Of a DNA stretch of 64,000 bases, positions 1 to 64,000 are shown piece by piece (positions within the stretch are counted from its first letter, which is position 1; every line of letters starts with the position of its first letter). Below the pieces are notes generated by a model. The model did not search any database and was not told where the DNA came from. It was given only the letters and a program-made list of their open reading frames with translations. The stretch is from Aurelia coerulea (Eukaryota > Cnidaria > Scyphozoa > Semaeostomeae > Ulmaridae), in contig CM076957.1 in NCBI GenBank assembly GCA_039566865.1, positions 13,959,896 to 14,023,895 on the forward strand, in the 5' to 3' direction. A program made the position numbers and the translations under genes.

Positions 1-620
1 GTTGTCTAGGCTTCCTGGGAAATATTATCTGGTTATATGGTCGTTAACACTCCCAAATGTGTTTACCGGTAGCATTGTACAGTTAGTACGGAGATAAGAT
101 CCTCTGTTTTGAAACAAATATTAATTTGGATTTTCTTTCTGCATGAATCAGCAACTACTTATCAGAGACTTTCTCAAACTAGGCATCAAAATTGTAAATC
201 GAAGTCTCTTATATTCACAATATAAAGAACGGGAAAGTTGCATTCATTTCTTCTTCACAGTAGCCATTCAAGCAGTGCGGATATTTGTTGGACATGCTGT
301 AGGTAAAACTTACTGCACGGTCCAATTCAATTGATTGATGAGGTGAGATGAACAAGTGAAGAAGACCAAGCTAAAGTTCTCTTTAGTACAATGTGAACAG
401 TAAAGTCCAAAACGTTATTGAGTTTCCAGACGATTCAGCGGTTTCTACAAACACAGAAAGTTGATAAAGGAAAGAAAACAGCTCTTTCCAGCGCATCCAT
501 AGCAGCGCATCGATAACCAATTTAAAAGAGATACTGCAAATTTGTTTCAAAGGAACTTGCCTCTCATTGAGCAACTTTTGAAAACATCCCTGCAAGAGCG
601 CTCATGATAAAATCTAGCTT
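1..620. other. No recognisable gene
   Basis: Short open frames occur on both strands, but none shows a known domain, splice-flanked exon or repeat. I see nothing supportable up to the inverted-repeat element that begins near 621. Confidence 0.5.
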
Positions 621-1520
621 TACAGTCGGTCCAAAAGTCTGGGTCCACTGCCAAAAAGATTTTTATCAATCGTCAAAAATCTTGATAGAAAGTTTTGATT
701 TTGTATTTGGTACTCAAGAATATTGGTATGTCATGAAACACTGGCATGGCATGATAAATCATTGTTTCAGAAAAACTGCAAGAAAGGAATTTTCCTCCCA
801 TGTTTTTTTGCATGGCATTTCCTTTCAATCCATTTTCGATAAATTATTTTCGGCTATTTTTATTAAACTCCATAACCACAAATGAGACTGGCCTCTCCTT
901 GTAACAATGAACATCAGATACTGAACCCCAGATACTTCTTTGGAGCCCCAGATACTAGGCAGGTGGTAGGTGAGGGTGAAATTACCATTTTTGCACCAAG
1001 CACTGGGATCAGAGAAGTGCACAAGACCTAATCGAGTCTGCGACCCCTTGTCATGAAACTGAAAGGATGGGGCTTGCATCCTTCCTTCCGCCTGACTATA
1101 CCGGCTGCAAACTCAAAGGAATGCACTACTGCGCCACAACATCGTCATTCTTAGAACAAATATCTATTTTGCAGCTTGTTTGCTGACATTTTTTGTCTTT
1201 GTTGTTCTTCATTCTTAACATCTGAATAGCTACAATAACTAGAGTGTTGCTGTGAATGATCATTTAGAGCTAAAAACTACAACACAATTCAAAGCAATAT
1301 GCCACAAAGTAACTTTGCTATTGATAACAATTTTATGACTAGGCAGCAGACTACCTGTTCCCTGTAGAGGCCCTTGATACCAAAGATGTTACCGAATGCC
1401 AAATATTCCATTTGAATTTTTGTCCTATTTTATTGAAATTGAAATTTTATTACTCCATGTTATAAAAACATTTTTTTATGCGACACGTGTCGTGGACTCA
1501 AACTTTTGGACCTGACTGTA
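621..1520. mobile_element. Tc1/mariner-like non-autonomous element
   Basis: The left end reads TACAGTCGGTCCAAAAGT and the right end, on the other strand, TACAGTCAGGTCCAAAAGT. The similarity continues through a shared GTCCAC block, so the terminal inverted repeats are about 28 bp. Both ends sit on TA, the target duplicated by Tc1/mariner transposons. At about 900 bp it is shorter than an autonomous member, and I see no transposase frame, so it looks like a deletion derivative moved in trans. Around 922-958 it holds a small run of CCAGATACT repeats. Confidence 0.7.
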
Positions 1521-1650
1521 TGTACACGATATTTTAAAATCAATATATATGTCGTATTTTCAAGGTACAATGATAAGAAATGGCCAGAGGCTGGTTTGCA
1601 TAGGTTCGCTGGAGTGAACGACCGTAACGACCCAAAAAACTCAAAACATC

Positions 1651-2064
1651 TAAGGCCCGAGTTACATGATGTCGGATTGGTTTTCACTTCGGATTGCCTT
1701 CCCCAATCCGAAGCAAAAGCACTACGCTTTTTGAAGTGATTACACTGCACGATGTCCGATTGTAATGTACTGCGCAGACAAAAACCTCTCTTTCGTATTT
1801 TGGCGGAGGGCGGAGGAGGCAAAGTGATTAGGAATGAGGTTTCGGAGTGAAAATCACTTCGGATTCAGTTGTTACACGAGATGGAATGCGAAGCGAAGTA
1901 CTTCGGATTGATTTTCACTTCACCTCCAGAGCGGAGTGACTTTCACTTCGGTTTCACCCACCGAAGTGCTTCGGATTGCCTCGGCGTCGTGTAACTGGAA
2001 CCCCTATCCGAAGTGAAAAGCAATCCGCAGTGAACCCAATCCGGCGTCGTGTAGCTCAGGCCTA
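1651..2064. mobile_element. MITE with ~30-bp inverted ends and internal subrepeats
   Basis: The left end (TAAGGCCCGAGTTACATGAT) and the inverted right end (TTAGGCCTGAGCTACACGAC) match over about 30 bp and continue to a shared CGGATTGG. Inside, TTCACTTCGGATTG and its complement recur many times, so the element can fold extensively. No coding capacity is seen. No clear target duplication is visible. The LINE-1 copy begins directly after its right end, so it may mark or cause the 5' loss of that LINE. Confidence 0.65.
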
Positions 2065-2080
2065 AAGAACCAAAAAGACA

Positions 2081-2407
2081 ATGAGATATAATGACATTTC
2101 GAAAGGCATCCCAGTTAAGAACATTGTTGAAAATGAAGACAAAGCCGGCCAAAGATTGCGAGAGGTGAAGCCTGAGATAAAGATAACACTTTCTTCTATA
2201 TTTTTACAGGGGTACGACCCACCTAAGAATGTTAATGTAGTTGAAGCAAATCAAGCACTCAAGCGTTACTCTTTTACTAAGGGTTGGGATTTCATCGATC
2301 ATGGAAATATTGCGTTCAAAAATTTGGATGGGGGCGATATACATCTCACCCCTGAGGGGAGTCGCTTGTTTGCCAGGAATCTGATAGCACATACAAAATC
2401 TGGGTGA
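2081..2407 (+). pseudogene. LINE ORF1 C-terminus, SGNH/GDSL esterase-like
   Basis: The 108-codon frame carries the end of an SGNH-hydrolase-like domain of the type found in ORF1 of CR1-like LINEs. It has a hydrophobic strand (ITLSSIF), a WDFIDHGNIAF block, and GGDIHLTPEG, in which Asp and His resemble the C-terminal catalytic Asp-x-x-His of GDSL esterases. The catalytic Ser and Gly/Asn blocks are missing, because the frame begins just after a MITE. The ORF1 esterase is thought to act in the LINE ribonucleoprotein. This copy is a fragment. The assignment rests on motif resemblance only. Confidence 0.6.
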
Positions 2408-2426
2408 TAGTAGCTGGTCTACCAGG

Positions 2427-2954
2427 GTGGGGGTAGTTGATCTACCTTCACCTAAATCTCTAGAATCAAGGGTTGAGGATGCTTCCCAGTCCAACTCTGT
2501 TGGTGGTGGCTCGTGTCAGCAGCATCTAGGGTTCAGGAAAGGTATGGCAATTGCCTCTCTTAAGGTAAATGGTCTTCGTAGCCACCTTGATGAGGTTAAA
2601 CTGCTGTTGAGGAACCTGGGTATCCATATTCTTGCTTTAAATGAAACGAAGCTGGACGGGTTAGTTCCAGAAGAACTGACAGATATCCGGGGTTACCAGC
2701 AGTTTCGCCTTGACAGAACTTGCAACGGAGGACGGGTTTATGTGCGGGACTCAGCCAAGGCCAATCACAGGAGTGATGTACCCTCTGATGGTCTTGAGTT
2801 TCTTTGTATTGAGATAGAGCCACCAAAGAGCAAACCATTTCTTGTTATTGCATGGTACCGACCGCCCAGTGACCCTGTTGGTTCCTTTGATAAGCTGGAA
2901 GAAGACCTTTGCGTAATTGGATCGAGAGGGCAAGGAAATGATCCTGCTTGGTGA
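2427..2954 (+). pseudogene. LINE ORF2 part 1: APE endonuclease N-terminal half
   Basis: The stretch from about residue 40 is the start of an exonuclease-endonuclease-phosphatase fold. It has ASLKVNGLRSHLDE (N-terminal Asn strand), then LALNETKLDG with the metal-binding Glu, and a late strand ending in AWYRPP. This domain nicks target DNA to prime reverse transcription. The frame ends early at TGA 2952. The natural continuation lies in another frame from 2917, so a single-base indel near 2905-2915 separates the two halves. The first ~40 codons may be an upstream leader rather than protein. Confidence 0.8.
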
Positions 2955-3297
2955 CATGAACTGTGATTTCACCAGGGGACCAGGTGATCAGCTCATAGAT
3001 AACAATGCTAAACACATGGCTGGTATCTATGAGCTGTTCAGTTTTAAGCAGCTTGTTGAGGAACCAACAAGAGTCACCCTTGAAACTGCAACAATCATTG
3101 ACCACATTTCCACAACATGTGCTAGAAACATTATCAATGCAGGGGTTCATGAGGTTTCTCTCAGTGATCATTTTATGGTCTACTGTATTCGAAAATTCAA
3201 CGGAGCAGTTGAAAAAGACCATAAAATGATAAAAACTCGCTCTATGAAAAACTTTAAAGAGGATGAATTCCTGTATGATGTTTCTAGCATATGTTAG
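2917..3297 (+). pseudogene. LINE ORF2 part 2: APE endonuclease C-terminal half
   Basis: It continues the endonuclease with ILLGDMNCDF (the catalytic GDxN motif), a hydrophobic LVEEPTR block, IDHIST and LSDHFMVY (the SDH motif with the catalytic His). The frame is the same as that of the RT segment that follows, but TAG at 3295-3297 interrupts it. A one-base change of a Trp codon would explain the stop. A shift near 2910 separates it from the N-terminal half. Confidence 0.85.
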
Positions 3298-3303
3298 GAA
3301 CGA

Positions 3304-5385
3304 GTGTTCCAGCAAACTGATGATATAAACACACTTGTCAATGATTGGTCTACTTTGTTCTCGTTAATCATAGAAAAACATGCTCCTTTAAAGGAAATGC
3401 GCGTATCTGAAAAATATTGCTCCTGGATTGATAAAGATCTCAAGGCTCTGATGTTGACTAGGGATAGGCTAAAAAGAGCTGCTCTTAAGAGTAAGTCACC
3501 TATTCTCATGGACTCGTACAGACAGGCACGAAATAGGGTCAATTCTCTTGATGTCCAGCTCAAGAAACAATATTTTTCCACAAAAATTTCTGAATGTAAG
3601 GGGAACATGAAAGAGTCTTGGAAGACAATCAATGAACTTTTGAATAAAAGATCAAAATCCTGTAACATTGATTGTCTTAAGGATTCTGGCAATGCAATTG
3701 TTAACAAAAAGGACATCTCAAACACAATGAACAATTTCCTTTGTACAATTGGCGAGAAGTTAGCTAGCAAAATTGATACTGCCCCTAACCCTCTTCTGTC
3801 TGGCGACTATACTGGTGATGATAACAGTGTTAGGTTTCAATTTAGGACCATTGAAGTGCAGGAAATCAGAAATGCAATTGCCAAGACTAAAACGTCAAAG
3901 AGCTTTGGGAAGGACAACATCTCCTGCTATTTCTTAAAACTAGCCATGCCTTTTATTGAGAACTCTTTGGCATGTTTGTTTAATACATCACTTGAAACGA
4001 GCCAATTTCCAGACTCGTGGAAATTGGCCAGAGTTACACCAATTTTTAAGGAGGGAGACAAAGCTGAAAAATCGAACTATCGCCCAATTTCAGTTTTACC
4101 TGTCATCTCAAGTCTCTTTGAAAAACTCGTCACAAACCAATTATACCAGCATATGAATGATAATGGTTACCTTTCTCCTGACCAGTCTTGGTTTTTGCGC
4201 CTTCACTCTACTGTGACATGTTTGCTTAAAAACACAGATGACTGGTACAATGGGTTGGACCTCGAAAAGCTAGTGGGACTATTGTTTATTGACCTGAAAA
4301 AGGCATTTGACACAGTCGACCATGACATTCTTTGCAAAAAGCTGGAGTACTATGGTATTCAGCAGCGGGAATTAGCATGGTTCAAATCCTACCTTTCCAA
4401 CCGGAAACAATTTTCTAGGGTTAATTGTGTTGACTCATCAGTTGAGGAAATAAATGTTGGAGTACCTCAGGGCTCATGCCTTGGACCTCTTTTATTCCTC
4501 ATTTACATCAATGACCTCCCACTAGCTGTCCGAAATTCAAATGTGTCCATGTATGCTGATGACACGAGCCTTTGCCATCAATCCAGCGAAATCTCTCAGC
4601 TGAATGAGGCCATCAATGATGATCTTACTGAGGTTGAAAAATTGCTAAAAGGCAACAAGCTTTCACTCAATGTAATGAAATCCCATTCCATGCTTATTTC
4701 CACAAAACCAAAGCATAAATCTCTGAAAAATAAAGGTGAATTTTTGAAGCTAAAAATTCGGGATAATGAGCTTGAAGTTGTTGACAAAACTAAATATCTT
4801 GGTGTGCAGATAGACAACTGCTTGGATTGGAAGGAACACATCAAGACAGTTTCGTCCAAGGTATCAAGAGCGATTGGCTTTCTGAAGCATGCAAAATCCT
4901 TTTTGCCAGAAGAAACTCTTAGGACCATGTACACGGGTATTGTCGAGCCGCACTTCCGCTACTGTTGTTCAGTGTGGGGTTGCTGTGGGGTGACTGAGAT
5001 CAACCAGTTGCAAAAACTACAAAACCGTGCTGCCCGTATTGTAACTGGCAGCAGCTTTGATACCCCGGGCCAACCACTTATCAAAATGCTTGGCTGGAAG
5101 ACCATAGAGGAACTAATTGCTAGTGAGTCTAGTATTATGGTCTTCAAATCTCTTCATGAGGTGGCTCCACAATACATTTGTAATCTTTTCACAAAAACAT
5201 CCCAGCTAACCTCTAAGAATCTTAGGAATACAGCAACTGACCTTAGGTTACCAAAGAAAAACTCCAAAAATGGTCAGAAATGTTTTTCGTTTAGAGGTGC
5301 CAAGTCTTGGAATGGCATCTCAGTTGAGTGTAAGCTGGTTGTTTCAGATTTAAAAATTTTTATTGACAGCTCTAAATTGTATTAG
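3304..5385 (+). CDS. LINE ORF2 part 3: reverse transcriptase
   Basis: This 693-codon open frame carries the non-LTR reverse transcriptase. Blocks in order are NYRPISVLP (around residue 260), FIDLKKAFDTVDHDIL (catalytic Asp near 330), GVPQGSCLGPLLF and MYADDTSL (catalytic Asp pair near 417). A thumb/C-terminal region ends in the LINE-typical FRGAKSWNGI block. It has no start of its own and is the rest of ORF2 after the TAG at 3295. RT motifs are intact, but the protein would lack its endonuclease. GVPQG is followed by SCLGP rather than the commoner SILGP. Confidence 0.9.
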   Translation: MFQQTDDINTLVNDWSTLFSLIIEKHAPLKEMRVSEKYCSWIDKDLKALMLTRDRLKRAALKSKSPILMDSYRQARNRVNSLDVQLKKQYFSTKISECKGNMKESWKTINELLNKRSKSCNIDCLKDSGNAIVNKKDISNTMNNFLCTIGEKLASKIDTAPNPLLSGDYTGDDNSVRFQFRTIEVQEIRNAIAKTKTSKSFGKDNISCYFLKLAMPFIENSLACLFNTSLETSQFPDSWKLARVTPIFKEGDKAEKSNYRPISVLPVISSLFEKLVTNQLYQHMNDNGYLSPDQSWFLRLHSTVTCLLKNTDDWYNGLDLEKLVGLLFIDLKKAFDTVDHDILCKKLEYYGIQQRELAWFKSYLSNRKQFSRVNCVDSSVEEINVGVPQGSCLGPLLFLIYINDLPLAVRNSNVSMYADDTSLCHQSSEISQLNEAINDDLTEVEKLLKGNKLSLNVMKSHSMLISTKPKHKSLKNKGEFLKLKIRDNELEVVDKTKYLGVQIDNCLDWKEHIKTVSSKVSRAIGFLKHAKSFLPEETLRTMYTGIVEPHFRYCCSVWGCCGVTEINQLQKLQNRAARIVTGSSFDTPGQPLIKMLGWKTIEELIASESSIMVFKSLHEVAPQYICNLFTKTSQLTSKNLRNTATDLRLPKKNSKNGQKCFSFRGAKSWNGISVECKLVVSDLKIFIDSSKLY

Positions 5386-5431
5386 GTTAATTTAAGTTAT
5401 ATTAGTATTTAATTTTTGTAAGTTTTGTAGT

Positions 5432-5497
5432 GGAGGGCCCCTTGAAAATCAGCATTGCTGAAGGGCTACCCTCCTTAAATATTTGAAATGAAATGAA
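5432..5497 (+). repeat. LINE-1 3' stem-loop and terminal short repeat
   Basis: GGAGGG at 5432-5437 can pair with CCCTCC at 5469-5474, and the inner CAGCATTGCTG forms a smaller stem. A TTGAAATGAAATGAATGA tail follows. CR1/L2-type LINEs use such 3' hairpins plus a short tandem tail for RT recognition. The tail marks the 3' end of this copy. Confidence 0.65.
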
Positions 5498-6435
5498 TGA
5501 CATGAAAAATGAGAGGTGCAAAGATAAACTCCTCAAGTACCCTGGCGGCCCTTAAGACCGACTCTCTAGGTTAAATCGACTTTTTATCCTGACGACCTAA
5601 AAGGCACACTGCACTGTGATCCAGAATTGCAGAATAGGGGAAAAAATAGTAAAAAGTGAACTTTATCTCATTCTATACCGCCAATCATGCAGCTGGAAGT
5701 AATTTCATTTTTATTTCTAAACTCTTGACAATTTTTATAGCAATCTCATAATGGCATTTTTTAAGAAGCTAAACAATCCAAATGCAGTCTGTGATGAAAT
5801 CGTCTTTACATTTACGTTTTTGCCAAAGATTGGTACAAATTCTTAAGAGCTTTAGGTTTCAAAACTGATCGGCCAAAAATCAAGAAATGTAGGTTTCACT
5901 GGTCAGATTAGAATTGTCATTTACTTTGACATCCAGTTGGAAAGTGAAAGTTCGTTATCAATTTCAGAACAAGGTTCAGGACAATAAATATTTTCTTTCT
6001 TGTATCAGTTCATGTCATCATTATTTCTTGGCTCAATTCCTACTTTGTAAAATTCTATTGAAATACTCATAGCTGGATTGAAGAATTCTTGAAGGATTAA
6101 AGAATTTATTTGGTTTCCGCTCTTTTCTCAACAAGGGGCAATGTGGATTTTCTTGAAGAAAGGATTGAAAATATGGACATCTAGAGGAATTCACAATACT
6201 TTCAATTACATAATTAGCTGTTTAACGTGAGATGAGGGTAAATTATTTCTGACTCTTCGGAGATTGGACAGAGGAAGTTGAAAGATGCCCTCCAAATGCT
6301 GCTATGCCGTAAGCAGTAATGAGAACAAAACAACATCATAGGTCAAAATTCAAAGATTAATATATCGGCTGTCTCTCGACCGCTTTGACTTTTGTTTTTA
6401 CATAGACCTCCTGAGTGTGCTTAATAAAGAGGAGG
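5498..6435. other. No recognisable gene
   Basis: AT-rich spacer with no supported exon. Around 5606 it contains CACTGTGATCCAGA, a short sequence that recurs near 24500, 26995 and 43465, mostly inverted, and is probably a fragment of a dispersed repeat. Confidence 0.4.
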
Positions 6436-6437
6436 TA

Positions 6438-7025
6438 CTGGGTGACCCAGAAAGAAGTGACCCAACGCAATCTGCTTTAGAAAAAGAAAGTACGTGGCTA
6501 ATGGAAATGCTTCAAACGTTGTTCTGTCGCTAAAAGACTAGCCTACATCATGAGTATTTTTGGAATTTTTTTCAGCCCTGTAAATTTCCCGAATTAAAGA
6601 TTTGAGAAAACGAGCAAGCTTGAAATCCACAAAAAGTCATCAAAAACAGGGGATCAATTAAAAACCATTTCAGATCGTCAAAACCATGAGGAGGGTGTTT
6701 CATTTCAGCCAGGGAGTAGGCAACTCAGTTAAGAGTTTCCAGAGCAAGTTTTTGGTCCCTAGATACCTATCCTCCTCGTTGTTTTGAAGATCTGACAAGG
6801 CTGCAAATCGATCCCCTGTTTTTGACGACTTTTTGAAGATTTCAAACATGCCCTTTTTCTCATAATCCTTAATTCGGGAAATTACCGTGTGGAAAAAATT
6901 GCGAAAAAATACTCATAATGTAGGCTAGACTTTTAGCCACAGAACAACGTTTGAAGTATTTTAATCAGCCACTTACTTTTTTGTCCATAACAGATTGCGT
7001 TGGGTCACTTTTTTGGGTCACCCGG
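6438..7025. mobile_element. Palindromic TA-flanked MITE (mariner-like ends)
   Basis: About 210 bp at the left (CTGGGTGACCCAGAAAGAAG onward) recurs inverted at the right end (…TTTGGGTCACCCGG), with a loop of roughly 150 bp. Both ends abut TA (6436-6437 and 7026-7027), and the TACYGGGTGACCC terminus is like many Tc1/mariner-derived palindromic MITEs. No protein is encoded. A transcript would form a long hairpin. A smaller element with related ends (CCGGGTGTCCC) sits at 56314. Confidence 0.8.
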
Positions 7026-7289
7026 TATAATGAATTTGGTATTCAAAACTTTGTTTTTGCCAGTTATTCCTTGCTAAATCACTGTGTACTGTTAGTTTTG
7101 CATTCAACAAAATTCATTTGCATGTACACTTCAATTGCAACATCCAGAAGATCTGCCGATGATTGTAATAAAAAGTTTGAGACCCTTACACAACGACTTA
7201 ATTTCTTTTGCTCTGATCGTATATTTTTCGTTCGAACTCGCTGTAAGATCCACAAACTCAATGCAAGCCTCTTGGCTTTTTTTGAAAGA

Positions 7290-7940
7290 TGTCAAACAGA
7301 AGAAATTTGATGGTTTAACTGGAATAATTAGCTCCACACAGCAACCTAGCACGCCTTCCACTTCAAAGAACATTGTACGGACAATACCAGATGACCTGCC
7401 CCTTACACAAGATGAGATTTCGGTGCTTAATAAAGAACCTCGTTCCACTGAGGCAATCAATTGACAAATTCCAAACCTTGCACGATACGGATGCGTTTTT
7501 CTCGACGTCTCGGTCTTAAAATCTTCCATCATGCTGAGGACAATTCAAATAGCGAAGATGCTAGAAATCCCACTGCAACACTGATTGATCAACTCTTTCG
7601 GGACTCTTTCCCACTACATTAACTTGGACACCTGTACCTGGCAAGTTTAATGCCCTGGATTACTACATCAACAAATGCAAACACGAGCTCGCACAGATCA
7701 ACTATAAAAGAAACTGTTCAAGATCCAATCTTACATAGAATGAATTGAGAGCTCTTAACAGCCTCAAGAAACGTACCGATATTGTCATCGAACCAGCTGA
7801 CAAGGGTGGCTGTGTGGTTGTCTGGAGACGAGATTTGTATGTAAACGAAGGTGCATCTTAGCTTGATAACAACACAAATTTCTACGTTCAGCAAAAGAAA
7901 GATCCAACAAAGTCCTTCAACAAAACTATCGGGTACCCAT
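7290..7940 (+). pseudogene. Penelope-like element RT fragment (N-terminal), decayed
   Basis: Translated in shifting frames, this stretch gives the N-terminal half of a Penelope-like reverse transcriptase. Landmarks are LTQDEISVLNK, a TDAFFSRRL-like block near 7477, and KFNALDYYINKCKHEL (about 7640). IVIEPADKGGCVVVW (around 7785) is the hallmark PLE RT1 motif, and DNNTNFYVQ follows. Several frameshifts and stops interrupt it and it ends abruptly near 7940, before the catalytic Asp motifs. It is an inactive relic. A separate GIY-YIG half of a Penelope-like element lies on the minus strand near 57 kb. Confidence 0.75.
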
Positions 7941-7944
7941 AAAA

Positions 7945-9590
7945 AAGTACTCCTGTTTAAAAAATCATCAAAAAATTGATTATCAAACCTTTCATAGAAT
8001 TTTCTTTTTGAATTTTTTTGTCAAAGACCCAACAATATTTATTGATGCTAAAATGTTTGCTTTTGATGCAACGAGGTAGAAAAATTACAAATTGAAAAAC
8101 CTTATGTTGAGCTATACTTTTTAAGGAAAACGTTCAATCTTGCCTAACAGTCACAGTCAAAATTTTCAGATTTTTCATCGTCATCGAAGTCTCTAATGAT
8201 AGTGTGCATTTCTTTCTGTCATTTATGACCAAACTAGAAGCTTTATATACACAAAGAAATTGATCTGGCAAGCCTAAAAGCCCTTTTGCAGTATGATTCA
8301 AAACCAGGTAGCCCTAAAAAGAGCAAAATTTGCTAATTTTAAACCAATTACAAGATCAGCTATGTCTCGAAAAATAATTTGGTCCTTGATCTAAAGCCCC
8401 ATCGCCCCATCACTGGCTGCTGTGAGCGCTTTGGTGTACAATCTTGGGATGTTTGTTTACAAGAGGAATGGGTACTATAATTAAAGAAACGCGCAAAAAA
8501 TACTTTGCTGACGCCATGAGCTTCAAGTTGAGACGTGGTTTACTTTTTTCTGGCGTGTGAATCCAGCGATATGTGAAGATGAAAGAGGCCTACCTATGAT
8601 GGGATCGCAAGTAGTCTCCATTTTTCACTTCGTGTTTCCTTGCAGCAATTATATTTTCTCTTGCTTCTCTGCTACTGTTTACTAGAACCGCAGTCAAAAC
8701 AATTAAAACTTTACTCCACCTCTCTAAGTGAATATTTACAAACAAATTTTGATCATAATATCTCCTGCTTCCCAGCCGGGGGTAAAGTTCTAACTGCAGT
8801 CAGATAGGCTACAGATCGCCCTCTTCCGATCACGAGGTTTGGCTTCTAGGATTCTCTCTCAATGAAGAGATGAGAGATGAGGTGGAAGGTGAAATAAACA
8901 AACATGAAATAAACGAGGCTGTGCGATTGTTTTTTCGCCTCTTTATCGTAGCAAGCCTCATTATGGTGTCTCGTGCCATTTTCAATGTATGAGTAATGGA
9001 TAAAGAGGCTAGCAGCGATTGAGAACAGTAGGGAAAATTGTACTTGCCATGCGCAAAGAGCGCACAGGGGACCATTAAGCTATAATATTGCTTTTACGGA
9101 CATTCCACGCGAGCAGAGTTGTGGTTCTGTGGCCTAAACTTCTTTTCATTGAAGATTTCTTGATTCAAGCACAGATGTAACTTATAAATACAATTTCCAT
9201 TGACAATTATTCTGGTTACTTTCTCATCAATCATTGGGAAAAGTGGTGTATTCAAACTGACACAGAAACAGACCGAATTTTATTGTGGAAACTTTACTCC
9301 AGATAATAGAGATAAATATGCCTAACTTAAAGGCTTCTAAAGAAGACTAATCGATTATTCCTTGCAAAAACTTGCGATGAAAAGCAAACACCTGTTTGTA
9401 AACATGATCTGGTTTGGCACTTGAAATTACAATCTGGCCTAGAAGAACCCCCGAGTATAATGTGATCTATGATATGGTCTCGTGGTATCAGTTGATCGGG
9501 AGCCCACCACACTGCACCATCTGTGTGCCAGATCTTGCTGGTTATTTATCATGTGCTGAAGGCTAGGTTCCACCTTGTTGATGTTTAGGC
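7945..9590. other. Non-coding stretch with a dispersed repeat (8870-9080)
   Basis: No supported gene. The part at 8900-9035, read on the minus strand, shares AATTTTCCCTACTG and then GAGGCGAAAAAACAATC plus CAGCCTCGTTT with 18520-18585, so the two are copies of one dispersed repeat in opposite orientation. The rest is unremarkable AT-rich sequence. Confidence 0.45.
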
Positions 9591-9902
9591 CTACATTTCT
9601 CCAAGCCAAATGAGCATGGATCGTTGTTTGATTTGCATGTATCGAGTTATGTTCTGCTTCAATCTATTTAGAGACAACCATCTGACTGTAGATCTGATTA
9701 ATTTTCCATTTTGGTCGCAAGATAATCGCCAGAAAGAAGTGTGATGGCGGACGGACGTGTTCTGCTGTGGTAGATCGTTAAGTTGCAGCATTGGGCATCT
9801 GCTAGCGTTCGTGAATATGTTTTGTTAGGTTGTTATAAATTCTTGATAAGTTCGTTATGTAAATATTCACTAAGAAGGAGGAATAAGTTTTATTTTGAAG
9901 AA

Positions 9903-10739
9903 ATGGATCCAAGAAAAGCCGAAGGTGCTCCATCAAAGCAAGACGATTTAGGCCAAGGCCAAGACCAAGTGGATGAGGAGCAGCGAGGTATGTCAGTCCT
10001 AGCGTTCAATGAGATTGGTAAGATTCTGGATGAAAAGCTTGACAAAAAGCTATCCACTTTAAAGGAAGACTTGGCTACGAAAACTTGCATTGAAAGTCTG
10101 CGAGAAACAATTATTGAGCAAAACAGCAAAATCGAAACCCTGGAAGCGAAGGTAGTTCTCCTCGAAAGCTACATAAAATGTATTGAGCGAAACGAGGAGC
10201 TGACAAAAAGGCATACAGATCAACTGGAGTCAAATGAAGAGAGAATTGAGCAGCTTGAACTTAAAGCTGACGATATGGAGCAATACCAGCGCCGTTTATG
10301 CTTGCGAATAAATGGAGTTGAGCAAGAAGCTGATGAGTCTGCGAATAAATGCCTCCAGAAAGTGAAAAAGATCTTCAAGGAAGAGTTAAAAGTTGACATT
10401 CCTGAGTCCGTTATTGACAGGGCCCATAGGATTGGGAAAGTAAGGGAAGATACTGAAACTGGTAAGAAACATCGTTCAATAATAGTACGCTTCACAACAT
10501 GGCGCCACAAAACGGCTGTCTACAGGGCCAGAAAGAAATGTGAAGATTACAAGTTTCGGCTAGATTTGACACGTAGAAGAGTAAAGCTTCTGGAAAAGGC
10601 AAATGAGTGGTTAAAGGACAAGCCTTCATGTTTTGCTATGGCAGATATAAACTGCAGACTTTGTCTTAAGTGGGAAGATGGAAAGTTCTATTACTTCGAA
10701 ACTGAATATGACCTGATTGACCTTCTCAAATACGAGTGA
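9903..10739 (+). CDS. LINE ORF1-type coiled-coil RNA-binding protein
   Basis: From the ATG at 9903 (GAAGAAATGG, a good context) this is a 278-residue protein. The open frame extends 40 codons further upstream, but the coding-like sequence starts at MDPRKAEG. Residues ~30-130 are strongly heptad-like and charged, a coiled coil. Then come LEQYQRRL-type residues (MEQYQRRLCLRINGV), DRAHRIG and RSIIVRFTTWRHKTAVYRARKK. These match the RRM-like and C-terminal regions of L1-type ORF1 proteins, which trimerise and chaperone LINE RNA. No endonuclease/RT follows directly. LINE-B begins about 0.9 kb downstream on the same strand and could be its ORF2, but that link is inference. The frame is intact. Confidence 0.8.
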   Translation: MDPRKAEGAPSKQDDLGQGQDQVDEEQRGMSVLAFNEIGKILDEKLDKKLSTLKEDLATKTCIESLRETIIEQNSKIETLEAKVVLLESYIKCIERNEELTKRHTDQLESNEERIEQLELKADDMEQYQRRLCLRINGVEQEADESANKCLQKVKKIFKEELKVDIPESVIDRAHRIGKVREDTETGKKHRSIIVRFTTWRHKTAVYRARKKCEDYKFRLDLTRRRVKLLEKANEWLKDKPSCFAMADINCRLCLKWEDGKFYYFETEYDLIDLLKYE

Positions 10740-10861
10740 ATTACGAGCTGAATTACGAGCTGTAATTAGTTAGATACGTTGAGTTTTCAGCAAATTTGCT
10801 TTGATTGAGTCGTCCATCTAGAAAAATTTTGTGGTTGTACAACATGATGAATAATCAAATA

Positions 10862-10997
10862 ATCCCATTTCAAGTTTAGGGCAGAAATTTACTTGATTTA
10901 AGGTAATTTTTGTGCACAATTACCCATCCCATTTCAAGTTTAGGGCCGAAATTTACACGATAAAGGTATTTTTGTTGTGTGTGCACAATTACCCAAG
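10862..10997 (+). repeat. Two-copy tandem duplication, ~64-bp period
   Basis: CCCATTTCAAGTTTAGGGC, AGAAATTTAC/CGAAATTTAC and GTGCACAATTACCC occur twice in the same order, starting near 10862 and 10926. It lies just downstream of the ORF1-type gene, in the possible spacer before LINE-B. Confidence 0.75.
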
Positions 10998-11110
10998 TCT
11001 GTCCCAAAATAAGTGTCAGACATGCTATTTTTTTTTTGCGTCCCAGCAAAAAAAAATTTTATAGGATATGCTGTACCCAATTTCACGATTTTCGTGCATG
11101 ACATTTATTT

Positions 11111-11353
11111 TTGAACCCTCGTTGGGAAACCCCACTTCCTCAGATGCTGCATTTTATTTTTCTCCCACGGATATGCTTTTGTTTTCTAACACAGGTTGTA
11201 ATTGACAGTGCAGACCCACTCGATTGGAAAACTACTGTCCCCTTAGAGTTTGTTGAGGCTATTTGTGTCTTTGAAACTAATGAATTTGCTTTTCATTTGA
11301 AAAATCAGTGTGCTCACGACGATATGCGGGAATTACTTAAGTCAAAAACCTAA
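11111..11353 (+). other. Unassigned open frame, possible exon or LINE spacer
   Basis: An 80-codon frame. Its second half (from the TTTTCTAACACAG-like acceptor near 11195) reads as a plausible protein and stops at TAA 11351. I do not recognise a family. It could be a relic exon, part of LINE-B between ORF1 and ORF2, or chance. Confidence 0.2.
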
Positions 11354-11668
11354 CTCGAGTCATTTAATCAGTTCATTTTAATTCATTTCCTGGTCCATAA
11401 GTTTACTATAAAACAATTACCTATTGAAAGTACACCTTCAAGAACCATCCCTTGTGTATTTCTCAACCTCAATTATCAATAAGCAGTCCCTTTGCAATCG
11501 CAGAACCCGTGCCGATGACTAAGCTCACCGTGCTTGTTGTTCATTTTATGTTGTTGTGTATCTGTAAGTCTGTATGTTTAGATTATCCGTTTTTCTTTTT
11601 TTCGTGTATTTACGATGGTGGTTACATTGTGACTTATTGCCCCTTAGGACCAGCAAGAAGATTTCTTT

Positions 11669-12075
11669 GTGATGATGCCGGTTGAAATCAATCAATGGCG
11701 AGCAACAATAGGGTGCTTTTGTGTATCCATGCACAATGTGTCCCCAGTGAGCAAAAATTTCAGGCCATTCTCACTTATTTTCCAAATGTTGAAGTTATAT
11801 TGGTTTTGTTGTTCCTTCATCGCAATCGCAGTTTTTGCATTACCCTTGACATTAACAATACAGTTTCTCGCAGAGCACTCCATGGTCTCAAAATTATGTT
11901 TCTTGCCGCTGTTCGCCCGTGTGCATCACTTTGCGAAGACAATAATTTATGCGACTGTGGAACTCCTAAAGCGAATCCCTCTTGGTGTCATTGGTCTAGT
12001 TCGGTATAAGCATTTCGCTATGAAGCGATTTCTTTTCGTTTATGTCTATTTTTACATAGGGTGTGTACTCTGCAT
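11669..12075 (+). pseudogene. Probable hydrophobic N-terminal part of LINE-B ORF2
   Basis: About 135 codons with long hydrophobic stretches (CCSFIAIAVFALPLTLTIQFL, then FLFVYVYFYIGCVLC). The frame reaches the hAT-like insertion at 12076. Taking out that element and one copy of its imperfect target repeat brings this frame into the frame that carries the 2A-like motif after 13657. This suggests it was the N-terminus before the insertion. Hydrophobic signal-like segments next to 2A-like motifs are reported for related LINEs. The start codon choice is open. Confidence 0.4.
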
Positions 12076-13656
12076 CAGTGGCGGACTGGCTCTGATTTTT
12101 GCACCGGCCATGGATGAGTTATGGGGGCCATAAGTGGGTGTGGCCTACATCATGAGGGTGTGGTCATGCACAAAATTCGTCACAATTCCTCGATTTCTTA
12201 CCAATAGCAAAGCTAAACTCACTTTCTTTGAAAATGAGGCTTATACCTTATCATGGCATGATTAAAATCTTTACGTAGTCTCTATTTTATAAAAGTAACT
12301 CTGACCTTTTGAGAGTATTGTGGGCCAGATGATCTATAATGTTTTCGTTTCACAAACTGTTGAGCAACCCTTTCTCGAACCTCCCCCAGCAGTGTGGCCA
12401 GGGAAAATTTACTGATGGCAGCGGCGTGGTGAGGGTAAATGAAGTAGGGGGAATGTAAAGGAGGGGGTCTGGGGGCTAAGCCCCCAGGAAAATTTTTGGG
12501 GTCACGCCCTTTACTTTGGCTTAGAATGCATTTCCCAATATCATGCTTGCCATTAGCTACAAGGAAACCTTGATCGTTTTGTGACAGTTATCCTATGAAT
12601 CAGAGCACAAGGAAAATTTTTGAAGAAAGATCCTTTCTTTGGCTTAGAATGCATGTCGCAATATCATGCTTGCCAGTGCTAAAATGGAAGATTTAACATT
12701 TCTCGGAAAATTCTTACCCAACCTATACCCAGTCATTTTCTCCTCGGTTTTAGAGGAATCTCGATGGCCATCTTTCGACAAAAGTGGGAAGGGGGGAAAT
12801 TGCCCCCCCATACCCCCGTTGGCCACGCCACTGACTGATGGAGTATCAAAATGAGGTGTCTGGGGGCAAAGTCTCCAGGAAAATCTCTTAGGGCACTCCC
12901 TCAACTTTGGCTTAGAACACTTCTTCCAATCCCATGTTTGGAGGATTTAAAACGGACTTAATTTTATCATATACGAAATTATCTAGCTGTGGTTCACTTC
13001 GCGACGGCAACGCGCAATGCATGCTGGTCAACAGTCGTTCTTTAAATTAAGTTTTTATCAAGTGAAACAGCAGTTTTATGAATTAGCATCCACAAGGCAA
13101 TTTTGTGAATAAATATCTGTTCTGTGGCTGAAATTTTCAAAATTATTTTAGCAGTTTTCTATCAATCAACACTCTTATAAACATTTTCGCGCACAAGATT
13201 TTACATTGCTGCAGCAATCCAATTTGTGCGTGCCCCCAAAGTGGAGGCCTTGACAAAGTTTTTCCTGGAAAATTTTTGAAACTGACAGCCTTATTTTGGC
13301 TTAGAACGATTCTCCCAGTCATTTTCTGCCATTTTTGAGAGAGTCTTACCCTACACTACCAAAACTCAACTATTTTCTTTGAAAGAATCCCAAGAAGCAT
13401 CTGTTGACAGAAGTGGACGGGGCCTTTACCGTGTCTTCACTCTCGACTGTATTCATTTCTTTGAACAAGTTCACTGACATGGTAGGATTCAAATGTGAAG
13501 TGAGATGTCCATTATTCAAGAATGCAGATCTACTAAAGAACTTCCTAATTTCGCAAAAGGGCCCTTTTCCAGCAAAAAGGGGCCCTTTTTGCAAGATTTT
13601 GAGAGGGGCCGCCCACCGGCCACGGGCCGGTGGGCCGGTGGGCCAGTCCGCCACTG
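12076..13656. mobile_element. hAT-like non-autonomous element
   Basis: The ends are inverted copies of CAGTGGCGGACTGGC (left at 12076, right ending 13656), typical of hAT termini. The flanks are TCTGCAT and TCTGCAAT, an 8-bp target duplication with one base lost. Inside, a unit containing TTTGGCTTAGAA plus a GGGG/CCCC-rich stretch recurs at about 12519, 12639, 12908 and 13294, so the element is built partly from degenerate internal repeats. The GC-rich right end (GGCCGGTGGGCCGGTGGG) is unlike its surroundings. No transposase is seen. It is inserted in LINE-B. Confidence 0.7.
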
Positions 13657-14006
13657 TCTGCAATACACTACATTCGCAATGGTTGGTTTTTAGGACAATT
13701 CTGCTCAGTGGCGATATAGAAATGAACCCTGGTCCTGAAACACTTGATTTTTGTACTTGGAATCTAAATAGTATTACTGCGCATGATTTCTTACGAGTGT
13801 CCTTGATCGAGGCATTCAATTCAGTTTATAAACATGACCTAATTGGTATCGTTGAGACCCATCTTGATAGCACAATCGATGAAGACAGATTGGCATTAGA
13901 TGGCTATACTTTTTTCAAGAGTAACCATCCACAAAACGTCAAAGGGGTGGTGTTGGCCTCTATATCAAAGAATCCCTTCCTTCACAAAATCGTTCTGATC
14001 TTGTGA
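13657..14006 (+). pseudogene. LINE-B endonuclease, part 1
   Basis: After the 2A-like motif comes FCTWNLNSITAHDF (first endonuclease strand with Asn) and LIGIVETHLDS with the metal-binding Glu. The frame is lost near 13945, where the sequence shifts relative to the next part. The upstream end is set by the hAT-like insertion, so the open frame before 13657 is transposon sequence, not LINE protein. Confidence 0.75.
13698..13736 (+). other. 2A-like ribosome-skipping motif
   Basis: The translation ILLSGDIEMNPGP fits the D-[V/I]-E-x-N-P-G-P consensus of 2A and 2A-like peptides, where the ribosome skips formation of the Gly-Pro bond. Such motifs are known at the N-termini of some APE-type non-LTR retrotransposons. 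Here the endonuclease starts almost directly after it (FCTWNLNSI). Skipping would release the hydrophobic leader from the endonuclease/RT. Confidence 0.75.
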
Positions 14007-14563
14007 CTCTCCCTGAATGTGTTGTATGTGAGATCCAACTAAACAGAAAAAAATACTTTTTTGTTGTAATTTACAGAAGTCCAAGTCAGGACCAGAGCGA
14101 ATTTGACGATTTCACGATAAACTTTGAGTTGTTGCTTTCCAAAATGCACAATGAAAATCCCTTCTGCGTTATTATTACTGATGATTTCAACTGCAGATCA
14201 ACTCAATGGTGGGAACATGATATCGAAAACAACGAGAGAAGAATATTTGAGCCATTTGTTTCTGAACTTGGCCTTCATCAATTAATTTCAGAACCAACTC
14301 ACTTCATGGGTGATTCTAAATCTTGCATTTATTTAATTTTTACTGATCAGCCCAACCTTGTTATCGATTCTGGTGTCCATCCATCGCTACATGAGCAATG
14401 TCATCATCAAATTGTTTATGGAAAATTGTCTGTATCGAATATAGCACTTCCTCCTCACACTCGAAAGGTTTGGTATTATGACAAGGCGGACATTGTCGCA
14501 ATCATAAAAAGTATTGAAATGTTCCGTTGGGAGCATCTCGACAAAAATAACATGCCCCAATGA
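14003..14563 (+). pseudogene. LINE-B endonuclease, part 2
   Basis: It contains FVVIYRSPSQDQSEF, VIITDDFNCRSTQWW (the GDFN catalytic motif; here the first Asp-equivalent residue reads D-D-F-N), LISEPTH, IYLIFTDQP and SLHEQCHHQIVYGKL (the terminal His block). Position by position it parallels LINE-A, which has GDFN. A frameshift near 14530 separates it from part 3. Confidence 0.8.
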
Positions 14564-15193
14564 ACAGGTCGAGTTTCTCAATGAAGCTCTTCTCAATATT
14601 TATTCCAACTTCATACCGAACAAGGTAAAAACGATCAGACCACGCCAAGCTCCCTGGGTAACTCAAACTGTTAAAAATTTTCTGAGGAAAAAGAATCATG
14701 CTTACAAAAGCTTCGTTAGGAGTGGTCAGCCAGACGATAAGCTTGAAGGAATACAAAAAATGATAACTGAAGGTTCGAGTCTGATTGAAGATGCTAAGCG
14801 AAATTATTTTCTTAAAGCAGGGGATACCTTAGCAAATCCGGGAAATTCGAACAGAACATATTGGTCCTTAATTAACACCGTTCTAAACAAGGCTAAGATC
14901 CCTATAATACCACCCCTTCTAGAGAACGGGTTATTTGTTACTGATTTCACTGAAAAGGCACAATTATTCAATGACTATTTTATACTTCAGTGTACAACGA
15001 TTGACACCGGCAGTGAAGTCCCGCAATATATTCCTCCAGTAGCTACTACTCTTATAAACGACTTCGCTATTTCTGATGAAAAGATACTGAATATTATAAG
15101 ATCACTTAATTCTAATAAGGCACATGGCTGGGATGAAATATCTGTGAGAATGATAAAATTAAGTGATGCTGCTGCATTAGTGGTTCCGCTTAA
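14514..15193 (+). pseudogene. LINE-B linker and start of reverse transcriptase
   Basis: It begins in the endonuclease-RT linker (CPNEQVEFLNEALLNIYSNF) and runs to SNKAHGWDEISVRMIKLSD, the RT block usually read as KAxGxDxIs. The LINE match stops at TTAA (15190-15193), where the foldback element is inserted. The open frame past 15194 is transposon sequence. Confidence 0.8.
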
Positions 15194-16350
15194 GGTAACT
15201 CTGCTTTCCGCTCTAGTGCACAGCGAGAAGCCACTTCGCAAAACCACTTTCCTCAGAAAACAGTTAATTTCTCCTATATTATTCGGCCTATCGAAAAGCG
15301 GTAAAAAGGATGTTGTTCTGTATAATCTAGGCAATCGAAAAATGTATAAATCGCAATGTTTCCGTCAATCCTGGTTTCGCAAATCCTAGTTCAAATCTTT
15401 TTGCTAATTTCAGAAAAGTGGATTTATCTCCAAAACTACTCGAAAAAGTTTCGATTTTTTTTCGTTCCATCTTTTGCTAGGTAGTTGATCTACAACTTTG
15501 CCAAGTCTGATTGAAAAGCTAGGCTAGATTTCCTGCAATCGAATTTCATATTTCTGTTTACTTTTCGACAGCGAAATGGAGAAACCTTGGTCAACAGATT
15601 ATCATGCTATGAAGCACGCTTGCTAAAGCTCAGGCTTGAAATAACTTTCAGAATTTTTCCATTGGCAAAAAAAATGAACGTCGTCTTTTGGGAATACCAT
15701 ACGCAAGTCTCAAAAGACATCCTTAGTGCGCTTGTAAAAGTATCATTTGCACCTATTGATTAAAAATTCCTGATTTTTACCAGCAACTTCACGAAGCCAT
15801 GCATAGGGTGTCTTTTGAGACTTTCGTAAGCATTCACAAATTATCAATTTCTTTTAGAGTCCACAATGAGCATAGATCTTAGATCAAGAACTAAAGTTTT
15901 TGCAAAAACATTCTACGGGCGTTCAAGTCGTTCTGTATGGGCTAAACTGTTGACCAACGCTTTTCCCCTTCGATGTCGAAAAGTAAACAGAAATGTAAAA
16001 TTCGATTGCAGGAAATCTAGCCTAGCTTTTTCAATCAGACTTGGCAAAGTTGTAGATCAACTACCTAGGAAAAGAAAGAGCGAAAAAAATCGAAACTTTT
16101 TCGAGTAGTTTTGGAGATAAATCCACTTTTCTGAAATCAGCAAAAAGATTTGAGCAAGGATTTGCGAAGCCAAGGTTGAAGGAAACATTGCGATTTATAC
16201 ATCTTTCGATTGCCCAGATTATACAGAACAACATCCTTTTTACCGCTTTTCGATAGGCCTAATAATATTGGAGAAATTAACAGTTTTCTGAGGAGAGTGG
16301 TTTTGCGAAACGGCATCTCGCTGTGCACTAGAGCGGAAAGCAGAGTTACC
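15194..16350. mobile_element. piggyBac-like foldback element in LINE-B
   Basis: The ends are GGTAACTCTGCTTTCCGC and its inverse, directly flanked by TTAA on both sides (15190-15193 and 16351-16354), the piggyBac target. The arms are about 400 bp each (15194-15600 and 15945-16350) around a ~345-bp loop that itself pairs in part. Element plus one TTAA is 1161 bp, a multiple of three, so the LINE frame is the same on both sides. No transposase is encoded. Confidence 0.85.
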
Positions 16351-18158
16351 TTAAGATAATATTCACAAATTGTTTGAGGTGTGGTCTTTTCTCCCAAATA
16401 TGGAAATGTGCAAATGTTGTGCCTGTGCACAAAAAGAGTGAGAAAAATGTGAAAAGTAACTACCGTCCAATTTCTCTACTCCCTATTTTTGGGAAAATTC
16501 TTGAAAAGCTAATTTACGATTCTTTATACTCGCACCTTGTCTCGTGTGAGCTATTAAATCCAAATCAATCAGGTTTTCGTCCAGGTGACTCGACAATCAA
16601 TCAACTAATCTCGATATCGCACACCATCTTTAAAGCATTCGACTGTAATCCCCCGGTTGAAGTTCGTTCTGTTTATCTTGATATTTCCAAGGCCTTTGAC
16701 AGGGTATGGCATGATGGTCTTGTATATAAACTTAAACGATGTGGAGTTTCAGGGCAACTCCTTTCTCTTATTCAAAGCTTTCTTAAGGATCGAAAACAGC
16801 GAACTGTTCTGAAGAGAAAATGTTCTGTCTGGGGAGATATTTCGGCAGGAGTACCTCAGGGTTCTATTCTAGGACCATTGTTTTTTCTTGTGTACATTAA
16901 TGATCTAACGGAAAACTTGAAGTGTAATGTCAAACTTTTCGCAGATGATACGTCGTTATTTACAGTCGTCAAAAACTCCAATACAGCTGCAAACGATATG
17001 AACCATGACTTAGAGTTGATAAAGAAGTGGGCTCATGACTGGAGGATGTCGTTTAATCCTGATCTACAAAAGCAAGCTGTTGAAATAATATTTTCGACGA
17101 AAAGAAATAAAATTGACCATCCAGTGATACTTTTTAACAACACACCTGTGAAGAAAGTAGATGAGCATAAACACCTAGGGCTCTTTCTTGATTCAAAATT
17201 GTCCTTCTCTGCTCATATCAAAGCAGCCATCACTAAATCACGTAAGAGTATCGGTCTGCTGAAATATCTCTCCAAGTATCTCCCAAGACACACGCTGAAC
17301 GAATTATATAAGCTCTATGTTCGACCCCGCCTGGATTACGGGGACGTTATTTACCATATCCCTCCTAAAGTATGTGAATTTAGTGGCAATGTAACTTTGC
17401 CAAGTCTCATGGAGAAGCTAGAGTCTGTTCAGTATTCTGCTGCTTTAGCTGTATCAGGAACATGGAAGGGTATGTCGAGAGAAAAGCTGTATGCCGAGCT
17501 TGGCTGGGAATCGCTAAGCTCCCGTAGTTGGAGCAGACGCCTTGTTTTATTCTACAAGTTCATGAATAATCTGACTCCTGAATATACAACGGATCCAATA
17601 CCACCACAGCGGCAGTCCAGATACACTCTTCGCAATCAGGATGCCATCGGGCGAATACGAACAAGGACTGATAAATTTAAATCCAGCTTCTATCCTCACT
17701 GTCTGTCTGAATGGAATAAGCTTGATCCAGAAATTAGACTTGCACCTTCTATTGCTGCTTTTAAAACAAAGCTGCTATCCAAAATTCGTCCCCTTCCAAA
17801 ATCTGTCTTTCGGATACATGATCCGACAGGATTATCATATCTTACCCAACTTAGGGTTGGTCTCAGTAAATTAAATTTTCACAAATTCAAACACAATTTC
17901 AGGGATACTTTAAACCCAATGTGCCCTACCAACGATGGCATTGAGGATACGGAACACTGCCCTTCTTTTGAAGTACCACGTAGAGATCTTCTCGCTGGTG
18001 TTTCTGCTTTATTACGACCACTTGGACATACAAATCTTTCGAACGAATTTCTAATGCAGATTTTATTGTATGGTGATAAAGATTTTCCCGATGGTATCAA
18101 TAAAGATATACGCTTGTTAACTCTCTGCTTTATCCATAAAACTGGTCGGTTTGATTAG
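16351..18158 (+). CDS. LINE-B reverse transcriptase and C-terminal domain
   Basis: This 594-codon frame resumes the RT after the foldback: SNYRPISLLPIFGKILEKL, GFRPGDST, YLDISKAFDRVWHDGL (catalytic Asp), GVPQGSILGPLFFLVYIND and FADDTSL (catalytic Asp pair). It continues into the C-terminal domain with LRVGLSKLNFHKFKHNF and a Cys/His cluster (MCPTNDGIEDTEHC). Compared with LINE-A, a few residues are missing next to TEHC. The RT motifs are intact, but the element is split. Confidence 0.9.
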
Positions 18159-18416
18159 AAATCTAAAACTCGGTAACAAGTCATATTTAACCACCTCGTC
18201 CCTTTTAAGTAAACGTTTTCTCATTTGTGTTGTAGTTACCTGTAGTTTCGTGTCTTTTTTCGATTTTTTCTTTATCTTAATACCCACGTGGGTAGACATA
18301 GTTATTGCTCCCCCTGGTCTTGTCCTTGTAGTAGGGTAGAGTAATTTGTAAGTATAATAATTAAGTAAATATGTATTGTAAATTTTTAGCAGAATGTATA
18401 AAAAAAAAGAAAAAAA
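18159..18416 (+). other. LINE-B 3' UTR and A-rich tail
   Basis: It holds CCCACGTGGGTAGACATAG followed by GCTCCCCCTGG, a possible hairpin. Its counterpart occurs in LINE-A and LINE-D as ATGGGGTAG-ACATAG and GCTCCCC/GCTCATC. It ends in AAAAAAAAGAAAAAA. Confidence 0.6.
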
Positions 18417-18606
18417 GATAATCTTGTTGTGCATGAAAAACGATGCCCTTCTGGCCCACAGCAGCACAACAACGCGGCAAGCTTACAAAAGAACGCGCGT
18501 CGAACGTATCAGAATTTCAGCCAATCAGAGCAATTTTCCCTACTGCTGCGATTGAGGCGAAAAAACAATCAAACAGCCTCGTTTTCGTTTGCGCGATATG
18601 ACGTAC

Positions 18607-21142
18607 TAGACTGATTATATGTTCGTAGGTTATCGCTATTCACGCCCGACAACACCTTTCTCGAGGAGTTCAGCCTCGCTTTGATGCCCCTATACAAATG
18701 TATAGGAAAATGACCGGAAGTGAATATTTTCGTCCACTTTGAGCGTTTCTTGCAGGGATGCGGTGTGATTTTTCCGCGTTAATTTAATCTTAAAAGGTAG
18801 TGAATTTATCTAAGAAATGTTTAAAACTAAAATCGTTTTGATTTAAAGATCCTGGTGAACTCCACGCAATTTGACAGGAGTGATGGTCTTATTTTAAGAG
18901 ATTTTCATCCGTATTTGGGCAAATTTTTCGAATTCATTGTTTTTGGTGCGGTAAGCAGCGCCTTGAAAGCCATGACATTTAGAAAATGCCGTAGATCGTA
19001 GAAATTGTTTTGAAGCAGCGTGGTCTGCTTGCTGCTTGCTTTCAAGAAAACTTTTAAATTCTGAACGAAACGAAGCAATAAACCAATATGCAGAGCACTA
19101 GCGATCCTTTTACTACCAGTGAAGGACAAGAGATGCTTTCATGTTTTCAAATAAGTCTCCAACCCGCCAGAAAGAAAGAGACAAGAAGAAGCAGCTTCCA
19201 ACGAAAGAACTCGGATATTTATGGATCAAGAACTGAAACCGTTTTGTTTATGATGGCAGATGTCTTTGATGGACAAATGGATAGCAAATTATAGAAAATA
19301 TGTTATTTGTACTGGGCAAGTCCCTGTCAATGATGGAGCAACTCAATGCAGTCTGGAAATCTTCTCTTGTTGGCTCTAAAAACTCACAGACAAGGAAGGA
19401 TGCTGTCTATCGAAATTGCAATGACTATTTCTGAATGGACAACGGCAATAAATGCTTTTTGGTATTTTTCAGAAACTCATGAATGAGCATGGCAGTAGGG
19501 GCTACAGGGTGAAACGGGCGAGCTTTGTCTTTGTCTTTGCAAACAATTGTCTTTGCAGATCAAATTCAGAATAAGGTTCAGACTGTTTCAGAATTGGAAG
19601 CATTAAAATTTCAATTTTGTGATGATTCAATTGCTATTATCTTACCATCTTCCTATTATCAGAGTAAAATCATCAGAGTATCAATTATTGGATTGCTCAA
19701 ATTTTTGATATATCATAATATTGTTTTTCATTGAATGCTTTGTCCATTAGTTTTGCATCAGTCTTCAGGCATTGGAAAAGCAAGAATTGCAGTCTTTTGT
19801 GGTTGTTGTCAAATGCTGCTTCAAGGTTGGGCTTGATTGGTAAAGGATAATCTTGTTCTGTTTGGGTCCTAAAATAAAACAGAGACAATAATATTTCCTC
19901 CTACTAAAAATGTTTGCTGCATAGCAAATTTCACTTTGTCTCATAGAGAATTGCATGTACAAAAAAGAGCAGCAAACCAAAATAGGAGATGTCTTTGCAA
20001 ACTTAAATCAGAGCAGCAATACCCTGCTCAAGAAAAAGAAAACAGATTTAAGGGCAAATAATTGCAGTAAACTATCGTATTTATAGGCAAAATAATCAAA
20101 GCTGATAATTTTTTGTACAAGGTAGCCTTGATAACATTGTTTTAGTAAGTAAATCTCCTATTTCTAGGTCAGAGCTTCCCCATTAGTCTTGAAGAAAATA
20201 AGCAACAATGCAACTTTATGTTTGTTTACAGTTAGGCCAAACCCGACGAAAAGTTCTCTGAGAGCGAAGTCAAAGTTTTGTTATTATTCTCATTGCTCTG
20301 GTGGCCAAAACAGCTAGCAAGTACTCTAAAATACTTTCATTTCTGAAAACATCAGATTAAGTTCGAAAGTGATACATTCAACCAAGGTTAACGCTTGTTT
20401 TCTGACTAAAAAGCAGACAAGTTTGTGAAAGGAAGCACGTAAAGTTAACGAAGATTAGATGGTCATGGCTCTCGAGGAAAAATTGCCTTTGAAAATTGTG
20501 GGAAACCGGCAAAGGCTACAGCAAAACAGGCAACATCTCTACAAACTAGATGCTTACAGCTATTGCGTTATATCTCCAAAATGAGAATTCCTGTCTTAGT
20601 TTAGAAAATATTGGAGTTTGAAAAAATTTTGGTTAAATTTAGGCCAACAAAAGTTCATTTTCTTGAAACTGCAAGCCGAAGTTCAAGACGAGAAAAAGAC
20701 AAGTTTATTTCGTCAACAATTGGCGAAAGGTGGCAAAATAGGACAAAACGGCATCGAGGAATCCAAAACTTTCAACAAAATTTCCATGAAACAAAGGAAA
20801 AACGTTAAATTTATGATAAAGTCTGCTTACCTGCTGTGCTGAATCCCGAGTTTGTAAACAGAGTTGTCCACGGCCTTTGAAAAATATGAAAAACCAAGAA
20901 GCTCTGAGTCCAAAATGCTCGAAGAACTTGAAAGAGTGAAGATACAGCTATTGCGTTATATCTCGATATTTTGCTTTGGGACACTTGGGACGCCTGCTGA
21001 CGCCATTTATCACAAAATTTTACTTTCGCGCCACAGCTTTCTTGCAAGAGAGGCCGGAAGTGACGTCAGAATTCAGGCTTGGTGTTGTCGGGCGTGGCTA
21101 TTGATAGGCTGATGGACGCTATAACTACGACTCATGGACTTA
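18607..21142. mobile_element. Large TIR element, TAGACTGAT family
   Basis: The left end TAGACTGATTATATGTTCG leads to TATCGCTATTCACGCCCGAC. The right end, inverted, reads TAAGTCCATGAGTCGTAGTT and later ATAGCCACGCCCGACAACACC, so the terminal repeats are interrupted but recognisable over ~55 bp. The left terminus matches the smaller element at 27884. The interior contains no recognisable transposase. GCTATTGCGTTATATCTC occurs twice inside (near 20559 and 20948). No clean target duplication was found. Confidence 0.5.
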
Positions 21143-21894
21143 CGCTTCCAGAAACGGACATGGCCTAAATCACCTGCTATTTTTTCTTGAAACCACCGAC
21201 CCTAAATCGCCGCAAAAAATGGTTTTCCTGAAGTGCTACACTGCAAAACAAGCTATCAGTACTTAGATGAATGTTTCTTCAAGCTATTAAAGCAAAAAAA
21301 TCCTACCTATAAGTGCCATTTTCGTTGTTTGGGGACGCAAAAGATCTCGTAAATTCGTTCGCTACTTTGAGATTTTGATCGTTGGAGCAGTTCAGTCGAA
21401 CGCGTTGTTCAAATTCGTTTGTTTGCCTTTGGCGGGAAGTTTAAATTGAAGAAGAATCAGCCAATCCCATTAAGTTATTTCAAGTCTTGCATCCTGATTG
21501 GTCCAGGAACAAATTTGTTCCTGGCGAGAATTTTTTTGCCGTTTTGAGAAGAGTTAGTCCATAAGGCCCTTGACTGGAGCGACAACAACAACATTAATTC
21601 ACTTCAATTAGATTAGCGAGGCTGGTACCCAGGGTAGATATGACGTCACTTCGCTCAAATTGATTATTTGAATACGTAATTTCACAAGGAGAAGGCGACA
21701 AATAGTGGAAAAAAGTATCATACATCATTCATAGCAGTATTATCTTGTATTTTATCATCAATCATACCAATTCCGGACTTGTCCTTTAAATATTGCTCAT
21801 GGCTCTGTTTATTCCAAGGGTGCGTTTGCAAAAGGCAAGGTGCCTTTTTCTATCTCGCATTTGTCCCATTTCTCGAAATCAACGCCAAACCTCT

Positions 21895-21985
21895 GATTGA
21901 TTTGATTTGATTTGATTTGATTTGATTTGATTTGATTTGATTTGATTTGATTTGATTTGATTTAATTTGATATATTTGATTTGAA
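21895..21985 (+). repeat. Pentanucleotide microsatellite (GATTT)n
   Basis: About 17 units of GATTT, degenerating at the right end (TTAATTTGATATATTTGATTTG). The sequence around it has no supported gene. Confidence 0.95.
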
Positions 21986-22605
21986 GCCAAGATGCATGTT
22001 TAACCTCAGTTGAAAGGCTGTTTCAGCCTTTTGCACCCTTGAACGAAAAGCATTTTTGTCCATTAGCGGAACGTTTCAAAGGCAGCCTTGAGTCAGTATT
22101 CGTATTTCGTCTCATTCTGTCAATTGTAAGTCAAGCAGCATGACGAAATTCTCCCACCCTCCCTGTCCCTTCTTATATTTGCGTTATTGAGTTTAGTGTT
22201 TTTTGGGTTACTTTTCAGTTTTCGGTTGTCCAGTCGGACTTCCTGACAGGTGCACTTTACAGAATGGATAACGCCATTTTTGTTTGTCATGTTCCTAGAG
22301 GATCATGAGGATCTTGTGGTCGTCTTCCGTCTACTGTTTTTCCTTAGACTTGAATATCAAGAGCCTTGTTATGGAATTTAGAGCTTTGGGGACCTTTTAT
22401 TAGAGAAGAGGTCATCTATAAAGGAATTTTTAGAAAGTTGAAGTAAAGTTGCAATTTGCGTATAGACATAGGAGCCTCTGGGAGGGGCTTAAATCTTAAT
22501 CCTCCAAGTTTATCGAAGAAACGAACAGGACAAAAATTTTTCAGGATCCTACTGGGGTTTTATGACCTCATAAATCTTTTAGGCCTTGGTTGCTCTGTTT
22601 TTCCT
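21986..22605. other. No recognisable gene
   Basis: No ORF or splice-flanked exon is supported between the microsatellite and the next transposon. Confidence 0.4.
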
Positions 22606-22613
22606 CTTTAACG

Positions 22614-23486
22614 CCCAGGGGGGTACTCCCTAACTTTCAATACGGGGGATGGTCCATGCCACTATTTCTTTGCTGACCCCTAAATATTAAGCCTGATGTT
22701 TTGGAGACCCCAAATATTGCTATGCATTTCTGGGCCCCTAAAATGTTTTTGAATGATTTCAAATAAAGCTTCTTGATCTTTCTCAGTTTTTAAATAATAC
22801 CAAAACATTTATTTCATGATTCGCAAATTCAGGGCCAAATTGCACCATTCTTCGTTTCTTCAGATTTGTGAACCCCAAATATTGAATTTTTGTCCATGCT
22901 GTAATTCACAGACCCCAAATATTGGCATGTTTGTTTGTTTGTTATCTTATTTTTATTCGATTTTTTACACCTAGCTATACATATATATACAAATATATAT
23001 ACAATACAACTAATCTAAATCGAATCTACTAACAAATGGAAAAATAACTTTAAGGAAATGAATACGTATATACAGAAGATAAATATCAAACTACATGGAC
23101 ATAAATGGACGAAATCTACATGATATCATTATATTTACAAGCGTTGCATTTACAGGTGGGGTCATTCCATTGTTTTATCATAACCTTGAAACTGTTTAGA
23201 TTTTCAGCTGATTTTAGTTCATTTGGCAAACAGTTCCAAATCTGAGGTCCCATGGCTTTAAGGCTCTTGGAACCGAAAGTTACCTGATTTGGTCGAAAAT
23301 GATTTAAATTGAACTAAAAATATTACGCATAAAAGATGGATTCAAGTTTTTTATTGTCTTAAAGATTTCGACACAGAGAGTTCTCTGACGAACAACTTGC
23401 TTTGTGCATCTTTTTGCATCATAGAGACACTTTTGGCATGGACCCCCCCCCCCCCCGTATTGAAAGTCAATGAGTATTCCCCTGGG
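22614..23486. mobile_element. hAT-like element with perfect 8-bp target duplication
   Basis: CTTTAACG precedes and follows the element (22606-22613 and 23487-23494). The ends are CCCAGGGGGGTACTCCC and, inverted, CCCAGGGGAATACTCA, each followed by a shared ACTTTCAATACGGGGG block, so the inverted repeats are about 40 bp. CAGGG-type ends and 8-bp duplication fit the hAT superfamily. Inside, ACCCCAAATATTG recurs several times and a LINE 3' fragment is embedded. No transposase is present. Confidence 0.85.
22925..23315 (-). pseudogene. LINE 3' end fragment nested in the hAT-like element
   Basis: On the minus strand, 23312-23105 translates to RT C-terminal tail sequence. It has VTFGSKSLKAMGPQIWNCLP followed by NELKSAENLNSFK and a terminal Cys cluster (CKCNACKY), the standard tail of L2/CR1-like ORF2. 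The A/T-rich part toward 22925 is its 3' UTR. It is a 5'-truncated insertion lying wholly within the hAT-like element. Confidence 0.7.
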
Positions 23487-23499
23487 CTTTAACGATTAG

Positions 23500-24278
23500 C
23501 CTGCCAGGTTTTACATGCCTGGTCTGGTTTGCCAGGTTTTACATGCCATTTCGAAAGTTTGCTATCTTCTGGAAAATCTGTTTCTCGTACCGTTTCTTGA
23601 CCCTGTGTTTTTGTGACATTCCCTGTGCCAGAAGGCATAATTTCTTACAAGGTCTTCAGCACTAATACTTCCCACTTCCCAGGCAATTTTTTAAGATGGC
23701 AAAAACATGATCACAGTAGCCTGCTCACTCCTTGACAGCATGTAAAAATTTGTCAGACGAATCAGGGTCTGGAGATCTTACTATGTTACTTCCCGTCTAG
23801 CATCTCATACATAACTCAAAATCAATATTCCTTTTTACCATTTAGAATTTTAAATTAGTAGCGCGAGCAAAGCTCTTACCTCGCATTCTCTTACTGCGGT
23901 ATTTTTTCGAGACCCTGCCCTATTTCGATTTTTTGGAGTCACTACATCCATAAGTGTTTGTGCGATTTTTTTAAATCGTTATCCATTTATAAAAGCACAA
24001 TCAACACATTCGCCTGGAAAAAATCTTGCTGTCACCCTCAAAGGAAATGAAATGAAAGGAAAAAGCTAATAAAATGGAAAGTCAGTGAAAAGCAATATTC
24101 ATGCTGCAAACAAGGCTGACTGAGATCCACCGATGTACAATTTGTTTGGAGCTAGCATATACTGAACATAAAACAAAAGAATTGGATGTTTAAAACGATA
24201 TTTTTTGGAAAGAGATTCTTTAAAAACTGTTTTGCGCGACGAAAATTCAATGCATGGGCATTTTATTTCGTATCTCTT
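23500..24278. other. No supported gene
   Basis: A minus-strand frame near 23640-23500 is open for a few dozen codons, but I see neither splice sites that settle it nor a known family. Confidence 0.35.
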
Positions 24279-24440
24279 AAGGCTGATTTCCAGTCGGTGA
24301 AATTTTCCGAGCGGGCGGAATTTCTATTGTATGCGAGAGAAAAGTCGCTCTGGAATTGAATAGAAAGTTACGGCTGAGCGACCTTTTATTGTGTAAAATT
24401 CCGCCCGCTCGGAAAACTCTGCTGACTGGAAATTAGCCTT
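24279..24440. mobile_element. Short MITE, 162 bp
   Basis: The left AAGGCTGATTTCCAGTC and the inverted right AAGGCTAATTTCCAGTC are each followed by TTTTCCGAGCGGGCGGAATT, giving ~46-bp inverted repeats that cover more than half the element. No coding capacity. The target duplication is unclear. Confidence 0.7.
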
Positions 24441-24589
24441 CAGAGCTATGACATATAAGGATTGTATTCTCTTAGTTCTTAGATAAAAGAGACATCTCAC
24501 AGTGATCCAGAATGCAAAAATAAAGGAAACAAATACGAAATATCGCAAAAATCAAATTTAATCAAAACCGTCGCAATGATATATGGTCT

Positions 24590-26333
24590 TAAAGAGGATA
24601 TGTTAAGGATCAAAACAAAGCAGAAAGTAGACTTTTATGACTTCTGAGTCCGGAGATATTCACTTGCAAAGTTGGATGAAATTGACATTGTTTACTTTTC
24701 ATGTAATTTTTGGTCAATTTCTACAGAATGGTCATTACAACAACAAATTCATTTACTAATATCTCTGCCCAGGGTTATCCGATTTTAGCTCTGTTTCTTT
24801 TAATTGATAGAACTACTTGTCGCCTTGCAAGGGAGTTGCTCATTGCTTCAACTGGGTCCCAATTTTTTGTTTTCTTGTTGTTTTTCCTAAATGCATTTAT
24901 TTCCCTGAAATGAACACCAAAAATGCGTTATTTGAGATTAAAAATACAAAATAAAAAAATTAAGGACGAATATGTCTACCAAACCTAGATTTGATCACAG
25001 CAGCACATTTCAGCAGATAGTCTGCCAAAGCAATCACTCAGGATCGTGCTGGGAAAAAAGTTATTTTATTTTGAAAGTGGCCACTACCACTTTTTTGCTA
25101 TTTTGAGCCCCCATCATTTTCATGTGCACCTTCAGACAAACGCAAATCCTGTAACTCATGCTTAAGATGTATCATTCTGAATGGTTTTATCCTTTTTCAA
25201 CAAGTGTTCTGACAAAAGTGATATTAAAATTGGACGAAAAGGCTCCTTCGCAGAGGCATTTTGTGGCTCTCTAATTAAACTGTCTTGAGCCCTGGGATAG
25301 CATAGTCTGAACATGCAATTTCAGCCTTGAAAAAGTGCACGAGGAACGTTTTGTAGCCAACCAGCTTCAAGACCAGGCAATATTATATGGACAATGTTAT
25401 GTGTGATGTTTTTGTGCGCATCCTGATCATTTCACTTCAGTAATTACCATGAAATGGATGTAATCAAGTCAAAACGATAACACTTCACAGTTCCAACTCT
25501 ACCAGTCTTGAGGAACCATCGCTGATGACATCTTCAACTTTGTATGGATCATTTTTACTTGTGCGAGTTGAAAAAACATTAAAGAAACTATTATTACAAT
25601 GTTTTTGGTAAGTGCATACAGATATGAGTCCCAATGTTTAAGAAAGTTCCATCAAAAAGTATAAAAGGCCTCTGCGGAGGAGATAGTGAATTTAATTTTA
25701 CTTTTCGAAATGCCAGAACACTTGTTAACAAGGATAAAACCATTCAGAATGGTATATTGTAAGCATGAGTTACAGGATTTGCGTTTGTTTAAAGGCGCAC
25801 ATGAAAATGATGGGGGCTCAAAATAGCAAAAAAGTGGTAGTGGCCACTTTCAAAATAAAATAACTTTTTTCCCAGCACGATCCTGAGTGATTGCTTTGGC
25901 AGACTATCTGCTGAAATGTGCTGCTGTAATAAAATCTAGGTTTGGTAGACATATTTGTCCTTAATGTTTTTATTTTGTACTTTTAATCTCAAATTATGCA
26001 TTTTTGGTGTCTATTTCAGGAAAATAAGCGCATTTAGGAAAAATAACAAGAAAACAAAAAAATGGGTTCTGGAAGAAGCAATAAGGGACTCTCTTGTAAG
26101 CGGAAATGTTGTTCTATCAATTAAAGCAAACAGAATTAAAATCGGATAACCCTGGGCAAAGATATTAGTAAATGAACTTGTTGTTGTAATGAGCATTCTG
26201 TAGAAATCGACCAAAAATTACATGAAAAGTAAACAATGTCAATTTCATCCAACTTTGGAGGCAAATAACTCCGGACTCAGAAACTATAAAAGTTTACTTT
26301 TTGCTTTGTTTTCATCCTTAACATATCCTCTTT
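24590..26333. repeat. Long inverted repeat, ~670-bp arms
   Basis: The left arm 24590-25262 recurs inverted as 25660-26333, with a loop of about 400 bp. Landmarks are TAAAGAGGATATGTTAAGGA at the outer ends, ATCACTCAGGATCGTGCTGG in the middle, and a CTGCGGAGGAG-type GC motif at the inner ends. The arms are highly similar, with scattered substitutions. It has no protein. A transcript would fold into a very long double-stranded RNA. The inner GC motif also occurs in the foldback at 42105-43018. Confidence 0.85.
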
Positions 26334-26468
26334 AAAGAACCACTGCTGACATAAGTGCTTTGCGCCTGTGCGAATCCCACAATGCATTGCTTCTTCGACT
26401 TTCTGGATGTCTAAAAGTGTTTTTGGCCTAGCATGTCAACATTATCGCGGATGTGGAAAGAAGCCTAC

Positions 26469-26528
26469 CTCAATTCCACTGTTGCCTCCTCCATCATTAT
26501 CTTCATCGCTTTCTTCCTGAACGGTCAT
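26469..26528 (-). other. Candidate first coding exon (minus strand)
   Basis: On the minus strand an ATG at 26528 opens 20 codons (MTVQEESDEDNDGGGNSGIE) and reaches a GTAGGC donor. The acidic composition and exact phase make it a plausible short first exon, but no following exon can be named, and the inverted repeats would lie in its intron. Confidence 0.25.
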
Positions 26529-27019
26529 GATGGGTGATCCGTAAATATGTGGATTATTTCCTGCCGTTCTTGTTGTTGTACGGTTTAGTTTGCCATATCG
26601 AACAGTTCAAATACGAAGTTTAGATTACGTTAGAAAATGATGAGGCCATTTTGCCCTCCAGAGGACTGTATTTCAAATTAACATGATAAAACAGACGCTA
26701 TAAGTGAAGAAAGGGCCTATACAATTGTGGTTAATACGCGTTATAATCCGCTTGTGTATTAGCAATGAAGTAAATACAAATCAATAAACAATAATAAGCG
26801 CTAACAAAACATTATTCAGTTCAGTGCATTTTATATTCGGCACAAATATTCGTCGCCATTGCTATTTACCTCCTTTCGATTTTCTAGGCGCGCAAAGCAC
26901 CTATGTCAGCAGTGGCTCTTTAAGATCATGTATCATAATAACCGTTTCGATTAAATTTGATTTTTGCGATATTTTGTATTTTTTTCCTCTTGCTGGATCA
27001 CAGTGATCTGCAAAGATAG

Positions 27020-27680
27020 AGTTGATGTCATGACTCTGTAGCAATCCCAGATTATGGCACAAAAACTTGAAAAATACCCTTAAACGTGGTCAAAATTGGC
27101 ACCAGCGTTTTTCTCTTTCTCGGCATGCTGAAGAAGGTTTTGCCACAAATTTACTTTAAAAAATCACTCGGCTACTTTTTGCGACATGGGGACCCCCCTG
27201 TCTAAGTGCCCCGGTACATTCTACCCTGGAGATTTCCTCGGTGAAAAAATGTATAATAAGATTTCCGTGCGACAATTCTAGAAAGCAAGGCCGTATGATT
27301 ACGACGTCCTACCATTACGAGGACCCATTTTTGACCCCTATGCCGCGCCATACAAACTCGGTCCTCGGACAAGACGTGAATCTCCCCGGTACAAAATGCC
27401 TCACAAGGGAAACCTCGGCTGCAAATTGGTGAACCCTGGGGAGAATTTCGAGAAAATACCTCCCCGTAGAAACAATTCCCCACCAATAATTATGCCGTCC
27501 TCGTTACATAATTGGACCTCCCCGGTGAAAATTTGACCATATTTTTCGGTCACCAGGGCTCCGGTAAACCAGGGGTGGTCATGTACCTATGGACAGTGCT
27601 TCTAGGTCTGTCCCAAAACCCAAGAGTTGGCTTTTTCCCCTGAAATCTGGGCCAGCTTTGTCCCCAAAAGTTGGCTTTAT
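27020..27680. other. Repeat-rich non-coding stretch
   Basis: GC-richer than its surroundings, with recurring CTCCCCGGT and TTTGTCCCAAAA-like strings, some shared with 28720-28760. No supported gene. Confidence 0.35.
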
Positions 27681-27681
27681 C

Positions 27682-28652
27682 AAGGGTGTTAGGACACGGA
27701 TATTTTAATTGCGTATTTATTTACCTTGTTTTTATCTTCGTCTTGTTTTCTTGTCTTGTTTCTTCTCTGTTCTGTTTCCTCTTGCTGATGTAAATGCCTC
27801 GTGTTATTTGAATATATCTTCCTTGTATTCCTGTGTCTTAGCGCGCCTTCGTAGAAGAAAGATTTTTAAACCACAATGCCATATAGACTGATGATATGGT
27901 CGTAGTTATCGCTATTGAAACACTGCCGGACGCTCCTAACTACGACTCATAATCAAACGCCATTATTTTGAAATGACTATGACTGCCTCGTTTCGATAAG
28001 GGCCTAGGCAGAATAGCACAAACATTTGTAGTTTTCAAATGAAACACATTGATTTGAAAACTTCACAATAAATCAGTTAATGCTTAGCGAAAGCAGCAAA
28101 ATAGTACCTACGTACCAGATTTGATATTGTCGCCAACTGTTTTCATGGTATTCTTGTTCGTAAGACTTTGTTTTGTCCGGCCAAGCTCCTTCAAACTCTG
28201 CTTTGAGCTTCGAGTTTCCGTTGGTCAACATCAATCAATCGAATTTGCAGAGATTCTAATGGCGTTGTATTTGGTTGTATACTTTGTACATGACTGTGTA
28301 TAGCAGCCTCGTTCCCAAGGGCGTTCAAAAGTGAGTCAAATTATGAGTCCCAGTAAGAGCGGTCTCGGTCTGGCGTAATAGTCTCGTTTTGGATAGCGAT
28401 TACTGGGACTCATCGTAATCAGTCTAAATGCCATATTAAATACTAATTTAATATGGCATTGTGGTTTAAAAATCTTTCTTCTACGAAGGCGTGCTAAGAC
28501 ACAGGAATACAAGGAAGATATATTCAAATAACACGAGGCATTAACATCAGCAAGAGGAAACAGAACAGAGAAGAAACAAGACAAGAAAACAAGACGAAGA
28601 TCAAAACAAGGTAAATAAATACGCAATTAAAATATCCGTGTCCTAACACCCT
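27682..28652. repeat. Palindrome with ~200-bp arms, centre holding a transposon
   Basis: The left arm 27682-27883 (AAGGGTGTTAGGACACGG … CCACAATGCCATA) recurs inverted at 28449-28652. Once the element at 27884-28426 is set aside, the arms are separated by only a few bases near AATACT, an almost perfect palindrome of about 420 bp. The identical open frames seen on opposite strands here are a by-product of the symmetry, not genes. Confidence 0.85.
27884..28426. mobile_element. MITE with 9-bp target duplication, TAGACTGAT family
   Basis: AATGCCATA flanks both ends (27875-27883 and 28427-28435). The ends are TAGACTGATGATATGGTCG and, inverted, TAGACTGATTACGATGAGTC, both continuing to a shared ATCGCTAT. 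A 9-bp duplication is typical of Mutator-like elements, though other superfamilies cannot be excluded. 543 bp, non-coding. The left terminus matches the larger element at 18607. Confidence 0.75.
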
Positions 28653-28893
28653 TGGCTTTATTTGCTTTCAGTGAATTTGGCTTTTTCCTACGATATTTTT
28701 GGACAATTTGCAATTGGGCAAGGTTTGTCCCAAAAACTGGTTGTATTTGCACATGTCAGCACTGGTTCTTTTCTGTTCAATGGCAAGACAAAGCTGACAT
28801 TGCCATTATTTCCAGATTCAAGAGACATTCTTTGGCTTTTTTCTTCAAATCTACGGGCAAAAAAATTATGCCGTCGTTGTCCAATAGGTACGT

Positions 28894-29020
28894 AAAAACT
28901 GGGAGGGTTTCGGCACTTCTTTGGGACAGAGGTAGCACCGCTGTACATTCAATGTCCGATCCCATGCAAAAACTGGGTGGGATTTGGCACTGAGTTGGGA
29001 CAGAGGTAGCACCGCTGTAC
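28894..29020 (+). repeat. Two 53-bp direct repeats
   Basis: 28894-28946 and 28968-29020 share AAAAACTGGG, TTGGGACAGAGGTAGCACCG and CTGTAC. A weaker third relative lies at 38753. Just downstream, CGCGCATGATA- and CGCGGGAAAGGGTA-type strings recur at 38570-38690, so this belongs to a dispersed repeat family. A GC palindrome (GGGCCCGCGCGGGCCC) follows near 29108. Confidence 0.75.
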
Positions 29021-29159
29021 CTGAAATCTCGGGGGGGCCACTTGGTACCTGATGTGTTATCATGCGCGTACAAAAAAACGCGGGAAAGGGTACCTTTTCT
29101 CACATTAGGCACGGGCCCGCGCGGGCCCGCGTTTAGGGGTGCCAATTTTGCCATAATCT

Positions 29160-29965
29160 AAAAAAGGGTGTATTTTCTACACTTGATCATTTAATATTTC
29201 TTCTGTAATAATATTTTCAATCAAGCGTCTTAGAATAAAATTTGAAACGAAACAAAGCGCTCAGCAGACTGGCAAAACATTGCGCAATTGATTGGAGTTC
29301 GGCAGCAGTGTCCTCCTCTCCAATGGTTAGGTCGCTCTCCTCCGCAGAACTGACATTCCACCACTCCACTCTACAAACAAAGAATTGGTCCTGAGAGTTG
29401 AGAGATTTGCCTGTCACGCACGATGAGGCCCTCGATCTTCTGAACGAAATTTGTGAGTATTTAACAATCAATTTTTGGAGAAACTTATGTTATTGCTTTG
29501 ATTTACAGGATTTGTAAAATTAGTTTCTTGTTTGCCAATATTTTTACTGGGGATCGTCTGTTGATGATGTGGGTGACTCAGGCCAAAATGGCTAAACACG
29601 TATTTTTTAATGAGAAACAAAGAATTTGAGCCCATACTGAAAGTTTCTTAAAGTGCACCTAAACCCAAAATGTTTTATCCTTGATTATGATAGAGGGCGT
29701 TGAGCTGAGTTGAAAACCGAAAACCGAATTGAATTCCGATGCGTGGTTCCGGAGTTATGCCCCACTAAAGTCGCGTTTTTGGACAATTTTTTGTGGACAC
29801 TGCCGGGCTATTTTGACCAGTCTGGAGTCTGGGGCGATAGCGGATGTGACGTCGACTCAGGTATACACACTCAGGTCTCAGTGTAGCCTAAGCGATTTCG
29901 CAGTCAATTTTAGTGCCAGTGGTGGTTGCAGAAGGGAGGAAGGCAAGAAACAACGCAAATCTGGT
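29160..29965. other. No supported gene
   Basis: AT-rich with one short minus-strand frame (29217-29471) that I cannot assign. Confidence 0.35.
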
Positions 29966-29967
29966 AA

Positions 29968-30420
29968 ACAGATACGTGGCTGCTAATTGTGGGAATACTC
30001 ACTGCAAAAAATGACAAAATTTCGGGAAATTTTGGGGAAACGGACACTTTCCCCATAATTTCCCAAGAAGGAAATGGAACTGTCTGTTTCCCTTCAATTT
30101 CCCAGATAAACTTGTCCGTTTCCCTTAAATTTCCAAGCAGAAACTAAAGGGAAATTTTGATATTTTTGCAGTGACTTCAGATTTAAAGAATGGTATAACA
30201 TTGCATGCTATTCCGTTTCATGGCAAAGAAAATACAACTGCAAAGGAAATACAACTGCAAAGGAGAGACTACGTGAATGGATAGCGTTCGTGAAACAAAA
30301 ACGTGCCAAATGGGAAGCTTCGACAGCATCTTGTTTGTGCTCAAAACACTTTAAACCCGAGGATTTCTTGAGAAGATTTAACTGGTCTGAGTTGCTTGTC
30401 AGTTTGACACTCATTTCGGT
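29968..30420 (+). pseudogene. THAP-domain fragment interrupted by a MITE
   Basis: The pieces read as a C2CH THAP DNA-binding domain: VAANCGNT before the MITE, SDLKNGITLHAIPFHGKE after it, then LREWIAFVKQKRAKW and SCLCSKHFKPEDF with the C-x2-H pair. A 17-bp tandem duplication (30230-30246 and 30247-30263) shifts the frame between the second and third parts. The first Cys of the motif is not visible. THAP domains bind DNA in P-element transposases and in host regulators. This copy is broken, and no catalytic part follows. Confidence 0.7.
30000..30173. mobile_element. CACTG-ended MITE inside the THAP fragment
   Basis: The ends are CACTGCAAAAAATGACAAAATTTC and, inverted, CACTGCAAAAATATC. ACT is repeated on both flanks (29997-29999, 30174-30176). 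CACTG-type ends with a 3-bp duplication fit the CACTA/Chapaev-like group. The interior is made of TTTCCC- and GGGAAA-rich subrepeats. 174 bp, non-coding. Confidence 0.75.
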
Positions 30421-30424
30421 CTGC

Positions 30425-32300
30425 TATCGAAACCCTTGGAACGCTTACACGACACAGGCGAAATGAAACTCAGGTTGACCTGAAACGCGGTTTCTGAGGT
30501 CGGTCAGATTTTTCAGGTCGATCTGAAATTTTCATTTGAGCAGAACGCATTGTTTATATTCTCGAAAATTTTGATAAGGCAGAAGATAAAATGATAACAA
30601 ATAGTGAAAACTCAAAAAATCATGCTGAGAAACAGAAATGATATAAGCAAAAAACACCAAGGGAGGGTAATGCTAGTAATGCCAAGATTCCCGTTGCTCA
30701 GAGTTCCTCCGAGGCGCAAGGAAGGTCCGAGGCGTATATTTTAGAGTCTTAGTTGATGGAATGTGGTTTTTAAAATCATACTGAAATGACTAGAAACTCA
30801 TAACTAACCTTACCTAATACCACTCTGAACTCTGTTTAGAAGGAACATAAAAAAATGTCAAGCCAAGTAACAAGATTCACCAAGGGGCGCCACTAAGAAC
30901 GGGCCTAATTTTTCACTGATCTTGTTTACGTACCTGCACAGATGTTCTGCTTCCAATTCCTAACCTTCCGCTTCATCCTCCATAATAACACGTTCTTCAG
31001 GCGATAGGACATCACATAATTTCTATTAAAATCTTTATTGGTATTTTTTAACACTTTTCTCCTTGGGAACTCTCTCTAAAAACCCCTTTGAAAGAACATC
31101 CATGATCATAAGCCTAACTGTAAATGAATCACAACAGTCAACGAAATTGACCTGCTGACACTAAAATCACAAAGACTCCACATTTTTGTACGAACACCCT
31201 ATTAACATTTGACAACATTGGAAAGCGGATTCTTTATGCTTTTCAAACATCCTAATTGTTCCATTCAAAACGTAATGCTACCCAGGAGAATTACGTCATC
31301 TCTGCTGGACGTAAAATGTCGCTCGCCAATGAGGAAAGGACACCTTGTGCGGTCGAGAGATGAAGTTGGCGTCATACCAATTCCAACAATCCATGCCGAG
31401 AAACCTACAACAGACGACTGTAAGGAGGTCTGACTCAAACAAACTCTTTTTTGGTGCATTTTATAGGAACTTTGACTTCGTCTAAGCTTCGATATGAACG
31501 CCTCAAAACAACTGGTTTATGACAGCGATCAATTCGTTCGATCATTTGTCATCCTGAGTGGTCGTCACTAGTTCCCAGGCTGTAGGTGCCCGGTAGTGTC
31601 CACAGTCCAAGCTCGACAAAATGCATTATAAAACGAGTTTGGAAAATGATTTTGGAAAATTTTTTTGGGTAGAATAGCATTTCTTGATGAGTTCTATCGG
31701 AAAATGAAATAAAAAATTTTGGGTTTATGTGCACTTTAATATCATCAGGTTGTCTCCACTGAGAGTTTCTTGGTAGTTTCTTACAAGTTTCATACCAATC
31801 TTCATGTTCACTGTGACTTCAAGAACATTTCAAAACAAATTTTTTGAACTTGAAACCTTTCCGATGCTCATTGAGTTCGACCTTGCTCAAGCACCTTCCG
31901 AGATATAATATATGAAACGGGAAACCAGTAAAAACAACAATCTTTCCACGGATTTTCTTCGTAAATACAAATACAGTAGTTTCTTAAGTTATATGTTCCC
32001 AGTACTGGATTTCTTAATATATTGGAGATCGAGTTAAATTTCTTATAAGCGGTTTCTTATTAAAAAATACGTGTTTATGCTGGTCGTGATGTGAATAGGG
32101 GAAACATTAGTCAAGAACTTGAATATTTTGACGTTCGAAATGTAAAGAATCTGTCACGATAGGCTGTTTACAAGAGCGAACAACTGTAACCAGGAAGGAA
32201 GAAACTATAATAATTGCAGAATTTAGGAATGCATTTCGTCGTTTCAGGAAAGCATAATTCAACCATATTTGAAACTTTTTCAGCTTTCTTTCAATATCAT
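30425..32300. other. Non-coding stretch upstream of the B-box gene
   Basis: Near 30460-30540 several TCAGGT-x-GATCTGAAA-type inverted strings occur. From about 31740 to 32090 lies a relative of the inverted repeat in the B-box gene's first intron (shared CAGTACTGGATTTCTTAAT and AAAAAATACGTGTTTATG strings). No gene is supported. Confidence 0.4.
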
Positions 32301-32314
32301 ATTCTGTTGCTGAC

Positions 32315-34726
32315 ATGGAAAACCAAATAAAATGCGATGAATGTGACGAAACCGATGCAACCACGATGTGCTATGATTGTGAATTAATTTATTGCGAACA
32401 GTGCTTCTTAAAGATTCACAAAAAGGTATGAAGTCTTATTTTTTTAAAGCAAGGGAATTTTGTTATAGCGCATACATAGGAGGTCTCAACCCTCAAGGTG
32501 GTTCATCTGTCTGGGTATCAAAAACTCTTATATAAGGAACCCTCCCGGAACCCTTCAAAAGAAACTCAACTCTCAGATCGCCAAACACTGAGAAATTCCT
32601 GTACTGGAAAACATTATTCAGGCAATCAAATTTTTTTTCTCGAGGCTCTCGTCAAATTGGCACAATCTGCTTGCTCGGGGATGTCCACGAAGATTGATAC
32701 TGTTTGGAGCTGGTTAGGAACTCGTAAGAAACTATGAGTACCCGGTCTTGCTCAAAATCTTGATTTTGATAAAAGATATGTGCATCGACTAGATTTTTAA
32801 TACTAATAATTATGTTCGTTACCTGCCCCCTCCTAAAATTTCCAAACAATGTTTTTCGAAACCTTTCTAATGTTTAGACATTTCTCGAGTACCTTCCGAG
32901 TAATGTGATACAGAAACCGAGTGAAAATACAAAAGCAAAACTATGCTAAGGATTTGCTTTATTAAAATACACGTATGTTTCCTGTATCTTGAGTAACGTC
33001 TAAACATTGAAAAAGCTTAGAAAACCTTATTTTGAAATGTTCACCAGAATACAGGTAGTGAAAATGAAGATCGCTATGGAACCTCTTACTCAAAATCTGA
33101 TCATTTTAAGAAACTCACGGTGCTGGCCAAAATTCTTTGTTTCTTATAAAAAATACGTGTATTTAGTTTCTTGACTAATATTTTCCAGCACTGGAGTTTC
33201 TTAATTTTTTGGCGATCTGAGAGTTGAGCAGCATGGGAAGGCGAATCTTCTTTACAACTCTCGCTGAACTATTGAGCAACTAGAAGCACACAATTTTCGT
33301 TTCAGCTTGAAAACAAAACATTTCTATCCAGCAATTTATGATCAGTAAACTTCATTCTTTTCTTTAGGGAAGACTACAGTTCCATGTGCGATCGTCAAAA
33401 ATGTGTGACTCGTGTGAAGAAAGATTAGCAAAATTTTCCTGCATTGATTGTGATCTAGGTAAGTCAGATAAGTCACCAGGATTCCATCTCAAAATTGTCA
33501 AAATATTCAGGAAAATCTTTGACCGTACGAATGACACTGCCAATGTACTGTATGTATAATTTGATGGGCTGCACCAGTACTGTGGATCTGCGAATGAAAG
33601 ATGTTGCTGCTCCATGCAAAGCCAAGCCACTCCGTTTATTTTACTTTGACTGCGAAGGTCAAGAGAAGTTTTTCACCCTTCTCTATTTGTTGATTTATTT
33701 CTTTGCTCCGATGTTTTTCCTTTTACGGCAATTTTTATTTAAAAACTAGTCAAATCTGAATTTTTTCTTTTAAATAGGAACTTCAGACAAAATTTGCATT
33801 TGTAATAAGATCTCATCTTTTCTTCTTGATGTGTAGATTATTGCCTCAGTTGTCGTGATTCAGTGCATCGCAAAGGAAAACTCAAGGCGCATGAAATATC
33901 AGCAATGACGAACAAAACAGCAACATCACCAGCGAAATTGCCAGCACAGTCTACTGTTAATAATCCTTCATCTACCTCTTCCATGGAAATTTCACTGCCC
34001 AGTGCAGAAATTTCAGATGATTTTGAGGGAAAGCCAAAACATCTAAAAGATATCGACCAGGATCAGATTAATTACGGTGAGAGGAAAAGTCTCCCAGAGG
34101 AGCAATCAAGTGCACCCATTGCAATTGACAACGCAGAGGTTGGGGAATCTGACGGTGAAATTGATAGCAGGAGCTCTCATATTGAGTACCAGCATGCAGA
34201 GAGAATACTCAACGAAGCAGTTGTGAAGGGGAAGCTCAATCGAGAGCACTACAATATTATCACAAACGAGAGAAAGGAAGCAATGGTGCATTGTCTGCCT
34301 TGCAAGCAGAATATTGCACTAGGAAAGGCGTACAAGGCTCTTTCAAATGTTTTTGCCCATACCAGAAGACCGCACCATCAACGATCAGTCAGCAAGTTGA
34401 ACGACTCTGCACTGAGAAAAAGGGCGCATGGTGAAGAAGTTCCACACATTGATGCAAAGAAGCAAAGATTAGAGGCAGCTGTATTGAAAATGGAAAAGGT
34501 TTATGAGAAAGTGAAGAATGAATATGGCATCAATACGTTCCATTTGATGAAGCAAAATGAGACGATAATGTGCAGTTATTGCATGTCTCGTTTTAATATT
34601 TTCCCTGCGCGGGGAGATTTATTCCATAACATCAAGTGTCATGTCGATTCTTTTGAGCACAAGAAGAAGGTAGCTGAGGCTAAGCCACAAAGAATCATTT
34701 CATCTTTTTTTAAGAAGGGATCTTGA
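32315..34726 (+). CDS. Tandem B-box / zinc-finger protein with PIP-box-like C-terminus
   Basis: Three exons: 32315-32425, 33368-33458 and 33837-34726, with introns GTATGA..TTTAG and GTAAGT..GTGTAG. Phases 0 and 1 join without a break, giving 363 residues. The start ATG has the context GACATGG. Residues ~7-36 form a B-box-like Cys/His cluster (CDECDETDATTMCYDCELIY…), and ~49-86 a second (CDSCEERL…CIDCDLDYC). After a Ser/Thr- and acid-rich linker, CxxC at 220/223 with His near 242-248, and CxxC at 313/316 with His at 331-342, look like zinc fingers. QRIISSFF at 352-359 fits the PCNA-binding consensus Q-x-x-h-x-x-F-F. It ends at TGA followed by CTAG, and the frame stays open into the transposase-like ORF. 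The function is unknown. DNA or chromatin binding is inferred. Confidence 0.75.
32500..33240. repeat. Inverted repeat within intron 1 of the B-box gene
   Basis: CAACTCTCAGATCGCCAAA with GTACTGGAAAACATTATTCA near 32566-32625 recurs inverted at about 33170-33226. Weaker pairing continues inward, so a MITE-like foldback of ~0.7 kb sits in the intron. A related half-copy lies upstream at 31740-32090. Confidence 0.55.
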
Positions 34727-34730
34727 CTAG
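34724..34730 (+). promoter_or_regulatory. TGA-CTAG stop, candidate readthrough signal
   Basis: The B-box ORF stops at TGA (34724-34726), followed by CTAG. UGA-CUAG is the best documented efficient readthrough context in metazoan genes. Downstream the same frame is open for 18 codons (Cys- and Tyr-rich) up to the first ATG at 34781, and then for 1043 more. Whether the ribosome actually reads through is inference. Confidence 0.55.
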
Positions 34731-34780
34731 ATGAACAGGGAGAATGTGGCAAACTTTGTTATGGTTATTACAAGAAAACC

Positions 34781-37700
34781 ATGAAATATGGAAATCAGAA
34801 TTATGATATCAACTTTCTTTACAATGAAGAACCTGCATGCAACAGTAAACAAGAGGCACTTTGGTGCATTGAAAAACAGAGAATCATACCTAGCAGTGTG
34901 AGTAAAGAAAGTCAACTGGGAACAATTAGGAGTCCTTCATGTTTTCAAGTAACTTATGATAAAAGTTATATTTGTTTCGAGTGTCGAAAGCTTCCATGTG
35001 TGCCTAGTCTAAGGCTGAGAGTTTTACGAAAGGCCAAGTGCAAAATTAGGAAAGTTAATCGTGTAAACAATAGTCGCCTATCGAACAGAGAAAGGCTGTC
35101 CAAACTAGATGCATATCGAAAGGCTATGTGTAAACAGAGAATGAAAGTTGCAAGAGCAACAAAAAAATTCCTACGTTTAAAAGGAAAATTAGCAACATAC
35201 TCCGATTTAATGGCAGAGCAGGGTCTTCGTGGTGATACTGCAGCAATGTCAAACAGCCTTAGAATGGCACACACAAAAGGACAGGCAGAAGGAAGAGGGA
35301 AGACTGCCATATTTGTGAAGAACATTATCACAAATATGCAGAAGAAACCGAAAGGAAAGCGATATTCAAAATTCACGAAGTCGATGTACGAAGTAGCTAG
35401 GATCTGGGGAGGTTGGCGCATGGTGAAGTTTTTCAGTGAAAACTTAGACGGACCTGGAGAAGGAACAATTAAGAGAATCTGCCGAGCAACAACCAAGAAA
35501 GGCATCGAAGGGGGATTTCAAACATCTCATTTAAAGGATACGAAAGAAATGTATAAAAATTTAATGAGCCAACACAAAGTTGATGCAGTTCTTGTCGAGC
35601 AAGCTGAAGATGAAACATCGATAATAAAATTGTTGCAGTTCATGCAAAAGCAAGATAGGATCGTGGGCTCCTGTGGAAAGAAGGGTGTTGGCCACAAATG
35701 CAATCCCAGCTACCACCTCGTGGTTGGAGATACGTCAGATGCTTACAAGAAAATTGAAGACTTTTTTGAGGAAAGTGTGGTGTCACACATGGCTAGGGTA
35801 ATAATGCTCAACCCACTTCATGTGAATCTTCCTCCTTTTGTCATTTATTTGGCACCTACTTGTAACATATTTAACCACGACGATGTAAAAGATCAATGGA
35901 GGCAGGTCCAAACAATTTACAACGAACATCTACTAGAAATATTTAAGGCACCTCTCGTAGCTAAGGCATCTGATGGAGATTCTCGGCGGCGGAAGGCCAT
36001 GGAAATGTCAGCCAAGTCAAATGATGGAGAAAGATTCACAATTGGAAGTCAAAATTTTACGCTGAGTGGACGGATTGAGCGAGATGCACATGGAGTTATT
36101 TGCTCCTTGAACATTATGAATCAAGACTATATTCACAATGGAAAGAAATTAACGTATCCGCTAGATCATGCAACACGACGTCTTTGCCTTGGCGGGCACA
36201 CAGCTCATATAAGCCACTTGGAACTCGTACATGAAAGATTTTCCTCTCATGAACATGGTCTAAGAATTGAAGATATCAAGAGAACAGACAGACAGAATTG
36301 GGGATCAGCACAGAGGCTTTTCTTCCCTCGTGTACGTGAGTGTCTAAAGAAAATAGAGAATGGTGAATCAGGGCGCAAAGAAGACGTAAAAGGAACGACA
36401 GTGTACCTTGACCTGTGTCATATGTATGTTGAGATATTTTGTTCCTTCAAATTAGGGTTGTTGGAAAGAGTCCATAACGCATCCACAGTGACAAATTTTT
36501 TAAGGATTTGGCGCAGGTGGATTTTTAAGCAGAAAGAATTAAATCTGAAGAATAATTTCTTAACTCTTCAGTGCTATAAAGATATATGCCTTTCGTGCCA
36601 TGCTGCTGTCCTTCTCATAAAAGCAGGAAGAGAATTTACTCCTACACAGGCTGTACCTTTGGCAAAATCGGGCAGCGATTGCTGCGAGGATTTTTTCTCA
36701 CAGAATGGATCCTGGGTAATGAATAAGCACAATTACACATTTGGAGACATGCTAACAATGTTGCCACAGATGAACAGAATAAATGAACTAAGGGCTGATC
36801 CTGATGGCCCTAGCATTCCAAAGGGTCATAAAAAGCAGGTCAACATATGGGAAAAAGGAAATGAAATTCAAGTAAATGGTCCAGACCTTACTGACTATCC
36901 TGATGATAAATCAATTGTGTCTGCATGGGAGAAGGGTTTAGAGACAGCCCAAAACATGTGTAAAGATTTAGGCATGTCCCCAAGACAGCAAACAGAGGAG
37001 GATGAAAATCTTTGGTTTACACAACCTCATGTTTTTAGCGACAAAGAGGACAGAATCATCACTGAAGAAATGATCGATGAAGAGGTAACTGATAAAACAG
37101 AACCATCCATGAATGCACAAGATTTAGACATGGCAAATGCTATTCGCCACGAAATGGAAGAAGATCTCCACGACCAATCTGATGAAATTGCTGACCATAA
37201 GTACTCCCCAACTATTCAAGTACCTGGAAAGAGTTTCTCCATACATAAATCGACTTTGGTATCAATGCTGAATAGTAATGACGGAGAGAAATTGTCGAAG
37301 GATAGGCTAAGAAGAGTGCAAGCGAGTAAATCATTTGGAAAAACACAGGTTGATCAACCTAGCGATATAGTGAACGCCAATCATAGAAAAGTTATAGGAC
37401 TTTATTCAGACATAGCAGTACTCGAAACTTCGAATAAAAAGTACCTCCATGTTTTTGGCCGGGTACAGAGGCTAATAAAAGTAAACAAACGGGGAAAAAC
37501 GGAGTACAAGAGGCCAGTGGACCTTGATGAACATTCCAAGGAAAACATTCAAGTGCATGTTGTTGTGTATGAACAGGAGGAAATGCAATGGTGCTACTGT
37601 CCAGGGAGAACAAAGGTCGTTCACATATCAAATGTAATAATGGGTGTTGAACTAAATGTAAAAGAAAATGACAAATATGAAGCAAATGAGAATGATCTCA

Positions 37701-37912
37701 AAGATCTACAAAAATACATAAATAGTAAAAATGAGAAACGAATTAAGCGAAAGCACAACAATTTAGAGACCAGGCAGCAAACAGTGGAAACCAATAATGA
37801 GATCGAGCAAGGAAGCGACGGCAGGGTAGTCGTAGTTGCAGAGCCAGATGTCAACTTATCAGGGAGTAGGAGATCATCACGTAGCAGGAGATGCGTAGTT
37901 TTTGACACTTAG
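34781..37912 (+). CDS. P-superfamily-like DDE transposase protein
   Basis: An intact 1043-codon ORF on the same strand and frame as the B-box gene. Residues ~54-73 hold a Cys cluster (SYICFECRKLPC), and ~98-200 are basic and helical. RYSKFTKSMYEVARIWGG at ~194-211 resembles the helix-turn-helix of P/THAP9-type transposases. Candidate catalytic acids by position are D277/E278 (AEDETSI), the D398/D400 region (KASDGDSRRR) and E636 (GSDCCEDFFSQNG). Between them a long helical segment includes RTDRQNWGSAQRLF, like the region after the insertion domain of P transposases. The C-terminal third has an acidic stretch and ends in SRRSSRSRR. The family call is by pattern only and could be wrong. It may be an active element or a domesticated host gene. 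No terminal repeats were found around it. An initiation at 34781 is possible, but fusion by readthrough is attractive. Confidence 0.6.
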   Translation: MKYGNQNYDINFLYNEEPACNSKQEALWCIEKQRIIPSSVSKESQLGTIRSPSCFQVTYDKSYICFECRKLPCVPSLRLRVLRKAKCKIRKVNRVNNSRLSNRERLSKLDAYRKAMCKQRMKVARATKKFLRLKGKLATYSDLMAEQGLRGDTAAMSNSLRMAHTKGQAEGRGKTAIFVKNIITNMQKKPKGKRYSKFTKSMYEVARIWGGWRMVKFFSENLDGPGEGTIKRICRATTKKGIEGGFQTSHLKDTKEMYKNLMSQHKVDAVLVEQAEDETSIIKLLQFMQKQDRIVGSCGKKGVGHKCNPSYHLVVGDTSDAYKKIEDFFEESVVSHMARVIMLNPLHVNLPPFVIYLAPTCNIFNHDDVKDQWRQVQTIYNEHLLEIFKAPLVAKASDGDSRRRKAMEMSAKSNDGERFTIGSQNFTLSGRIERDAHGVICSLNIMNQDYIHNGKKLTYPLDHATRRLCLGGHTAHISHLELVHERFSSHEHGLRIEDIKRTDRQNWGSAQRLFFPRVRECLKKIENGESGRKEDVKGTTVYLDLCHMYVEIFCSFKLGLLERVHNASTVTNFLRIWRRWIFKQKELNLKNNFLTLQCYKDICLSCHAAVLLIKAGREFTPTQAVPLAKSGSDCCEDFFSQNGSWVMNKHNYTFGDMLTMLPQMNRINELRADPDGPSIPKGHKKQVNIWEKGNEIQVNGPDLTDYPDDKSIVSAWEKGLETAQNMCKDLGMSPRQQTEEDENLWFTQPHVFSDKEDRIITEEMIDEEVTDKTEPSMNAQDLDMANAIRHEMEEDLHDQSDEIADHKYSPTIQVPGKSFSIHKSTLVSMLNSNDGEKLSKDRLRRVQASKSFGKTQVDQPSDIVNANHRKVIGLYSDIAVLETSNKKYLHVFGRVQRLIKVNKRGKTEYKRPVDLDEHSKENIQVHVVVYEQEEMQWCYCPGRTKVVHISNVIMGVELNVKENDKYEANENDLKDLQKYINSKNEKRIKRKHNNLETRQQTVETNNEIEQGSDGRVVVVAEPDVNLSGSRRSSRSRRCVVFDT

Positions 37913-38438
37913 TTCGTCGTAATAGTTGTCGTATCCCTTGTCCTCTACAAATGGTTCCAATGATTTGATGGCTCACGGTAAACTCAAGTCCAATTGGCTG
38001 ATTACAAAAGACTAAATTGTGAATCTAAGTTACATTTTTCGTCGAATGTGATCATTATTTATGAAAAGTCCACCTTACCCTTCAAAATTTGCTTTCTTAA
38101 TAACTTATCAACCATTTGGCTCATCAAATTTATACTTAAAACTGTTTTATGGAAGAGACCAGAGAGTTTCCTAATTTGCTTTTTAACTGTACCGCACGTA
38201 ATTCTGTGAGCGTATTTGTCAATATTGGGCAAAAACTATTGATACTCTGATGTACGGTTCCCAGCTCACAAGATTTGCGATTTATGTATGATGAGCGTGC
38301 CACTCAGGTGCCAGAACAAGGGATCAACGGCGTTCTTTTCGTTCATGGACAGTTAGATATTTTTGCATATTGTTTTGTTGTGAGATGAACTTGTTTAAAG
38401 CCCTCAAAGATAAATATGAAAACACGTTTGTGAGATTC

Positions 38439-38444
38439 AATAAA
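38439..38444 (+). terminator. Candidate poly(A) signal
   Basis: AATAAA, about 530 bp after the transposase stop, followed by a (TA)n run. It is the first good AATAAA I noted on this strand after the gene. Confidence 0.35.
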
Positions 38445-38499
38445 TATATATATATATTTACATATATATAACTCTTTCTCCATGACTCAATATCACGCC

Positions 38500-38815
38500 A
38501 GTAATATCAACAATGTTAGTAAGGGGCTGATCAGCGATTAGGGTACCTAAAATTGACAAAAAACCAATGCGACGCGGGAAAGGGTATGTTCTCAAGAAAA
38601 TTTTCCGCGATTAGGGTATGTATTTTGTCAAAGTAGGTCAGCGTTTAGGGTCCATATGTTATACCTTTGTACGCGCATGATACTATAGGAAAGTATAGGA
38701 GTGGCCCCCCCCCCCCGGGCCTGAAATTCATCTTTGTTAATTTGCAAGATGCAAAAACTGGGTGAAATTGCTGCAACAAAAAGGACAGAGGTAACAACGC
38801 GTTATCTATTATTGT
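38500..38815. repeat. Dispersed repeat related to 28.9-29.1 kb
   Basis: It shares GACGCGGGAAAGGGTA, TACGCGCATGATA and GCAAAAACTGGGTG-type strings with the repeat at 28894-29100, in a different order, and holds a C-run at 38706. Confidence 0.5.
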
Positions 38816-39022
38816 ATGTGAAAACTTTAAAGTGGCTAGAAACTAAGAGGAAGAATGCAGTGTTGCCTGAGAGAATGTCCATAATTTGGTGGTGAGCAAT
38901 TATGTCCTCAAAACTTGGCTTTTTCTAAGTTGTGTAGCATGGACTTCGGTCAAGACCGGGTTGGTTTATTTTTGTTCTCAGGACAAAAAAGGTGGGGTCA
39001 CAAAATTTACCGTACTTGACCG

Positions 39023-39488
39023 CCCATGGGTCCCGGGGGGGGGGGGGGGGGGGGGGGGGGGGTACTGATATGTTTTTCAGTACGGGGACGTGCCGCCGAA
39101 CAAGGTATCATTTTCAGGATTCCTATTCCGGGACAGGGTATCACTTTTGTATGGTCGGCTCCATGACAGGGTCCATATTTTGTATAATTGACTACGTATC
39201 GTCGTTGTAAGCCATTTGCACTCCGCAAATATGATTTAAATCGTTTGGGTGGCAACATTTCCGCTTTTTCTGATAGATTTCTATCAAATGTCTATCAAAT
39301 TCCCAGGGCAGGCTACAATTTTGTATGAAGAATCCCAAGGATAGGAGATTGTTTTTAAAGTATTACTCCGGGACAGGGTATCATTTTCGGGAATTTTACT
39401 CCGGGACAGGGTGCCTTTTCAGATTTTCCAGCGGCACGTCCCCGTATTTTTGTAAATCAAGTACCCCCCCCCCCTCCGGGCCATGGGT
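39023..39488. mobile_element. MITE with poly-G/poly-C edges
   Basis: The left end CCCATGGGTCCCGGG leads into a run of about 28 G and then GGTACTGATATG. The right end, inverted, reads CCCATGGCCCGGAGGGGGG and GGTACTTGATTT. Both continue to TACGGGGACGTGCCGC. Inside, CCGGGACAGGGTATCA recurs three times. No coding capacity. The homopolymer length is probably unstable and may be mis-assembled. Confidence 0.7.
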
Positions 39489-39499
39489 AAACATCTAGG

Positions 39500-40600
39500 A
39501 ACCAATGGAATTCCGACTGACTGTCTGGCCTTAACTGTCTGGTAACTGTCCTGTCGAAGCCACAATGGAACAAGGGAAACATCTCATGAAATGTGAAGGA
39601 GCACCCACGAAGGACAAGTGAATGAGCGAACAATCTAACAATCTGATGAAAGATGAACGTCTTTTCGTCTGCACCTTTGTATCGCATAATCAATTTATTA
39701 AAAAGCATTTTATCGTTTATTGTTACGATATTTTACTCCAAGAAAATCACAACAGATGATAACTCAGACGACAGCAGACATCTCGAAATAAAGATTGGAG
39801 ATGGCAGCAGTGCACACCAAGCCTCTGCTCACTTAGGCCCTCATGTAAGTGATTTTAACGTATTCATTCACCACTCACTGCTATTCACTGCAGCCAAGAC
39901 AAATGACAGTAACAAATTTAATGTTGGAGGTCAAAATTGGAACAGACATGAATGACAAATGTATACAATATATAGGACTATACTATAATAGCCTATATTA
40001 TAGGATTAAAGAATCTTGTACGGAGAAGAATTTCTCACTGGTATGGATGGGCACTGGTATGTCTGTCTCCAAAATCAGATTCACATTCCCATTCACATTC
40101 CAAAATAGAGTAGACCTGGTCTAGGCCCAAAAAATTTTCGCAAGAGGAGAAGGTTTTTCTCGTATGGGTTTAATACTTGGACAGTATGTTTACGCCAAAT
40201 ATCTTTAGCGTGTAATGATGACCAGCAGAACAGGTCTTTGCATGGAAAAGAGCTAATTTAAATTTCCAGATCAAAATTTGTCAATATCGAGCAAGGCTTG
40301 GCTGGCTTGATTTTGAAGGTTCTGAAATGATTCCCAAATTCGACAAATATGGTAAATAAGTTCATTTCATTTATATTATTTATACAGGGTAAGTATTCAA
40401 TGTATAATACAAAAATTGATTTACAAAATGCCCTGTTAAAAGAAAGAAAAAAGCAACTTACAATATCAAGAAAAAAACTAATAAAGCGGTATCGCCCTGG
40501 TCCGTCCACTCTTTAGAAAACGAAGATTTTCTGCGAGTTCAAAGAAGTTTTGGAGAGGAACTCACCTTGAATAGGCTTCTCAACTCATGCTATAAACCTC
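39500..40600. other. No supported gene
   Basis: A 100-codon frame at 39653-39955 has no recognisable domain and no splice evidence. Nothing else stands out. Confidence 0.35.
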
Positions 40601-40619
40601 ACAGTGAGATCTGTATCAT

Positions 40620-41812
40620 CCGTTTCCTTTTTGCAATACTGGAAGCACACTAAGGTTTGGTGTTCCTCAAGGATCCGTCCTTGGTCCTCTATTTTTCAAT
40701 ATCTATATCAATGATCTTCTGTTATCGATACACGAAACAGATATATGTAACTATGCGGATGATACAACCATCTATACATGCGATATGCGTCTCGAAAATG
40801 TAATCTCTAGGCTAGAAAATGATTCCAAAATCATAATCGAGTGGTTTGGAAACAATTACATGAAGCTAAACGAAGACAAATGCCATTTATGATATTTGGT
40901 GAAAGAACAAATCAAGAGGTCAACATAAATATAGGCAGCTGTGCCGTTACTAATTCAAAGGAGGAGAAGCTGTTAGGAGTTTTAATTGACGCAAATCTTA
41001 GCTTTGAAAAGCACATAAGTAATATTTGTCAAAAGGCTGGTAACAAACTCTTTGCTCTGTCACGGATGTCGGCATATCTAGGTACTGATAAATTGAGACT
41101 TTTAATGAGAGCATTTGTGACTAGCCAATTAATACTGTCTGTTGGTTTGGATGTTTCATAGCAGAAAGATGAATAACAAAATCAATAGGCTGCACGAGAG
41201 AGCCCCGAGGATAGCATATAAAGACTATAGTTCTAGTTTCGCAACTTTGCTGGAAAAAGATAGATCTGTAACAGTACATGAGAAAAATATGCAGTTGCTA
41301 ATGACTGAAATATTCAAAACAATAAATAGTCTAAACCCCCCATTTATGAATGAGATCTTTCTTCAAAGAAGTTCTGCCTATAATTTGAGAAATATTAATA
41401 CATTCATGGTTCCAAAGGTAAATACTGTTAATCATGGTACTGAAACGGTCCAATATAGAGGGCAGAGCGTATTTGGCAGTCCGTTCCACAGGAAATCAAA
41501 GATGCAAATTCTGTGCAACAATTCAAGAATAAAATAAAATTTTGGAAAAAGATGTAGATTGTGACTGCAGACTTTGCAAACGATACATACCAGGGCTCGG
41601 CTTTTTATAGTTTCATACATCTTGCTTGTAGATTTTATATATAGATTTTATGAATTTTGTAATTTTATTGACTATTTACTTGTATATATTTTGTATCATT
41701 GTATTTACTGGTATCATTGTAATTAATTTGTTGGCTTGAATTAGCATTCCTTTTTATATTCAGCTATGTAAGTTGCCAACTTTAAATAAAATGATAATAA
41801 TAATAATAATAC
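40620..41812 (+). pseudogene. LINE-E: 5'-truncated RT fragment
   Basis: It starts in the RT palm with GVPQGSVLGPLFFNIYINDL, then NYADDTTIYTCD (catalytic Asp pair), WFGNNYMKLNEDKCH, EEKLLGVLIDANLSFEKH and the C-terminal LNPPFMNEIF / YNLRN tail, ending with CKRYIPGLGF. Frameshifts near 40890 and 41140 split the frame, and a deletion affects the WQSLP-type block. The 3' end is a (TAA)n run at 41788-41812. It is the same family as LINE-C. Confidence 0.85.
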
Positions 41813-42104
41813 ACAAATACGAACATGTCTTGAATGCCTAAATTAGGCCGTAGCGCCCTGGTCAGACCGCGGCAGACTTGATTGTTGTAGCACATCAAAA
41901 ACTTGTCAAGCCATTCACCAGTTCACAACAGTATTATTTCATTTCCCAGAAGACCGGAAAGTTACAAAACAAATTCTAATTTTATTGAAAATTATTTCAA
42001 AATATTGTTGATTTCAATACCGCTTTTAACTCTCTTATCCTTGACCTCATTCACCTCTAAACTGTTTAGTTTAGTAGACTGAGTCTAAAGCACATATGCA
42101 AACC

Positions 42105-43018
42105 TTGCAAACCTTGATTTTCCCAAACTTCAACATTTTGTGAAGCCATTCCTAAAAGGGCTTTTGCAAACTCGTGCAGGGGGGCCGGTAAACTCTTTTT
42201 AAAAATATCAGCTTTTTCAGTAAATTTCAGTATAATGGAATGAGGGAATAACAGGTTGAAATAAGCCTTCACGTGGTCACCTACTGATCTATAAGATGTG
42301 TTTTGGTTGATTTACAACAAATTACAAAACAATTCTACAAAAGATAAGTTGGCTTAACAATCTTACATCTCCTCCGCAGAGGCCTTTCTTTGAATGTTCT
42401 GGCAGTATAATACCAGTCATCTACATCCTCATCCAAACCACAACAACAATCCTCTGTACTGTCAAACGTCTAGCTACATCCCTGTTCATCGATTGTCTAA
42501 AAATCAAGCTAAAAAAAGTGGAGAAATATTAAATAAATGCAGATGCTGCATTATAAGTACAGTGTGTCAATGCTTCATCTTCATTCATTGCATGGAACAG
42601 TGTTGGACTTTGTGGCTTTCTCTTCAGCACTGTGTCTCCTACTTTTGCCACAACTGGTGCAGATGTTAGTAGCATCCTAACAAATATATCATTATTTGTT
42701 GTATGACTGGTATTATACTGCCAGAACATTCAAAGAAAGGCCTCTGCGGAGGAGATGTAAGATTGTTAAGCCAACTTATCTTTTGTAGAATTGTTTTGTA
42801 ATTTGTTGTAAATCAACCAAAACACATCTTATAGATCAGTAGGTGACCACGTGAAGGCTTATTTCAACCTGTTATTCCCTCATTCCATTATATTGAAATT
42901 TACTGAAAAAGCTGATATTTTTAAAAAGAGTTTACCGGCCCCCCTGCACGAGTTTGCAAAAGCCCTTTTAGGAGTGGCTTCACAAAATGTTGGAGTTTGG
43001 GAAAATCAAGGTTTGCAA
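42105..43018. repeat. Foldback with 316-bp arms
   Basis: 42105-42420 recurs inverted as 42703-43018 with very high similarity. The outer ends are TTGCAAACCTTGATTTTCCC. The arms contain CTCCTCCGCAGAGGCCTTT, a GC motif also present at the inner ends of the foldback at 24590. The loop of 282 bp has partial self-complementarity. No protein. The mirrored short frames that start MFWQYNTSH on each strand only reflect the symmetry. Confidence 0.9.
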
Positions 43019-43029
43019 GATGCAATATG

Positions 43030-44550
43030 ATGCAATTTTTTTATTTTCAGCTCTAAAGTTAAAAAATTGATATTTTTTGTGTTGATTTGTGTAAAAACGC
43101 TAAGTTAGATAACCCCCTTAAAAATAGGTAATCAGGACAGTTACATCGTTTTCTCTGCTTCACGGCATAACCAGAAGCACAGATCTATCAAATAAAAAAA
43201 TAATTTTGAAAATCGGACACTGCCAGGTGGGGATATTAAAAAAGGAAGTTGTATATTTGCGTTGTTGTTGTTTAGAATTTGACAGGAAATGCTATGAAAT
43301 TGAGTGTTGTCAATTTCACCAAACTTTGAATGCGAATATACTCGGACTCAGAGCTCTGAATTTGATGAAATTTTTTTTCCTGAAATGGTCAAATAGTATT
43401 CTTTAAGTATCAATGTCTTGTTCAGCCATTGCGATAACTTCATTTTTTCCTATTTCTCCCTTGGCCTGGATCACTGTGCAATGGTTATATTAAGCACCTA
43501 AAATTGAGTATATTGCTTACTGCAAGGAGGAAAATCCGAAAATTTACTATAATTCTCAATTTTCCATAGTTTTGAGAAAGACAAAATGCTGTTTTTTAAC
43601 TCTGGCATCATTTATACGCTTGAAGTGTGCTGTACCAAACCCGTGATCTCCAAAATTCTTTCTCGCTGTCCAGTGTTTCCACGTTTGCGTCAGTCTCTAT
43701 TTTTCAGAATTTTTTCCGACTGGGATATAGAGTTATTAAATATTGAATTAAAGTTCAGGACTCCAATTTTTAGTGGGAATGAATTCAGTAAACGGCATGT
43801 GAATCATCCGAAAACAATCACCTCCTTGCCTTCTTTTTCGCTCGCAATGTTTTCATTAGGCCACACTGCACTTTCGTCAACTCTCCCCCTAAAAATTCCT
43901 TCGTCTACGCTCTAGTCAAACTGAATCCAGGACTTGATTTTCTGAAACATCTGGGGACATTTTCTTCCGTAAATGTAGTTGATTTTTCGAATTATTCTTC
44001 GATATTTCCAACGCAATATGCGACTTCTCGTACACTTCCTATACAAAAGATTCTAACTCGGCCAGTGCCAGCATGCATTGCGCGCTGCACTGGTGATGAC
44101 GTAATCATGGGAATGCTCTATTGACTACTTTTCAAAACCATTTTAGCTGAAATTTCCCCCCTAATTTTTACTAAATCAAGCATGTAGATTCCGAATCTGC
44201 TGTCAAAAACACCTATAATTCATAGGTCTGTCAGTTTGGGCTTTGAGCATTTTCGCTTTAAATTTTGTCTCAGTTCGAACACAATAGGGAAAATGACAGG
44301 ACAAAAATTTGAAAATTTCATGTTTCGAGCATTTACGACAAAGCGTTGATAGAAAGTTCACTCTCTTTCTCAATCCGAGTCGACGTTTTGAAGAAAATCC
44401 TGCCTCGCAGGCATAGAAGACTGTCTTTTGACCTGAGTTGAGTGCTATTTGTGGCGTAAATGTGCACTACCCAATGGAAGTGGCATTTGTCAGACTCACA
44501 TGAATCCGCGTCACCAATTTTTTCATGAGAAACTTGTCGCTGAAATTTGT
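43030..44550. other. No supported gene; weak repeat relics
   Basis: The part around 43200-43390 (CAATTTCACCAAACTTTG, ACTCGGACTCAGAG) is a distant relative of the outer arms of the foldback at 24590. A 109-codon frame at 43586-43915 is unassigned. Confidence 0.35.
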
Positions 44551-44555
44551 GAAAT

Positions 44556-47500
44556 TTTTTTTTTTTTTTTTTTTTTTTATTCAAATATTAAATTTTACAA
44601 GATACTTTACATTCTACTATACCTAATTCTAATTACTATACGACACTACAAGTACGATACCGTGGGGAGCGAAAGACTATGACTACCCCATGGCCAATAT
44701 CTAAAAACACGAAACGTTAAACCGTATACAATCACACTACGAACAATTTATAAATTAAAGGATACTATACTGGATTCAGTTTCACTCCAGATGTCAGGTC
44801 AGTGTTGCGATGAATTTGTTGATGCAACGAGTGCAACTCATTGGGGTAGATTTAGGTAAGTAAAATGCCTGACCATCTGATGTGAAACAGAATTTACAAG
44901 GAAAAGAAACACTAACGGTACGGGACTTGGTGATTGCTTAGTGCATGGCTAAATTCTCAATAGATCTTAATCAAACCGACCAGTTTCGTGGATGAAGCGT
45001 AAAGTTAATTCGAGTACATTTCTATTCAACTCATTAGAAAGGTCTTCATCACCATACAATAAAAGCTGCGTCAAAGAATGATTTGAAAGATTGGTGATTT
45101 GTACATATGGTCGTAATAATTCAACAATTTCAGCGAGAAGATTTTGTCGTTGAACATCAAAAGAAGGGCAGAGCAACAAAAAGTGCTCCGTGTCTTCAAT
45201 GCCATCGCTTGTTGGGCACATTGGGTTTATGGTATCTCTGAAATTATGCTTGAATTTATGGAGATTTAACTTGCTGAGACCAACCCTGAGTTGTGTTAGG
45301 TAGGATAATCCTGTGGGATCGTGAATTCCAAATACAGATTTTGCAGGGGGACGGATTATTGATAAGAGCTTTTTCTTAAAAACAGCAATAGAAGGTGCAA
45401 GTCTCAATTCAGGCTCAAGCTTATTCCATTCGCATAAACAGTTTGGATAGAAGGAAGACTTAAATTTTTCTGTCCTTGCCTTTAGTCGCCCAATGACATC
45501 CTGTCCGCGGAGACGGTACTGCGACTGATGAAGAGGGGGAATTGGATCAACTGTATACTCAGGACTAAGATTATTTATAAACTTGTAGAACAAGGTAAGG
45601 CGTCTACTCCATCTTCGGGAACTCAGTGACTCCCAACCAAGCTCTGCGTACAGCTTCTCTCGAGATGTTCCCCTCCATGTACCTGACACAGCTAAGGCAG
45701 CAGAATACTGTACGGACTCTAGCTTTTCCATTAAATTTGGTATAATAATATGTTGACTGAATTCACATACTTTGGCAGGAATATGGTAAATGGCATCACC
45801 ATAGTCTAGGTGGGGTCGAACATAGAGCTTATATAATTCATTTAGGGTATGCCTTGGCAAGTATTTGGAGAGATATTTTAGCAAACCAATGCCCTTTCTC
45901 GTTTTAGAGATCGCTGATTTGATATGAGCTGAGAAAGACAGCTTTGAGTCCAGGATAATTCCTAAATGTTTGTGTTCATTTACTTTCTTGACAGGTACGT
46001 TGTTAAAAAGAATCACTGGATGATCAATTTCGAGCTTTTTCCTTGAAAATGTTAATTCAACAGCTTGTTTCTGCGGATCAGGATTAAAGGACATTCTCCA
46101 AGCGTGAGCCCACCGACTTATCAAGTTCAAGTCATGGTTCATGTCATTTGCAGCTGTATTGGAATCTCCTACCACTGTAAACAATGATGTGTCATCAGCA
46201 AATAACTTAACATTGCACTTCAAGCCTACAGCTAGGTCATTTATATACACAAGGAAAAACAAAGGACCTAGAATAGAGCCCTGGGGCACACCTGCGGAAA
46301 TATCTCCCCAATTAGAACTCTGCCCATTCAGCACAGTCCTCTGCTTTCGATCCTTGAGAAAACTTTGGATTAAAAAGAGAAGTTGTCCAGAGACACCACA
46401 TCGCTTTAATTTATAAATTAGACCATCGTGCCATACCCTATCAAATGCCTTAGAGATGTCAAGATACACAGAACGAACATCAAGGGGAGGGTTACAGTCA
46501 AAAGCTTGAAATATTGTATGTGTTATTGAGAGTAACTGGTTGATTGTTGAGTCACCTGGGCGAAAACCTGATTGATTTGGGTTAAGAAGTTCATGTGATA
46601 CAAGATGCGAGTAAAGAGAATCGTATATGAGTTTTTCAAGTATTTTCCCAAAGATTGGTAAAAGAGAAATAGGGCGGTAATTCCCCTTCAGATTTTTTTC
46701 ATTTTTTTTATGAACCGGCACTACGTTTGCATATTTCCAAATTTTGGGAAATAGGCCACGCCTCAAACAGTTTGTGAAAATTATCTTGAGTGGCAGAACT
46801 AATGAAACATCGCTCAACTTTATCATCCTTACAGATATTTCATCCCAGCCATGTGCTTTATTGGGATTAAGCGATCTTATGATATTAAGTATCTTTTCGT
46901 CAGAGATGGTGAAATCGCTTATCAGAGTCGTAGTTACCGGAGAATCTTGGGGAATTTCACTACCTGTGTCAATGGTCGTGCATTGAAGTATAAAATAGTC
47001 GTTAAATATCTGTGCCTTTTCGGTGAAATCCGTTACAAACAGCCCGCTCTCTAGAAGAGGTGGTATGATAGGAATCTTAACTTTGTTTAAAACAGTGTTT
47101 ATTAAGGTCCAGTAGGTTTTACTACTTGTCCCAGGATTAGCTAAGGTATTCCCAGCCTTTAGGAAATAATTCCGCTTGGCTTCCTCAATTAGTCTTGTGC
47201 CTTCAGATATCATCTTTTGTATACCTTCAAGTTTATCATCTGGCTGACCATTCCTCACAAAAGTTTTATATGCACGATTTTTTTTCCTTAGAAAGTTTTT
47301 GACGGCTTGCGTTATCCAGGGAGCTTGACAAGGCCTAATTGTTTTAACTTTATTGGGGATGAAATTTGAATAAATGTTGAAAAGAACTTCGTTGAGTAGT
47401 TTTACCTGTTCATTAGGGCAGGTCATGTTGTCAAATTGTTCGTGCCAAGCAAATATTTCAATGCTTTTCCTGATGGCTACAAAGTCTGCCTTATCGTAAT

Positions 47501-47955
47501 ACCAAATTTTGCGGGTATATGGAGGTCGTGCAATGTTTGAAACAGATAATTTACCGTAAACAATTTGATGGTGGCACTGCTCATGTAGTGACGGATGGAC
47601 ACCAGACTCGATGATGAGGTTAGGCTGATCAGTAAATATCAAATCAATACAGGATTTGGAATCACCCATCAAATGGGTTGGTTCTGATATCAACTGATGA
47701 AGACCATTGTCAGACGCTAGTGGCTCGAACAGTTTTCCTTCGTTATTTTCAATATCATTTTCCCACCACTGAGTTGATCTACAGTTGAAATCCCCAGTAA
47801 TTATAACGCAGAATGGATTTTCTGCTTGCATTTTGGATAACATCAACTCAAAGTTTATTGTAAAGTTATCAAATTCCTCCGGGCCCTGACTTGGACTTCT
47901 ATAAATTACGGCGAAGAAGTACTTTTTCCTGTTTAATTGAATTTCGTAATTCCTG
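44556..47955 (-). mobile_element. LINE-A copy (same family as LINE-B), 5'-truncated
   Basis: The T-run at 44556-44578 is the poly(A) tail of a minus-strand LINE. The copy runs through a 3' UTR with a CCATGGGGTAGTCATAG hairpin region, a 959-codon ORF, and ends near 47955 in mid-endonuclease (EIQLNRKKYFF). This is typical 5' truncation during target-primed reverse transcription. Confidence 0.9.
44967..47846 (-). CDS. LINE-A endonuclease C-terminus and reverse transcriptase
   Basis: This intact 959-codon frame starts inside the endonuclease with VIITGDFNCRSTQWW (catalytic GDFN), LISEPTH, IDLIFTDQP and LHEQCHHQIVYG. RT follows with NYRPISLLPIFGKILEKL, GFRPGDST, YLDISKAFDRVWHD (near residue 462), GVPQGSILGPLFF and FADDTSL (near 550). 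The C-terminal domain ends in LRVGLSKLNLHKFKHNF, a Cys/His cluster (MCPTSDGIEDTEHFLLLC) and LLYGDEDLS. The frame continues upstream of 47846 without a stop to about 47950, where the copy is truncated. There are no frameshifts, so it is younger than LINE-B and LINE-D, but without a full endonuclease it cannot be autonomous. Confidence 0.93.
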   Translation of the reverse strand: MMLSKMQAENPFCVIITGDFNCRSTQWWENDIENNEGKLFEPLASDNGLHQLISEPTHLMGDSKSCIDLIFTDQPNLIIESGVHPSLHEQCHHQIVYGKLSVSNIARPPYTRKIWYYDKADFVAIRKSIEIFAWHEQFDNMTCPNEQVKLLNEVLFNIYSNFIPNKVKTIRPCQAPWITQAVKNFLRKKNRAYKTFVRNGQPDDKLEGIQKMISEGTRLIEEAKRNYFLKAGNTLANPGTSSKTYWTLINTVLNKVKIPIIPPLLESGLFVTDFTEKAQIFNDYFILQCTTIDTGSEIPQDSPVTTTLISDFTISDEKILNIIRSLNPNKAHGWDEISVRMIKLSDVSLVLPLKIIFTNCLRRGLFPKIWKYANVVPVHKKNEKNLKGNYRPISLLPIFGKILEKLIYDSLYSHLVSHELLNPNQSGFRPGDSTINQLLSITHTIFQAFDCNPPLDVRSVYLDISKAFDRVWHDGLIYKLKRCGVSGQLLFLIQSFLKDRKQRTVLNGQSSNWGDISAGVPQGSILGPLFFLVYINDLAVGLKCNVKLFADDTSLFTVVGDSNTAANDMNHDLNLISRWAHAWRMSFNPDPQKQAVELTFSRKKLEIDHPVILFNNVPVKKVNEHKHLGIILDSKLSFSAHIKSAISKTRKGIGLLKYLSKYLPRHTLNELYKLYVRPHLDYGDAIYHIPAKVCEFSQHIIIPNLMEKLESVQYSAALAVSGTWRGTSREKLYAELGWESLSSRRWSRRLTLFYKFINNLSPEYTVDPIPPLHQSQYRLRGQDVIGRLKARTEKFKSSFYPNCLCEWNKLEPELRLAPSIAVFKKKLLSIIRPPAKSVFGIHDPTGLSYLTQLRVGLSKLNLHKFKHNFRDTINPMCPTSDGIEDTEHFLLLCPSFDVQRQNLLAEIVELLRPYVQITNLSNHSLTQLLLYGDEDLSNELNRNVLELTLRFIHETGRFD

Positions 47956-48130
47956 TTTAATTAATTGAATAGAAATTTAGGTTGAAGGTCGGTATCATTA
48001 TTATTATTATCAATTTCTTTACCGTTGGATACATAAAAGTATAGCTAAAAGTAATCAGCTAATTGATTCCAACGTTAGTTAAAATTTTAAAATACAAATG
48101 TTACATCAAAAAAAAGGGGATAAAATATTT

Positions 48131-49225
48131 ACAATTTTTTTTTATATTCAATTAAAAATTTACAATACATGTTAAGACTACTTTACATACAAACTACTTT
48201 ACAATACTACAAGGACGATGCCACGATGAGCAAAAGTCTATGTCTACCCCATGGCATTGTTAAAAAAAATGCTAGACTGCATACAATTTTACATAGATGC
48301 TACAAACAATGCTACAAACAATTAAAAAAAAAGAAAAAGAAAAAACAATGACTGTGGCCTGTCTAACATTAGAGGTCTGGTCGGGGCTGTAATTTGCCCA
48401 AAAAATGTAAATTTTTATTTTGGGCCTGACATCTAGTGTGAGACAGAAATTACAAACAAAAAGAAAATTTACTTCAGGCAATTGGTGGGCACTTGGTGGT
48501 TGCATGACATGTGAATGAAACTTGATATGATCTTAGTCAAACCGACTAGTATTGTGGATGAATCGTATAGTAAGTTCGAGTATATTTCTATTCAGGTCAT
48601 TAGACAGGTCTTGGTCACCATATAATAAAAGGTGCATTAGAAAATCGTTTGAAAGACTGGTGCTATCAGCAAATGGTCGTAGTAGATCCGAAACTCCATC
48701 GAGAAGATCTCGTCGTTGAATGTCAAATGAAGGGCAAAGCAACAAAAAGTGCTCCGTATCCTCAATACCGTCATGCGTTGGGCACATTGGGTTTACGGTT
48801 TCTCTAAAATGTGCTTGAATTTGTGGAAGTTTAGTTTACTGAGACCGACCCTTAATTGGGAAAGATGTGATAGGCCTATCGGGTCATGAGTACCAAATAC
48901 AGGTTTTGGAGAGGGGCGAATTATTGATAGAAGTTTTGTCTTAAAAACAGGAACGCAGTTTGGATAGAAGCTAGATTGAAATTTTTCTGTTCTTGCCTTT
49001 ATTCGCCCAATAGCATCATGATTGCGAAGGGAGTAATTCGACACATGGCGTGGCGGGATTGGTTCCTTTGTATACAATGGGGTGAGATTATTCATAATCT
49101 TATAGAACAAAGTCAGGCGTCTGCTCCACCTACGGGAACTTAGTGACTCCCAGCCAAGCTCTGTGTAAAGCTTTTCACGTGATGATCCCCTCCATGTACC
49201 TGTTACAGCTAGAGCAGCAGATATT
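48131..49225 (-). pseudogene. LINE-D: 3' fragment of the LINE-A/B family
   Basis: Minus-strand frames 49110-48793 and 48787-48533 cover the C-terminal domain: YKIMNNLTPLYT, SNYSLRNHDAIGRIKARTEK, LRVGLSKLNFHKFKH, then MCPTHDGIEDTEHFLLLC. They are offset by a frameshift near 48790 and lack ~20 residues near 48955. The match begins at 49219 in AALAVTGTW, directly against the 3' end of LINE-C. The T-run at 48133-48142 marks its tail. Confidence 0.85.
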
Positions 49226-49281
49226 TACAATTCATCAAAAGTGTACAGTATAAAGGCATAAAAGTGTATAAAAGCAGATAT

Positions 49282-50043
49282 TCAAATATCATCATCATAA
49301 AAACCCAAGTTCGGAATAAAAACGCGGCATGATTTACATGGGCAATTTTCTCCGTTCCAATTTCTTATTTTTGTTTTAAACTGACAAAGAAATTCTGAAT
49401 TTCGTATAATTGGTGGTAACGTTTGCCACAGCTGTGGACCTTTAAATCGGATGCTTTCTGTCCCGTTGTTGACAGATCTCACCCTAGGTTGGAAGAATTC
49501 GTTATTGTTACGCAAATTGTAATGACTTTCATTTTCGCAGAAAATTTCGTGCATGAATGAAGGGCTCAGGCTATTTTTTGTTTTGTACATCTCAGTCATA
49601 AGTAACTGCAAGTTCTTTGCATGAATCGTAACGGCACAGTCCTTCTCTAATAGCTCACTATAAGTAGATTCGGTATCCTTATAAGTAATTCTCAGAGCCC
49701 TTTCCTGTATTTTGTTAATTTTTTGGCTGAGCTGCCTGCTGTGAAACATCCAGATTAAAGGACAGTATTGAAACTGACTGGTAATAAATGCCCTCATGAG
49801 TGTTCTTAGTTTGCTCTGATCCATGTAAGGGGATATGCGAGCAAGTGCATAAAGTTTATTGCTAGCCTTTTGACACAATTTGGAAACATGATTACCGAAG
49901 GAAAGTTTGCTATCAATTTGAACTCCGAGTAGCTTCTCTTCGGAGCTATTTACAACATCAGCATTTCTAATCCTTACAGTAACAAGATCATCACACCTCT
50001 GCCCAAGAACCAAAAGATGGCATTTATCTGCATTTAATTTCAT
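49282..50043 (-). pseudogene. LINE-C RT thumb and C-terminal tail
   Basis: MKLNADKCHLLVLG opens the region after the YADD box. EEKLLGVQIDSKLSFGNHV, LIWMFHSRQLSQKINKIQER, RFKGPQLWQTLPPIIRN and the terminal CPCKSCRVFIPNLGF follow. The frame is the same as that of the RT part at 50086, separated only by TAA just upstream. Confidence 0.88.
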
Positions 50044-50085
50044 AAAGTTGTCGGCAAACCATTCTAAAGCTACACTACAGTCATT

Positions 50086-50730
50086 TTAAAGCCTATGAGC
50101 TATATTGTCCAGGATCTTATCGCAGGCATAGATTGTAGTATCATCTGCATAATTACATATATCCGAGTTTTGAATGAAGAGTAGAAGATCATTAATGTAT
50201 ATGTTGAATAACAGAGGCCTTAAGACTGACCCCTGAGGAACACCGCGTGTGACGCTTTTCCAAGAACTAAATGACCCATTTACTTTTACTCTTTGTTTTC
50301 TATTTGTGAGGTAATCATTAATTAGTGCCAATGCTTCGCGAGAGAAACCGTAGGCGTGCAATTTTGCAATCAAAAGATCGTGTCTGATGCAATCAAATGC
50401 CTTGGACAGATCCATCAATACAGGCCCTGCTTTACCACCTTCATCAAGGCTAATTTTGAATTTTTCTAAGAGCCGTACGAGAGCATGCTGGGCACTGTAA
50501 CCTTTTCGAAATCCACAGAGAAGTGATGATAAAAAGGGTGTAATATAAGCAACTATCTGTTTATCCATTATTCTTTCAAACATCTTTGAGACCGTAGGTA
50601 GAACGCTAATTGGCCTAAAGTTGGTCCTAGAGTTGGTTGGTCCATTCTTGGGAAGAGATGTGACATCCGCACACTTTAGTTCATCAGGGAAGGACGAATT
50701 TTCTATGCAATCATTAAATATTTTCGTCAA
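50086..50730 (-). pseudogene. LINE-C reverse transcriptase core
   Basis: It contains FPDELKCADVTSLPKNG, NFRPISVLPTVSKMFERI, GFRKGYSAQHAL, LMDLSKAFDCIRHDLL (catalytic Asp), GVPQGSVLRPLLFNIYINDL (one Gly-to-Arg change from LGP) and NYADDTTIYACD (catalytic Asp pair). It ends at the in-frame TAA near 50085. Confidence 0.9.
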
Positions 50731-50894
50731 AGGTTCTACACATACATCAGAATTTGATTTAAGAATTTTAGGAGGAATATTTTTGTGCGTTGTAGCTTCT
50801 TTAGGATTTAGATTCCTAACTTCTTTGTCAACAGTATCAGGGGTGACTTTCTGAAAAGTAAAGGAACCAGCATCTTGATAGCGACCTTTAATTT

Positions 50895-51227
50895 TCAGAA
50901 TGCTAGGATGATTGGAAAACTTATGTACGGCCTCATTAATAGGATCTGTGATTCCTTCTGTTGCATTTTCGTAATTAGAGTTTCATTTATGCCAAGGGAA
51001 TCCGTCACAGTGACGAAATATTCATTCATAGCTTCTGCTACCTCAACATCGTTGGAAATAGTGGATTCATCTTCAATCAACACTATTTTATTCTTAGATT
51101 GTGATTTGTCCGAGAAAAAACGTTTCACAGTTTTCCAGAATTTCTTATTATCAGTGACAAGTGAGATGTCTAGGTTATTGTAATAATTTCTTTTTTCCTT
51201 CCGAAATAACTTGACACAAGAGTTTCG
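50895..51227 (-). pseudogene. LINE-C endonuclease-RT linker
   Basis: CVKLFRKEKRNYYNNLD, FWKTVKRFFSDKSQSKN and AEAMNEYFVTVTDSLGI are the usual linker blocks before RT in CR1-like ORF2. The open frame continues to 51332, but the part above 51227 is MITE. Confidence 0.8.
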
Positions 51228-51647
51228 TAGCCTGCGTGCAGACTCTACTGATTTCTTTTCAGAGAGGTTCTCCTCCAGTAGAGTCTGCGCAACAGCGACC
51301 AAATCCTTGTTTTTGGTCACGCGCGGTTCCAAGGATTGAGGAACTAACTCATTGAATTTGATTCAATAGAGCTGCCTATGAATAGGGTAGACAAAACACC
51401 GACACACATTTATCACAAAAGGGTTTCTATGGCTATCTTTGTTCATGCATACGCCAATTGAATATCAGCAGACTCGAACAAAGACACAGACACTCCATCA
51501 AACAAAGGGGATATGCTTTGGCCAATCAGGAAAGGTTCCTCGTTTCTCATGAACTGAAAACAAGGATTTGGTCGCTGTTGCGCAGACTCTACTGGAGGAG
51601 AACCTCTCTGAAATGAAAGGAAATCAGTAGAGTCTGCACGCAGGCTA
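51228..51647. mobile_element. MITE, 420 bp, perfect 8-bp target duplication
   Basis: GAGTTTCG flanks both sides (51220-51227 and 51648-51655). The ends are TAGCCTGCGTGCAGACTCTA and its inverse, and the arms continue ~85 bp through GTTCTCCTCCAGTAG and CAGCGACCAAATCCTTG. An 8-bp duplication suggests a hAT-type origin. It is inserted in the endonuclease-RT linker of LINE-C. Confidence 0.9.
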
Positions 51648-51655
51648 GAGTTTCG

Positions 51656-52141
51656 TTGCATGCGAAATTTGTTCCAATTTTCAGCAGTTCGATCTTCGTT
51701 GAATTTATTACGTAATCTAGAACGTAGCATGGTCGCTTTACGCAGAGCACGAGTCATAAATGGTTTATCATTTGCCCGGACATATTTTTTCTTAACAGGA
51801 GCATGTTTATCTAAAACTTTATCAAAAGTAGTTTCAAATGAACTGTAATTCAAGTCCAATGGCTCTATTTTCCCTAATTCCTCTCGAAGATCATTCCTGA
51901 AAGCAATTTCATTATATTTTCTATAATTTCTATAGTTGATTACCGTTGGTCCTTGTTTGGGGAAAGTAGTTTTAAGGATAGTAACAACCATTTTATGGAA
52001 ATCTGATATATCAGTTTCAACTGTGGTAGTTTGTTGCACGCTCCTGTTTCGGTTTATCAGTACAAGATCTATACATCTTGGTGTATGAGATTTATAGCAC
52101 GTTGGTTCCTTGACAAGATTTTTAAGACCATAAATGTCCAA
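51656..52141 (-). pseudogene. LINE-C endonuclease C-terminus
   Basis: It starts with LKNLVKEPTCYKSHTPRCID and LVLINRNRSV, then TDISDFHKMVVTILKTTF with the SDFH motif (Ser-Asp-x-His) that closes the APE fold. The linker KHAPVKKKYVRANDKPFMTR follows. The copy is truncated just upstream near 52150. The MITE begins at its other end. Confidence 0.85.
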
Positions 52142-52149
52142 GAAATTTA

Positions 52150-53120
52150 CTGCTACAATGCTACACTATTCAGAGAACTTCATCTTTCTCCGTGTCAACA
52201 ATAGCTGAGCCAAGGACGGGAGAAATGCCCACTGTTACTCCGTAATGGAAAATACAACTCTTCAGCCATGTTTCCAGAGACTTATGAAGGACATCGAGGA
52301 AAGGGTCGCTGAGATTTATCCCACATTTTTCGGTATAATTTTAAAAAGCTAGCAAATGTACGGTATAAAAATCTTCAAATTTTTGAAGTTACTGGTTTTA
52401 AAAATCCTTGAGAAATCCTAAAAAATCTCAAAAACCTTGCAAAATCCCAAAAAATCTTTGAAAATCCCAAAAAATCTCTAGAAACTTTCAAAATCTTTCA
52501 AAATCTTAAAAAATCTTTCAAAAATCTCAAAAATCTTGAAAATCCATAAACCCCTCAAAAATTCAAGAGATTTTAAAATCCCAAAATCTCGTACGCTATT
52601 TTAGGAGTGATTTGCCCCTTTGCCGGGGGCGGCTTCACCCAAGGGACGCGGTTTAGCTGCAGGAAATGAGTCCCAAGAATCTAAACAATGTAATTTTTGT
52701 GGTTCAATTCGCAACATTAATTTGACATGAGTTGTATTTAATATAATTATTGCAGGAGCTACGAGGACAAACTCGTTACCCCCGTCCAAGTGGGTTGAAC
52801 TTTTTAAAAAATCGATATTGCCTGTTAAGTAGAAGGAGAGAGATCGCGATCGTGTAAAAGTTATAATTATCAAACGCTTCCACTGCAGAATCAAGTCGTC
52901 CTTGAGTAATCTGATTGGGCCCCGACATTTGAGTAGTCCCACGACACCTCATGGGACATTACAGGCAAACCTAAGATGTACTGGCAGCTCATATTTACAG
53001 GCTTGCGCTACGGTGATTGGAAATTTGACAATCTTGTTTTGTTTCAGATCCCCCAGACATAAATCTTATACTCTATTCAGATTGGTGACACAGCTAAACA
53101 TGCTCTATTGAATAAGGTTG
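52150..53120. other. No supported gene
   Basis: A run at 52380-52590 is a degenerate repeat of AAAATCTC/AAAATCCC units. Otherwise I see nothing to annotate. Confidence 0.4.
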
Positions 53121-53134
53121 AATTTTTAACCAAT

Positions 53135-53604
53135 CAAATGAGTTTGGCAATTGATTATGGCAATGAAACTTTCTGACTTCTGTAACTTCCTAATATGGAG
53201 CCACCATTGAAGTTTCATTAAAATAGTTTGACAGGACAGAGACAATTATGACTAACCCGGTCAAAATCATAAATTCTCATTTGTCAATTTTCCCAGAAAA
53301 GTAGCAAATTTCTGTGTTTGGGCTGTTTGGATAGAAATTGTGCTCCAAACTTTGAGAATATTGCATTTTTTAATGATTTTGGCCGATTTTGCTACTTTTC
53401 TTGACCACTCGCAAAAAATGCTGATGCAAGCAACGCTGATGGCCAATTTTAGGTTTAATTTTTATATTCATGCATGCATGCATGGAGGTATTAGCACATT
53501 AAATCTGGTTGCTCTACTTATTACCAGTCATGGCTTAGGTAGGGGCTTTGCCCCCCCCCCCTCAATCGAAATAGGATGTGCCAGATAGACTAACCACAAT
53601 AGGG
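53135..53604. mobile_element. piggyBac-like MITE, relative of 57586, inverted
   Basis: Read on the minus strand it parallels the element at 57586: GTGGTTAGTCTATCTGGCAC-like start, CCCCC run, AGAGCAACCAGATT, and GTGGTCAAGAAAAGTAGCAAA. The right terminus CAATAGGG abuts TTTA, a decayed TTAA. The left end is diffuse. Another loose terminus (CCAGATAGGG|TTAA) lies at 54065-54078. Confidence 0.55.
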
Positions 53605-53619
53605 TTTACTTGCAAATGT

Positions 53620-54551
53620 GAATGATCATATAGCAGCCAATTTCCTCCTTATGTCAAATATATAAAGTGAAGATATTATGATAGAAATGTTTACTTGTTT
53701 TATCATTTTAAGTTTTTTAATAATTTTAGATAAAAATAGTCAGTTCATAAAGTTCTTAATCTATATTAACCACAAAGTCATATTTTTATGCGACTCTTTT
53801 CTTTCTTTTCTTCTGCAAGGTGATGCAAAAATAAGTCTTGTGTCTCTTTTGAAAAAATTTGCAGACGGAAATAAACAATTACTCATTTTCACAATTATTT
53901 GGCTAAAAACCAAAAAAGATGTTATCATGGACAAGTTACATTTTTCCTCATAAAAGTACATAGGAATAACCAATATTCGCACTTTTTCTGTACGACGTTC
54001 TGACTTACTTGGGGGAGGGGGGGGGGCTGATTCCGACCCTTGATTGTGACAAAAGTCAGCTGGTCCAGATAGGGTTAACAAACTTTAACACAGGTATCTA
54101 TTACCTTTCGATTGAATGTGATTTATAATCTGGAAAGAACTGGTCTTCAAATTTGAAATCAGGAGGAAATGGGCTTTGGAGGGACTGGTCCCCTTTCCTT
54201 ACTTCAAAACTCAAATTTGTCTGAATTGTCATGCTGTCTTGTTGAGATCTTTCGATTGAGGCCTGTTTGACAAGGCTAATTAATGATGAGAAATACAGAC
54301 CTTACCATTGAAAAAATATTTTGATATATTTTTCAGGAGTACTATAGAGAGGAACGGGGAGTTATCTTAATTGGAAAGGAAAGGACTACTGTGAAATTGA
54401 AGCTCCCTGTTTCTAATTTCCGCCATGAAGTCCTTTCAAGATCAATACCGTGAAACAATTAGTTATCAAAAATCAAGGGGATGCTGCATTTGTTGTTTCC
54501 ATGAATTAGAAATGTACGACTGGATGATCTTTATTTGAATTTTTTTCCTAG
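53620..54551. other. Probable intron/intergenic DNA
   Basis: It includes a G-run at 54011 and the loose piggyBac-like terminus. An acceptor-like TTTTTCAG at 54330-54340 is followed by an open stretch that I cannot assign. Confidence 0.35.
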
Positions 54552-54677
54552 GTACCACCAGTTGCTCCCCTTGTTGACTGGAATAAATGGGAAGATGAAG
54601 CAGTAAACAGCGAAACAATAAATAATGACCAAGATTTCTTTGAAGACATGAGGCCAACGCTGACACGACCCAGAATA
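54552..54677 (+). CDS. Host exon with EBAG9-like W-x2-W / DFFxDMxPT signature
   Basis: A 126-bp exon between TTTTTTCCTAG and GTAAGC, phase 0 at both ends, 42 residues. DWNKWEDEA and DQDFFEDMRPTLTRP resemble the Trp-based motif and the DYFKDMTPT block of EBAG9/RCAS1, a Golgi protein. The exons after it do not look like the rest of EBAG9, so another Golgi or coiled-coil protein sharing this coatomer-type motif is equally possible. Preceding exons are not identified. Confidence 0.55.
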
Positions 54678-55419
54678 GTAAGCGCAAAGAACGTTTCATT
54701 TCATGCATTCATAATGATTTTATCTTAAAACATTCGCCAAACTTGTCACAACTTGCAACATATTGTTTTTTGTATCATGAATATCAAACCAGCTCAGTCG
54801 ATAATTCTTGAACTGCAGTCTCGCATTGTCTATTTTAAGGCAAACTGGAGTGGTAAAAATTAACAGGAGTGTGCGAAAAATAAAAAGGCAGAAGCAAGAC
54901 TTTTGCCCAAGCTATTTTTAGATATCCCAAATCCATGATTACGTGTCCGCACAAAAAGCATTTGTACACACTTATTGTTTTATGTTCTATGCAGCTGCAC
55001 CACTCATTGTGCTAATTATCCGCCGATAGACATGTAGTATTCAGTCTCCAACCAACCATAATTGCTTGCTTCTTTAGCCCCTTGCTTGCTTTAAATGAAG
55101 TGTTTCACAAATGAAAGCATGGCTGTTTATTATTCTGTCCATATGGTGTTATTGGTATTGTAGCAATAGACAAAATTAGATGTCGATCAGATTGTATAAC
55201 CTTGAACATAGCAAATCCTTTTCACAGCCTAGGCACAAGGAATAGTAATGATAAGGAAACTAAGATCCACTCATGATCTTTACGTTATCACTTTTTGTCC
55301 ATAATGTTGGCTGATGCTGATTTACTTGTACAAATCTACTGCCCTCCTAGTTTTCAGCATATTCATAGAAACGAATCTCATTTGATACAGGATACTTTCA
55401 AAGGATATCTTTTTCTCAG

Positions 55420-55506
55420 CTAAAAGTTGCAACTGACAGTGAACTGCGGGGAAAATTGGAGATGAAAAGTAGACTGCAAGTAGACACAACAAATTTAGAG
55501 GTTCAG
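55420..55506 (+). CDS. Host exon, coiled-coil, same gene as 54552
   Basis: An 87-bp exon between TTTTTCTCAG and GTATGC, phase 0, so it joins the exon at 54552 in frame. Residues LKVATDSELRGKLEMKSRL … LEVQ are charged and helical. I do not recognise the family. Confidence 0.55.
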
Positions 55507-55659
55507 GTATGCTCAAGCATTTAACTTGCACTTTAACATGACAAATTTCACATCTTATGAAAGTTAACCTTGATGTATCGCTAGTTGTTGCAATGTAGAC
55601 TGATTTGAAGGAAGCATGAACAATACTTCACAGAGTAAACATCTTTTTACTTCCATTAG

Positions 55660-55710
55660 AATCTTCAGTATCTGAAAAAGAAATTTGATTTGAAAGATAT
55701 ACTGAAAATG
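55660..55710 (+). CDS. Possible short host exon
   Basis: Between TTCCATTAG and GTTTAG, 51 bp, phase 0, encoding NLQYLKKKFDLKDILKM, compatible with a continuing coiled coil. The donor is weak. A further helical stretch near 56168-56240 (TLESQKHNEKHKKLVTKLEN) is out of phase with this exon, so an exon is missing or the model is wrong. Confidence 0.35.
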
Positions 55711-56313
55711 GTTTAGAAGATACAATGCCTGCCAAAAGTCCTTGGAACACTTAGGCCATTTCTTTACAATCCGCAGTTCTAGCCATAGCGATTAGCTTTA
55801 AACACCCCCTCACCCCCGAAGCAATGTTGATTTGCAAGGTTATTGTCCCAGCATTCCATCAGAGTCGCGAATCGTCTTGCCACCCCCATTTTATCATCAC
55901 AGAATAACATTGTTCTGAGGGGGAGAGGGGGGAATCGCAAAACAAGGCAAAAATAGCCAAAATAGCAAATGTGCTCCAAGACTTTTGGCAGGCATTGTCT
56001 GAATTTTATTTCGATAAAGGCGTAGTACAGGAAAACAAACTTATCACACCTTAAGATTTTCGATGGTCCTGATTTCATTTTTGACGACCAAAATGTAGTA
56101 TTTTATTATGATGACGTCATAATTGGCAATCAAACCTATTTTAAGTGACCAATTGGCACTGCCGCAGAACTGACTTTGGAGTCGCAAAAGCACAACGAGA
56201 AACACAAGAAACTCGTCACAAAACTGGAAAATAAATGTTTGTCAGGAACTTTTCACAATGTTAAATGCTGTGAGTTAAGGAAACCTATTGTACGGAGAGT
56301 ATGAATACATATA

Positions 56314-56524
56314 CCGGGTGTCCCAAAATGATGTATTATTGTTTGATTGCTTGTATGTCCATAACCAATGAACGGATTTTCAAAAACTTTGTTTTATTTG
56401 ATTGCCTAATCGTTAAATTGGATGTTAAGATGTTGTTTGTGGCTTTAACAGTTTTTGAAAATCGGTTCATCGGTTATGGACATATAAGCAATCAAACGAT
56501 AATACATCATTTTGGAACACCCGT
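56314..56524. mobile_element. Palindromic mariner-like MITE, 211 bp
   Basis: The left CCGGGTGTCCCAAAATGATG and the right end (…CATCATTTTGGAACACCCG) are inverted copies. The symmetry continues through TATTATTGTTTGATTGCTT and TGTCCATAACC to near the centre. TA flanks both ends. Its termini resemble those of the element at 6438. Confidence 0.85.
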
Positions 56525-56867
56525 TATATATATCTATATTAAATGTACACAAAAAATAAAGACGATTTGAAGTTCTTGAATTTTTTTATTCCATTCTTCT
56601 AATCGACGCGTTTCGACTCTGTGGTCATCGTCAGGAGAATGAATTTGTATAGGTGTGCATGCCTTTTTATAGCCGTTTTAGTGGTGACGTGACGAAAATG
56701 AGGTCACGTGGCCTTAAAAGGGTCACGTGACGCCAAAATAAGGCGTCATATGAATGTTAAATCTTGCGTTGTATGTGTAGAAATTGATAGGCCACAGGGG
56801 AACAAAGTATTGCATAATCTTGTGAACGGAAAAAAGTGGCCTAACCATGGATTATTTTAGGGGATTT

Positions 56868-57395
56868 TTATGATTTATATTTGTCAGGGTGGTTAAGTTT
56901 ATTGTTCAAGCCTTTAGGGGAAAGAGTCTGCAGTCGCTTAATCCAGCTGTCTTCGTGTGTTTCTAATAAATGTGTCATATTTTCGACATTTTCTTTGTCG
57001 ATCTTCTCGATTATTATGAATCTTGTGTCTCTTTCGAAGACGTGATTTTGCTCTTTGAAATGTTTTTCTACCGGAAGGAGCTTATCGTATTGCGTTGATT
57101 TTATACGGGAACGGTAATTATTAAACCTGTAGTTGAAAGGCCATTCAGATTTGCCGATGCACTGTTTCTTACAGCAGGTGCATTCAAGGAGATATATTAC
57201 GTTCATGCTTCTGCAATTGGATTCGTGGAAGATTTTATATGTTTTGTGGGTATTTACGCTAGTGAATGAATTAGTTTTAATGACATGGTTGCAGCAAAGG
57301 CTTCTTTTGGTATTACATGGTGAGCAATATTTAACCGCTCTTTTGTTGGCCTTTTTTCTTAGAACTTTGTTATTTATGATAGTGTTGCTGCCCAT
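56868..57395 (-). pseudogene. Penelope-like GIY-YIG endonuclease part
   Basis: A Cys/His cluster (CSPCNTKRSLCCNHV) precedes MNVIYLLECTCCKKQCIGKS, the PLE version of the GIY-YIG core, with an invariant-type Arg in the following FNYRFNNYRSRI. HFKEQNH and ETHEDSWIKRLQTLSPKGLN, with Glu/Trp typical of the C-terminal part, follow. It nicks DNA for priming. The frame is intact here, but the thumb region is in another frame just upstream. Confidence 0.85.
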
Positions 57396-57585
57396 TATTT
57401 TCTCTCAGGTTCTTGCATCGACGAAATGCAATTATCTGAGGTTCCGAGTAGAGTTTCTTCAGTTTAGGCTTTATATTTAAAATATCCCATCTTTCTTTTA
57501 AGATTTTACCAATTTGGGGCAGTGTAGAATTAAAGGTAGTGACTAGGGGGATTCTTGTGGATCGTTTCTTTGAAACCTTCTTTAA
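57370..57585 (-). pseudogene. Penelope-like RT thumb region
   Basis: IPLVTTFNSTLPQIGKILKERW, then LKKLYSEPQIIAFRRCKNLREN is the conserved link between PLE RT and endonuclease. Upstream the LINEar match is cut by the TTAA-flanked MITE, and a frameshift separates it from the GIY-YIG part. Confidence 0.8.
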
Positions 57586-58161
57586 CCCTATAGTGGTTAG
57601 GCTATCTGACACGTCCTATTTTGGTTGGGGGGGGGGGAAAAAAGCCCCCCTCCTACCTAACTCTTGACGGGTAATAAATAGAGCAACCAGATTTGGTGTA
57701 CTACTAGCCCCAGGCATGTACTTTATGAAAATATAAAAATTAACTTAAAGTTAGCCATCATTATTGCTTGCGTCAGCACTTTTCTTTGTGTGGTCAAGAA
57801 AAGTGGCAAATCGGTCAAAATCAGGAAAAATGCGATAAAATTTAATTTGGAGCACAATTTCCATCCAAACATAAAAATTATGATAGAATACATCAAATAG
57901 CACCACCCTGCAAAATATCTTTGCAAAATTTTGCAATTTTGCTACTTTTTTCGCGAAAATTAATATTTGACAATTGGCGATTTTGACAGAGTCAGTTCCG
58001 GAAAATTGTCTCCCTCCCCCTCATTTGTCAAAATATTTTTAAGAAACTTCTTGAGTCATTGCACAATAAGTATTAGCAAAAAGTCAGAAAGTTTCCGGGC
58101 CATAATTGTTACGCTGACAGAGTTATGACAAAAAGTCTACTAGGCCCCAACCAAGATAGGG
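57586..58161. mobile_element. piggyBac-like MITE, TTAA flanks
   Basis: TTAA flanks both ends (57582-57585, 58162-58165). The ends are CCCTATAGTGGTTAGG and, inverted, CCCTATCTTGGTTGGG. The 576-bp interior is AT-rich, with a G-run at 57629 and no transposase. It is inserted between two conserved parts of the Penelope-like element. Confidence 0.85.
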
Positions 58162-58165
58162 TTAA

Positions 58166-58429
58166 TGTCGTGTTTCTTGGGGTTATGATAGCTTTGCAGA
58201 TTTGTTCTTGAAGATTCTCTTTACGATACCCTCGTCGGAGAAAATTCAGTTCCATTTGTTCGCAGTTGCTGCTTAGTTGGTCCTCTTTTGTGCATATCCT
58301 TCTAAGTCTAAATGCTTGTGAATAAGGTAAACTGTTCTTAAGATGTCTAGGGTTGGCTGATTTATAGTGTAGGTAATTATGTATGTAGCAGCCGAAATAA
58401 TCAAATTCCAAAGTTTGTAAAATCAGCAT
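58166..58429 (-). pseudogene. Penelope-like RT segment before the thumb
   Basis: YLHYKSANPRHLKNSLPYSQ, AFRLRRICTKEDQL and NFLRRGYRKENLQEQICKAI form a typical PLE RT C-terminal block. The catalytic palm is absent. The match fades at about 58430. Confidence 0.8.
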
Positions 58430-58439
58430 TTTTATTAGG

Positions 58440-58890
58440 TATTCTTTGATGCTACGATTTGCTAAAAATAAAACGAAAACAAATTAAACCCAAACAAACA
58501 GACATGTAACAAAACAGACAAAACAGAACAAAACTAATACTATAAACGAAGCTTTGTAAAGCGATGAAAATAACCCGTTGATACTACTTACTGGAATATA
58601 TTAGTGTCCATTAGATCAGCGTTCAAAAAATAGCGTTCCTTACGCGATGTCCATAAACAACCATCAAAATAAACAAGCTCAACTCTCCTCGACCACGCTT
58701 CGCTTCGCCGCGCCTAATTCTACAAAAAAATATAAATGAATACACGAATACACAAAAGGCTCTTTCAAAAGACGGACGTAGCACAAAAGACTATACAATA
58801 CAGGAAACGATCCAATCAGTACAAACATGTTACGCAATATCACGGGTCACAGGACACAGTTACATAATGAAATTAAAAACTTTTTTTTTT
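58440..58890 (-). repeat. Possible 3' LTR of the BEL/Pao element
   Basis: Non-coding sequence between the polypurine-like tract and the Penelope-like remnant, starting TGTAACTGTGTCCTG on the minus strand. The position is right for an LTR, but it is unverified without the 5' copy. Confidence 0.35.
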
Positions 58891-58937
58891 CATTTTTATC
58901 TTCCTCCCTTCAAGATATATAATATCTTGATTCTTCT

Positions 58938-59969
58938 TCAGTCAATCTCTTCTGATTCAAGCAGCAGCTCTATTTTGTTCACAGGTCTATCAAGTGTACG
59001 ATGTCTTGTGTCATTGTCACCTCTTCTGGTCAGCAATAATGTTACACTCCGCACAAATCCATTACGATCAACATTTGCAGCTATAACTTTCCCCATTGGC
59101 CAATCATTTCTGTCACTACTTTCTTCCAATAAAACTACATCTCTAACCTGAAAGTTCCTTTTGGGTTCTGTCCATTTTTGCCTTGGTTGCAACAACATCA
59201 GATACTCCTTTTTCCACCTCGACCAAAATTCATTCAAAATGTGTTGCACTCTTCTCCATCTTCTTCGGCAATATAAGTCAGCTTTCTGAAACACACCTGG
59301 AGGTGGCATGATAACTTCAGATTTCATCGTCAGCAAATGATTTGGTGTAAGTGGTCTGACGCTGTGTGGATCACTCAGTGTCTCTACTGTGAGAGGACGT
59401 GAATTCACTATCGCTTCGGATTCAGTTAGCAATGTTCTCAAAGATTCATCATCAAGAGCATGTCCATGATTCTTCAGTAGAGATGACAGTATGGCTCTAA
59501 CAGAACGGATCTGACGCTCCCAGACTCCTCCCATGTGACTTGCTGCATGGACGTTCCTTTTCCATAAAATCCAATCTGTGTTCTGACTGTGGGCAAAGCG
59601 ACCAATCTTATTATGATCCATTTTCTCAAACTCTTTCTGAAGCTCATTGACTGTACCAACGAAATTAGTGCCATTGTCGGAGTAGAGTTGACGTACACTG
59701 CCTCTTCTTGCCATAAATCTGCGTAAAGCTTGAATAAAAGAGTCAGTATCCAACGAGTTTGTTGTTTCAATATGAATCGCTCGACTTCCAAAACATGTCA
59801 ACAAAACTCCATATTGTTTCAATTCCTTTCTTCTTTCTTTGATGACAAATGGACCAAACAAATCAACTCCACAGTATGTGAAAGGTGGTGATTCCTTTAC
59901 TCGCTCCTCTTGTTTGATCTGCCATCTTCTGCTCACCTGACTTTCCTCGGAGAAAGCGGCATCTAACAC
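58938..59969 (-). pseudogene. BEL/Pao integrase core and C-terminal domain
   Basis: 343 codons. The DDE triad is visible: GVDLFGPF, LYSDNGTNFVG and GGVWERQIRSVR. After it come the DUF5641-like region (RWRRVQHILNEFWSRWKKEYL) and a terminal DNDTRHRTLDRPVNKIELL tail. The integrase inserts element DNA. The frame is open, but it is offset from the zinc-binding part upstream, near 59960. Confidence 0.9.
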
Positions 59970-60651
59970 ATCTTGAAATGAATTGTTGAACCCTAGAGTT
60001 CACATTGATTATCCAATATCCAATTGACCGAATTTCTTTCAGCGTTATCCCTCTTCCTGCGTGCTGTGTTGTTCGATGACACCAGTCAATTATTAATTCA
60101 GTAACTCTCCCTTTCTTTGGCAGGAAGATGGGGTGCTTGCATTCTTCGTCAAAAGAAGACTTCTTCATTCTTCCACCTACTCTGACAATTCCATCTTCAT
60201 CAAGAAAAGGATCCAATTTGAACAAAGAGCTCGATTTCTTGAGATTTCTTCTTTTAACACGTGTGATTTCGCCATTCATTGAAACTTTCTTTAATTCTTT
60301 CAGCTCGACTTTAAATGCTGCCTCTTGTGCTAATCTGATGATCTTATTTTCTGCTGTCTGTACATCCTCGACAGTGAGCAGTGCGTCTTTATTATTGGAC
60401 TTTGTTAAGACAACCTTCTCTTCTCTATTCTTTATCTTTCTTTTACAATTTGAAATTAATCTAAGCAGAAGTGCAACAACTCGCTTCATGCGTACCCAAT
60501 CAGAATATCGATTCTCTAGTTCAATTAGGAGACTGTCATTCTTGGCAACTGCAGTGCTATTTACTTTGACAATCTTCCTTAACTCTGGATCGTCTTCCTT
60601 TGGCAAAGGTATTGCCTTTTCTCTTGGCCATTCGTCCTCTGATTTCCACAA
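59863..60651 (-). pseudogene. BEL/Pao RNase H-integrase linker and HHCC zinc domain
   Basis: The first half (WPREKAIPLP … RMKRVVALLLRLI) is the usual linker. LDEDGIVRVGGRM then leads to the integrase zinc domain, with HRTTQHAGRG (two His) and CVRCRFLRG (two Cys). The coding frame should pass into the integrase core, but it shifts near 59970. Confidence 0.88.
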
Positions 60652-60742
60652 AAATTCTGGTCCTCTGAACCAACGTGAATTCTTTGCATTGTTACTTGCA
60701 CGAATGCTATGGGATGCATCATCAGCTAGATTTTGCTTCGTG

Positions 60743-61306
60743 TCAACATATCTCCATTCTTCTATTTCTGAATGATCTCTGATTATTTGAACCCGGTTTG
60801 CGAAAAAATTTCCTGAATCTCCTTATTTCATTTGCAATGTAACTAAGTACAATCTGGCTATCTGTCCAAACTGTCTGTTTCAGATCTTCCATGTCAAGTT
60901 CTCTTCTCAGCATAGCACCAACTTTTACGGATACTGATGCGGCTGTAAGTTCCAGGCTTGGAATCGTCGTTTGCTTCAATGGTGGAACACGAGATTTACC
61001 CATGACCAAAGAACAGTTGATATTAACTTTGACATCAATAAGACGTAAATAGCTTGCCTGACCATAACCTTCTTGCGATGCATCTGAAAAATTATGAAGT
61101 GTTGCTGAGACGACCTCACCGAAATGCTTTGGCTTGTAGCAGCGTTCCACCTCTATTTCTTCAAGGAGAGGAAGCTCCTGTCTCCATTTTAACCACATGT
61201 TTTTCTGCCCTTCTGATAAGTCATCATCCCTTTTTGTCACTGCAAAGTTCTTGTAGTATTTTCCTCCCTTGTAACAAAAACGGGGCAGCCAAACCAAGTG
61301 GATCAT
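60743..61306 (-). pseudogene. BEL/Pao RNase H
   Basis: HNFSDASQEGYGQASYL (first Asp), TIPSLELTAA (Glu) and VWTDSQIVLSYI (Asp) are the RNase H catalytic blocks. A frameshift near 60780 separates it from the linker, and another near 61270 from the RT connection. Confidence 0.88.
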
Positions 61307-61682
61307 AAATGGAGCTTATAGATGACAATACACCTCTTCTTGTCAACGGTTTATCTCTCAGCTCAATGCGAAATCCAAGTGTATCGTTCTCTACACACCA
61401 ATATACACCCAGTGCTCGCTCAGCAGGTGAATTGTCCACAGCTAAATCACATTTCTTTACTTCTTTTGATCTTTCTTCTTGTGGAATAGATTCCAACACT
61501 TCTTTGTCGTTAGAGGCAAACTTTGTGAGATTAAAACCACCCGAAGCACACATCTTACGTATATTTGATATCAGTGCAATTTGCAGCTTCACTTCCAAAT
61601 TCTTCTTCTGAATCATCCGCTGTTCTCCTGAGTGCGAAATTCGAGCAACTTGGTGATGAAATCCCGCCAAAGAGATGTACAC
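61224..61682 (-). pseudogene. BEL/Pao RT C-terminal part, YVDD box missing
   Basis: CASGGFNLTKFASN, ERALGVYWCVENDTLGF and GVLSSISSIYDPLGLAAPFLLQGR are BEL/Pao landmarks. Upstream, only about ten residues separate the SEAAN block from CASGGF, where the family carries ~30 residues including the catalytic YVDD. The box is deleted, so RT cannot work. The first ~50 codons of the frame are out of register. Confidence 0.85.
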
Positions 61683-61837
61683 ATTTCATAATCGATAGGC
61701 TCTGCTTCCAGGTTTCCTTCTGGCCACCAAAGAAATCGCAAATAAGACCGCTGATCTTCAGGAACGCGAACTTGATAAAACATAGCTTCAATGTCACCAG
61801 TAAAGGCAATCAACTCTTTCCTGAAGCGAAGAAGCAC
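61555..61837 (-). pseudogene. BEL/Pao RT palm N-terminal part, frameshifted
   Basis: [19 protein letters not shown] (catalytic Asp) and YLRFLWW are in one frame. [20 protein letters not shown] continues in another, so one base was gained or lost near 61685. On its upstream side a 23-bp tandem duplication (61836-61858 and 61859-61881, ACTGATTCGTCAGATCCGGA unit on the plus strand) shifts the frame again. Confidence 0.85.
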
Positions 61838-61844
61838 TGATTCG

Positions 61845-62303
61845 TCAGATCCGGACCAACTGATTCGTCAGATCCGGACCTTGTAGGAGCTCTTTATTCA
61901 AACAAGTTCCTTTGTATTGCGTGCTGCAGTCGAATACGACTCTAATCTTCTCTGGTTTCTTTGGGTGATATACTCCGTGATGAGGAATGTACCACTGCTT
62001 TCCAGGAATATCACAATTCTCTTCTACTTTCTTTGCATATCCTTTACTAATGATATCATTCATAAACTTGACGTAATCACTGTAAAACTTGGGATCTTTC
62101 TGCAACCTTCTTTTTGTCCACACTGCTCTTTTCATTGCTTGTTCTTTGTTATTTGGCATGTAAACATTTGGCAATGGTAGCACATAATGACCATCTGCTT
62201 TGATACTCTGTTCTTTCATCATATTTAAGAATTTCTTGTCTTCTTGTGAAAGGTCTAATTTGCCATCATCGAGCTTGGTTTCACTGAAATCCGTATGATG
62301 CAT
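61845..62303 (-). pseudogene. BEL/Pao RT N-terminal region
   Basis: YVLPLPNVYMPNNKEQAMKR and YVKFMNDIISKGYAKKVEE, then WYIPHHGVYHPKKPEKIRVV and FDCSTQYKGTCLNKELLQGP, are the fingers of BEL/Pao RT. The frame is intact to the duplication at 61836-61881. Confidence 0.9.
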
Positions 62304-62517
62304 CTTTTTAAACAGTTCATTCGTTGTGATATCCTTTACTTTATCTTCTACGACAAAATGATGGTCAGCGATCTTTGCGGAACCAGCATCAGTGACTGTG
62401 ATTCGATTGCATCTAACTGCTTTTCCATTCTCTGCGCATTCAATGATTGGGCCTGAAATGCACCAGCCAAGGCAGGATCTGAAAGCGTAAGGGCCACCAT
62501 CTTGACTAGGAATTATT

Positions 62518-62925
62518 TCATGTGGTTTCTAACGCTAATGGGCAATTTGCACCAATCAACAACCCAATAGGAATTTCAGAATCTTCTTTGTGCACATCTT
62601 TCATGATTTCTCTCAGGTGAGGCCAATGACGTAATTTATCAGGTGTTGGTATATCATCTCTTTGAATCGGAAGTCCTCTTCTGCTGTAGGTTTTTGGCAA
62701 TGAGATCATCTCTCTGTCTGCAGGGCCCAAACCAGACACAGTCAAATTATCGAGACAAACTGATCCTTCTGTATCTTCACCAGTCATGGTCTTCACAGTT
62801 ACTGTGGTCTTCACGCCTTTCCCCTTCAATGCATCTAATATATCCTCGTGTATGAAAGTTCCCTGACTGCAATTGTCAAGCATAGCATATACTACCACAT
62901 TCTTGGTTCTCACCTTTGACACCAA
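62518..62925 (-). pseudogene. BEL/Pao aspartic protease domain (DUF1758-like)
   Basis: VVVYAMLDNCSQGTFI is the active-site region. LDNCSQ stands where most members have an Asp-[ST]-Gly-like LDDGSQ, an alternative common in some invertebrate copies. LPKTYSRRGLPIQRDDIPTP and IGLLIGANCPLALE close the domain. A stop at 62518 and degenerate sequence to 62310 separate it from RT. Confidence 0.85.
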
Positions 62926-63289
62926 GTTTCACTGGGATCACCGATAAACTTATGACTTGAGCATCAAGAAAAGTCAAATTACAGACCACATCAGCTCGTT
63001 TTGTTTCATTGCTCTCCGATCTCTTTGCAAATTTAAATCCATGTAAACCAGTTGGATGAGATCCAGCACAAATATTACACGTTCTTCGTTGATTGCAACT
63101 CTTCGACACATGGGTTGGGGATGTAGGCTTACAGCATTCATAGCATAATCTTTTCACATAAAGAAACTTGCTTCTTTCTTTCACATCAAGCTTTAGATAA
63201 TCTGAACATCTATCCAAATCATGCAATCCTTCACATGATGGGCAACTTGATTTAGATTCATAAACTCTATTCGTCTCTGCTGAGGACAT
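62876..63289 (-). pseudogene. BEL/Pao gag zinc knuckles and protease start
   Basis: CPSCEGLHDLDRCSDY and CYECCKPTSPTHVSKSC plus CNICAGSHPTGLHG are Cys/His nucleic-acid-binding knuckles typical of BEL/Pao. The protein then enters the protease domain, but a frameshift near 62920 moves it to the next frame. Confidence 0.88.
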
Positions 63290-63419
63290 CTATGTACTGT
63301 AAACACTCATCTTCGTATCTTTTGGCATTTCTCTTCTAAATCTGTCTTTGAAGGGGCTTTGTACTTCGGACAAAGCTTCTCTTGAATACAATGGGTCATT
63401 GACCAGCCTCATTTCTTCT

Positions 63420-64000
63420 TCAATTAGGCATTTCTTCTTCAAAGTATGAGAATACAGCTGCTCTCAATTCGTCTCTTTTGATACCAAAAGCTTTTCGATT
63501 CCATCTTTCTTGTAGATTGCCAGGAAGTTTTGACTGGAGAACTTGCAGAATTTCTGGTGTGTTTAATACTTGCAAATTGGGGCCAGATTTCATACTGCTT
63601 TGGCATTTAACCAGACATCTATAGAAAGTTCTAAATGTCAGTGCATCAGCATATTTGATTTGTGGCCATCTCCGTAGCTCCTGCATGTACGCAGCAGAAA
63701 TTCTATACGAATCCCCATATTCCTTTGTTAATAATGCTTTTGCTTCCTTGTAACAAATACTTGGCGGCAACTGAATACAATGTCTGATTAGTTCTTTCGC
63801 TTCACCTGACGTATACTTGATTAATCTGGTCAGTCTTCCCATTGGATCCACGATTTTCTTCTCAACAACCTCACGAAATGTTGCCATAAAGTATTGATAT
63901 TTCATGGGATCCCCACTAAAAACATTCGGAGCATTTTGCTGGTTGAATAATGCATACAGTGCAGCATGTAGAGTGCTTTCATCAGTGCTCACTGTGTCTT
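63420..64000 (-). pseudogene. BEL/Pao gag (DUF1759-like), open at window edge
   Basis: About 190 codons including VFSGDPMKYQYFMATFREVVE, RLIKYTSGEAKELIRHCI, AKALLTKEYGD and LQSKLPGNLQERWNRKAF, which are DUF1759/gag landmarks. The frame stays open past the first listed codon (a GTG at 63992) and off the right edge, so the true start is outside. A stop after EEEMPN separates it from the knuckles. Confidence 0.88.

Follow-up and report, generated by a model that had tools for sequence, protein, structure and literature searches.

The window, i.e. the whole stretch of 64,000 nucleotides of Aurelia coerulea DNA that was analysed, harbors what looks like a P-superfamily-like DNA transposon with two open reading frames, ORF1 and ORF2, which lie in one frame and are separated by a single UGA (Table 1). 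ORF1 encodes 363 residues after splicing of three exons. Its stop is the TGA at 34724-34726, with CTAG directly after it, and the exon and stop coordinates of the initial annotation hold. The splice sites are predicted from sequence and homology, and the junction between exons 2 and 3 is backed by the relative P0031, which reads CDL-QYC unbroken.

Table 1. Features of the transposon, in window coordinates.
Feature	Position	Strand	Details
Left target site duplication	29020-29027	.	CCTGAAAT, 8 bp; direct reading
Left terminal inverted repeat	29028-29074	+	outer block GGGGGGGCCACT, inner block TATCATGCGCGTACAAA; blastn of flanks, E 0.005
ORF1 exon 1	32315-32425	+	first B-box stretch; donor GTATGA
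ORF1 exon 2	33368-33458	+	acceptor TTTAG, donor GTAAGT
ORF1 exon 3	33837-34726	+	end of second B-box-like stretch, two BED-like Cys/His fingers, PIP-like motif, TGA
PIP-like motif QRIISSFF	34688-34711	+	ORF1 residues 352-359, shortly before the stop
Putative readthrough signal TGA-CTAG	34724-34730	+	sequence reading, comparison of copies
In-frame 18-codon linker	34727-34780	+	precedes first ATG; holds conserved C-x-G motif (CYGYYKKT)
ORF2, P-element-like transposase	34781-37912	+	fold comparison of model; conserved acidic residues
Right terminal inverted repeat	38666-38719	-	blastn of flanks
Right target site duplication	38720-38727	.	CCTGAAAT, 8 bp; direct reading

Anatomy of the two reading frames and of the element

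The spliced ORF1 product carries two B-box-type stretches and two further Cys/His fingers. It matches the B-box profiles ANCHR-like_BBOX (E 1e-14) and zf-B_box (1.1e-8), both above cut-off, and the B-box was found in the window copy and in P0031, the copies whose upstream exons were read. The fingers of the relative L046 match zf-BED with 31.5 bits (cut-off 20.6), the only BED match above cut-off; those of the window are BED-like. Near the ORF1 C-terminus, QRIISSFF fits the PIP-box pattern. Its strict form occurs in 2 of 14 host lineages and a shorter core in 6 of 14. P0031 and P0033, which come from sources other than the host genome, end in SSFFKRNA and SSFFKQKA and the window protein in SSFFKKGS; all three have three more residues behind SFFK.

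Beyond the TGA the linker reads LDEQGECGKLCYGYYKKT; its 18 codons lead without interruption to the ATG at 34781, and from there ORF2 runs for 1043 codons, its own stop ending at 37912 (1061 codons counted from the TGA). The protein-like character that the initial annotation had ascribed to these codons is confirmed by the relative P0032, which runs ...IASFFKHHQLPGMNRGTFCYGYYHSTVQYAGQDYNIEFLYDQQPA uninterrupted across the stop position. The C-x-G motif of the linker is common to the window, P0032, P0009, P0016, L001, P0021, P0023, and P0024, reads C-F-G in L002 and is present in all host copies except L028. The frame after the stop is open and conserved as protein and, judged by its sequence, the segment is protein-coding.

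For ORF2 itself, neither a Pfam family at E 1 nor a relevant PDB sequence match was found, and the relative P0024 reaches 13.1 bits with Pfam TNP-like_GBD, below the cut-off of 24.8. The structure model displays an RNase H-like transposase with the fold of the P element. Four acidic residues, D277, D398, D400, and E636 (numbered from ATG 34781), are invariant in 16 aligned rows and are candidates for the catalytic acidic triad; the model places them within a strand, right behind a strand, and within a helix. Residues 871-999 (37391-37777) resemble histone readers of the chromo-barrel/BAH type, at a low Z of 6.4-7.5.

In the window copy, 8-bp duplications adjoin imperfect terminal inverted repeats, the duplication being somewhat less certain because its left copy sits in a tandem repeat (28894-29030). 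In the distant relatives L001 and L002, the 46-bp terminal repeats were found, and a clear 8-bp duplication was not seen. An N-terminal THAP domain is typical of P and THAP9. No THAP domain was found in the Pfam search, which returned a B-box for the window ORF1 and BED for L046; the element is therefore named P-superfamily-like and not a P element. Signs of domestication were not noticed. Several short inverted-repeat pairs, rich in TTAAGAAAC-like sequence, are scattered over its 5' part and intron 1 (29593-33153).

Conservation of the stop codon and its 3' context

Searches of the host genome with ORF2 of the window and of L012 returned at least 46 and at least 54 matches, respectively, in overlapping sets. 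Among the fetched loci the junction was readable in 24 copies, the window included, which were grouped into 15 lineages. Pairwise comparison of 14 of these gave 23-62% identity after the stop (L011 and L006 share 60% over 60 residues), and genes for proteins this far apart should be nearly saturated at synonymous sites. In 23 of the 24 copies and 14 of the 15 lineages the homologous position is a TGA. The exception is L028, where the TGA occupies the Cys codon of the C-x-G motif and ORF1 is broken. The next codon is CTA in 17 of 24 copies (L005, L006, L007, L009, L010, L011, L012-L015, L016, L017, L019, L020, L046, L047, L052) and in 11 of the 14 TGA lineages, eight of which have CTAG. It is CTC in the four copies of the L023 family (L022-L024, L056), CAA in L008, AAA in L064, and CAG in L028. 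For the nine lineages whose frame is open over at least 175 codons upstream of the stop and at least 464 downstream, the count is CTA in seven, CTC in one, and CAA in one. Within the host genome, TGA-CTA-G is thus conserved while flanking codons vary, which is the pattern that the initial annotation had proposed to check for.

The two reading frames, or ORF2 and the remnant of ORF1, share one frame in 12 of 14 lineages. The relics L011 and L052 carry a frameshift just upstream of the stop and still have TGACTA, and L016, a relic related to L006, is in frame at the stop and loses the frame further on. L007 has an additional TAA 21 codons upstream of the conserved stop, and L019 has two stops inside ORF2. 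Four copies with the same stop are 99.3-99.9% identical and lie on three contigs. In synonymous and nonsynonymous counts between near-identical copies, which differ at few sites, purifying selection was not seen.

The information content at the junction is 2.0 bits for each base of the TGA, 1.63, 1.41, and 1.63 for those of the CTA and 1.14 for base +8; each of the nine bases before the stop has at most 0.74 bits. Leucine codons directly after the stop are CTA in 11 of 12 cases, as compared to 106 of 809 Leu codons (13.1%) in ten downstream frames. This background gives a naive probability of 2e-9; since the lineages share ancestry, such binomial figures serve as an indication only. Of the ten downstream frames, six end in TAA, two in TAG, and two in TGA, though introns or damage may account for some of these ends. 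Four frames extend to the C-terminus shared by the family and close with TAG (L005) or TAA (L006, L007, and L008), so UGA is not simply the usual stop of the family. UGA followed by CUA(G) is conserved above the synonymous background, which looks like selection on a readthrough signal.

Readthrough at UGA-CUAG was reported to reach 1.6% for LDHB (PMC4359377) and about 3.5-31% for MDH1 and OPRL1, the value of about 31% being that of OPRL1 (PMC4132726). Replacing UGA by UAA or UAG lowers it about 6- and 3-fold, respectively, and CARYYA in the OPRL1 context allows about 15% (PMC4132726). UGA-CARYYA is the other published readthrough motif (PMC4359377), and the context UGA-CAA-CCA of L008 fits it. 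By these reporter efficiencies, the family uses contexts that function in mammalian cells, namely UGA followed by CUA(G) and in one case by CARYYA. Counting against readthrough, a downstream RNA structure was seen neither in the window nor in the other host lineages.

Outside the host genome, sense codons occupy the stop position in P0032, P0021, P0023, P0024 (from a liverwort), and L001; therefore, not all members of the superfamily have the stop. According to the initial annotation, homologues with a sense codon would refute readthrough; such homologues exist outside the host genome, but within it 23 of 24 copies keep the TGA, which excludes a simple nonsense mutation of the window copy. In a tree of 32 rows the host UGA lineages fall in several deep branches, and P0021, P0023, and P0024 lie between them, weakly placed; L001, L002, L052, and L064 are among the rows flagged for long branches. 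Either the stop is ancient and some lines have lost it, or it arose repeatedly.

L002 is a very distant transposon with perfect 46-bp inverted repeats. Its ORF1 ends QTTVSDFFAASSSSSPDF-TAG at the homologous place and the same frame runs on to 5705. Directly after this TAG lies a hairpin (-35 kcal/mol, z -4.63) whose z is the fifth strongest of 458 scanned segments of this element; of the four ranked above it, one is its own overlap and three are in a Gly-rich repeat. L001 (NYYZ01000026.1), which also has 46-bp inverted repeats, and L002 (NZBA01000032.1) were both binned as Planctomycetota, and these contigs are probably eukaryotic contamination in bacterial bins. In L001 the frame changes between ORF1 and ORF2, perhaps via a short intron.

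Proposed programmed readthrough and alternative explanations

The conservation of UGA-CUA across diverged host lineages supports the proposal of the initial annotation that one mRNA yields ORF1 and a readthrough fusion. It is very probable, as far as sequence comparison goes, that this P-superfamily-like DNA transposon sets the ratio of its two products by programmed UGA readthrough. One mRNA would carry both ORF1 and ORF2. Most ribosomes would terminate at the UGA at 34724 and release the 363-residue ORF1 protein with its B-box, BED-like fingers, and PIP-like C-terminus. A minority would decode the UGA as an amino acid, owing to the adjacent CUA(G), and produce a 1425-residue fusion with the transposase at its C-terminal end. 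The abundant short protein could bind the element as a regulator, repressor, or recruiter, and the rare fusion could both bind and cut.

Two proteins might also be obtained by alternative splicing. The P element of Drosophila produces a 66-kDa repressor and an 87-kDa transposase via splicing of its third intron (PMC7776569), and a retained in-frame intron would here give the short protein, its removal the transposase. The window indeed contains an in-frame GT-AG pair over the stop (34670-34738, 69 nt), but with approximate splice-site weights an equally good in-frame pair spans 85% of 1346 codons (77% of 560 in another count). The 14 lineages vary in this fraction between 0.08 and 0.98; their best pairs measure 69-300 nt and show no common intron. 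Splicing would moreover leave the UGA-CUA conservation and the CARYYA variant unexplained, and P0032 retains the segment in a sense frame; it is considered improbable for the family. For L002, where a 48-nt in-frame pair (GTGAGT...TTTCTAG) is equalled over only 4.2% of 1530 codons, splicing may be the explanation.

Separate translation of the two proteins, by reinitiation, internal initiation, or a second promoter for ORF2, would suit the public gene model P0001, which begins at ATG 34781 and was counted against readthrough, as well as L010, L012, and L020, where an ATG lies between the stop and the conserved C-x-G motif. In the other seven of the ten lineages whose frame continues for 464 codons or more after the stop, however, the first in-frame ATG lies past this motif, so initiation there cannot yield a complete ORF2. 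The distance from the stop is 18 codons in L005, 17 in L007, and 23 in L046, and in L006 (142), L008 (106), L017 (155), and L023 (133) the ATG is beyond conserved residues. Agreement of the frames in most lineages also argues against separate translation, which would not maintain UGA-CUA; it appears even less probable than splicing. A simple nonsense mutation, acquired while the copy decayed, would agree with the sense codons of some relatives. It is contradicted for the window by the same TGA in the other copies, including the four near-identical ones, and by the openness of the remainder of ORF1 and ORF2, and hardly any weight is given to it. Selenocysteine insertion or a general reassignment of UGA is equally hard to credit: the codon concerned is the appropriate one, but neither a SECIS nor another Rfam match reached the gathering threshold in 28000-40000, UGA closes two of the ten downstream frames, and the 1061 codons after the stop in the window copy contain no further in-frame UGA.

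Programmed readthrough thus remains the preferred explanation, and it resembles several known systems in part. As compared to the Drosophila P element and THAP9, a UGA-CUA readthrough stop would truncate the protein here and intron retention does so there, B-box and BED-like fingers stand in place of the THAP domain of P, an extra C-terminal part is present, and sequence matches above Pfam cut-offs are absent. In bacterial insertion sequences with OrfA and OrfAB, a DNA-binding first ORF alone can regulate and a rare fusion, made by -1 frameshifting, is the transposase (PMC5009743), whereas the element described here is eukaryotic, belongs to a different transposase family and would use readthrough of a stop in the same frame. 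The stop and 3' context UGA-CUAG are identical to those of vertebrate OPRL1, OPRK1, MAPK10, and AQP4 (PMC4132726, PMC4359377); in these cases cellular proteins gain C-terminal extensions, in contrast to the 1061-residue enzyme of a mobile element. Retroviruses and Tj1, with their gag-stop-Pol arrangement, also balance the first product against the enzyme fusion by low-level readthrough of one in-frame stop (PMC10085805), but these are class I elements with a reverse transcriptase, unlike the DNA transposon in the window.

The components are known already. Searches of the open-licence PMC literature brought up no eukaryotic DNA transposon that combines them. If the readthrough reading is true, readthrough joins alternative splicing as a means by which a eukaryotic DNA transposon rations its transposase, here independently of the splicing control of the host. 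Where gene models or repeat libraries divide such an element into two genes, as P0001 does, the DNA-binding part of the transposase would then be missed. The family would also offer many diverged natural UGA-CUA sites, useful to learn the other requirements of the signal. A wider scenario, to which an even chance is given, holds that readthrough is an ancestral, maintained system of the animal P-like branch and corresponds in eukaryotes to the bacterial OrfA/OrfAB. The abundant ORF1, with its zinc fingers on DNA and its PIP-like motif, freed only by termination, on PCNA, would repress or direct the fusion, and the UAG and hairpin of L002 would serve likewise.

Related fragments and neighboring repeats

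Apart from the copies with a readable junction, an ORF2 piece at 36087-36522 (436 bp, 93-95% identical to the window) lies within another repeat family, in L026, L027, L029, L030, L031, L032, and L034. Over longer stretches, those of its copies that were compared share about 96-99% identity, and by this comparison the piece is a captured transposase fragment that was amplified. L018 (G000:C5, about 15270666-15273926) is a decayed copy with 95% DNA identity to 36110-37361 of the window; the subfamily to which the window copy belongs has thus undergone a fairly recent duplication. Left of the transposon lies an inverted repeat of 204 bp with 98.5% identity (27681-27884 and 28451-28654). Just right of it, a MITE-like stretch of about 465 bp (39023-39487) shows poly-G/poly-C ends and inverted arms, and a further inverted pair of about 700 bp (40659-41362 and 49539-50244) has 66% identity.
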